Positions 1 through 38,005 of a DNA stretch of 38,005 bases are shown here, piece by piece; position 1 is the stretch's first letter; the number at the start of each line of letters is the position of its first letter. This DNA comes from Myxococcales bacterium (GTDB taxonomy: Bacteria; Myxococcota; UBA727; VGSZ01): NCBI GenBank assembly GCA_023248635.1, contig JAHFED010000058.1:1-38005 (forward strand), read 5' to 3'. The position numbers and the translations under genes were made by a program. Under the pieces are notes generated by a model. The model was given only the letters and a program-made list of their open reading frames with translations. It was not told where the DNA came from and made no database searches.

Positions 1-102
1 GCCATTCAAGGAACGAAGGCCCGCTACCGCGGGGCGCGTAAGAACGAGCTGGACCTCAACCGCGCGGCAGCCGTCGCCAACCTGATGGCGGCTTCCCGTT
101 AG
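1..102 (+). CDS. Transposase, C-terminal fragment (cut by window edge)
   Basis: An open frame runs in from the left edge and stops at TAG 100-102, giving 33 residues. The segment ARYRGARKNELDLNRAAAVANL resembles the extreme C-terminus of DDE transposases of the IS1182/IS5-like groups, where a basic RYRGxRK stretch precedes a helix ending in AANL. Only the tail is visible, so the catalytic triad, element length and left inverted repeat cannot be assessed. No convincing terminal inverted repeat could be picked out in the 25 bases before the next gene. The family call rests on this short tail alone. Confidence 0.5.
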   Translation, partial: AIQGTKARYRGARKNELDLNRAAAVANLMAASR

Positions 103-127
103 CGGTTCGGCTCTCTAGCGTCGGCGC

Positions 128-712
128 ATGGACCGGCGGCCCCGCGACTACCTTGGCGCCCAACACGAGACGATCGGGTCCGACATTCTTGCCGTGCTCC
201 GGACCCTCAAGGAGCCAGAGGCCGTGCTCGGCGCCGTCGTCGCCGCCCGCGTGGCCAGCGTCGATCCGGCGGGCTGGTATCCGATCGCGCAGTTCCTCGA
301 GCTGATGGAGGTGCTCGATGGCCGCGTGGGCGAGCGCGGATTGATGAGCATGGGCCGCACGCTGTTCAAACTGTCCCACGAGAGCCGTGCCAAGGAGGAG
401 GCGACCAGCGCCGCCGACATCATCTTCGGCATCGACGGCATGTATCACTTCGCCAACCGCGGCATCGACATCGGCGGCTGGAAGGTGGTCGGCTTTCAGC
501 CCGGACGTGCAGTGCTGGTGAAAAACACGCCCCATCATTGCGCCATGGAGCAAGGCATCCTCGACGAAGCACTGCGCTTGGTCGGCGCTCCGAGCCGCAT
601 CAGTCAGAGCGAGTGCTTTCGCAAGGGCGCTGAGCTGTGTCGCTTCAACGTGCACTCGAGGATCACCGACCATCGCTGGCACGGCGGGCGGCCGAGCATC
701 CCTCTTCCCTGA
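128..712 (+). CDS. V4R/heme-NO-binding-like small sensor protein
   Basis: The product has 194 residues, no signal peptide and no membrane segment, so it is probably cytoplasmic. The C-terminal part reads ...GVGAPSRISQSECFRKGAELCRFNV-like, matching the end of V4R (4-vinyl reductase) and related ligand-binding domains, where a cysteine is followed by xxKG and then CxF. The middle (GWYPIAQFLELMEVLDG, then GIDGMYHFANRGIDIGGWKV) fits the helical front half of such domains in myxobacterial-type proteins. The ligand is unknown. The start is the first ATG after the transposase stop, and no clear Shine-Dalgarno sequence precedes it, so the start is uncertain. The gene ends against the convergent PHP gene with no gap. 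Family assignment is by motif only. Confidence 0.55.
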   Translation: MDRRPRDYLGAQHETIGSDILAVLRTLKEPEAVLGAVVAARVASVDPAGWYPIAQFLELMEVLDGRVGERGLMSMGRTLFKLSHESRAKEEATSAADIIFGIDGMYHFANRGIDIGGWKVVGFQPGRAVLVKNTPHHCAMEQGILDEALRLVGAPSRISQSECFRKGAELCRFNVHSRITDHRWHGGRPSIPLP

Positions 713-2104
713 TCACTGCACATAGAAGGGGTTCGCGTAGATCCAGACGTAGTCGTGGCCCTCGTCGGCGCGCTCGTCGAGGATGCGAAAGTCTTCGTCG
801 CCCAGGTCCTGGCGCAGGTGCAGGGGGAGCATGCGCACCTCGACCCGCCAGGCGCCGGCGACGTCGGCGACGACGTCGAGATCGCTTTCGCCTTGGGCTA
901 CTTCGGTGAAGCCAGCGGCGGAATCTTCGGCGCGCAGCAGGCGCAGCACCACGCGGGGAGGCTCGCGCTGGGGATCGAGATCGCGCACCGTGGGCATGCG
1001 CGCGTGGATCGTGCTGCCCACCGGCACGTCGTCGCCGATCTCGAAGACGTCGCCGCCGCTGGTGGCCGTCGCGTCGAAGCCGACCGGGTAACCCAGCATC
1101 TCGAAGGCACCCCAGGCCCGGCCGTGGGCCAGTGCTTCTTTGAGGTCAGCATCGTCGATGGCACTGGGGTCGTCGGCCTTGACGAGCAGGTGGTTGGAAA
1201 AGGCGATCATCATGCGGCGGTAGGAATCGGCGCGCTCCCCATCGGCGAGCACCGTCCTGAAGGTGTTGCGGTGGCAGTCGGTGCCCATCGTCGACACGAT
1301 CCTCTTGCCCGAGGCCAGCACCTTGCCCCAGCGCTCGAGGTAGCGGCTGTCCTCGCTCCACAGGGTGAGCACCATCAGATCGGGATGGGGGAGGCCGGGG
1401 TCGTCGTCGACGGCGCGCAACACCAGGTCGAGGGCGAACACCGAGCCGAGCAGCATGTTGGCGTGCAGGTTGTACATTTCGAAGCCGTCCACGGGCAGCA
1501 CCCGCAGCTGCTCCGGCGTGTAGTCCTCGGGGTGCGCCAGCAAGACGACGGCGCCGGCCTCGTGCAGGGCTGCGGCCGCTTCGATCCCCCGGGCGGCTTC
1601 GACGTCGCCGTAGAGGCTGCGATCTTCGAGGTGGCGCTCGAGGCCCACGGGCATGAGACCGTGCTCGGTGCCGGCCATGATCAAGACGTCGTGGCCGTCG
1701 TCGCAGGTGATGCGGTTGGCGGTGGGTCCGCCGCCGCGATCGACCAGGACGTCGCCCAGCGCAGGCTCGAACAAGAGCGTCTCGGGGAACTCGGTGGTGT
1801 CGAAGCTCTCGCTGTGATCGGTGAGGAAGACGAAGTCGTGCTGCGATTGGCACAGCCCGCGGCGGAAATCGTCGGCGCACACGGCATCGCGGACCCCGTT
1901 TTCGCCGACGGGAGCGCCGTCGCAGGCGTCGTGGGAATAGACCGAGTGAGCGTGCACCAGCCCGCGGACGTCGACGAGACCGCGATCCACGGCTCCTTGC
2001 GCGGGGTAGAGCACGCCGGGGCTCCAAACCGGGGCGGGTGGGGGGGTGGGGGGAGCCGCGCAGGCGGCGGCAACGACGGTGCAGACGGCAAGGGCGGAGC
2101 GCAT
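713..2104 (-). CDS. PHP-domain metal-dependent phosphoesterase, probable lipoprotein
   Basis: The 463-residue product opens with a short hydrophobic signal ending in VAAAC (Cys15), a weak lipobox, so it is probably exported and possibly lipid-anchored. Metal-ligand motifs of the PHP fold follow in order: HAHSVYSHD (His51, His53, His58, Asp59), FLTDHSES, the AGTEHG segment and LAHPED, with DCHR late in the domain. This set is typical of PHP/CehA-type hydrolases acting on phosphoesters or related substrates. The true substrate cannot be read from sequence. The C-terminal roughly 120 residues look like a beta-rich accessory domain. The open frame extends far upstream, but the signal peptide fixes the start at 2104. 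The gene is divergent from the cyclic-nucleotide phosphodiesterase gene, with a hairpin-repeat cluster between them. Confidence 0.75.
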   Translation of the reverse strand: MRSALAVCTVVAAACAAPPTPPPAPVWSPGVLYPAQGAVDRGLVDVRGLVHAHSVYSHDACDGAPVGENGVRDAVCADDFRRGLCQSQHDFVFLTDHSESFDTTEFPETLLFEPALGDVLVDRGGGPTANRITCDDGHDVLIMAGTEHGLMPVGLERHLEDRSLYGDVEAARGIEAAAALHEAGAVVLLAHPEDYTPEQLRVLPVDGFEMYNLHANMLLGSVFALDLVLRAVDDDPGLPHPDLMVLTLWSEDSRYLERWGKVLASGKRIVSTMGTDCHRNTFRTVLADGERADSYRRMMIAFSNHLLVKADDPSAIDDADLKEALAHGRAWGAFEMLGYPVGFDATATSGGDVFEIGDDVPVGSTIHARMPTVRDLDPQREPPRVVLRLLRAEDSAAGFTEVAQGESDLDVVADVAGAWRVEVRMLPLHLRQDLGDEDFRILDERADEGHDYVWIYANPFYVQ

Positions 2105-2177
2105 CCCGGCATCGTGCTGCGCTCGGAGGACTGGCACAATCGGGTTTGCGCCGTACCAACGGCTCAAACCATCGGCA

Positions 2178-2282
2178 CTTTGCGCCGTGCCAACGGCGCA
2201 AAGCAGGAAGCCCTTTGCGCCGTCGGCGCAAAGCAGGAAGCCCTTTGCGCCGTGCCAACGGCGCCGTGCCAACGGCGCAAAG
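2178..2282. repeat. Cluster of three related hairpins (CTTTGCGCCGT palindromes)
   Basis: Three inverted repeats share the same arm. Hairpin 1: CTTTGCGCCGT 2178-2188 pairs with ACGGCGCAAAG 2193-2203 around loop GCCA. Hairpin 2: 2213-2222 pairs with 2224-2233. Hairpin 3: 2243-2253 pairs with 2272-2282, and its longer loop itself repeats GCCAACGGC. The units are separated by AGCAGGAAGCCC-like linkers, so the array is also a direct repeat of about 30-35 bases. It lies between two divergent gene starts, just upstream of the phosphodiesterase signal peptide. It could be a REP-like array, a regulatory target or an RNA structure in the phosphodiesterase leader. Confidence 0.85.
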
Positions 2283-2299
2283 CAGGAAGCACTTTTTTC

Positions 2300-3253
2300 A
2301 TGCTGCTCGCGTTCTTGTCCCTCTCTTTGCTCGCCGCCGAGCCCACGCCCGCAGCGGCGGCCCCCCGAGGCTTCGACGTCGTCGCCCTGGGGGTGCAGGG
2401 GGGGCTCGCGCAAGGCGACCTCAGCTCTTTCCTGCTCGCCCGCCGCGGACAGCCGGCCTACCTGGCCGTCGACGCCGGCAGCGTGTTGACGGGATTGGGG
2501 CGGTCGGGCGGCCCGCCGGGCCCGGTCTTGCGCGACCAGATTCGCGGCTGGGCCCTCACCGACCCCCACCTCGATCACGTCGAAGGCCTGGCCAGCGCCG
2601 TCGTCGACGACGTCGGCACCAAGCCCGTGTTTGGCTTGCCTTCCACCATCGACGCGCTGCGTGATCATCTGTTCAACGGCGTGTTGTGGGCGAACTTCGG
2701 CAACGAAGGCAAAGACCCGCTTCGACGCCTGCGCTACGAACGCATGGCCCCCGCGCGGCCCGTCCACGTCGACGACGTTGGCGTCACTCTCGAGGCTTTG
2801 CCCCTTTCTCACGGAGGCACGACGTCGACGGCCTTTTTGATCAGCGACGGCGACGCTGTGGTGGCCTTCTTGGGAGACACGGGGCCCGACCTCGTCGAAG
2901 GCGGCTCCCGGCTCGGTGCTTTGTGGGAACGCCTCGCGCCTTTGGTCCGCGGTCGCAAGTTGCGCGCGATCTTCGTCGAGTGCAGCTACGACAACGCGCG
3001 ACCCGATGCGCTGCTCCTTGGACACCTCACGCCCCGCCACCTGCTCGTGGAGCTCGGCGCTCTGGCAGCGTTGGTGAGCCCCCAAGCGCCCTCGAAGGCC
3101 CTGCAGAACGTCGTCGTCGTCGTCTCGCACATCGTGCCCACCCTCGATGGCGGGCGCAGCGCGCGCGACCTCGTCACGTCGGAGCTGGAGGCGGGCAACA
3201 AGCTGGGCGTGCGCTTCCTCTTTCCCGCCCAGGGCGAGCGCTTCGCCCTCTGA
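2300..3253 (+). CDS. Secreted class-II cyclic-nucleotide phosphodiesterase
   Basis: The product has 317 residues. A signal peptide (MLLAFLSLSLLAAE..., cleavage likely near residues 20-22) implies a periplasmic enzyme, as for bacterial relatives of yeast PDE1 (PDEase_II, a metallo-beta-lactamase-fold family hydrolysing cAMP or cGMP). The family signature HxHLDHxxG appears as D88-P-H90-L-D92-H93-V-E-G, so the first metal-binding His is Asp. Downstream, LSHGGTTSTAFLI, VAFLGDTGPD and FVECSYDNARPD match the remaining metal and core motifs. AGGAAG at 2284-2289, about 10 bases before the ATG, is a plausible ribosome site and is part of the hairpin array linker. The upstream open frame is antisense to the PHP gene and is not counted as coding. 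Confidence 0.82.
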   Translation: MLLAFLSLSLLAAEPTPAAAAPRGFDVVALGVQGGLAQGDLSSFLLARRGQPAYLAVDAGSVLTGLGRSGGPPGPVLRDQIRGWALTDPHLDHVEGLASAVVDDVGTKPVFGLPSTIDALRDHLFNGVLWANFGNEGKDPLRRLRYERMAPARPVHVDDVGVTLEALPLSHGGTTSTAFLISDGDAVVAFLGDTGPDLVEGGSRLGALWERLAPLVRGRKLRAIFVECSYDNARPDALLLGHLTPRHLLVELGALAALVSPQAPSKALQNVVVVVSHIVPTLDGGRSARDLVTSELEAGNKLGVRFLFPAQGERFAL

Positions 3254-3568
3254 GCCCGATCTCGCTGAACTTCGACCGCGGAGCGGTCTCGTCCATCTCC
3301 CTCGGGGATGCTCTTCTGGGAGGTCTGGTGCAGACCTCCCCCCCACGCCGGCGGAGCCGGACGCGGGGCCCCCCACCAACTCCGCGTTCCGCGGGCGCCC
3401 TTCACGCGCATCATCCCGCGTCTTTCCCATCTCGGAACGCGGTCGAACATCAAGCGGACGCGGGATGAGCCCCCGCAAGAACTTACGCAGCCCTGACAAA
3501 CGGATCAGGTCTTTTGGTTGTCTGATCGTTTGCAGCACGAGCCGCTGCACAGACCACCAGGAGACACC
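3254..3568. other. Non-coding gap with several perfect inverted repeats
   Basis: No credible gene is seen in this 315-base gap. It holds GACCGC 3274-3279 pairing with GCGGTC 3283-3288. A perfect 10-bp stem, GGGAGGTCTG 3318-3327 with CAGACCTCCC 3331-3340, is followed by CCGGC 3348-3352 pairing with GCCGG 3356-3360. TCATCCCGCGTC 3411-3422 pairs with GACGCGGGATGA 3457-3468. An imperfect AAACGGATCAG 3498-3508 / CTGATCGTTT 3522-3531 lies just upstream of the vWA gene. The 3311-3385 block is related to 30880-30960. Some hairpins may end the phosphodiesterase transcript, but no T-tract follows them. Confidence 0.7.
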
Positions 3569-4996
3569 ATGAAACCACTGCTGCCTTTCGCCTTCCTCGG
3601 AACCGTTGGCGTCGCTGGCGTCGTTGCTGGCACCACGCCTCTCGCCGGCATCGGCTTGCCCGTGGCGCCACACGCGGCGTCGTCGCTGTCGAAGGAGCTT
3701 GGACCGGTGAAGGTCGAGGCCTCGCTCGAGCGCACGCACCTGCACGCACACCAGAGTGGCGACACCTACGCCCGGGTGGCGCTGACCGGCATCGCCGACG
3801 CCTTGCAGCAGAAGGCCCGGGTCCCGGTCTCGCTGACCCTGGTCATCGATCGCTCGGGCTCCATGGGCGGCGAACGAAAGATGGAAGCCGCCAACGAAGC
3901 TGCTTGCAAGGCGCTGCAAGAGCTCGCTGCCGGCGATCGCTTCGCGGTCGTCGCCTTCGACAACGGCGCCGAGGTCTTGCAGAGCAGCAGAATCGTCGAC
4001 GACGGAGGCACGTCGTCGGCGTGCAGCAGCATCAAGAGCCTGAGCGCGCGCGGCGGCACCGACATGAACAGCGGGCTGCGCATCGGCGGGCTCGAGGCCC
4101 AGAAGATCCAGGGCAACGGCCGCGTGAACCGGCTGCTGCTCCTATCGGACGGGCAGCCCGACAGCGAAGCGGGTCTGGCCGCGCAGGCCAAGGCCCTGGC
4201 GCAGGCCGGCGTGACGACGACGACCATTGGTCTGGGCACCGACTACAACGAAGACCTCATGGCTCGCATCTCGGATCAGGGGCTCGGCAATTCCTACTTC
4301 GTCGAGAGCCGCCCCGACGTCGGCGGCGGCAGCGCTCAGCTGGCCACCATCTTTCAGACCGAGCTCAAGAGCATGGCCGAGGTCGTCGCCAAAAACGCGG
4401 TGATCACCTTGAATCCCAAGAACGGCCTCGTCATCGAAGACGTCACCGGCTTCGCCTTCGACAAGAGCGGCACCAAGTTCATGATCCCCGTCGGCGACGT
4501 CTACGGCGGCCGCACCACCGATGTGCTCATCAAGGTGCGCCATGGGGATCAGCAAGAGGGCGTGATCGACCTGCTCGATGTCGACGTCAGCTTCTTGGCG
4601 GCCAAGGACGACCAGAGCTTCGCGAGCACCCTCGCCGTCAACGCCACCTTCACCAAGGACGACGTGGCCATCGCGACGTCGACGGTGGCGGACGTCGCGG
4701 TCAAGGCCACGGAATGGCAGACCGCGACGGCCATGGTCGAGGCCAACGAGGCCTTCAACCGGGGCGACTTCAAGGGCGGCGACCAGATCCTCAACGAGCA
4801 GAAGGCGCGGGTGCAGTCGGCGGCCCAGGAGTTCAAGTCCGAGCAGCTCAACACCTTGTTCGGCAGCGTCGACAGCTACCAGGTCGGCAACGCTCAGGGC
4901 GGCATGGGTGCCCGAGCGAGCATGAACAAGAAGGCCAAAGCCCTCTCCCGCGACGTCGGCCGCAGCACCGGCACCTACAGCAAGACCGCGCACTGA
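3569..4996 (+). CDS. Secreted von Willebrand factor A domain protein (YfbK-like)
   Basis: The product has 475 residues with an N-terminal hydrophobic export signal (MKPLLPFAFLGTVGVAGVVAG). A vWA domain follows at about residues 85-265. The MIDAS metal site is visible as D94-R-S96-G-S98, then GGTDM and LLSDGQPD. The C-terminal half is beta-rich and ends in a helical stretch with NRGDFKGGDQILNEQKARVQ, as in YfbK-like exported vWA proteins. These bind protein partners through the metal site, and the partner here is unknown. The start is well supported by AGGAG 3559-3563, five bases before the ATG. No neighbouring gene on the same strand overlaps it, and 133 bases separate it from the response regulator. 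Confidence 0.85.
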   Translation: MKPLLPFAFLGTVGVAGVVAGTTPLAGIGLPVAPHAASSLSKELGPVKVEASLERTHLHAHQSGDTYARVALTGIADALQQKARVPVSLTLVIDRSGSMGGERKMEAANEAACKALQELAAGDRFAVVAFDNGAEVLQSSRIVDDGGTSSACSSIKSLSARGGTDMNSGLRIGGLEAQKIQGNGRVNRLLLLSDGQPDSEAGLAAQAKALAQAGVTTTTIGLGTDYNEDLMARISDQGLGNSYFVESRPDVGGGSAQLATIFQTELKSMAEVVAKNAVITLNPKNGLVIEDVTGFAFDKSGTKFMIPVGDVYGGRTTDVLIKVRHGDQQEGVIDLLDVDVSFLAAKDDQSFASTLAVNATFTKDDVAIATSTVADVAVKATEWQTATAMVEANEAFNRGDFKGGDQILNEQKARVQSAAQEFKSEQLNTLFGSVDSYQVGNAQGGMGARASMNKKAKALSRDVGRSTGTYSKTAH

Positions 4997-5129
4997 GAAC
5001 GCGGTGCACCGATCGGCCGATGCCAGTCCATTGGTCGCTTCGGGTCGCTGCTTGGTGACGCGGAGGCGGGCATGTTGTCGTCGTGGACGGGGCTCGGCCT
5101 CCTGCTTCTTCTGCCTCGAAAGACACGCC

Positions 5130-5867
5130 ATGATGCCCGACGTGAGCGAAACCAAACCCCGTTTGCTGCTGGTCGAAGACGAAGCTCCCATTCGGGAAGG
5201 GCTGGTGGAGCTCTTCATTTCGCAGGGCTTCGACGTCGACGCCGTCGGCGATGGCCTGCAGGCGGTGGAGCGCGCGGCCGACGGGGGCTTCGACGCGGTG
5301 CTGCTCGACATCATGTTGCCCGGCATGGACGGCCTCTCGGTGCTCACTCATCTACGGACGCGCAGCGACTTCGTGCCCGTGCTGCTGTTGACCGCCAAGG
5401 GCGCGGAAGAAGATATTGTGAAAGGTCTGGAGAATGGCGCCGATGACTACGTCACGAAGCCCTTTGGCATCCACGAGCTGGTGGCGCGGGTGCGGGGGCT
5501 GCTGCGTCGACGGATCATCAGCGCCTCCGAGCCCCAGCGACGCGTGACCATCGACGACGGCGCCGTATTTGATGTGGATCAGCTCACCGTTTCTCGTGGC
5601 GCTGAAATCATCAAGCTGACGGCCCGGGAGTGCTCGCTGCTGGGCTTTTTGTGCGGACGCGCCCACCGTCCAGTTCCGCGCGATGAGCTCTTGGTGAACG
5701 TGTGGGGCTATCGCGATGGCTCGATCCAGACCCGCACCGTCGACGTGCACGTCCAACAGCTCCGGGCCAAGTTGAAACGCGTCGGTGGCGCCAACTGGAT
5801 CGCCACCGTGCGGGGTCGGGGCTACCGCTTTGAAGGTCGGGTGTCGGCCAGCGAAGCGGGTGGCTGA
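5130..5867 (+). CDS. OmpR/PhoB-family response regulator
   Basis: The product has 245 residues in two domains. The receiver domain (about residues 8-125) has the acidic pocket VEDEAP, the phospho-acceptor Asp60 in LLDIMLPGMDG, and the KP pair in YVTKPFG. The winged-helix DNA-binding domain (about 145-235) ends in RTVDVHVQQLRAKL...IATVRGRGYRF, the OmpR-type recognition helix and wing. The two adjacent ATGs at 5130 and 5133 cannot be separated, and no strong ribosome site is visible. The stop overlaps the start of the histidine kinase gene in TGATG, so the pair is translationally coupled and almost certainly a cognate two-component system. Confidence 0.93.
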   Translation: MMPDVSETKPRLLLVEDEAPIREGLVELFISQGFDVDAVGDGLQAVERAADGGFDAVLLDIMLPGMDGLSVLTHLRTRSDFVPVLLLTAKGAEEDIVKGLENGADDYVTKPFGIHELVARVRGLLRRRIISASEPQRRVTIDDGAVFDVDQLTVSRGAEIIKLTARECSLLGFLCGRAHRPVPRDELLVNVWGYRDGSIQTRTVDVHVQQLRAKLKRVGGANWIATVRGRGYRFEGRVSASEAGG

Positions 5868-7978
5868 TGCGACGTCGACGGATCTGGTTGGCTGCCGTCT
5901 TTGTCACCGTCGCGGTCACGACGGTGATCGGCGTGGTGGCCACCCTCAACCGCCGCGCCGCCGAGGAGCGTGAGGCCCAGGCGGCCCTGGTGCGGGCAGC
6001 CGACCTCTTGCGCTCCCTCGTCGACGAGAGCCTCGAGGAGCTGCGCGCGCGCGAAGAGGCGCGACCCTTCGATCAATACAACGAGGTCTACCGGCCCGAA
6101 GGCGTCGTCGCTGCCTCGGATGCGCTGGCCCCCTCGCCCCTGTCCCGAGCGCCCGACGACAAACGCATCCTCGGCTGGTTTCAGGTGAACCCCGACGGCA
6201 GCACCACCCTGCCCCACGACAGCTCCCGGCCTCTGGCAGCCCAACGCGTGCGGGCCATCGTCGCCAGCGACGCCTTCGCCCCAGTGCGCGCCCTCGCCCA
6301 GCCTGCCGACGCGGACCCGCTCGCTCTTGCCTCCGCTGCACCGAAGCCTCCGACCAAAGCCCGCCGACCCGCGCCCGCGACGACGTCGAAGGCCACCGCC
6401 CCCCCTGCGACCGACCTGCCCGCGAGAGAAACGGTGCCGGCCCTGCCAGAGCAGAATGCAGCGGCGGCGGCGTCCAAGCAGCAGACCGTGCAGGAGCTCA
6501 ACTACGCGTCGTCGCAGGTTTACAAGCAGCTGCAGGACGCCGAGCCCGAGCCCCAAAAACGCGCGGCGCTCGCGGAGAACAAGAAGCTGCCCCAGATCGC
6601 GCGCAACGACGTCGACTGGTCGGAAAACGAGCTCGGCAACCTCAGCACCCGCGCGCAGAGATCATCCAAACGCAAGAAGGCGGAGAACGCCGACACCCGG
6701 GCCTCGCAGGGCATGAACGAACAGGCGAGCCAGGCCGCGACCACGCCGTCGACGAAGGTCTTGGCGGCACCGACCACCGAGGCCACGAACCTTGCACCAG
6801 CACGGCCTGCTGACCCTGGGCAAACACCCCCAAAGCCAAGAGCGCGGCCACCCGCCCTGCAAGGCGTGGTCGCCGCCGTCGACGTCGTCGCCGTCGACTA
6901 CACGCCCATGGTTTTTGACACCCTCGGCGGCGCGCGGGTGCTGCACCGCATCGTCTCCACGGGCGGCGGCCGCACGGTGCAGGGGGTGATCCTCGACGAG
7001 GACGCGCTGCAGAGCAGCTGGTTGCCCGGGCTCTTGTCACGCCGGGTGGGAGCGACCCTGAGTCCCCGCATCGTGGGTGCCGCGACCAGCACCTGCGCCT
7101 TTCGCGCTGCCGTGAGCGAAGCCCTCGATGATCTCGAGCTCTGCTTCGACGACGTCGACGGCGCCCCCTTTCCGGTGATCGAGCTTGTTCTGCTCGCCGG
7201 CCTTTTTTCCTTGGTGGCGGCCGCCCTCGTGGTGCTCGAACGCGCGGCGCAACAGGCGGACCACCTGACGCGGCAGAAATCCGCCTTCATCTCGGCCATC
7301 AGCCATGAGCTGCGCACCCCGTTGACGACGCTGCGCATGCACGCCGAGCTCTTGCGCGATGGCCTGGTGCCCGAGCCGAAAAAACAACACCGCTTTCACG
7401 ACGACATGGTGAAGGAGTCGGTGCGCTTGGGGCATCTGGTGGAGAACGTGCTCGAGGCCCAGCGGCTCGAAGAAGGCCGACGCCCCCTGCGCCTGGCCTT
7501 GCTCGACCTCGGCGAAGTCGTCGCCGACGTTGCCTCCTCGCAGCGAGCCCTGTGTGAGAGCCGGGGCTTCGTCGTCGCCTGCGCCCTCCCCGACGACGAC
7601 GTCGACCTCCGGGGCTCCTTCGATCGCCAAGCTGTGGAGCAGATCGTGGTGAACCTCGTCGAAAACGCCGTGAAATACGCGCGCGATGCTGGGGAGCGCA
7701 CGATCCACGTCGAAGTCGCCCCGCGGGAGCAGGGAAAGGTCGTCGTCGTCGTCGTTGCCGATCATGGCCCGGGCATCCCCGAGGCCGAGTGGGAACGCGT
7801 GTTTCAGCGCTTTCATCGGGTGCAGCGGGCCGGGGAAGATCACATCGCCGGCACCGGTCTCGGCCTGGCTTTGGTGCGCGAGCTCGCCCGGGCCCACGGC
7901 GGCGACGCCCGCGTCGTCGATCGCGCGGGCTGGGGCTGTGCCGTCGAGGTGACCTTCCCGCTTCGAGTTGACGGCTGA
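5867..7978 (+). CDS. Membrane sensor histidine kinase with long low-complexity periplasmic region
   Basis: The product has 703 residues. TM1 is at about 6-27 and TM2 at about 436-459. Between them lies a roughly 400-residue extracytoplasmic region, whose centre (about 165-340) is Ala/Pro/Thr/Lys-rich and probably disordered. The kinase core follows: H-box SAISHELRTPLTTL with His480, N-box VVNLVENAVKYA, G1 DHGPGIPE, F-box region and G2 GTGLGLALV. All catalytic motifs are intact. No HAMP or PAS domain is evident. TM2 is followed almost directly by the HisKA helix (QADHLTRQKSAF). The gene is coupled to the regulator gene, and the transporter gene begins 38 bases downstream, so transporter control by this pair is a reasonable inference. 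Confidence 0.92.
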   Translation: MRRRRIWLAAVFVTVAVTTVIGVVATLNRRAAEEREAQAALVRAADLLRSLVDESLEELRAREEARPFDQYNEVYRPEGVVAASDALAPSPLSRAPDDKRILGWFQVNPDGSTTLPHDSSRPLAAQRVRAIVASDAFAPVRALAQPADADPLALASAAPKPPTKARRPAPATTSKATAPPATDLPARETVPALPEQNAAAAASKQQTVQELNYASSQVYKQLQDAEPEPQKRAALAENKKLPQIARNDVDWSENELGNLSTRAQRSSKRKKAENADTRASQGMNEQASQAATTPSTKVLAAPTTEATNLAPARPADPGQTPPKPRARPPALQGVVAAVDVVAVDYTPMVFDTLGGARVLHRIVSTGGGRTVQGVILDEDALQSSWLPGLLSRRVGATLSPRIVGAATSTCAFRAAVSEALDDLELCFDDVDGAPFPVIELVLLAGLFSLVAAALVVLERAAQQADHLTRQKSAFISAISHELRTPLTTLRMHAELLRDGLVPEPKKQHRFHDDMVKESVRLGHLVENVLEAQRLEEGRRPLRLALLDLGEVVADVASSQRALCESRGFVVACALPDDDVDLRGSFDRQAVEQIVVNLVENAVKYARDAGERTIHVEVAPREQGKVVVVVVADHGPGIPEAEWERVFQRFHRVQRAGEDHIAGTGLGLALVRELARAHGGDARVVDRAGWGCAVEVTFPLRVDG

Positions 7979-8016
7979 GCCGTTGAAGTGACCCCCGCGT
8001 TGGGTCAGCAGGGAGC

Positions 8017-9588
8017 GTGCTGCTCCGCTCTCCCTCCATCGTGTTGCTCCTGGGTGTGCTGACGACGGTGCCCGCACTGGCTGTCGACGACGACGACGAC
8101 GAAGCCGTTCCCACCGATGCTCTGGAGCGCGTGCGGCAGCGCGGGGAGCTCTTGTGGGGAGCCGATGCCCACGGTGGCGCGCCCTATGTTTTTCAGGATG
8201 TGAACGAGCCCACCCACCTCATCGGCTTCGAGGTCGACATCGCCAACGCCATCGCTCGGCACCTGGGTGTGCGAGCGACGATGGTGCAGGGTCCCTGGGA
8301 CAAATTGCTGGTCCTGCTCAATCGTGGTGACTTCGATTTCGCGCTCAATGGCATCGAAGAATCTGAGGACAAGAGGGCGACAGCGCTGCTGTCTCGTGCC
8401 TATTATCTGGCGGGCCAGAAGATCACGGTCAAGAAGGGTGACACGACGGCGCCGACCTCCCTCGATGATGTCAAAGGCCGCCCGGTTGGCTGCTTGCCGA
8501 GCTCGATGGCCCAGAAGATTCTCGACGAAAAAGGAGCCGTCACCCGCGCCTTTGATGTGCAAGATGACATCTACAAGGACGTCGTCGTCGGACGAAGTAT
8601 TGCGGCACTGGCCGACGAACCCATCGCCCACTATTACGGCGACGTCGACGACCGGCTGGTCACCCTGCCCGGGGTCTTTGGTGAGCTGCGCTACGTGGTC
8701 GCCTTTCGGCCCGCCGACGAGAGCCTGAAGCACGCCGTCGACGACGCGCTGGGGGTGCTGGCCAAAGACGGCACCCTGCGGGCCATCTATGAGAAATGGG
8801 GGATGTGGAACGCCCTGACCGCGGGGCTCCTCCACGACGACGACGTCCAGGCCCGTGGTGTGGCCACCGGCTTCGAGTCCTGGCGCGCCTCCGTGGGCAC
8901 CCAGCCGCCCTTCCTCGATCGAGTGCGTCATCGCTACCCAGCGATGATGCCCCTCTTCGCGCGCGGCGCCCTGCTCACGTTGTCGGTGAGCGTGCTGGCC
9001 ATGATCCTCGCGGTGGCCTTGGGGATCCTATTGGCCATCGGTCGCTCCTTCGGACCGGCCCCCCTGCGCTGGTTGTGCGTCGCCTACGTCGAGCTCTTTC
9101 GGGGAACGCCCTTGTTGGTGCAGCTCACGGTCATCTACTTCGGGCTCCCCGAGCTCGGCTTGACCTTGTCGCCCTTCGTCGCCGGGGTGACGGCCCTGGG
9201 CCTCAACTACGCCGCTGCCGAGAGCGAGAATTACCGCGCGGGGCTGTTGTCGGTGCCCCGCGCCCAACTCGACGCCGCTCGATCCCTCGGTTTGTCGACG
9301 TCGCAGGCCCTGAGACACGTGCTCTTGCCCCAGGCCGCTCGTGTGGCCTTGCCGCCGATGACCAACGACTTCATCGCGCTGCTGAAGGATTCGAGCCTGG
9401 TCTCGGCCGTGGCTCTGACCGAGCTCACCAAGGTCTACGGCATCCTCGGCAATTCGAGCCGGGACTACCTCGGCCTCGGCGTCGTCGTCGCCGCCTGGTA
9501 CCTGATCATCGGCTTGCCCTTCGTTTTCTTGGCGCGGCGGGTCGAGGGCCGGTTGGGTCGACACCTCAAGCGCGCGGGAGCACCGTGA
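8017..9588 (+). CDS. Polar amino-acid ABC transporter, binding protein fused to permease
   Basis: The product has 523 residues from a GTG start. A signal sequence (LLLGVLTTVPALA) is followed by a five-Asp run. Then comes a family 3 solute-binding domain (about 35-265) with the typical FEVDIANAIARHLG and WDKLLVLLNRGDFDFALNGI motifs. The permease domain (about 310-515) has several membrane helices and the EAA-type loop SLGLSTSQALRHVLLPQA. This GlnP-like architecture tethers the receptor to the channel. AGGGAG lies very close to the GTG (one base away), so an alternative start at GTG 8041 is possible, but it would weaken the signal peptide. The stop overlaps the ATPase gene by four bases (GTGA). 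Confidence 0.9.
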   Translation: MLLRSPSIVLLLGVLTTVPALAVDDDDDEAVPTDALERVRQRGELLWGADAHGGAPYVFQDVNEPTHLIGFEVDIANAIARHLGVRATMVQGPWDKLLVLLNRGDFDFALNGIEESEDKRATALLSRAYYLAGQKITVKKGDTTAPTSLDDVKGRPVGCLPSSMAQKILDEKGAVTRAFDVQDDIYKDVVVGRSIAALADEPIAHYYGDVDDRLVTLPGVFGELRYVVAFRPADESLKHAVDDALGVLAKDGTLRAIYEKWGMWNALTAGLLHDDDVQARGVATGFESWRASVGTQPPFLDRVRHRYPAMMPLFARGALLTLSVSVLAMILAVALGILLAIGRSFGPAPLRWLCVAYVELFRGTPLLVQLTVIYFGLPELGLTLSPFVAGVTALGLNYAAAESENYRAGLLSVPRAQLDAARSLGLSTSQALRHVLLPQAARVALPPMTNDFIALLKDSSLVSAVALTELTKVYGILGNSSRDYLGLGVVVAAWYLIIGLPFVFLARRVEGRLGRHLKRAGAP

Positions 9589-10244
9589 TCGCCGTCGAGA
9601 AACTCACCAAACGCCATCCCGGGGCCGAGAGGGCGACACTGCGCGAGCTCTGCTTCGCCGCCGACGCCGGAGCCATCACGGCCATCCTCGGCGGCAGCGG
9701 TGCAGGCAAGAGCACTTTGCTGCGCTGCTTGTCCGGTCTCGACGGCTTCGATGCCGGCGCCATCGTCGTCGACGGCGTCACCGTGCAGGGGGGCAGTCCT
9801 CCAGATGCCCTGCGCGGGCGCGTGGGCTTCGTCTTTCAATCCCTCGAGCTCTTTCCCCATCTGACGGTGCTGCAGAACTGCACCCTGGCCCCCGTCGTCG
9901 TCAAAGGCACTCCCGCTCTTGCGGCCCAGGCCAAGGCCCGTGAGCTGTTGAAGACCCTGCGCGTCGACGTCGCCGACAGCGCTCATCCCGAGTCTCTGTC
10001 GGGCGGACAGCGACAGCGGGTGGCCATCGTGCGGGCCTTGATGATGGAACCGCGAGTACTGCTGTACGACGAGCCGACGTCGGCCCTCGATCCCTCTTTG
10101 AAGGCCGAGGTGGGCCGCACTCTCAAAGACGTCGCCGAGCGCACCGGGATGACCCAGGTCGTCGTCACCCACGATCCCGACTGGGCCAAAGAGACCTGCC
10201 ACGAGGTCTACGTCTTGGCCGAAGGAGCCTTGACCCGCTCTTGA
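9585..10244 (+). CDS. Amino-acid ABC transporter ATP-binding protein
   Basis: The product has 219 residues. Walker A GGSGAGKST is at 36-44, the Q-loop lies in FVFQSLELFPHLTVLQN, and the signature LSGGQRQRVAIVRAL is followed by Walker B VLLYDEPTSALD and the H-loop VVVTHD. This is the GlnQ/HisP-type ATPase of polar amino-acid importers. It is shorter than the usual 240 residues, mainly at the C-terminus. The GTG start within GTGA overlaps the stop of the fused binding-protein/permease gene, so the two genes encode a complete importer. The 3' end overlaps the convergent receptor gene by 37 bases. Confidence 0.93.
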   Translation: MIAVEKLTKRHPGAERATLRELCFAADAGAITAILGGSGAGKSTLLRCLSGLDGFDAGAIVVDGVTVQGGSPPDALRGRVGFVFQSLELFPHLTVLQNCTLAPVVVKGTPALAAQAKARELLKTLRVDVADSAHPESLSGGQRQRVAIVRALMMEPRVLLYDEPTSALDPSLKAEVGRTLKDVAERTGMTQVVVTHDPDWAKETCHEVYVLAEGALTRS

Positions 10245-11902
10245 ACGTCCCGCTGGAGCGAGAAACGGGCTGCGGCGCGTCGGCTGTGCTCGAGGATGTT
10301 GTTCACCAACACGAGCAGCTGCTCGCCGGAGCCGACCACGGCACCGAGGCGATGCGCCAGCAGATCGACGTCGTCGGGCGCGACGCTTCGCTCATCGACG
10401 ACCAATCCCAAGGCACCACAGGCACTGCAGGCGCGATCCTTCACCGGCCCATCGTCGTCGTCGTCGTCGCACCCCGTGATCTCGCCACAGAATCCACAGG
10501 ACAGCACGCGCTCGAGCGACATCAGCGTGAGCAAAGAGCCGGGGATGGTGATGATGACGTCCAGAGGCGCCCGCAGCTCGTGGGTCGTGTGGGCGAGGAA
10601 CTCGTCTTTGAGGCGGTCGAGCTCCGCCAATTGCACAGAGAGCTCCTCGGCGCTGCGTCGGGCCCGCGCCGCGCCCATGGCCAACACCATCGCTTGGCAC
10701 AAGACAAAGCCGACCAACCCTGGGCCGATCAAGAAGGGAGTATGGAGCAGGTTCTGCAGTCTCAGTATATCATTTATTGTTGCTGCTGCGATAATTATAG
10801 CACCGAACAAGATACACCGAACACTCCAAGCATTGGCCTTTTTGCTGGCGCGAGCCAACAAGACCAGAATCCAGACTACCACGACGATGAGAACCGCTTG
10901 GTAAGGGAACGTGGTGTAACAGAAGACCCGCAGGGGCGTGAGGAGACAGAATGCGCCGAGACCGACACTCCAACCGACCACCGCTCGCACCAAGGCACGC
11001 CCGAGCAAACCCGGAACGGCATCACGCAAATACAATAAAAACACCGCAGGCGCAATATTCATTAGGATGAAAATCATCCGCCGAATCGGCAGCCATATAT
11101 TTTGGCCCGAGAAGTACTCGGGAAGATAATATCCTCTCTCGATGGTGCGCGCCGCGATGATGAAACAGAAAAGAGCGAGCCACCACGGCGCCGGCTCGCT
11201 GCGCCGCATGGCGAAAAGGCCCAGGTGATAGAGGCCGATCATGACAAGAACGCCGACGACGAAAAAGTCGCGCTCCGTGGCGGTGCGGCGTTCTTGCTCA
11301 AGCTGGCCCGGGCGACCCAAGCGCAGCGCGCCCGCGGGTCCACCTTGCATGTAGTCGTGGTTGCTGATCTGCAGCAGCAGCGTCGGCGAAGTCGACGGCG
11401 GCAGAGTAGCCCGCCTCGGGACGGCGTCGGCCTCGCTGTGAGCCGCGTCTTTGCCCACCCTTCCGACGCTCATCAGGCGTCGCAGGACACCTTCGTCATC
11501 GACGACGTCCAGCGTGTAGGCGCTGTTGGCGTGGGTGAGCGTCACGGCCATCGGTCCTGGCGGCAACAGCAGGCGCGCGCGCAACGTGCCGTGGCCGAAG
11601 TTCGTCGCCCGGCCTTCGACGGTGGCAGCACCGGTCCATGAGCCAGGCACCTTGAGTCGATCGGGTGTGGAACGCAGTGGGGTGCCTTCGTCGACGAGCA
11701 ACCGAGCAAAGGCCAGCTCCCAATCGCCAGAGAGCTCCACTGGTCCCTCGCGCTCGAAATCCCAGGAGCGCAGATCGATCACGCCGTCGACGACGACAGG
11801 CTGCTCAGCCCCGCACGCGCCGAGCAGCACCCCCACCACCAGGCTCAACCAGCGTGTCGAAGCCACAGGCCAAGAGACCACGAACAGCGCCATCGGTGCC
11901 AT
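10208..11902 (-). CDS. 7TMR-DISM receptor with HisKA-like helices, Cys4 insert and no ATPase domain
   Basis: The product has about 564 residues and is a probable lipoprotein (LVVGVLLGAC). A jelly-roll 7TMR-DISMED2-like domain (about 35-205) precedes seven membrane helices (about 215-400). Helix 1 of a HisKA domain follows (RLKDEFLAHTTHELRAPLDVI, His441). In place of the direct link to helix 2 there is a segment of about 60 residues with CGFCGEITGC, six Asp, then CSACG, a possible zinc-binding ribbon. A helix-2-like stretch (EQLLVLVNNILEHSRR) follows and the protein stops about 25 residues later. No N, G1 or G2 box is present. ATG 11902 or 11893, or GTG 11947, could be the start. The transmembrane section from about 10760 to 11160 is noticeably richer in A/T than the rest. 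The gene follows the cyclase gene on the same strand. Confidence 0.8.
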   Translation of the reverse strand: MAPMALFVVSWPVASTRWLSLVVGVLLGACGAEQPVVVDGVIDLRSWDFEREGPVELSGDWELAFARLLVDEGTPLRSTPDRLKVPGSWTGAATVEGRATNFGHGTLRARLLLPPGPMAVTLTHANSAYTLDVVDDEGVLRRLMSVGRVGKDAAHSEADAVPRRATLPPSTSPTLLLQISNHDYMQGGPAGALRLGRPGQLEQERRTATERDFFVVGVLVMIGLYHLGLFAMRRSEPAPWWLALFCFIIAARTIERGYYLPEYFSGQNIWLPIRRMIFILMNIAPAVFLLYLRDAVPGLLGRALVRAVVGWSVGLGAFCLLTPLRVFCYTTFPYQAVLIVVVVWILVLLARASKKANAWSVRCILFGAIIIAAATINDILRLQNLLHTPFLIGPGLVGFVLCQAMVLAMGAARARRSAEELSVQLAELDRLKDEFLAHTTHELRAPLDVIITIPGSLLTLMSLERVLSCGFCGEITGCDDDDDDGPVKDRACSACGALGLVVDERSVAPDDVDLLAHRLGAVVGSGEQLLVLVNNILEHSRRAAARFSLQRDVQERVKAPSAKT

Positions 11903-12056
11903 GCAGCGGCCCGTCGGCGTCACCCCGCGTGTCGTCGCGGCACCCACTGCCCGCCGCGGAACAGCGGGTCGCCGGCGTCAAGGCGCGACGAAGATCGAAG
12001 GCCGCCGCCGGCGCACCGCGGAGCGTCGATGGCGACAACGACGACGACGACGCCTC

Positions 12057-13346
12057 TCATGCGAGCTTCCAGATCTCGACGGGCTCGTTGCGTCCCTTCA
12101 CCTGCACGGACCCCAAGGACACGGCACCTTGGGCGTCGTCGCCGGCGCGGGCCCGCACCGCTTCGGACAAGAGAAGCATCGATGCGTGCTGCTTGTTCAG
12201 TCCCTCGATGCGCGAGGTCAGGTTCACGACGTCGCCGATGATGGTGTACTCCTTGCGGCGGGCGGAGCCGATCTCGCCGGTGACGACGTCGCCGCAGTGC
12301 AAACCGATGCCGACCCTCGTCGTGGGCAGGGTGCCGGCGTCGCTCTCTTGGGTCGTTCGTTGCACGATTTCGCGCGCAGCCCGGACCGCGTGGCGGCAGT
12401 CGTCGCCGTCGCTGAGGGGCGCCCCGAACACGGCCATGAAGCCGTCGCCGAGGAACTTGTTCACGATGCCGTGGTTGGCGTTGACGATGTCGATCATGAA
12501 GGCCCACAGGCCGTTCAAATAGGCGACGACTTCTTCGGGCTTCTTGTCCTCGGAAAAGCGCGTGAAGTCGCGGATGTCGAGGAACATCACGCACACGTGC
12601 CGGGTCTCGCTGGCGATGGCGCTGCCTTGGGACATGAGCTTGTCGACGACGGCGGGAGACACGTGCTGACCAAAGAGATCGAGTACCCGCTTCTTGTCGG
12701 CCACGGTCTGCAGCGAGGTCTTGAGGTAGTCGCGAATGCGTGCGCTCACCACACCGGTGACGGCGCCCGTGAGCGCGATGAGCATCGCCTTGCCGATGTG
12801 GTGGAAGGGGACGATGAGGATGGGCTCGAGGGTCTCGCTCCCCGCCGAGTGAATGGCGAGCATCGAGACCAGGAGATATTGCAGCGCCGACAACAAGCCC
12901 GTGAACGCCGAGAGCTTGGGATCGAGACGCAGGGCCGACAGGGCGATGCCCAGAAAGTAGACGAAGGCCGGGGGCAAGAGGATGACGTAGACGGGATGTG
13001 TCAGCGCGCTGAGCACGACCATTGCCAGAGTCGGCGCCGACGACTCGATGAAGGCGTTGAGGTAGCGAGCCATCGCTTTGGGTTGGCGCTCTTCGGCCAG
13101 CGCTCGGCTCGCCACCCGGGCCATGAGGAGCTCGTAGACGAGGAAAGAGCCGAGGACGACGAAGGGCAGCGCCGGGTGGAGCGCTCCCTGGGAGAGTCGT
13201 TCCAGGTCGTCGCTGAGAAAGAGCAGCGCCAAGGCATACACGAGCGCGCCCGCGGCGAAGATCCCCGCGAGGATCAAAGAGCGCATGCGCTCGCTGCGCA
13301 AGATCTCCTGGCCGAGCAGACTGTCGAGCGAGGCGTCGTCGTTCAT
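12057..13346 (-). CDS. Membrane-bound class III adenylate cyclase
   Basis: The product has 429 residues. The N-terminal half contains about six membrane helices (about residues 20-210) with no recognised sensor domain. The C-terminal class III cyclase domain starts after a short helical linker (QTVADKKRVLDLFGQHVSP). Key motifs are FLDIRDFTRFSE (metal Asp residues), NKFLGDGFMAVFG (second metal Asp and substrate Lys) and KEYTIIGDVVNLTSRIEGLNK (adenine-selecting Asp and transition-state Arg). The Lys/Asp pair favours ATP over GTP as substrate. The open frame extends upstream, but the ATG at 13346 begins the natural cytoplasmic N-terminus. The gene is divergent from hemE, 125 bases away, and lies upstream of the 7TMR-DISM gene. 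Confidence 0.9.
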   Translation of the reverse strand: MNDDASLDSLLGQEILRSERMRSLILAGIFAAGALVYALALLFLSDDLERLSQGALHPALPFVVLGSFLVYELLMARVASRALAEERQPKAMARYLNAFIESSAPTLAMVVLSALTHPVYVILLPPAFVYFLGIALSALRLDPKLSAFTGLLSALQYLLVSMLAIHSAGSETLEPILIVPFHHIGKAMLIALTGAVTGVVSARIRDYLKTSLQTVADKKRVLDLFGQHVSPAVVDKLMSQGSAIASETRHVCVMFLDIRDFTRFSEDKKPEEVVAYLNGLWAFMIDIVNANHGIVNKFLGDGFMAVFGAPLSDGDDCRHAVRAAREIVQRTTQESDAGTLPTTRVGIGLHCGDVVTGEIGSARRKEYTIIGDVVNLTSRIEGLNKQHASMLLLSEAVRARAGDDAQGAVSLGSVQVKGRNEPVEIWKLA

Positions 13347-13471
13347 GGGAGCGCACCTTGCCACGGCGGGCACCCCGCGCGCCGACGTCGACGACAAAGC
13401 GCCGGTGGTTGAGCCCTTGGCACCGTTCAAGACGCCCTTGGAGGATGAGGGCAAACCTGCAAGCAGCAAGC

Positions 13472-14548
13472 ATGAGCGAGCCCCGCTTCCTAAGAGCCCT
13501 CCGTCGTCAAAGCGTCGATCGCCCGCCGGTGTGGTTGATGCGACAGGCCGGCCGTTACCTGCCCGAATACCGCGAGGTGCGTGCCCAGTCGGGTGGCTTC
13601 CTCGGGCTGGTGAAAAACCCCCTCAGCGCCTGCGAAGTCACCTTGCAACCAATCCGACGCTTCGGCTTCGACGCTTCTATCGTGTTCTCCGACATTCTCG
13701 TCGTCCCCGAGGCCATGGGCATGGAGCTCAGCTTCGGCGTCGGCGAAGGACCAAAGCTGGCCCCCCCCATCCGCGACGCTGCCGGCGTGGCCCGCCTTTC
13801 GATTCCCGATCCAGACAAGTTTTCCTACGTCTACGAGACCATTCGACGGATTGTGGATGGATTGCCCGCCGCCGCCCGACAGGCCGCCATCGACGGCGTC
13901 GACGACGTGCCCTTGATTGGGTTTTGCGGCGCTCCTTTCACGGTAGCCAGCTATATGGTGGAAGGTGAGGGTTCGAAAAACTACGTCGAGGTCAAGCGCC
14001 TCATGCACAAAGACCCCGAGACCTTCATGGCCCTGCTCGACAAGCTGGTCGAGACGACGACGGGCTACCTGGTAGCCCAGGTGAAGGCGGGCGCCCGCGT
14101 GTTGCAGATCTTCGACACCTGGGCCGGCGAGCTGGCCCCCGACGACCTCGCCATCGTCGCCGTCGGCCCCGTCTCCCGTCTCATCACCAAGGTCAGGGCC
14201 CTGCTCCCCGCGGACTCCGCCGTGCCCATCATCTACTTCGCCCGCGGCTGCGCGGACGCCCTCGACATCGTCAAAGGCGCCGGCGCCGATGCCTATGGCC
14301 TCGATTGGCGGGCCCGCATCGCCCGCAGTTGGGCGGTGTTGGGGGATGAGGTCGCCGTGCAGGGCAACCTCGACCCCGCCTGTCTCTTTGGGCCCGCCGA
14401 GGTGGTCGCTCGCAAGACGCGCTCCATTCTCGACGACGTCGGCCACCGGCCGGGCTTCGTCTTCAACCTCGGCCATGGGATCTTGCCGGAGACGCCGGTG
14501 GACAACGTGAAGGCCATGCTCGACGTCGTCCGGCTCGCTAGGGTCTGA
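13472..14548 (+). CDS. hemE: Uroporphyrinogen decarboxylase
   Basis: The product has 358 residues, the normal length. The enzyme removes four acetate carboxyls from uroporphyrinogen III to give coproporphyrinogen III in heme synthesis, in the cytoplasm. The N-terminal signature PVWLMRQAGRYLPEYRE, the IVFSDILVVPEAMGMEL segment with the substrate-binding Asp, GFCGAPFTVASYMVEG and the C-terminal FNLGHGILPETP are all intact. The ATG 13472 matches the family N-terminus (PRFLRALRRQSVDRPP), and upstream in-frame sequence is not conserved in character. No other heme gene is adjacent. The divergent cyclase gene shares the 125-base upstream region. There is no strong ribosome site before the ATG. Confidence 0.96.
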   Translation: MSEPRFLRALRRQSVDRPPVWLMRQAGRYLPEYREVRAQSGGFLGLVKNPLSACEVTLQPIRRFGFDASIVFSDILVVPEAMGMELSFGVGEGPKLAPPIRDAAGVARLSIPDPDKFSYVYETIRRIVDGLPAAARQAAIDGVDDVPLIGFCGAPFTVASYMVEGEGSKNYVEVKRLMHKDPETFMALLDKLVETTTGYLVAQVKAGARVLQIFDTWAGELAPDDLAIVAVGPVSRLITKVRALLPADSAVPIIYFARGCADALDIVKGAGADAYGLDWRARIARSWAVLGDEVAVQGNLDPACLFGPAEVVARKTRSILDDVGHRPGFVFNLGHGILPETPVDNVKAMLDVVRLARV

Positions 14549-14611
14549 CGCTGCGCCCGATCGAGGCCGAGGCCCGCCCGGCCGGTGGCACAGAACTTCT
14601 TGGATGACGCC

Positions 14612-15667
14612 ATGCCTTTGACCGAACCTTCCGCTCCCGATCTTGCTGACGCCCTGGCTCCGCCGGGATCGTCCGCCGACGACGACGTCGCCTTGGTGGC
14701 CCAGCTGCAAGACCGGGCCAAAGCGCTGCGCCTGGAGATCAAAAAGCGCATCGTGGGGCAGGACGCCGTCGTCGAGCTGCTCTTGCTGGCCCTCTTTGCG
14801 CGCGGGCATGGCTTGTTCGTCGGTGTGCCCGGCCTGGCCAAGACCCTGCTGATCTCGACCCTCGCCGAAGGCCTGGGCTTGAGCTTCAATCGCATCCAGT
14901 TCACGCCCGACCTCATGCCCTCCGACATTACGGGCACCGACGTGCTCGAGGAGGACAAAGCCACCGGCGCCCGCACCTTTCGCTTCCTGAAGGGGCCCGT
15001 CTTCGCCAACGTCTTGCTCGCCGACGAAATCAACCGCACCCCACCCAAGACCCAGGCAGCGTTGCTGCAGGCCATGCAGGAGCAAAAGGTCACCGCCGGC
15101 GGCAACACCTTCCCGTTGCAGCAGCCCTTCCTCGTGTTCGCCACCCAGAATCCCATCGAGCAAGAAGGCACTTATCCCCTGCCCGAGGCCCAACTCGATC
15201 GCTTCATGTTCTTGATCGAGGTCGGCTACCCCGACGAGCACGACGAGCGGGAGATCGTGCGCCAAACCACCGGGGCGACGTCGGCGAAGCTGCAACCCGT
15301 GCTCTCCATCGACGAAGTGTTGCGCTTTCAAGAGCTGGTGCGACGCGTGCCCGTGCCGGACTCCGTCGTCGCCTACGCCGTCAAGCTCGCCCGAGCGACG
15401 CGACCCGACGCCGACAATCCCATCGTCGCCGCCAAGAAACTCTCGTGGGGGGCCGGGCCGCGCGCCTCCCAATCGCTGGTGCTCGCCGCCAAAGCCCGCG
15501 CAGTCTTGGACGGACGCTTCGCCGCCTCCATCGCCGACGTCGCAGCCACCGCCTCCGCCGTGCTCGCCCACCGCGTGGTCGTCAGCTTCCAAGCCCAGGC
15601 CCAGGGCGTGCGCGCCAAAGACGTCATCAGCGACATCCTGAAGGCCCTGCCGGCAGAGCCCGCATGA
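14612..15667 (+). CDS. MoxR-family AAA+ ATPase
   Basis: The product has 351 residues. The AAA_3 core has Walker A GVPGLAKT (about 71-78), Walker B VLLADEINR (about 134-142), sensor 1 in FVFATQNPIEQEGTYPLPEAQLDRF, and the C-terminal lid ending in VISDILKALP. MoxR ATPases act as chaperones for vWA partners, and two such partners (DUF58 and BatA-like) are encoded directly downstream. A GTG at 14585 in the same frame would add nine residues. The ATG at 14612 was chosen because family members begin close to it. The stop overlaps the DUF58 start in ATGA. TAGGGT at 14539-14544 resembles the -10 element seen elsewhere in the window but lacks a good -35. Confidence 0.93.
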   Translation: MPLTEPSAPDLADALAPPGSSADDDVALVAQLQDRAKALRLEIKKRIVGQDAVVELLLLALFARGHGLFVGVPGLAKTLLISTLAEGLGLSFNRIQFTPDLMPSDITGTDVLEEDKATGARTFRFLKGPVFANVLLADEINRTPPKTQAALLQAMQEQKVTAGGNTFPLQQPFLVFATQNPIEQEGTYPLPEAQLDRFMFLIEVGYPDEHDEREIVRQTTGATSAKLQPVLSIDEVLRFQELVRRVPVPDSVVAYAVKLARATRPDADNPIVAAKKLSWGAGPRASQSLVLAAKARAVLDGRFAASIADVAATASAVLAHRVVVSFQAQAQGVRAKDVISDILKALPAEPA

Positions 15668-16653
15668 GCCCGGGCGTCGACGACGACGACAGCGCGGAGC
15701 CTGTGGCCAACCACCACGACCCGATGCCCACCGGTGCCCACGCGCTGCTCTCGCCGGCGACCTTGCATGCAATCAATCCTCTCGAGCTGCGGGCCCGCAT
15801 GGTGGCCGACGCCCTCTTCGCCGGCGGCCATCGCTCGCGGCGCTTCGGCTCATCAGCGGAATTTGCCGAGCACAAGCCCTACGCCCCCGGCGACGATCTC
15901 CGACGGCTCGATTGGAAGGTGATGGCCCGGCAAAACCGCAGCTACATCCGCCGCACCGAAGACGAGACCCGCACCGATGTCATCGTCGTCGTCGATACCT
16001 CCATGTCCATGGCCTATGCCGGCGGCGCTCGCGGCGGCCTCAGCACCAGCAAGCTGGAGGTCGCGCGCACCCTCGCCGCCGCCATCGCCTACGTGTGCCA
16101 ACACCGCGCCGATGCCGCCGGGTTGAGCCTCTTTGCGGGAGAGGAGCGGGCTCACCTGCCCCCGCGCGGCAAGAGCGATGCCTTGACCCAGGTCTGCACC
16201 GCGCTGCTCAACACCGCCGCCGATGGCAAGACTGCGCTCGAGCCCGCGCTGCAGCGGGTGTGCGAACGGCTGAAACGCAAGGCCGTCGTCGTCGTCATCA
16301 GCGACTTCATCGACTGCGGCGGCGCGGCCCTGGCGGCTCTCGGTGTGCTGCGCAAACGGGGCGGCGACGCCATCGTGTTGCAGGTCCTGCACGAAGACGA
16401 GGTCGATTTCCCCTTCGACGGCGTGGTGAAGTTCGAGGATCTCGAAGGCCAACGCGAAGTGCAGGTCGATGCTCCACTGGTTCGCGACGCGTACCTCGAA
16501 GAGCTGCGGCGCTTCCTCGACGAGGTCGAAGGCGCCTGCGGCCACAACGATGCCCGTTACGCGCTCTGTCGCACCGATCGCTCGCCGGTGCAGGCCCTTG
16601 CCAGTGCCTTGACGGGCTTGGGCGGCGAGAGCGCTCTGTCGGCGGGACCCTGA
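15664..16653 (+). CDS. DUF58 family vWA-like protein of MoxR operon
   Basis: The product has 329 residues and is soluble. The DUF58 hallmark YAPGDDLRRLDWKVMARQ begins at residue 73, and the vWA-like fold continues with VIVVVDTSMSMAYAG (a DxSxS MIDAS motif) and VVVVISDFID. The N-terminal extension carries a short Asp run. DUF58 proteins accompany MoxR ATPases in operons linked to envelope stress and aerotolerance-type phenotypes. Their biochemical role is not settled. The gene is coupled upstream by the ATGA overlap with moxR and is followed with no gap by the BatA-like gene (TGA then ATG), indicating one transcription unit. Confidence 0.92.
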   Translation: MSPGVDDDDSAEPVANHHDPMPTGAHALLSPATLHAINPLELRARMVADALFAGGHRSRRFGSSAEFAEHKPYAPGDDLRRLDWKVMARQNRSYIRRTEDETRTDVIVVVDTSMSMAYAGGARGGLSTSKLEVARTLAAAIAYVCQHRADAAGLSLFAGEERAHLPPRGKSDALTQVCTALLNTAADGKTALEPALQRVCERLKRKAVVVVISDFIDCGGAALAALGVLRKRGGDAIVLQVLHEDEVDFPFDGVVKFEDLEGQREVQVDAPLVRDAYLEELRRFLDEVEGACGHNDARYALCRTDRSPVQALASALTGLGGESALSAGP

Positions 16654-18885
16654 ATGGGCGCCCTGTCGGGACTCACGCTGCTCAGCGCGGGCCTGCTCGG
16701 CGGGCTCCTGGTCGTCGTCGTCCCCACGCTCATCCACCTGCTGTCCCGACGGCGGGCGCGGCGGGTGCGCTTTGCACCGATGGAGCTCTTGCTCCGCAGC
16801 CAAAAGCGCACGGCCCGCAGCATTCGCCTGCGTCAGCTGCTGCTGCTGCTGCTGCGCACCTCGCTCTTCCTTGTCGTCGCTGCGGCCCTCCTACGTCCCC
16901 TTTGGCTCGAGCCGCAGGAACCAGCACCCAGCACCGCTCCCGTCGCCGTCGTCGTCGTGCTCGATGCATCGGCGTCGATGAACGCCGTGCTCGATGGCAA
17001 GAGCGCCTTTTCCCGCGCACAGACCAAGGCCCGGGATGCGGTCACGGCCCTCGTCGACGATGTGCGCACGGGTTTGGTGATCTGCGCCGAACGCCCGCGC
17101 GAGGTCGTGCTGCCCACCTTCGATCGCCGCGCCGTGCTTGAGGCCCTCGATCACGCCGAGGTGACCTTCGCCTTCGCCGATGTGGGTGCCTGCATCGAGC
17201 GCGCCGCGGTCCTCGCGGCCAACGTCGTCGACGAAAAGGGACAGCCCCTGCCCGGCGAGAGGCGCGTGGTCGTCGTCTCCGATCTCGCTGCCCATGCTTT
17301 CCCGGGCAGCGTCGGAGGCGCCTCGGCCGAGGGTTTGCGGGTCGACCTGCTCTCGGCCTTTGACGAAGAAGTCCCGCCCAACCACGGCATCGCCAACGTC
17401 GACACCGGTTTCTCTTCCCAGGGATTGCAGGTGCGCTTTTCCGCGGCGCGCTTTGGTGGTCCCGACGTCGAAGTCCCTGCCGACCTCTTTCTCGACGGAC
17501 GCCGGGTGGCGCGGCTGGCCCTGCCTTTTGCCTCGGGGCGAGTGCTCGATCGCGTCTTCACGGCGCCACTGCTCGCCGCCGACCCGCCAACCCCCGACGC
17601 ACCTGCCCATGGACACGGCCTGGTGGTGAGCCTCGGCGACGACGCCCTCGAGGCCGACAACGCCGTCGAGCTCCCCCTCGAGGAAAACGCCGCCGTGCGC
17701 GTGCTCGTCGTCGACGGCGAACCCGACGCGCTGCCCCTCTCTGACGAGGTCTTCTATCTCTCGCAGGCCCTCGCGGCCTCGCGCGTGGGTGAGGGCGGCA
17801 AGAGCAGGCTGGCGCTGAGCAGCGCGACACCCGAGCACCTCGACGCCGCCGCCCTCGTCGACGTCGACGTCGTCATCCTGGCCAATGTGGCGCGCCTTCC
17901 TGCTGCGGCGGCCGCCGCCCTCGTGTCCCATGTGCAAGGCGGCGCCGGGTTGTTCCTCACCATGGGAGACCAGGTCGACATCGACGCCTGGAACCGCGAC
18001 CTCGGTTCCCTGCTGCCAGCGGTGTTGCGGGGACCCAAAGGACAGGCCCTTCTCGACGACGTCAATGTCGCGGAAGCGCTGGGCTTGACCCGCTTCCAAT
18101 ACGATCACCCCCTGCTGCGCGCCCTCGCCGACAAAGGCAGCGGCGATGCGATCGCTGGGGGGCACGGCGGCACCCTGGCCGGGTTGAGCCGGGTGCGGAC
18201 GACGACGACGATGTTGGTGGAGCCGGATTCCCAGGCGCCGCGGCTGGTGCTCGCGCACTTCACCAACGATGCACCCGCGTTGCTCGAACGCGCCGTGGGC
18301 AAGCACGGCGAGGGGCGTGTGCTGCTCTTGACGACGTCGATCGATCGCGAATGGACCGACCTGCCCATCCGCCCCGGCTTTCTCCCCCTGGTCGAGCAGA
18401 TCGTGCTCTACCTGGGTCGCGCCCTCGACGACGGCCGGCCCCGCAGCGTGCGCATCGGTGAGGAGAGGCTGATCCAGCTCGGCGGCGGCGGCCAAGATAA
18501 GGGCGGCGAAGGCGACGTCGTCGTCGTCGTCGACCCCTCGGGTCGTGAGCACCGCCTCGACGTCTCACGCGACGGACCAGAAGGTCACGAGCGCGTGGCC
18601 CGCTTCACACCGGCCCTCCCCGGACTGCACCGGCCCTTCGTCGTCGTCGACGGCACCCGTCGGCTCTTGTCCCTCGAGCGCTTCACGGCCCTCATCGACC
18701 CACGCGAGAGCGATCTGCAGCGCATCGCCGAAGACCACATCGACGACGTCGTTCCCAAGGGCGCAGTGGTCCGCAGGGGCTTCGACGACGAACCCGGCAC
18801 ACCTTTGTGGCCCTGGCTGTTGCTGGCCGCCGTGGTCCTGATCCTCGGCGAGGGTCTGGTGCTGCGGCGCAGCGGCAGCGCGTGA
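16654..18885 (+). CDS. BatA-like membrane protein with vWA domain
   Basis: The product has 743 residues. The N-terminus shows the BatA-type double-helix region: one TM segment at about 8-30, the basic linker SRRRARRVRFAPMELLLRSQKRTARSIRLRQ, and a second TM segment. A vWA domain follows with DASASM (Asp104, Ser106, Ser108). The centre (about 340-540) looks like a glutamine-amidotransferase-like fold typical of long BatA relatives, with VRVLVVDGEPDALPLSDEVFYLSQAL. A C-terminal TM helix ends the protein (WPWLLLAAVVLILGEGLVL). It is the membrane member of the MoxR/DUF58 module. The stop overlaps the next gene in GTGA, which links this module to the GT-C-like membrane proteins. Confidence 0.88.
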   Translation: MGALSGLTLLSAGLLGGLLVVVVPTLIHLLSRRRARRVRFAPMELLLRSQKRTARSIRLRQLLLLLLRTSLFLVVAAALLRPLWLEPQEPAPSTAPVAVVVVLDASASMNAVLDGKSAFSRAQTKARDAVTALVDDVRTGLVICAERPREVVLPTFDRRAVLEALDHAEVTFAFADVGACIERAAVLAANVVDEKGQPLPGERRVVVVSDLAAHAFPGSVGGASAEGLRVDLLSAFDEEVPPNHGIANVDTGFSSQGLQVRFSAARFGGPDVEVPADLFLDGRRVARLALPFASGRVLDRVFTAPLLAADPPTPDAPAHGHGLVVSLGDDALEADNAVELPLEENAAVRVLVVDGEPDALPLSDEVFYLSQALAASRVGEGGKSRLALSSATPEHLDAAALVDVDVVILANVARLPAAAAAALVSHVQGGAGLFLTMGDQVDIDAWNRDLGSLLPAVLRGPKGQALLDDVNVAEALGLTRFQYDHPLLRALADKGSGDAIAGGHGGTLAGLSRVRTTTTMLVEPDSQAPRLVLAHFTNDAPALLERAVGKHGEGRVLLLTTSIDREWTDLPIRPGFLPLVEQIVLYLGRALDDGRPRSVRIGEERLIQLGGGGQDKGGEGDVVVVVDPSGREHRLDVSRDGPEGHERVARFTPALPGLHRPFVVVDGTRRLLSLERFTALIDPRESDLQRIAEDHIDDVVPKGAVVRRGFDDEPGTPLWPWLLLAAVVLILGEGLVLRRSGSA

Positions 18886-20789
18886 GTACCGCCGGCCCCA
18901 CCGCCGTCGTCGCCGCCTCCTTGTTGGCGGCCGTCTTTGTGTCGTCGCCGCTGCACCTGCCGCTCAACAATCCCAACGAGGGCGTGCGGGTGTTCGCGGT
19001 GCGGGCCCTGGTGGAGCAGCACACCTTCGCCATCGACGACGTCATCGCCGACTGGGGCTTCATCGACGACAAAGCGCACTGTCTGGTGCACCAGCGTTGC
19101 TCGTCGAAGGCGCCGCTGTCGAGCCTCATCGGAGCGGCGGCCTATGCCGTGGTGCATCCCTTCAGCGGCAACCTCTCGCGCGAAACGCTGACGCGCTTGT
19201 GCCGGCTGAGCGGCGGCGTGCTCCCCGCGGCCATCGCTTTGGCGATCCTGTGGTGGGCGCTGCGCCGACGAGCGCGCCAGGCCAACGTCGACGTCGACGG
19301 CAGGCTCTTGCTGGTCGATGTCTGCGTGGTCGCCTTGGTGGTGGGGTCGGGCGTGCTGGCGTCGCTGAATGTGTTTTCGGGTCACGCCTTCGCCGCGGTG
19401 GCGCCGGCCGCGGTGCTCGCCCTGGCCCTCCTTCCCGAGGAGCCATCGACGCGCCGGCTCGTCACGGCCGCCGCGCTGCTCTCGTTGGCCACCGCGGCCG
19501 AGTACCCAGCCGCCCTTTCCCTGCCGCTCTTGTTGCCGCTGATCTGGCGCGCCCGGCGGCGCGCTCGAGCCGTCGTCGTCGTCGTCGTCGCCGGCTTCTT
19601 GGCAGCCCTGCCGGCGCTGGTGGCCCAGGCCGTGATGTTCGGTGCTCCCTGGCGCACCGGCTACTCGTTCCTCGACAACCCCCACTACCAAGCGCTGGTC
19701 GACGGCTCGCTGTTCGGCATCGGCCGGCCCGATCCCACGGTGTTGTTCACGGTCTTGTTGAGCCCCGAGCTCGGACTCTTCTTCTTCAGCCCCCTGTTGC
19801 TTTGCGGCCTGTTCGGCGTGGCCCTGCTGCCGAAGAACACCCGCGCTGTGGTCGTCGTCGTCATCGGCGCCTTCTTGTTGTTCATCGCCGGCTTTCGCGG
19901 CTGGCGCGGGGGCTGGTCGGTGGGACCGCGTTACATCAGCGAGCTCGCCGGCCTGCTGTCGGTGACCGCCGTGTTGGCCCTCGAGCGTCTGTCGAGCAGC
20001 AGCGCGCGCCTGCTGGCTCTTGGTGCGGCCGCCGTCGGTGTGCTCCACAGCGGCGTCGCCGGCGCGATCTTTCCCCACCTCCCCGACGTGCTGCGCAACC
20101 CCGTCATCGAGCTCGCCTTGCCCTTGGTGGTGCGCGGCCTCTGCCCCGACAGCATGCCCTTGGCCCTGGGCTTGCCACCAGCCATAGCCGTCGTCGTCGT
20201 GGTCGTCGTCGTCGCCTTGCCGTTGTTTGCGGTGGCTGCGGTGCACCGCGAGCCGCGCGTGCTCGTCGTGCTCGTGGTGCCCTTGGTCGTTGTCATCGAT
20301 GGCGCCCTGCCCGCCACAACAGCGGCCGTGGCAGGACGCGAAGTGCGCCGCGTCGTCGACAACTGGCGTCCCGAAGGCGGCATTCCCTATCTGGCCGACG
20401 GCGCCGACGATCCGCGCGTGCTCTTCGCCATCGATCGCGGCCGGTTGTTGAAGGGCCGAGGGATCTCCTGCTCCTTTGCCTCGCCCCGGCCCACGCGCCC
20501 CGACGTCGGCGGCGCCCTGCTGCGCGACCTACTCGCGACCGTGCCCGGCGGCAGCCTGGTCGTCGTCGACGACGCCCTCGCACCCCACATCGCCCCCGCG
20601 GGGGGCAGCGTGCTGGTCGTGTCGATGAGCGACGTCGATCGCCACCTCACGGGCTTGCCCTGCACCGGCGACGTCGTCGTCGTCGCTCCTGCTGGCGCAC
20701 TGCTGCCGAAGCGCTTGCGCACGCTGGTGAGCGTGGGCGAGCCCATCGACCTCAAGGAAGGCTGGGTCGTGCTGCGACTCGGCAGGTAG
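18882..20789 (+). CDS. Polytopic GT-C-like membrane protein 1
   Basis: The product has 635 residues from GTG within GTGA. About ten membrane helices are present. After the first helix comes NNPNEGVRVFAVRALVEQHTFAIDDVI and then SSKAPLSSLIGAAAY, a layout seen in uncharacterised GT-C/PMT-like proteins, where an acidic residue (Glu33 here) in the first periplasmic loop is catalytic. A later loop has GWRGGWSVGPRYI, common in the same group. The last about 140 residues are soluble and alpha/beta. The protein probably transfers a sugar from a lipid-phosphate donor on the outer face of the membrane, but no substrate can be named. Polyvaline runs encoded by GTC repeats occur in several helices. Confidence 0.7.
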   Translation: MSTAGPTAVVAASLLAAVFVSSPLHLPLNNPNEGVRVFAVRALVEQHTFAIDDVIADWGFIDDKAHCLVHQRCSSKAPLSSLIGAAAYAVVHPFSGNLSRETLTRLCRLSGGVLPAAIALAILWWALRRRARQANVDVDGRLLLVDVCVVALVVGSGVLASLNVFSGHAFAAVAPAAVLALALLPEEPSTRRLVTAAALLSLATAAEYPAALSLPLLLPLIWRARRRARAVVVVVVAGFLAALPALVAQAVMFGAPWRTGYSFLDNPHYQALVDGSLFGIGRPDPTVLFTVLLSPELGLFFFSPLLLCGLFGVALLPKNTRAVVVVVIGAFLLFIAGFRGWRGGWSVGPRYISELAGLLSVTAVLALERLSSSSARLLALGAAAVGVLHSGVAGAIFPHLPDVLRNPVIELALPLVVRGLCPDSMPLALGLPPAIAVVVVVVVVALPLFAVAAVHREPRVLVVLVVPLVVVIDGALPATTAAVAGREVRRVVDNWRPEGGIPYLADGADDPRVLFAIDRGRLLKGRGISCSFASPRPTRPDVGGALLRDLLATVPGGSLVVVDDALAPHIAPAGGSVLVVSMSDVDRHLTGLPCTGDVVVVAPAGALLPKRLRTLVSVGEPIDLKEGWVVLRLGR

Positions 20790-20797
20790 TCTGGCTC

Positions 20798-22576
20798 GTG
20801 CACTCCTTCTTCGGCTCGGGGCTGCTCGTCGTCGCCGTCACTGGTGTGGTGGCCGGCGTGCGCGCGCTGCTGCTGGCCTGCGGTGAGTCCCGCGGATCGG
20901 TGGCCGCAGCCTCGACGATGGCAGTGGTGGCCGCTCTTCCCCTCAGCTTGCAGGGCCTCACCGGCATCGTCGGCGCCGTCGTGGTTCTCGGCTTCGCTGG
21001 CGCGGTGCTGTCACGCACGGTCGCGCCGATCCCAACAACGACGTCGCCGCCGCCTTGGTCGAGGGCCGCGCGCTGGATCGCCTTGGTGCTCTTTGCTCTG
21101 CTCGCCGTCGTCGCACTCGGAACCTTCTTGTGGGACGAAGCCTCGACGCACCTGCCCCTGGCCGGAGCAGTGTCCCGCAACCTCGTGCCCCTGGAGCACC
21201 CCCTCTTTCCGGGACAGCCGCTGCGCTACCACGCCGGCTTCGACGTCGTCGTTGGCGTCGTCCGCGCTTTCACTCTCTTACCTCTCGACCTCTGCGTCGA
21301 CATCGTCACCCTGGCCGGCATCGCCCTGGTGCTGTGGAGCATCCACGATCTCGCGGCGGTGCTCGCACCAGGCGCGGGGTCTCTGGCGATGCCGGTGGTG
21401 TTGCTCTGTGGTGGGCCGGTCGCTGCTGTCTTGGCCGATGGCTGGGGAATCGCCCTGCCCGCTCAGGGGCTCTTTCCGGCCGCTTGGGTCAACGGCGCAA
21501 CCTTCCCCCCCCTCGTCGTCACCAATGTGTTTCAGCACCCCCAGGGACTGGCGATGCCCATCGCTGGCGCGGCGCTGTTGGTGGCTTCGGTGCCGACTTT
21601 TCGGCGGTTCGCGGCGGCGGCGTTGTTGATCCTCTTGTGCTCGCGCGTGCAGATCGTCTTTGCCGCCGTCACGGGCATCGCGGTCGTCGTGCTCGCCTTG
21701 CGCGCGCGCGCGCTGCCGTCGCTGCTGGTCCTCGTCGTCGTCGGGCTGCTCTGCCTGCTCGACAGCCGCTTCACCACCGGTGCGACAGGACAGCTGGTGT
21801 GGGGCGGGGCCTTCGCCAACGACGGCGCGGCCGCTCTGGTGCGGCTGCCCTTGATCTTCGGGCTCTCGTTGGGGGCGCCGGTGTTCGGCTGGCGCATGTG
21901 GCGACGTCGCTCCGCGCCCCCCGGTCTGCTCCTGGCCCTGTCCCTGGCCGGCACCCTTGGCTTCGTCGTCGGCAACGTGTGCTCCTACGCGCGTTCGTGG
22001 GACATCGTGAAGCTCTTTGGCGTCTCGGCCTTCTTCGCCCACTTTCTCTTGGCGGCGTGGCTGGCCCAAACGCGGCGGGCCATCGTCGTCGTCGTCGTCG
22101 TCGTCAGCTGCTGGTCGGGGGCGCTGTGGCTTGTGCGCCATGGGATCGGCAACGGTGTGATCGCGCGCGCCTATCGGGAGCATGGACAAGGCGACGACGT
22201 CGCCGCCTTTGCCGATGAGCTGGCCCCGTTCCTTCCGGCGGCCTCCCGGGTGTTCTCGCCGGACTTGACCTTGGCGCGCTCCGGCGTCGTCGTCCCAGGC
22301 ACCGACTGGCGCGCGTCGCGTGACACGGCGGCGTTGCTCCTCGATCGACCGAAAACTGAAGCCCTCACCCGGGCCTGGCGCCGCGCCCTGCGCGACCTCG
22401 ATGCCGAAGCGCTGCTGGCGCTGCACGCGGACTTCGTCGTCGTCCGCGCGGGCTCTCCTCTCTTGGCACTGTTGGCCGACACCACGCGCTTCACGGCCGT
22501 GAGGCCGGCACGAGCCGACGACGACGGAAGGGAGCAGAAGGCCACCTGGCTGCTCTTTGCGGTGAACAAGCCGTGA
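20798..22576 (+). CDS. Polytopic GT-C-like membrane protein 2
   Basis: The product has 592 residues, starting at GTG 20798, nine bases after the previous stop. About eleven membrane helices are predicted by eye. The first extracytoplasmic loop contains LWDEASTHLPLAGAVSRN (Asp113, Glu114, His117), resembling the DE/H motif of lipid-phosphate-sugar-dependent glycosyltransferases. YHAGFDVVVGVV follows. The C-terminal about 130 residues form a soluble domain. A (GTC)7 tract at 22085-22105 encodes seven Val within a helix near the end of the membrane region. The protein is unlike its neighbours in sequence although it shares the general plan, so it is not a simple tandem duplicate. The stop overlaps the next gene in GTGA. 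Confidence 0.68.
   Translation: MHSFFGSGLLVVAVTGVVAGVRALLLACGESRGSVAAASTMAVVAALPLSLQGLTGIVGAVVVLGFAGAVLSRTVAPIPTTTSPPPWSRAARWIALVLFALLAVVALGTFLWDEASTHLPLAGAVSRNLVPLEHPLFPGQPLRYHAGFDVVVGVVRAFTLLPLDLCVDIVTLAGIALVLWSIHDLAAVLAPGAGSLAMPVVLLCGGPVAAVLADGWGIALPAQGLFPAAWVNGATFPPLVVTNVFQHPQGLAMPIAGAALLVASVPTFRRFAAAALLILLCSRVQIVFAAVTGIAVVVLALRARALPSLLVLVVVGLLCLLDSRFTTGATGQLVWGGAFANDGAAALVRLPLIFGLSLGAPVFGWRMWRRRSAPPGLLLALSLAGTLGFVVGNVCSYARSWDIVKLFGVSAFFAHFLLAAWLAQTRRAIVVVVVVVSCWSGALWLVRHGIGNGVIARAYREHGQGDDVAAFADELAPFLPAASRVFSPDLTLARSGVVVPGTDWRASRDTAALLLDRPKTEALTRAWRRALRDLDAEALLALHADFVVVRAGSPLLALLADTTRFTAVRPARADDDGREQKATWLLFAVNKP
22085..22105 (+). repeat. (GTC)7 trinucleotide tract
   Basis: Seven uninterrupted GTC units encode seven valines in a membrane helix of the second GT-C-like protein. 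This is the longest perfect run noticed in the window. Six-unit runs occur near 19573 and 24936, and several four- to five-unit runs occur on both strands. Confidence 0.95.
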
Positions 22577-24074
22577 ATCCCCGCGCCGCCGTCGTTGTCG
22601 TCTTTCTGACCGCTCTCGCGCTGCGCGTGGCCCTGCTGCACACCGCTCGCTTCGGCGGCGACGAAGCCCTCTTTTTTCGCATCGGCATGGACATCGTCGA
22701 AGGCAAGGCTCTCCCCCTCCTCGGCACCCAGATCACCGATGGCGCCGGGCGTCTTCCCGGGCCCGCCTTCCTCTATCTGATGGCCTTGCCGCTCGTCCCG
22801 TGGCGTGCACCAGAGGCCCAGTACCTCTTCGTCGAGGTGCTCGGGGCTCTCACCGTCGTCATCCTGTGGCATTCCCTCCGCCGACCCTTCGGCGAACGCC
22901 CCGCTTTCGTTGCCGGCATGCTGATCGCCTGCGCCCCCTGGAGCGCGCTTTATGCGGATCGCACCTGGAACCCCAACGTGCTGCCGCTCGTCGTCGCCCT
23001 GGCTTTCCTCGGCGCGCTGCGGGTGCGAGAGCAGCCTTCGTCGCGCTGGTTGGTCGCGCTGGTGCCTCTGCTCGCGTTGATGCCGCAATTCCACATGTCG
23101 GCACCCGTCGCCTGGGCTGGCATCTTGGTGCTGCTGGGAAAATCGTGGCTCCGATCACCACGTCGACATCTGTTGCTCGGGCTCGGATTGGCGTCGATTT
23201 TGTATGTGCCGCTCATCGTCAATGAGTTCCAGACCGGACTTCAAAATACCCGTCATATCCTGGCTGAAACCATCGGAAAACAAGGCGGTGAACATCACGC
23301 CTACGGCTTCATCTACGTCCCGGTGTACGCGCTGCGTTTCTTGACGCTCGACGTCACCTATCACGAGCTGGCTGGCTACTGGGGCGGACCCGACGAGCTG
23401 CGCTGCTACAACGCCCTCCTCGGCGGCAGCGCTGCGCGCCCGGCGCATCCGCTGCGCCACCTCGCCCTCGCCTGCTCGTTGATCGTGGCGCTCGCCGCCG
23501 TGGGGACAGTGTTGCGCAACGCAGTGAAACGGCGCCAGATCGGCCCCTTCGGCGTCGCTTTTCTCGTCGCTCTCGTCGTCAACATGGCTTTGATGGGCTT
23601 GGCGGCGAAGCAGGTCTTTGGCCACTACGTCACCAATCTTTTCCCCTTCGTCGTCGTCTCCTGGGCCGCTGTGTGGCAAGAGCTCGAGCAACGCGGACGC
23701 CGGGTGCGGGCCCTGGCCCTCGTCGTCGTCATTATCACGGCGCTGGGGGGCATCGAGGCCACGCTCTCGGTCTCGCGCGAAGTGGATGGCAAGATTGGGC
23801 TCGAGGTGCACCGGCGGGCGACGGCCGTCATCGTCGACGACGCCCTTGGGGCTGGCCTCCCCCAAACCGAGCCCGTGCGACTGGACTTCCGCGGGATCCG
23901 CTCCTCCTTCTTTGACTGGCACATCTTTGCCACCCGGGCCCTTGGCGTTCCTTTGCACTTCAGCCCCAGTGCGCAGCGCCGTCGCTATGCCCTCACGCCG
24001 GAAAACGCGCCCCCACCGCGTGACGCAGAGGGTGCCGGCATCGACGTCGGCCACGCCCGCTTGTGGCGCCTGCG

Positions 24075-24078
<4 letters not shown>
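22573..24078 (+). CDS. PMT/GT39-like membrane glycosyltransferase (protein 3)
   Basis: The product has 501 residues from GTG in GTGA. The first loop holds RFGGDEALFFRIGMDIVEGK (Asp30, Glu31), then GAGRLPGPAFLYLMALPL, which is close to the PMT_2/ArnT-like pattern of a catalytic acidic residue followed by a short re-entrant helix. About nine to ten membrane helices follow, and a small soluble tail of about 100 residues ends the protein. Of the five polytopic genes it is the most recognisable as a GT-C enzyme using a polyprenyl-phosphate sugar donor. The coding region overlaps the next gene in ATGA. Acceptor and sugar are unknown. Confidence 0.75.
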
Positions 24079-25564
<1,486 letters not shown>

Positions 25565-25568
<4 letters not shown>

Positions 25569-27400
25569 CGCCCGCTGCCACCACCGCCCGGCGCCTGGCT
25601 CTCGCTGCCGCGGCTTTCGCGCCGCTGCTCTTGTTCCTGCTCTTGGAGCTGCAGCGGCCCTTTCCCTTCTCCACCACCAACGACAACTGGGGCTACTTCC
25701 TGCCTCTGATGACGAAGACGACGTCGGCGTGGCTCGACGGTCATTCCCTGCGCGTGGTGTGGGAGCTCGGCCAGGGCTGGTCTCCGTGGGACAGCGGGCA
25801 GGTGGGCTGGCTCTCGCCTTTCCCCGTCGTCGCTGCGCTGATCACGCGCTTGCTCGATGACCCCTTGGCCCTGCTCGAAGTCGACGCCGGCCTGCATCTC
25901 TTGTTGCTGGGTCTTGCCGCCGTCATCGCCCCACCCGCGCGTTTTTCGGGCTGGACGCGCGTGGCCCTCGCTTTGGCCCTGGGGCTCGCTCCGGGTCCCA
26001 TCATCGTCGGCATGAACTGGCACGACTACCTGACGCCAGCGCCGTGGTTTGTGTTGTTGCTCGGGCTCGTGTGGCGCGCCGTCGACGACGATCGCTGCTG
26101 GACCGCGCGAGAAAGCGCCGCCGTCGTCGTCGTTTCTCTGTTGTTTTTTTCCGCCGCCCACCCCCAGATGGTGGTGCTCGGCCATGCCTGCTTGACCTTG
26201 TTCGCCTTCACCTGCGCGCGCAGCCGCGCCGGCATCGACGTCGTGGTCCGCTTGGCCGTGGCCCAGCTCGCCGTGATGCCGGCGCTCTTTTATTTGATGT
26301 GGGCTGCCGCCGATGGCTCGGCGATGTGGCGCTATGCGCGGGCAAACTCTTCACTGCTCGAAGGGGCGCTCGATCCCGTCGACGGCCTGGGCGCGATCAC
26401 CATGGGCCCGTGGACCGCCGACCACGCCGCCGCATTTTTCAACCCGATGCTCTTGTTGCTCATCGTCGTCGGCATCGCGCTTCGCCAGATCCGCTTCGCC
26501 CTTGCCGCCCTCGTGCTGGTGGTGCTGCTGGTGCCGAGCGTGTTTCCCCCCGTCGGTGCGCTCTTCGTCGGCGGCCTGTCGAGCTTCCGCTTTCCGTCGA
26601 AGTTCGCCTGTTTCGCAGGCCCTGTCGCTGCCGCCTTGTGGTTCGTACTCGCCGCGCACCGGCACCAGGTTGTCGCCGTCGTCGTCGCTGCTTGCGGCGT
26701 CGTGGTCTGTTTGCTGGGCAACGAGGGCGGGACCACCTTCAACGCGGCCCATGGCATCGGCGCGAGGGGCTTGCAGGCTCTGGGCGATCGCTGCCTCGAT
26801 GAGGCCGGGGTCGGACCGGGCGAGCGCATCGCCTTCATCGGCGATCTCAAGCACTCGCGCACCTTTGCGGACACGCCGTTGGCGCTGATGGCGGTGGCCA
26901 ACAACGCCCCCGTCGTCATGGGCCGGGGCAGCGCCCACCTCTACGAACCCCTCGAGCCCGACGATCTCGCGCGGGCCCACGCCGGGCTCACAGCCTTTTG
27001 GCGGGGCACCACGCTGCCGATCATGCGCGATCCCCGGCGCCTCGAGCTGGTGCGTCGCTCGGGAGCCGGCTGGCTCTTGGCCGTGCACCAAGAGGAGCTC
27101 TTGACCTTGCCGTCGACGAAGGTGTGCGATGTGTGGTTCGCGCGCATGCCGGGGGCCAAGACCTTTCCCGGCGACGACGTCGTCAGCGACAGCGCTGGTG
27201 TGTTGACGGCGCCACCCCGCGCGTCTGCGCCGGTGACCGATACGGCGCGCCCCTTGCCCTGGCAGCAGCTCGACGACGGATCGTGGCGAGCCCAGCCCCC
27301 GTTGCCGCGCAGCGATTGGTGGACAGCGACCCTCTGCGGCCTGGTGCTCAGCGCGGTGCTTTTGCGCCACTTGCCGCAGCTACCGCGGGCGCGCGCCTGA
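25565..27400 (+). CDS. Polytopic GT-C-like membrane protein 5
   Basis: The product has 611 residues from GTG in GTGA. After the first helix, FPFSTTNDNWGYFLPLMTKTTSAW (Asp40) is followed by SPWDSGQVGWLSPFPVVAALI, again placing acidic residues in the first outer loop. About ten membrane helices are present, with a periplasmic domain of about 180 residues and a final TM helix (WWTATLCGLVLSAVLL) near the C-terminus. The last-helix arrangement differs from the other four proteins. GLSSFRFPSKFACFAGP resembles loops of YfhO-type membrane glycosyltransferases. Function is inferred from topology and operon context. Confidence 0.62.
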
Positions 27401-27452
27401 GGGCCCGACGTCGACGTCTTCCGTGCGTCCGACGGGAACGCTAGGCGGTGGT

Positions 27453-28190
27453 GTGGATCTCAGCGAACGCACTGCCAGCACCACGCGCCATCCCTGGGAG
27501 CTGGCGCGCGCGGGCTTCCTGCTCGATGTGCTCGACGACGCCGGCGTGCTGCGGCAAGCGCGCGCCATCCTCGACGTCGGCTCCGGCGACGCCTGGTTTG
27601 CCACCCAACTGCTGAGCCGCTGTGCCGCTGAGGTCACCTGCTGGGACCTGCACTTCGACGACGACGATCTGCTCCGTTTGCGCACCCGGGCGCGCTTGAC
27701 GCCCGTGCGCACAGCCCCCCCCGGGCCCTTCGACGTCGCCCTCATGCTCGACGTCATCGAGCACGTCGACGACGATGACGCCTTCGTCGACGACGTCTTG
27801 TCTCGGGTTCAGCCCGGCGCCCGCGTGCTGGTCTCAGTCCCCGCTTGGCCGCGGCTTTTTTCCTCGCACGATCGCAGCTTGCAGCATCGACGTCGCTACA
27901 CCCCCGCCGGGTGCCGCGCGGTGCTGCGCCGGGCCGGCCTGCGCATCGATCGCAGTGGCGGCTTCTTTCACACGCTGCTGCTGCCGCGGGCCCTCGCCGT
28001 CGTCGTCGAAGGTCTGCGCGCGCCGGCTGCGGGAGCTGGCATCGGTTCCTGGCGTCATGGACCGCTGCTGACCCAAGGCATCGCCGCAGCTTTTGGCCTG
28101 GAGCAGCGCCTCAGCAGGGCTGCCGCAGACGCCGGCGTCGACGTGCCCGGCTTGAGCTTCTTTGCCTTGTGCACCAGGGAGCCCCGATGA
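27453..28190 (+). CDS. Class I SAM-dependent methyltransferase
   Basis: The product has 245 residues. Motif I is AILDVGSGDAWFATQLL and the post-I acidic strand is VTCWDLHFDDDD. LMLDVIEHVDDDDAFVDDVL corresponds to motif II, and RVLVSVPAWPRLFSSHDRSLQHRRRY is the segment found in methyltransferases linked to polysaccharide or lipid-linked sugar loci (Methyltransf_11/23 type). It is cytoplasmic, possibly membrane-peripheral. GTG 27453 was chosen because AGGCGG 27443-27448 lies four bases before it. GTG 27423 would add ten residues but lacks a ribosome site. The stop overlaps the glycosyltransferase gene in ATGA, so the product probably acts on the same substrate pathway. Confidence 0.85.
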   Translation: MDLSERTASTTRHPWELARAGFLLDVLDDAGVLRQARAILDVGSGDAWFATQLLSRCAAEVTCWDLHFDDDDLLRLRTRARLTPVRTAPPGPFDVALMLDVIEHVDDDDAFVDDVLSRVQPGARVLVSVPAWPRLFSSHDRSLQHRRRYTPAGCRAVLRRAGLRIDRSGGFFHTLLLPRALAVVVEGLRAPAAGAGIGSWRHGPLLTQGIAAAFGLEQRLSRAAADAGVDVPGLSFFALCTREPR

Positions 28191-28906
28191 GGCGGGTCGT
28201 CGTCGTCCCTTGCTTCAACGAAGCGCGGCGGCTCGATGCCGATGCGCTCTCGTCCATCGTCGACGACGACACGGGCCTGCTGCTCGTCGACGACGGGTCG
28301 CGCGACGACACGCTGGCGACCCTGCACGCGCTGGCCGCTCGCGATCCCCGGCACATTGAGGTGCTCGCGCTCGGGACCAACGGTGGCAAGGGTGAGGCCG
28401 TGCGCGCGGGCCTCTTGCATGCCGAACGCGCCGGCGCCGCCGTCGTCGCCTACCTCGACGCCGACCTCTCGACGCCCGTGGGTGAGATGCGCCGCATTTT
28501 GGCCCTGCTCGACGAGCGTGCCGGCGCCGACGTCGCGATGGGATCGCGCGTGGCCCTCTTGGGTCGAGACATTCAACGATCCCCCGCACGCCACTACCTG
28601 GGGCGGGTGTTCGCGACGGTAGCGTCGACGGGGTTGGGGCTGCGCGTCTACGACACCCAATGCGGCGCCAAAGCCTTTCGCGTCGGCGTCGCATTGCGCC
28701 GGGCCTTGTCTACGCCCTTCACCTCGCGTTGGGCCTTCGACGTCGAGCTCTTGGCGCGCCTGCTCGATCACGTGCCGCCGAGCGCTTTCGTCGAGGTGCC
28801 GCTGCACGCCTGGACCGACGTCGCCGGCAGCAAGCTGCAGCCCCTGGCCATGGTGCGCGCCGGCGTCGACGTCGTCATGATCAGCTGGCGACATCGGAAG
28901 TCATAG
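28187..28906 (+). CDS. Family 2 glycosyltransferase, ALG5/DPM-like
   Basis: The product has 239 residues. The GT-A fold starts with VVVVPCFNEARRLD and has LLLVDDGSRDDT, TNGGKGEAVRAGLL, the DxD-type YLDADLSTP and GLRVYDTQCGAKAFR. This arrangement is characteristic of dolichyl/polyprenyl-phosphate glucose or mannose synthases (ALG5/DPM1). No C-terminal TM helices are present, as in DPM1-type soluble or peripheral forms. It would load a nucleotide sugar onto polyprenyl phosphate at the inner face. That is exactly the donor required by GT-C enzymes, five candidates for which are encoded just upstream in the same unit. Confidence 0.9.
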   Translation: MRRVVVVPCFNEARRLDADALSSIVDDDTGLLLVDDGSRDDTLATLHALAARDPRHIEVLALGTNGGKGEAVRAGLLHAERAGAAVVAYLDADLSTPVGEMRRILALLDERAGADVAMGSRVALLGRDIQRSPARHYLGRVFATVASTGLGLRVYDTQCGAKAFRVGVALRRALSTPFTSRWAFDVELLARLLDHVPPSAFVEVPLHAWTDVAGSKLQPLAMVRAGVDVVMISWRHRKS

Positions 28907-28984
28907 GCCACCGGGCGGGTGACATCGGAGCACAGCTCGCAGCTCATCTCGCGTACACCCCTCGCTCTCGGGCATCCTCCGCCC

Positions 28985-30244
28985 ATGCGCATTTTGCTCG
29001 TTCCCATCGGCAGCCGCGGAGACGTTCAGCCCCAGCTCGCCCTGGGCCAGGGATTGAAAAAGCGCGGCCACGACGTCGTTGTCTGCACCTTCGAGAACTA
29101 TGCCCCTTGGGTCGAGAGCTGCGGCCTGCGCTTCGCCCGCGGGGGCCGCGATGCCCAGCTCGCGGTGAAAGAGAACGGCGAGAAGATCTTCGGCTTCGTC
29201 GGCTTCGTGAAAACCGTGCGCTCCATGGCCCAAGAGCACATCGACGGCGTCGACGCCGCCTGCGTCGCGCACCAGCCGGAGCTCATCATCGGCACCTCCT
29301 TGGCGACGACTCTGCCCAATTTTGCCGAGCACCACGGCGCGGCGCTGATGTGGTCGGTCTATTTTCCGGGCGCCTGGCCCACCAAGCACTACCCGAGCCC
29401 TTTGTTCGGACTGCGGTCGCACCGACGCTGGTTGAACGGCCTGAGTTGGTGGATCACCACCCAGGTCATGGGGACCTTGGCCAAGGGCGACATCAAGCCC
29501 CTGCGAACGAAGTTCAAGCTCGGCCCCGCGCCGGCTGGCTTGATGTCCTACATGTTGGCCAACGCCCAGGTGCTGCACGCCGTCGATCCGGCGGTGGTGC
29601 CCTCGCCCGACGACTGGCCGGTGCGGGGCATCGACACCGGCTTCTGGTTTCTCGACGACCCCACGCCGCTGGCGCCGGAGCTCGAGGCTTTCTTGAACGC
29701 GGGGCCTCCACCGGTCTACATCGGCTTTGGCAGCATGCCCGCCGACGACGCCGCCCAACGGACGGGGATCATCGTCGACGCCATTGCCAGGAGCGGGGTG
29801 CGCGCCGTGCTGAGCGCGGGCTGGGCCAACTTCGGCAACGACGTCGCCCTGCCGCCGTCGATCAAGCTCGTCGGCGCCACCAACCACGGCCTGCTCTTCC
29901 CGCGCGTGGCCGCCGTTGCCCACCACTGCGGCGCGGGCACGACCGCCGCGACCCTGCGTGCCGGCGTCCCCCACATCCCGGTTCCGCACGGCTTCGACCA
30001 GCCTCCCTGGGCCGAGCTGCTGCTGCAGCTTGGGGTGAGCGCGCCGATCCTCTCGAAGAGATTCACCGCCGACCAACTCGCCGCCGCGCTGCGCACTGCC
30101 ACCACCGACGCCGCCCTGCGCGGTCGTGCCCAAGCCTTGGGGGAGCGGGTGCGCCAGACCGACGGCGTGGGCAAGGCCATCGAGGCCATTGAGGCCTATT
30201 GCGCCCAAAGACCGCGATCCCAGGCCCTGCCGCAGGCCGCCTGA
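28985..30244 (+). CDS. UGT/MGT-like glycosyltransferase (GT1/GT28 fold)
   Basis: The product has 419 residues with no signal peptide. The N-terminal acceptor domain starts MRILLVPIGSRGDVQPQLALGQGL, as in sterol and macrolide glucosyltransferases. The C-terminal donor domain has VYIGFGSMPADD and AHHCGAGTTAATLRAGVPHIPVP...DQPPWA, the nucleotide-sugar-binding signature with the His-Cys-Gly-Ala-Gly core and a DQ pair. Such enzymes transfer sugar to lipophilic acceptors (sterols, carotenoids, macrolides). The ATG at 28985 is where family similarity starts. It is 78 bases from the preceding glycosyltransferase gene, so co-transcription is possible but translational coupling is not. The 12-base palindrome AGCGGCGCCGCT at 30245-30256 separates its stop from the convergent gene. 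Confidence 0.9.
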   Translation: MRILLVPIGSRGDVQPQLALGQGLKKRGHDVVVCTFENYAPWVESCGLRFARGGRDAQLAVKENGEKIFGFVGFVKTVRSMAQEHIDGVDAACVAHQPELIIGTSLATTLPNFAEHHGAALMWSVYFPGAWPTKHYPSPLFGLRSHRRWLNGLSWWITTQVMGTLAKGDIKPLRTKFKLGPAPAGLMSYMLANAQVLHAVDPAVVPSPDDWPVRGIDTGFWFLDDPTPLAPELEAFLNAGPPPVYIGFGSMPADDAAQRTGIIVDAIARSGVRAVLSAGWANFGNDVALPPSIKLVGATNHGLLFPRVAAVAHHCGAGTTAATLRAGVPHIPVPHGFDQPPWAELLLQLGVSAPILSKRFTADQLAAALRTATTDAALRGRAQALGERVRQTDGVGKAIEAIEAYCAQRPRSQALPQAA

Positions 30245-30255
30245 AGCGGCGCCGC

Positions 30256-30813
30256 TCAGCCGCTGAAGACAGCTTGCTTGCTGACCATCAGATAGAGCAC
30301 CAGGCCCAAAGGAACGCCGACGAGCGTGCCCCACAGCGACCACAGGGCCAGGGGCACTTTCATCGTCGCCAGATCGGCGCCCTGCTCACACAAGCGCACC
30401 AGCTTTTCCTGCGCGGGCAGCACCAAGGCCATGGAAAACACCGACATGACGACGAGGGTGACCATGGACTCCACCAGCCAAGGCTGAGAGCGCACGCCGC
30501 CAAAGACCGTCGCCAGAAACACGCCGTTCCACACCGTGAGTTGGATGCCCGGCACCGTGAGGAAGATGTCGGCCTTGGCCAGAGCCCTGGCGGCGAAAGC
30601 GAGGTGCCCTTTGTCGCGGCTCAAGAAGGCAAAGATGAACCACACCGGGCCCACCACGAGATTGCCGCCGAAGACGACGACGCCGAGGATGTGCGCGAGC
30701 TTGTGCATCTCGTAGGGCATCACCAAAGTCGACGGCGTGCCGTTCCAGGCCAGCGCGATGGCCGCGAGGGAGACGAGGCCGGAAGCGATGGAGACCTTGG
30801 CGGAAGTCGACAT
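30256..30813 (-). CDS. DUF2269-like integral membrane protein
   Basis: The product has 185 residues with four to five membrane helices. The segment HKLAHILGVVVFGGNLVVGPVWFIFAFLSRD is typical of DUF2269 and related small membrane proteins with a His-rich first helix. KADIFLTVPGIQLTVWNGV follows. The function is unknown. ATG 30813 is supported by GGAG about eight bases upstream and by natural N-terminal length. Longer upstream in-frame sequence runs into the repeat element. The gene converges with the UGT gene, the two stop codons being separated by a 12-base palindrome, and its upstream region is occupied by the MITE-like element. Confidence 0.75.
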   Translation of the reverse strand: MSTSAKVSIASGLVSLAAIALAWNGTPSTLVMPYEMHKLAHILGVVVFGGNLVVGPVWFIFAFLSRDKGHLAFAARALAKADIFLTVPGIQLTVWNGVFLATVFGGVRSQPWLVESMVTLVVMSVFSMALVLPAQEKLVRLCEQGADLATMKVPLALWSLWGTLVGVPLGLVLYLMVSKQAVFSG

Positions 30814-30836
30814 GGGCGTGCTCTCCGGGCCCCAAG

Positions 30837-31007
30837 CTAGAGCAGTTTCCGATTGCACTGATGGTGCAATCGGAAACTGCTCTTGTATTGCTCGGGGGCT
30901 GCGCCCCCGCCCTACGCCGGCAAGCCGGACGCAGGGTCCCACCCCATCCTTGCTCCCTCCGGTCGCGAGCGCTTTCTGGCAATCAGATCAAAAGGAAAGC
31001 GCTCTAG
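30837..31007. repeat. MITE-like element with CTAGAGC..TTTCC terminal inverted repeats
   Basis: The 171-base block starts with CTAGAGCAGTTTCC and ends with the inverse of CTAGAGCGCTTTCC (12 of 14 matching). It contains a perfect 20-bp palindrome at its left end, a stem CGGGGGC/GCCCCCG at 30893-30909, CCGGC/GCCGG at 30917-30928 and a 10-bp inverted repeat GAGCGCTTTC/GAAAGCGCTC at its right end. No coding frame is seen. It fills most of the divergent region between the DUF2269 gene and the flavoprotein gene. Whether it is mobile is an inference, since only one full copy is visible. Confidence 0.6.
30839..30883. repeat. Perfect 20-bp palindrome, 5-base loop
   Basis: AGAGCAGTTTCCGATTGCAC at 30839-30858 pairs perfectly with 30864-30883 around loop TGATG. 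The stem forms the left end of the MITE-like block. No T-tract follows on the plus strand and no gene ends just before it, so a terminator role is unlikely. Confidence 0.9.
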
Positions 31008-31085
31008 GCCAACTCGACCGGGCACTCCCAGTGACGCACGCGGAGCACACGTTGCGTCAAGGTCCACGAGCTGCGACGCCGCCGC

Positions 31086-32426
31086 ATGCGCGCTTTCTAT
31101 GACGTCGTCGTCGTCGGGGCCGGGAGCGCGGGGGCTGCCAGCGCCCGCGCCCTTGCCCGCGGCGGATGGTCGGTGCTGCTGATCGACAAGCGGGCCGCGG
31201 GAGAGGCGGGGGCGCGCTGGGTCAACGCCGTGCCCCGCTGGATGTTCGAGCGCGCCGATGTGGCGCCCCCCTCGGGGGACGAGGAGCGCTCCCACGGCGG
31301 GCGCTATGTGCTGTGCGAGCCCAGCGGAGCACACCGCGTCGTCGTTTCCCGTTGCCCCACCACCTTCTTCGACATGCGATCGCTGGTGGCTCGGTTGCAA
31401 AGCGACGCCGTCGCTGCTGGGGCCGAGCTCGAAGGAGGCTGCGTCGTCGATGCCGTCGTCTTTTCACCGGGGCGCCAAACGCTGCGGCTGCGAGGACGCG
31501 AGGGCCTGGTCACAGTCGATTGCCGGCTCGTCGTCGACGCCTCGGGCTTTGGCGGCGCGGTGCGCTCCCGGGTGCCGGTGTTGGCAGCAGCCTGCGATCC
31601 CATCGCCGACAAAGACCTGTGTCTGGCGGCCCAAGAGGTGCGCAGCATCGCCGACGTCGACGGCGCGCGGTCCTTTCTGCGGCGCGAGGGACTGCAATCG
31701 GGCGAGCAGTTGGCCTACGTCGGCGTCGCTGGCGGCTACTCGACCCGCTTGATGCAGGTGGATCTCGAGCGCGGCGAAGTGGACATCCTCGGCGGCGCCA
31801 TCAAGGGCGTGGGATCGGGGCTGCAGCTGGTGAAAGACGTCGTCGACGCCCATCCCTGGATCGGCGCGCGCCTCTTTGGCGGCAGCAGCGTGATCCCCTT
31901 GCGCAGGCCTTACGACCTGCTCGGCGTCGCTGGCGTCGCGCTGGTCGGCGACGCAGCCTCGATGGTCTTTCCAGCCCACGGCAGCGGGGTCGGCGCCGGC
32001 CTCGTCGCGGCGCGCATGCTGGCCGACGTCGTGGCCGAGGTCGGCGATCCCGGCTCTGCCGACGTAGCCCGCCGCTACGGCCGCGTCTTTCACAGAGAGA
32101 TCGGGGCCCTCTTCGTCGCCTACGACGCCTTCCGCCGCGCCTCGCAGCTCTTGCAGGCCGACGACATCACGGAGCTCGTGCGCGCCGGCTTCATGAACGA
32201 AGCATCGACCCACGACGCCCTCGCGCAGCGGATGCCCCGCTTCTCAGCAGCCAGCTCCAAGGCCTTGGCCCAGGCTGCTCTGCGCGCGCCAGGCCTCGCC
32301 AAAACCATGGGCCCGACGGTGGCCCGCATGCTGGCCTCGTGGGCGGTATCGCGTGCGCATCCGGCGACGCGCCGCCGCGGTGCCCTGGTGGGCCGCGGGT
32401 TGGATCATCTGATCGGCGCCCGCTGA
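31086..32426 (+). CDS. FAD-dependent oxidoreductase, geranylgeranyl-reductase-like
   Basis: The product has 446 residues. The N-terminal Rossmann fold DVVVVGAGSAGAASARAL (GxGxxG) is followed by SVLLIDKR. A second FAD contact, VALVGDAASMVFPAHGSGVGAGLVAARMLADVV, places the GD motif at about residue 290. The layout matches the geranylgeranyl reductase/FixC-like branch of flavoproteins, which reduce isoprenoid double bonds or act as monooxygenases. The substrate-binding part is divergent. A lipid or isoprenoid role would suit the neighbouring UGT, but this is speculative. Upstream lies the MITE-like element, downstream the rplC terminator. Confidence 0.82.
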   Translation: MRAFYDVVVVGAGSAGAASARALARGGWSVLLIDKRAAGEAGARWVNAVPRWMFERADVAPPSGDEERSHGGRYVLCEPSGAHRVVVSRCPTTFFDMRSLVARLQSDAVAAGAELEGGCVVDAVVFSPGRQTLRLRGREGLVTVDCRLVVDASGFGGAVRSRVPVLAAACDPIADKDLCLAAQEVRSIADVDGARSFLRREGLQSGEQLAYVGVAGGYSTRLMQVDLERGEVDILGGAIKGVGSGLQLVKDVVDAHPWIGARLFGGSSVIPLRRPYDLLGVAGVALVGDAASMVFPAHGSGVGAGLVAARMLADVVAEVGDPGSADVARRYGRVFHREIGALFVAYDAFRRASQLLQADDITELVRAGFMNEASTHDALAQRMPRFSAASSKALAQAALRAPGLAKTMGPTVARMLASWAVSRAHPATRRRGALVGRGLDHLIGAR

Positions 32427-32444
32427 CCAGCGCCCGGTGCGCGC

Positions 32445-32484
32445 AAAAAAAACGGGCCGCCAAGGAACCTCCTCGACGGCCCGC
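32445..32484 (-). terminator. Rho-independent terminator of rplC
   Basis: Read on the minus strand, CGGGCCG (32483-32477) pairs with CGGCCCG (32459-32453) and is followed by eight T (32452-32445). It lies 17 bases past the rplC stop. The stem also ends 19 bases after the convergent flavoprotein gene, but the T-tract orientation serves rplC. Confidence 0.85.
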
Positions 32485-32500
32485 ATTCAGCAGCGAAGAA

Positions 32501-33250
32501 CTATTTCTTCGGCTTGGCGGGACCAGAGCCGGCAGCCTTCGAGGCCTTCATCGGATTCTTCGACAGAATCTGAGCCTCAGAACGCAGAGCCCGACCCTTC
32601 TTCGCCGTGTGCTCTGAGGGCAGGATCTCGATCAAACCGCCATTGGCACCGGGGACGGCGCCGCGGACGTAGATCAGACCTTTCTCCTCGTCGAGCTTCA
32701 CCACGGCGCAGTTGAGGACGGTGACGACCTCGTTGCCCATGCGACCCGACATGCGCTTGCCCTTGTGCACCTTGCCGGGCGTGGCGCGGCAGCCGATCGA
32801 TCCGCCGTGGCGGAAGTACTCGTGGGTACCGTGGGTGGCGCGAAAGCCCTTCATGTGGTGGCGCTTCATGACGCCGGCGGTGCCGCGTCCCTTGGACGTG
32901 CCGCTGATGTCGATGGCGGTGGCGCCCTTGATGACGTCGAAGCCGATGGCGTCGCCGCTGTTGAGCTTGCCGAGCTGGGCGTCGTCGAGGCGGAACTCGC
33001 GCACGAAGCGCTGCACGGGAACGTTGTGCTTCACGAAGTGACCGGTGCGCGGCTTGTTGACCAGCTTCTCGCGGATGGTCCCGCTGCCCACTTGGACGGC
33101 GTTGTAGCCATCGGTGGCCACGGTCTTTTTCTGAACGATGGTGTTCTTCTCGACGAGGAGAACGGTGACCGGCACGCGGACGCCGTCTTCGGTGAAGATC
33201 TGGGTCATGCCGATTTTTTTGGCCAAGAGGCCGAGCTTGTTCGCGGTCAT
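32501..33250 (-). CDS. rplC: 50S ribosomal protein L3, solitary gene
   Basis: The product has 249 residues, longer than the usual about 210 because of a Lys/Ala/Pro-rich C-terminal extension (KASKAAGSGPAKPKK). The L3 landmarks are intact: LLAKKIGMTQIF at the N-terminus, KGRGTAGVMKRHHMKGFRATHGTHEYFRHGGSIGC, TPGKVHKGKRMSGRMGNEVVTV and YVRGAVPGANGG. The E. coli methylated Gln region (GQNQTPG) reads GCRATPG here. TTGGAGTTGTG before ATG 33250 gives a GGAG site five bases away. Unlike the usual S10 operon arrangement, no ribosomal gene flanks it, and it has its own promoter (33335-33362) and terminator (32445-32484). It could be the sole L3 gene relocated, or a second copy. Confidence 0.96.
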   Translation of the reverse strand: MTANKLGLLAKKIGMTQIFTEDGVRVPVTVLLVEKNTIVQKKTVATDGYNAVQVGSGTIREKLVNKPRTGHFVKHNVPVQRFVREFRLDDAQLGKLNSGDAIGFDVIKGATAIDISGTSKGRGTAGVMKRHHMKGFRATHGTHEYFRHGGSIGCRATPGKVHKGKRMSGRMGNEVVTVLNCAVVKLDEEKGLIYVRGAVPGANGGLIEILPSEHTAKKGRALRSEAQILSKNPMKASKAAGSGPAKPKK

Positions 33251-33334
33251 CACAACTCCAAGGGTCATTCGCGCGCCTCGCTCAGAGCGGGGTGGTTCGC
33301 CAGAGGACCCGATGTTTCGAAACGGGGAGCGCGG

Positions 33335-33362
33335 ACCCTAGCCGAAGACGGCGCCGGATCAA
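33335..33362 (-). promoter_or_regulatory. Probable rplC promoter (TTGATC-16-TAGGGT)
   Basis: On the minus strand TTGATC (33362-33357) is followed after 16 bases by TAGGGT (33340-33335) and then CCGCGC. This gives an untranslated leader of about 80 bases before rplC. The same TAGGGTCCGCGC core with a TTGANC -35 occurs upstream of mdh, which strengthens both calls. Confidence 0.55.
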
Positions 33363-33433
33363 GCCCGCACTGCGGCGCCCAAATGTCCGTGAAGGGGCCT
33401 TTCGCCGCAGCGTTTTCTTGCCGATCAGGGCCC

Positions 33434-34666
33434 ATGCGCTTTGCCCTCGCAGCCGTCGCCGTCGTCGTCGTTGCCTGTGCTCCGCAGCAGGAGCCCGCAG
33501 ACCCCTCCGACGATCCCGCGGATTGGGACGTCGACAGCGCCGTTGATTGGGTGCCCGTGCTCTCGGCCCCACGCTTCGTCGTGCCCGGCGATGCCCTGCC
33601 CCGCGACCAGCGACCGCTGCTGTCGAACAACAACGTCGCCATCACCTTTCACGAGGGCAGCTTGTTTTTAGCCTGGCGCTCGGCCGAGACCCATTTCGCT
33701 TCGGCAAACGCCGAGATGCACGTGATTCGCTCCGACGACGGCGGCGTCACCTGGGCTTCGGAGGCCCTGTTCACCCTCGGCTCTGATGTGCGCGAGCCCC
33801 AGCTCTTCACGCTCGGGGGCGAGCTGTGGCTGACCTTTTTTCAAGGCGGCACCAACAAGTTCGCCTTCGAGCCGCGCTCCTTGTGGCGGGCCCACCGGCA
33901 GGGCGATGGACGCTGGTCCGACGTCGAAGCGTGGGGGCGCGAGCACGAAGTGCCTTGGGACCTGAAGATCCGCGGCGGGCGCGCGTTGCTCACGAGCTAC
34001 AGCGGCGGCCACTACGACTTCACCGAGCAGAGCAGCGGCCTCGCCGTGCATCTGCAAACTTCCGACGACGGCCTGAGCTGGAACGACGTCGACGACGCCA
34101 TCCCCGATCTCTATGTCGGCGGCGCCTCCGAAGCGGGCTTCGAGATCGACGACGACGGCAGCCTGTGGGCCCTCTTGCGCAACGAAGACGGCGACGGCTC
34201 GGGCTTTGGCTCGCTGCTTTGTCACAGCGCGGGGACCAGTCTGTCGTCGTGGGACTGCCCCACGACGTCGGATCCCGAGCGCTACGACTCGCCCAAGATG
34301 CTGCGGCACGGCGATGACCTCTTCGTGGTGGCCCGGCGCGACATCGGTGGACCCTTCGATCGGGGCGAAGCCGAGCGCGACCTCGCCGACCGACGCCTCG
34401 ATTACAACGCCGACTATTGGAACCGGCCCAAGCGCACCTCCCTCTACCACGTCGACAAGGAGAGCCAGAGCCTGCAGCACGTCCTCGATTTGCCCTCGGC
34501 CGGCGACACCGCGTTTCCCTCGATCCGCCGCACCGGCGCGCACTCGTTTCTGATCGCCAACTACACCTCGCCCGTCGACGATCCCGAGCGCACCTGGGTG
34601 CAGGGTCAAGACGCCGTCGACGGCACCAGCATCTATTTGATCGACCTCACCTTCCAAGAACCCTGA
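33434..34666 (+). CDS. Sialidase-fold (Asp-box) lipoprotein
   Basis: The product has 410 residues. The signal MRFALAAVAVVVVAC with Cys15 indicates a lipoprotein, followed by an acidic linker (PSDDPADWDVDS). Asp boxes typical of beta-propeller sialidases and BNR-repeat proteins are visible: SDDGGVTW at about residue 100 and SDDGLSW at about 210, with SAPRFVVPGDALPRDQRPLLSNNNVAITF before them. The arginine triad of true sialidases cannot be assigned with confidence. It is therefore best called an Asp-box propeller protein, possibly a glycan-binding or glycan-cleaving surface protein. The longer open frame upstream is antisense to rplC. Confidence 0.72.
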   Translation: MRFALAAVAVVVVACAPQQEPADPSDDPADWDVDSAVDWVPVLSAPRFVVPGDALPRDQRPLLSNNNVAITFHEGSLFLAWRSAETHFASANAEMHVIRSDDGGVTWASEALFTLGSDVREPQLFTLGGELWLTFFQGGTNKFAFEPRSLWRAHRQGDGRWSDVEAWGREHEVPWDLKIRGGRALLTSYSGGHYDFTEQSSGLAVHLQTSDDGLSWNDVDDAIPDLYVGGASEAGFEIDDDGSLWALLRNEDGDGSGFGSLLCHSAGTSLSSWDCPTTSDPERYDSPKMLRHGDDLFVVARRDIGGPFDRGEAERDLADRRLDYNADYWNRPKRTSLYHVDKESQSLQHVLDLPSAGDTAFPSIRRTGAHSFLIANYTSPVDDPERTWVQGQDAVDGTSIYLIDLTFQEP

Positions 34667-34713
34667 AGCCAAGCGCAATCACCCGTTGAGCACAGGCGTC
34701 GTCGGTGGCAGTG

Positions 34714-34733
34714 GCTGTCATCAGCTGTCATCA
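34714..34733. repeat. Direct repeat GCTGTCATCA x2 upstream of pgk
   Basis: Two exact head-to-tail copies of GCTGTCATCA (34714-34723 and 34724-34733) end 20 bases before the pgk ATG. The 10-base period is one helical turn, compatible with a regulator site, but a simple duplication is equally possible. Confidence 0.5.
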
Positions 34734-34753
34734 GCACTTCTCGGGGGCCCAAC

Positions 34754-35953
<1,200 letters not shown>

Positions 35954-35976
35954 CCTGATGCCGGCAGGAACGACAG

Positions 35977-36194
35977 ATGGGCGGACTGACACCAGACGAG
36001 AGGGAGCGCATCCGCGACGAAGAACGCATCCGGGCCGAAGTCCGGACGGAGGTGGCCGAGAACCATGCGCGGCGGCTGCGACGGCGGGTGCTGGGGCGCA
36101 CGCTGGCGATCTGCTTGTCATCGTCGTCATCGTCGCCCTCTACCGGGTGTATGCCCCGCCACCACACGATGCCGCCACGCAGACCCAAGAGTAG
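35977..36194 (+). pseudogene. Small single-TM protein with apparent frameshift
   Basis: The frame from ATG 35977 gives a charged helical N-terminus (MGGLTPDERERIRDEERIRAEV...), as in small TPEE/K-type membrane-anchored proteins. It then turns into a six-Ser run at about 36118. In the -1 frame the same DNA encodes LLVIVVIVALYRVYA, a natural TM helix, followed by PPPHDAATQTQE and TAG 36192-36194. Adding one base near TTGTCATC (about 36115-36120) would join them into a product of about 72 residues (TLAICL-x-IVVIVALYRVYA). This is either a sequencing or assembly error, a real mutation, or recoding. Without the shift the frame would run into the convergent gene. Confidence 0.6.
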
Positions 36195-36208
36195 GCCTCA
36201 GGCCGGCC

Positions 36209-36817
36209 CTACTCAGCTTCGCGGTGCATCTCGTAGCTGGTGGCGTACACCAGCGTCCCCATCTGCTGGCGGTAGCGCTGAACAAGGTCGCTTCGTCGTC
36301 GTTCGGTTGCATCCTTCATCGCCAGCTGCAGCTGCACATAGGCGCGCTCGGCGTTGATGAAGAAGGTGAGGGCGTCGAGGGCCACGCGCACCGAGGAGTT
36401 GGTCACCGACGGCGTCTTGCGCTCGAAGGTGAACTGGTTGTCGTGGGAGTTCTTCATCATCAAGGTGGCCACCGCGAGGGCATCGCTGCGGCGTCCCTTG
36501 GCCCCGTCGAAGCCCGAGCCCAGCTTGAAGTCGGAGACGACGACGGTCTTGAGCGAGGGGTACTCGGCGGCGTAGGCCTTCATGACGCCGTCGAACACCG
36601 CATCGATGAGGCCGACGCCGACGCCGCTGAGCTCTTGCACGTCTCCCTCGGGGGAGCGCTTGAGGTGCATCTTGACGGTGACGCCGTCGTTTTCGACGAG
36701 CTCGAGTCGGTCGATGGAAAAGGAGCGGTAGCTGTCGCGCAAGATCTCGCGAGAGAGCTGGCTGACCCTTTTGGCATCGCCGTCGAGCTCCATCTCGCTG
36801 ATCGGTTCATCGCTCAT
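36209..36817 (-). CDS. Stand-alone LeuA-type regulatory (dimer) domain protein
   Basis: The product has 202 residues and no catalytic TIM barrel. The central region, SGVGVGLIDAVFDGVMKAYAAEYPSLKTVVVSDFKLGSG, then DALAVATLMMKN and SVRVALDALTFFINAERAY, follows the C-terminal allosteric domain of 2-isopropylmalate synthase. In that domain a GxGxxDA segment, a YxV strand and a final helix form the leucine-binding dimer fold. An isolated copy could sense an amino acid or modulate a partner enzyme. ATG 36817 is a natural start, since upstream in-frame residues look random. Its upstream region is shared with the divergent mdh promoter. Confidence 0.72.
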   Translation of the reverse strand: MSDEPISEMELDGDAKRVSQLSREILRDSYRSFSIDRLELVENDGVTVKMHLKRSPEGDVQELSGVGVGLIDAVFDGVMKAYAAEYPSLKTVVVSDFKLGSGFDGAKGRRSDALAVATLMMKNSHDNQFTFERKTPSVTNSSVRVALDALTFFINAERAYVQLQLAMKDATERRRSDLVQRYRQQMGTLVYATSYEMHREAE

Positions 36818-36921
36818 GGCTTGTCGTAACGGCTTTGCCTGCTGCTCGGCAACTGTGCCCGGACCCCGTAGGAGCTGAGCCGCACGCGTTTGGGGCGTCT
36901 CGACGACGACGACGGCCAAGC

Positions 36922-37955
<1,034 letters not shown>

Positions 37956-38005
37956 CACACAGCGTTGAGGGTGTGACGGCGGCGGCGTCGCCTGCACGTC
38001 GTCTG

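Follow-up and report, generated by a model that had tools for sequence, protein, structure and literature searches.

The window analysed here, a stretch of 38,005 bases, is the whole of contig C109 in a 6.53-Mb myxobacterial genome (135 contigs, 96.7% complete). A minus-strand open reading frame within it matches the bacterial uL3 equivalog model TIGR03625 at 245.2 bits, against a cut-off of 142.9, identifying it as rplC (Table 1). The frame as listed opens at an in-frame ATG at 33268 and stops at 32501, giving 255 aa; the ATG at 33250, which would yield a protein of 249 aa beginning MTANKLG, is the better candidate for the start, because TTGGAG precedes it and relatives start at about the same position. 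As the original prediction held, the gene stands alone between unrelated neighbours. Downstream is a convergent gene for a FAD-dependent oxidoreductase (31086-32426, plus strand), and upstream a divergent open reading frame without a match in Pfam (33434-34666, plus strand), with pgk and mdh lying farther along the window, beyond these immediate neighbours.

The private promoter and strong terminator that had been suggested for the gene were both recovered. The terminator region (71 nt) has a folding energy of -37.7 kcal/mol and a z-score of -3.43, equalled by none of 200 shuffles. A generic sigma-70 scan detected no promoter for rplC, although sequences corresponding to the putative promoter in Table 1 are present in the two other members of the family whose rplC is assembled, namely TTGACG-N16-TACGGT in G002 and TTGACG-N16-TAGGGT in G003. 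The pattern TTGA[CT]N-N15-18-TANNNT, composed after the sequences had been seen, occurs in 5 of the 13 loci of the order, where shuffles give an expectation of 0.45, and in 12 of 57 other loci, where the expectation is 0.37.

Table 1. Features of the rplC locus, in coordinates of the window
Feature	Position	Strand	Basis
Intrinsic terminator of rplC	32452..32484	-	15 pairs, then T run
rplC, ribosomal protein uL3, 249 aa (predicted start)	32501..33250	-	TIGR03625 245.2 bits; start by Shine-Dalgarno and G002/G003 comparison
Codons for C-terminal motif KNPMKASK	32537..32560	-	single pattern match in own genome
Conserved structured leader RNA (model R1 match, to start codon)	33248..33311	-	covariation; model searches
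Shine-Dalgarno site TTGGAG, immediately 3' of P1	33256..33261	-	sequence
Leader internal loop, CUCUG (5' strand) and GAAU (3' strand)	33301..33305; 33270-33267	-	alignment of 11
Leader stem P1, 5' strand GGGUC	33306..33310	-	pairs with GACCC 33266-33262
Putative promoter TTGATC-N16-TAGGGT	33335..33362	-	counterparts in G002, G003

The lysine-rich C-terminal extension noticed at the outset is also real, running for 40 residues past the end of the TIGR03625 profile match. Its motif KNPMKASK was found in all 13 rplC loci read from the order (once as RNPMKISK), and this or a close form is present in 27 of 57 solitary rplC loci and absent from the other 30. At the DNA level, 10 of 145 genomes, that of the window among them, carry a pattern match for the motif at the end of the L3 gene (families f1, f3, f4 and f5), with differing codons; an eleventh match, in G137, lies elsewhere in its genome. 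Besides the window's order, the motif occurs in other Myxococcales loci and in a single locus of the Acidaminococcaceae (Bacillota), L164. A tie between the tail motif and the solitary state was ruled out, as L164 combines KNPMKASK with an rplD immediately after rplC, and more than half of the solitary loci (30 of 57) do without the motif.

A whole-genome search found a single uL3 gene. On contig C18, which carries the gene for L4, the order is tuf-rpsJ-rplD-rplW; rplC is missing and 59 bases separate rpsJ from rplD, such that the rplC of the window lies outside its usual place in the S10 operon, between rpsJ and rplD. Of the two origins first suggested, relocation or paralogy, relocation is therefore upheld, while no second L3 was found to support a paralogue. 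The S10 cluster of the window's family has a second break, between rplW and rplB. The two genes are on separate contigs in the window genome (loci L003, 7559-8133 on C18, and L176 on C41) and 6.2 kb apart in G003, and rplB was not found in the 9-12 kb after rplW in G001 and G002; elsewhere in the phylum, the spacing is 31-188 bases in 17 of 17 loci read. Dispersed repeats that follow rplW on C18 occur in the window too: those at 3255-3468, 30837-31006 and 2145-2295 are 74-99% identical to the C18 copies (L003 7635-9585) and to a 34-base tandem array (L003 15372-15711).

Few gene orders in bacteria are as well conserved as rpsJ-rplC-rplD. The absence of rplC from the cluster is not a peculiarity of this genome, since it extends across the phylum; wide occurrence of this kind is what the original prediction had itself named as evidence against it. 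L3 was found in 139 of 145 genomes of the phylum (not in 6) and L4 in 141 (not in 4), and in none of the 136 genomes with both are the two genes adjacent. They are on different contigs in 91 genomes, cases which by themselves might mask adjacency at contig ends, and on the same contig in 45, with a median distance of 71 kb between the starts of the matches (range 5.9 kb to 1.8 Mb). More than one L3 match was seen in only three of the 145 genomes, one gene being split over two contigs (G152) and the others accompanied by one extra fragment each (G039, G043). Wherever the rplD locus was read, in 21 of 21 cases, rpsJ directly preceded rplD without L3 in the locus, and the solitary state was seen in single-contig genomes as well (e.g. 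G057, G048, G094 and G063). Among the best 80 of 262 named loci in one scan, 56 were canonical, with rplC next to rplD, and came from other phyla, while the 24 solitary loci carried titles of Myxococcales, Myxococcota or Deltaproteobacteria, plus two 'Proteobacteria', one 'Euryarchaeota' and one 'bacterium'. Automated sorting had given 55 canonical loci, L167 being the 56th, with an rplD reading frame that had been drawn too long. For L164 the canonical state is read from rplD alone, as the contig begins inside rplC.

The L3-L4 distance is no more than 210 kb in 43 of the 45 same-contig genomes, counting G012 as circular (11.5 kb when taken round the contig ends; 300 kb if linear), and these short distances hint at a local move of rplC, though many of the genomes are close relatives that share synteny. 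A single-protein L3 tree (77 rows, leaving out two of 57 phylum loci) groups the gene of the window with its genus, family and order. Horizontal replacement of L3 is disfavoured by this placement. In the same tree the solitary genes do not form one clade, requiring three changes, at least two of them forced; hence this tree, too weak for such a test, does not prove a single origin of the relocation. We propose that rplC left the S10 operon early in the phylum Myxococcota, and has been a separate transcription unit since.

Between the promoter and the Shine-Dalgarno site lies a conserved leader, a new part of the locus that was absent from the original prediction. It is predicted to comprise a 5-bp stem, an internal loop of C[U/G]CUG against GAAU, and a variable hairpin, the pattern in the order being NNGUC-CUCUG-hairpin-GAAU-GACNN followed by the Shine-Dalgarno site. 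The alignment A1 holds 11 of the 13 loci of the order, omitting G003, with its long hairpin, and G012, without a leader. In these sequences P1 is paired in 100% of cells, three of its five pairs having changes on both sides; the eight leader pairs together are paired in 96.6% of cells, and the 5' loop strand is invariant except in one column (U or G). Double-change cells number 24, where shuffles give 8.3 +/- 2.3 and slid controls 2-7, and the covariation score is 0.741 against 0.260 +/- 0.048, the structure having been derived from the same 11 sequences as were used for the pair counts. Two coarser measures are unremarkable: the six pairs with a double change were reached by 63 of 500 shuffles, and the 11 further pair types by 210 of 500. 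The predicted secondary structure is supported by this covariation.

The leader is confined to one gene. A covariance model, R1, searched against 79 local sources (1.32 Mb), gave 12 matches, all of them rplC leaders of the order and including that of G003, which was outside its training set; there was no match in the S10 loci among these sources. Against the 145 whole genomes R1 matched 11, once each and always just upstream of rplC, with G003 missed under the stricter filters of that search, and in the genomes searched with the model, at the filters used, no leader was found before rplD or any other gene. The leader is thus present in 12 of the 13 genomes of the order with an assembled rplC, once per genome, and in the consistent position typical of r-leaders. 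The exception, G012 (0.31 Mb; a 311,743-base single contig; L084), has a solitary rplC and the tail motif, and no recognisable leader was found there. The leader is therefore not needed for the solitary state, given this genome and the different or unrecognisable leaders of most other families. A strict text descriptor, composed from the order's own leaders, was run over both strands of 60 loci (2.1 Mb, window excluded) and gave 14 matches, comprising ten rplC leaders of the order, one site about 50 bases before rplC in G017 (f7), and three elsewhere. Rfam gave no match at gathering score in the whole window, and on 33200-33430 only an opposite-strand chance match (12.6 bits, threshold 55).

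Other families differ in what surrounds their solitary rplC. In f6, f16, f20, f22 and f23 the gene is preceded by a leader of a second type, GGGACC[A/U]ACC-hairpin-GUCCC (seven sequences aligned), and a third pattern, ACGUCCUCC...GGCGGACCAAUGCGAGG, was seen in f18; the loci concerned are L041, L046, L049, L051, L036, L087 and L192. On the downstream side, 18 of 57 solitary loci, belonging to another branch, have an rlmE-like gene after rplC in the same orientation, with alignments starting 22-285 bases after rplC (L107, L105, L109, L103, L117, L135, L111 and L127 among them). The name, that of the 23S U2552 methyltransferase, is that of the best NCBIfam match, which falls under that model's cut-off; the match to Pfam FtsJ is above its own. 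In L036 an RluA-family pseudouridine synthase gene takes its place. Within the order, a small protein is encoded after rplC in eight loci, including L079 (10548-10934) and L080 (9282-9572), where it has 96-128 aa; no match was found in Pfam for the L079 member or in NCBIfam for both, and the protein is absent from the rplC locus of the window.

The internal loop of the leader is predicted to be a C-loop, having the features given in the excerpts of PMC8983868 and PMC3854523: it is asymmetric, has C first in its longer strand, and is closed by Watson-Crick pairs. It departs from the motif in that, in the leader of the order, the inner side of the loop carries additional residues (G, and GA). 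The excerpt of PMC8983868 models the C-loop on 23S positions 2680-2684/2725-2727, and reports C-loops in many rRNAs. E. coli has UCACU/AAA at this place, and the homologous place in the window genome reads GAAC-CUCU-GG...CC-AU-GUUC, with the loop CUCU/AU. We take these positions to be helix H96. One bacterial mRNA also has a C-loop, in the thrS operator.

Twelve of the 13 loci of the order have a simpler core, consisting of a C-G closed stem with C[U/G/A]CU against A[U/C/A]. This core also occurs in 8 of 57 other loci against 0.37 expected from shuffles, a post hoc comparison, as the descriptor was composed after the leaders had been seen. Seven loci with an unplaceable start or a truncated leader had been dropped from this count; with two f13 loci discounted for a promoter-like stretch, f15, f24, f26, f29 and f31 (two genomes) remain. 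The f31 leaders (e.g. GGAAC-CUCU-GCG...CGC-AC-GUUCC) are closest to H96. In the 23S stretch of G003 (2,950 nt) the core descriptor has one match, GGAC-CUCU...AU-GUUC, within H96; one or more matches were likewise produced by 19.4% of 500 shuffles.

Besides the matches in shuffled sequences, several observations count against mimicry. Firstly, the likeness is not unique to H96, because C-loops occur in many rRNAs, and E. coli H96 itself fails the core descriptor. Secondly, the variable loop position disagrees between leader and H96 in G003 and G006. Thirdly, the second leader type of other families is unlike H96: in the genomes grouped with it (G043, G046, G049 and G039, the last with a leader truncated by a contig end) H96 has a CGCUGG loop, and hence leader and rRNA disagree. 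Fourthly, according to the excerpt of PMC9687910, domains 0 and VI seem to gain strength as uL3 occupancy rises, 'except H96', an exception that weakens the case for uL3 binding an H96 mimic, and the excerpt of PMC9508819 names H95 as the yeast Rpl3 site in the H96 region. Mimicry of rRNA by the leader is possible but unproven.

Hence rplC is a single-copy gene, solitary wherever this could be tested, with a covarying RNA placed exclusively before it. The explanation we consider the most probable, albeit with appreciable doubt, is that rplC left the S10 operon early, and now forms a solitary unit with its own candidate uL3-binding autoregulatory leader before the Shine-Dalgarno site. On leaving, rplC would have lost the regulation of the operon. 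In the window the sequence supports its transcription alone, from its own promoter to its own terminator, as well as folding of the nascent mRNA into P1 and P2 beside the Shine-Dalgarno site. Surplus free uL3 would most likely bind the leader loop, blocking ribosome access and hindering initiation, such that uL3 would set its own level. The leader may thereby have replaced S10-operon control in the window's order. We infer the ligand, the repression and the translational level of action; uL3 would be the ligand because the gene behind the leader is a lone ribosomal protein gene (the 'Only' basis of ligand assignment in PMC7247131). A more specific version is distinctly doubtful, though conceivable: that this is a uL3-specific autogenous leader, unrecorded in our searches, whose C-loop imitates H96 of domain VI and was gained after rplC escaped the S10 operon, so that free uL3 would weigh unfilled rRNA sites against its own mRNA, with versions of the core recurring in several families.

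It is also conceivable, if rather unlikely, that the leader regulates rplC through something other than uL3: a different ribosomal protein, some other RNA-binding protein, or, in an element governing translation rate or RNA stability, no ligand. P1 ends ahead of the Shine-Dalgarno site, so the conserved fold alone leaves repression unexplained, and the exception made for H96 in the excerpt of PMC9687910 points the same way; the occurrence of the leader solely before rplC in the genomes searched, and not before rplD or other genes, argues against this. Less probable again is a drift of gene order without regulatory meaning, the leader then being just a 5' untranslated region that happens to be conserved. 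The families do vary in their leaders and neighbours, as with the rlmE-like gene, but the compensatory changes in P1 and P2, over leaders of 27% to 68% G+C, are hard to reconcile with it. The unusual position of rplC might suggest that it is a diverged additional L3, paralogous to a true gene in the S10 cluster, yet this is very improbable with one L3 at 96.7% completeness, one in nearly all relatives, and only 59 bases between rpsJ and rplD. Misassembly or binning artefact, which a genome in 135 contigs could invite, is hardly credible when the same state is seen in single-contig genomes and in the two other members of the family whose rplC is assembled, and the L3 of the window groups with its genus, family and order.

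The proposed autoregulatory leader of rplC resembles known autogenous r-leaders, as described in the excerpt of PMC7247131, in being a covarying RNA directly before a lone ribosomal protein gene, with a possible likeness to rRNA. It differs in that Table 1 of that source has no uL3 ligand, and rplC there only in an archaeal operon with an L4 leader. Among the open-access papers listed, no title or opening of an abstract reported a solitary rplC, and no uL3 leader was found; the excerpt of PMC2330069 contains nothing on ribosomal gene order. The S10 operon of the E. coli type is under L4 control. It contains rplC in canonical genomes, whereas in the window rplC is outside the cluster, and R1 matches no S10 locus searched. 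In the excerpt of PMC10931766, uL3 is mentioned solely for its place among the early assembly proteins. The solitary rplC of these bacteria is a natural experiment in how stoichiometry holds once the gene of an early-assembly protein escapes operon feedback, and, if control by the leader is true, uL3 would join the ribosomal proteins that have an RNA switch of their own.
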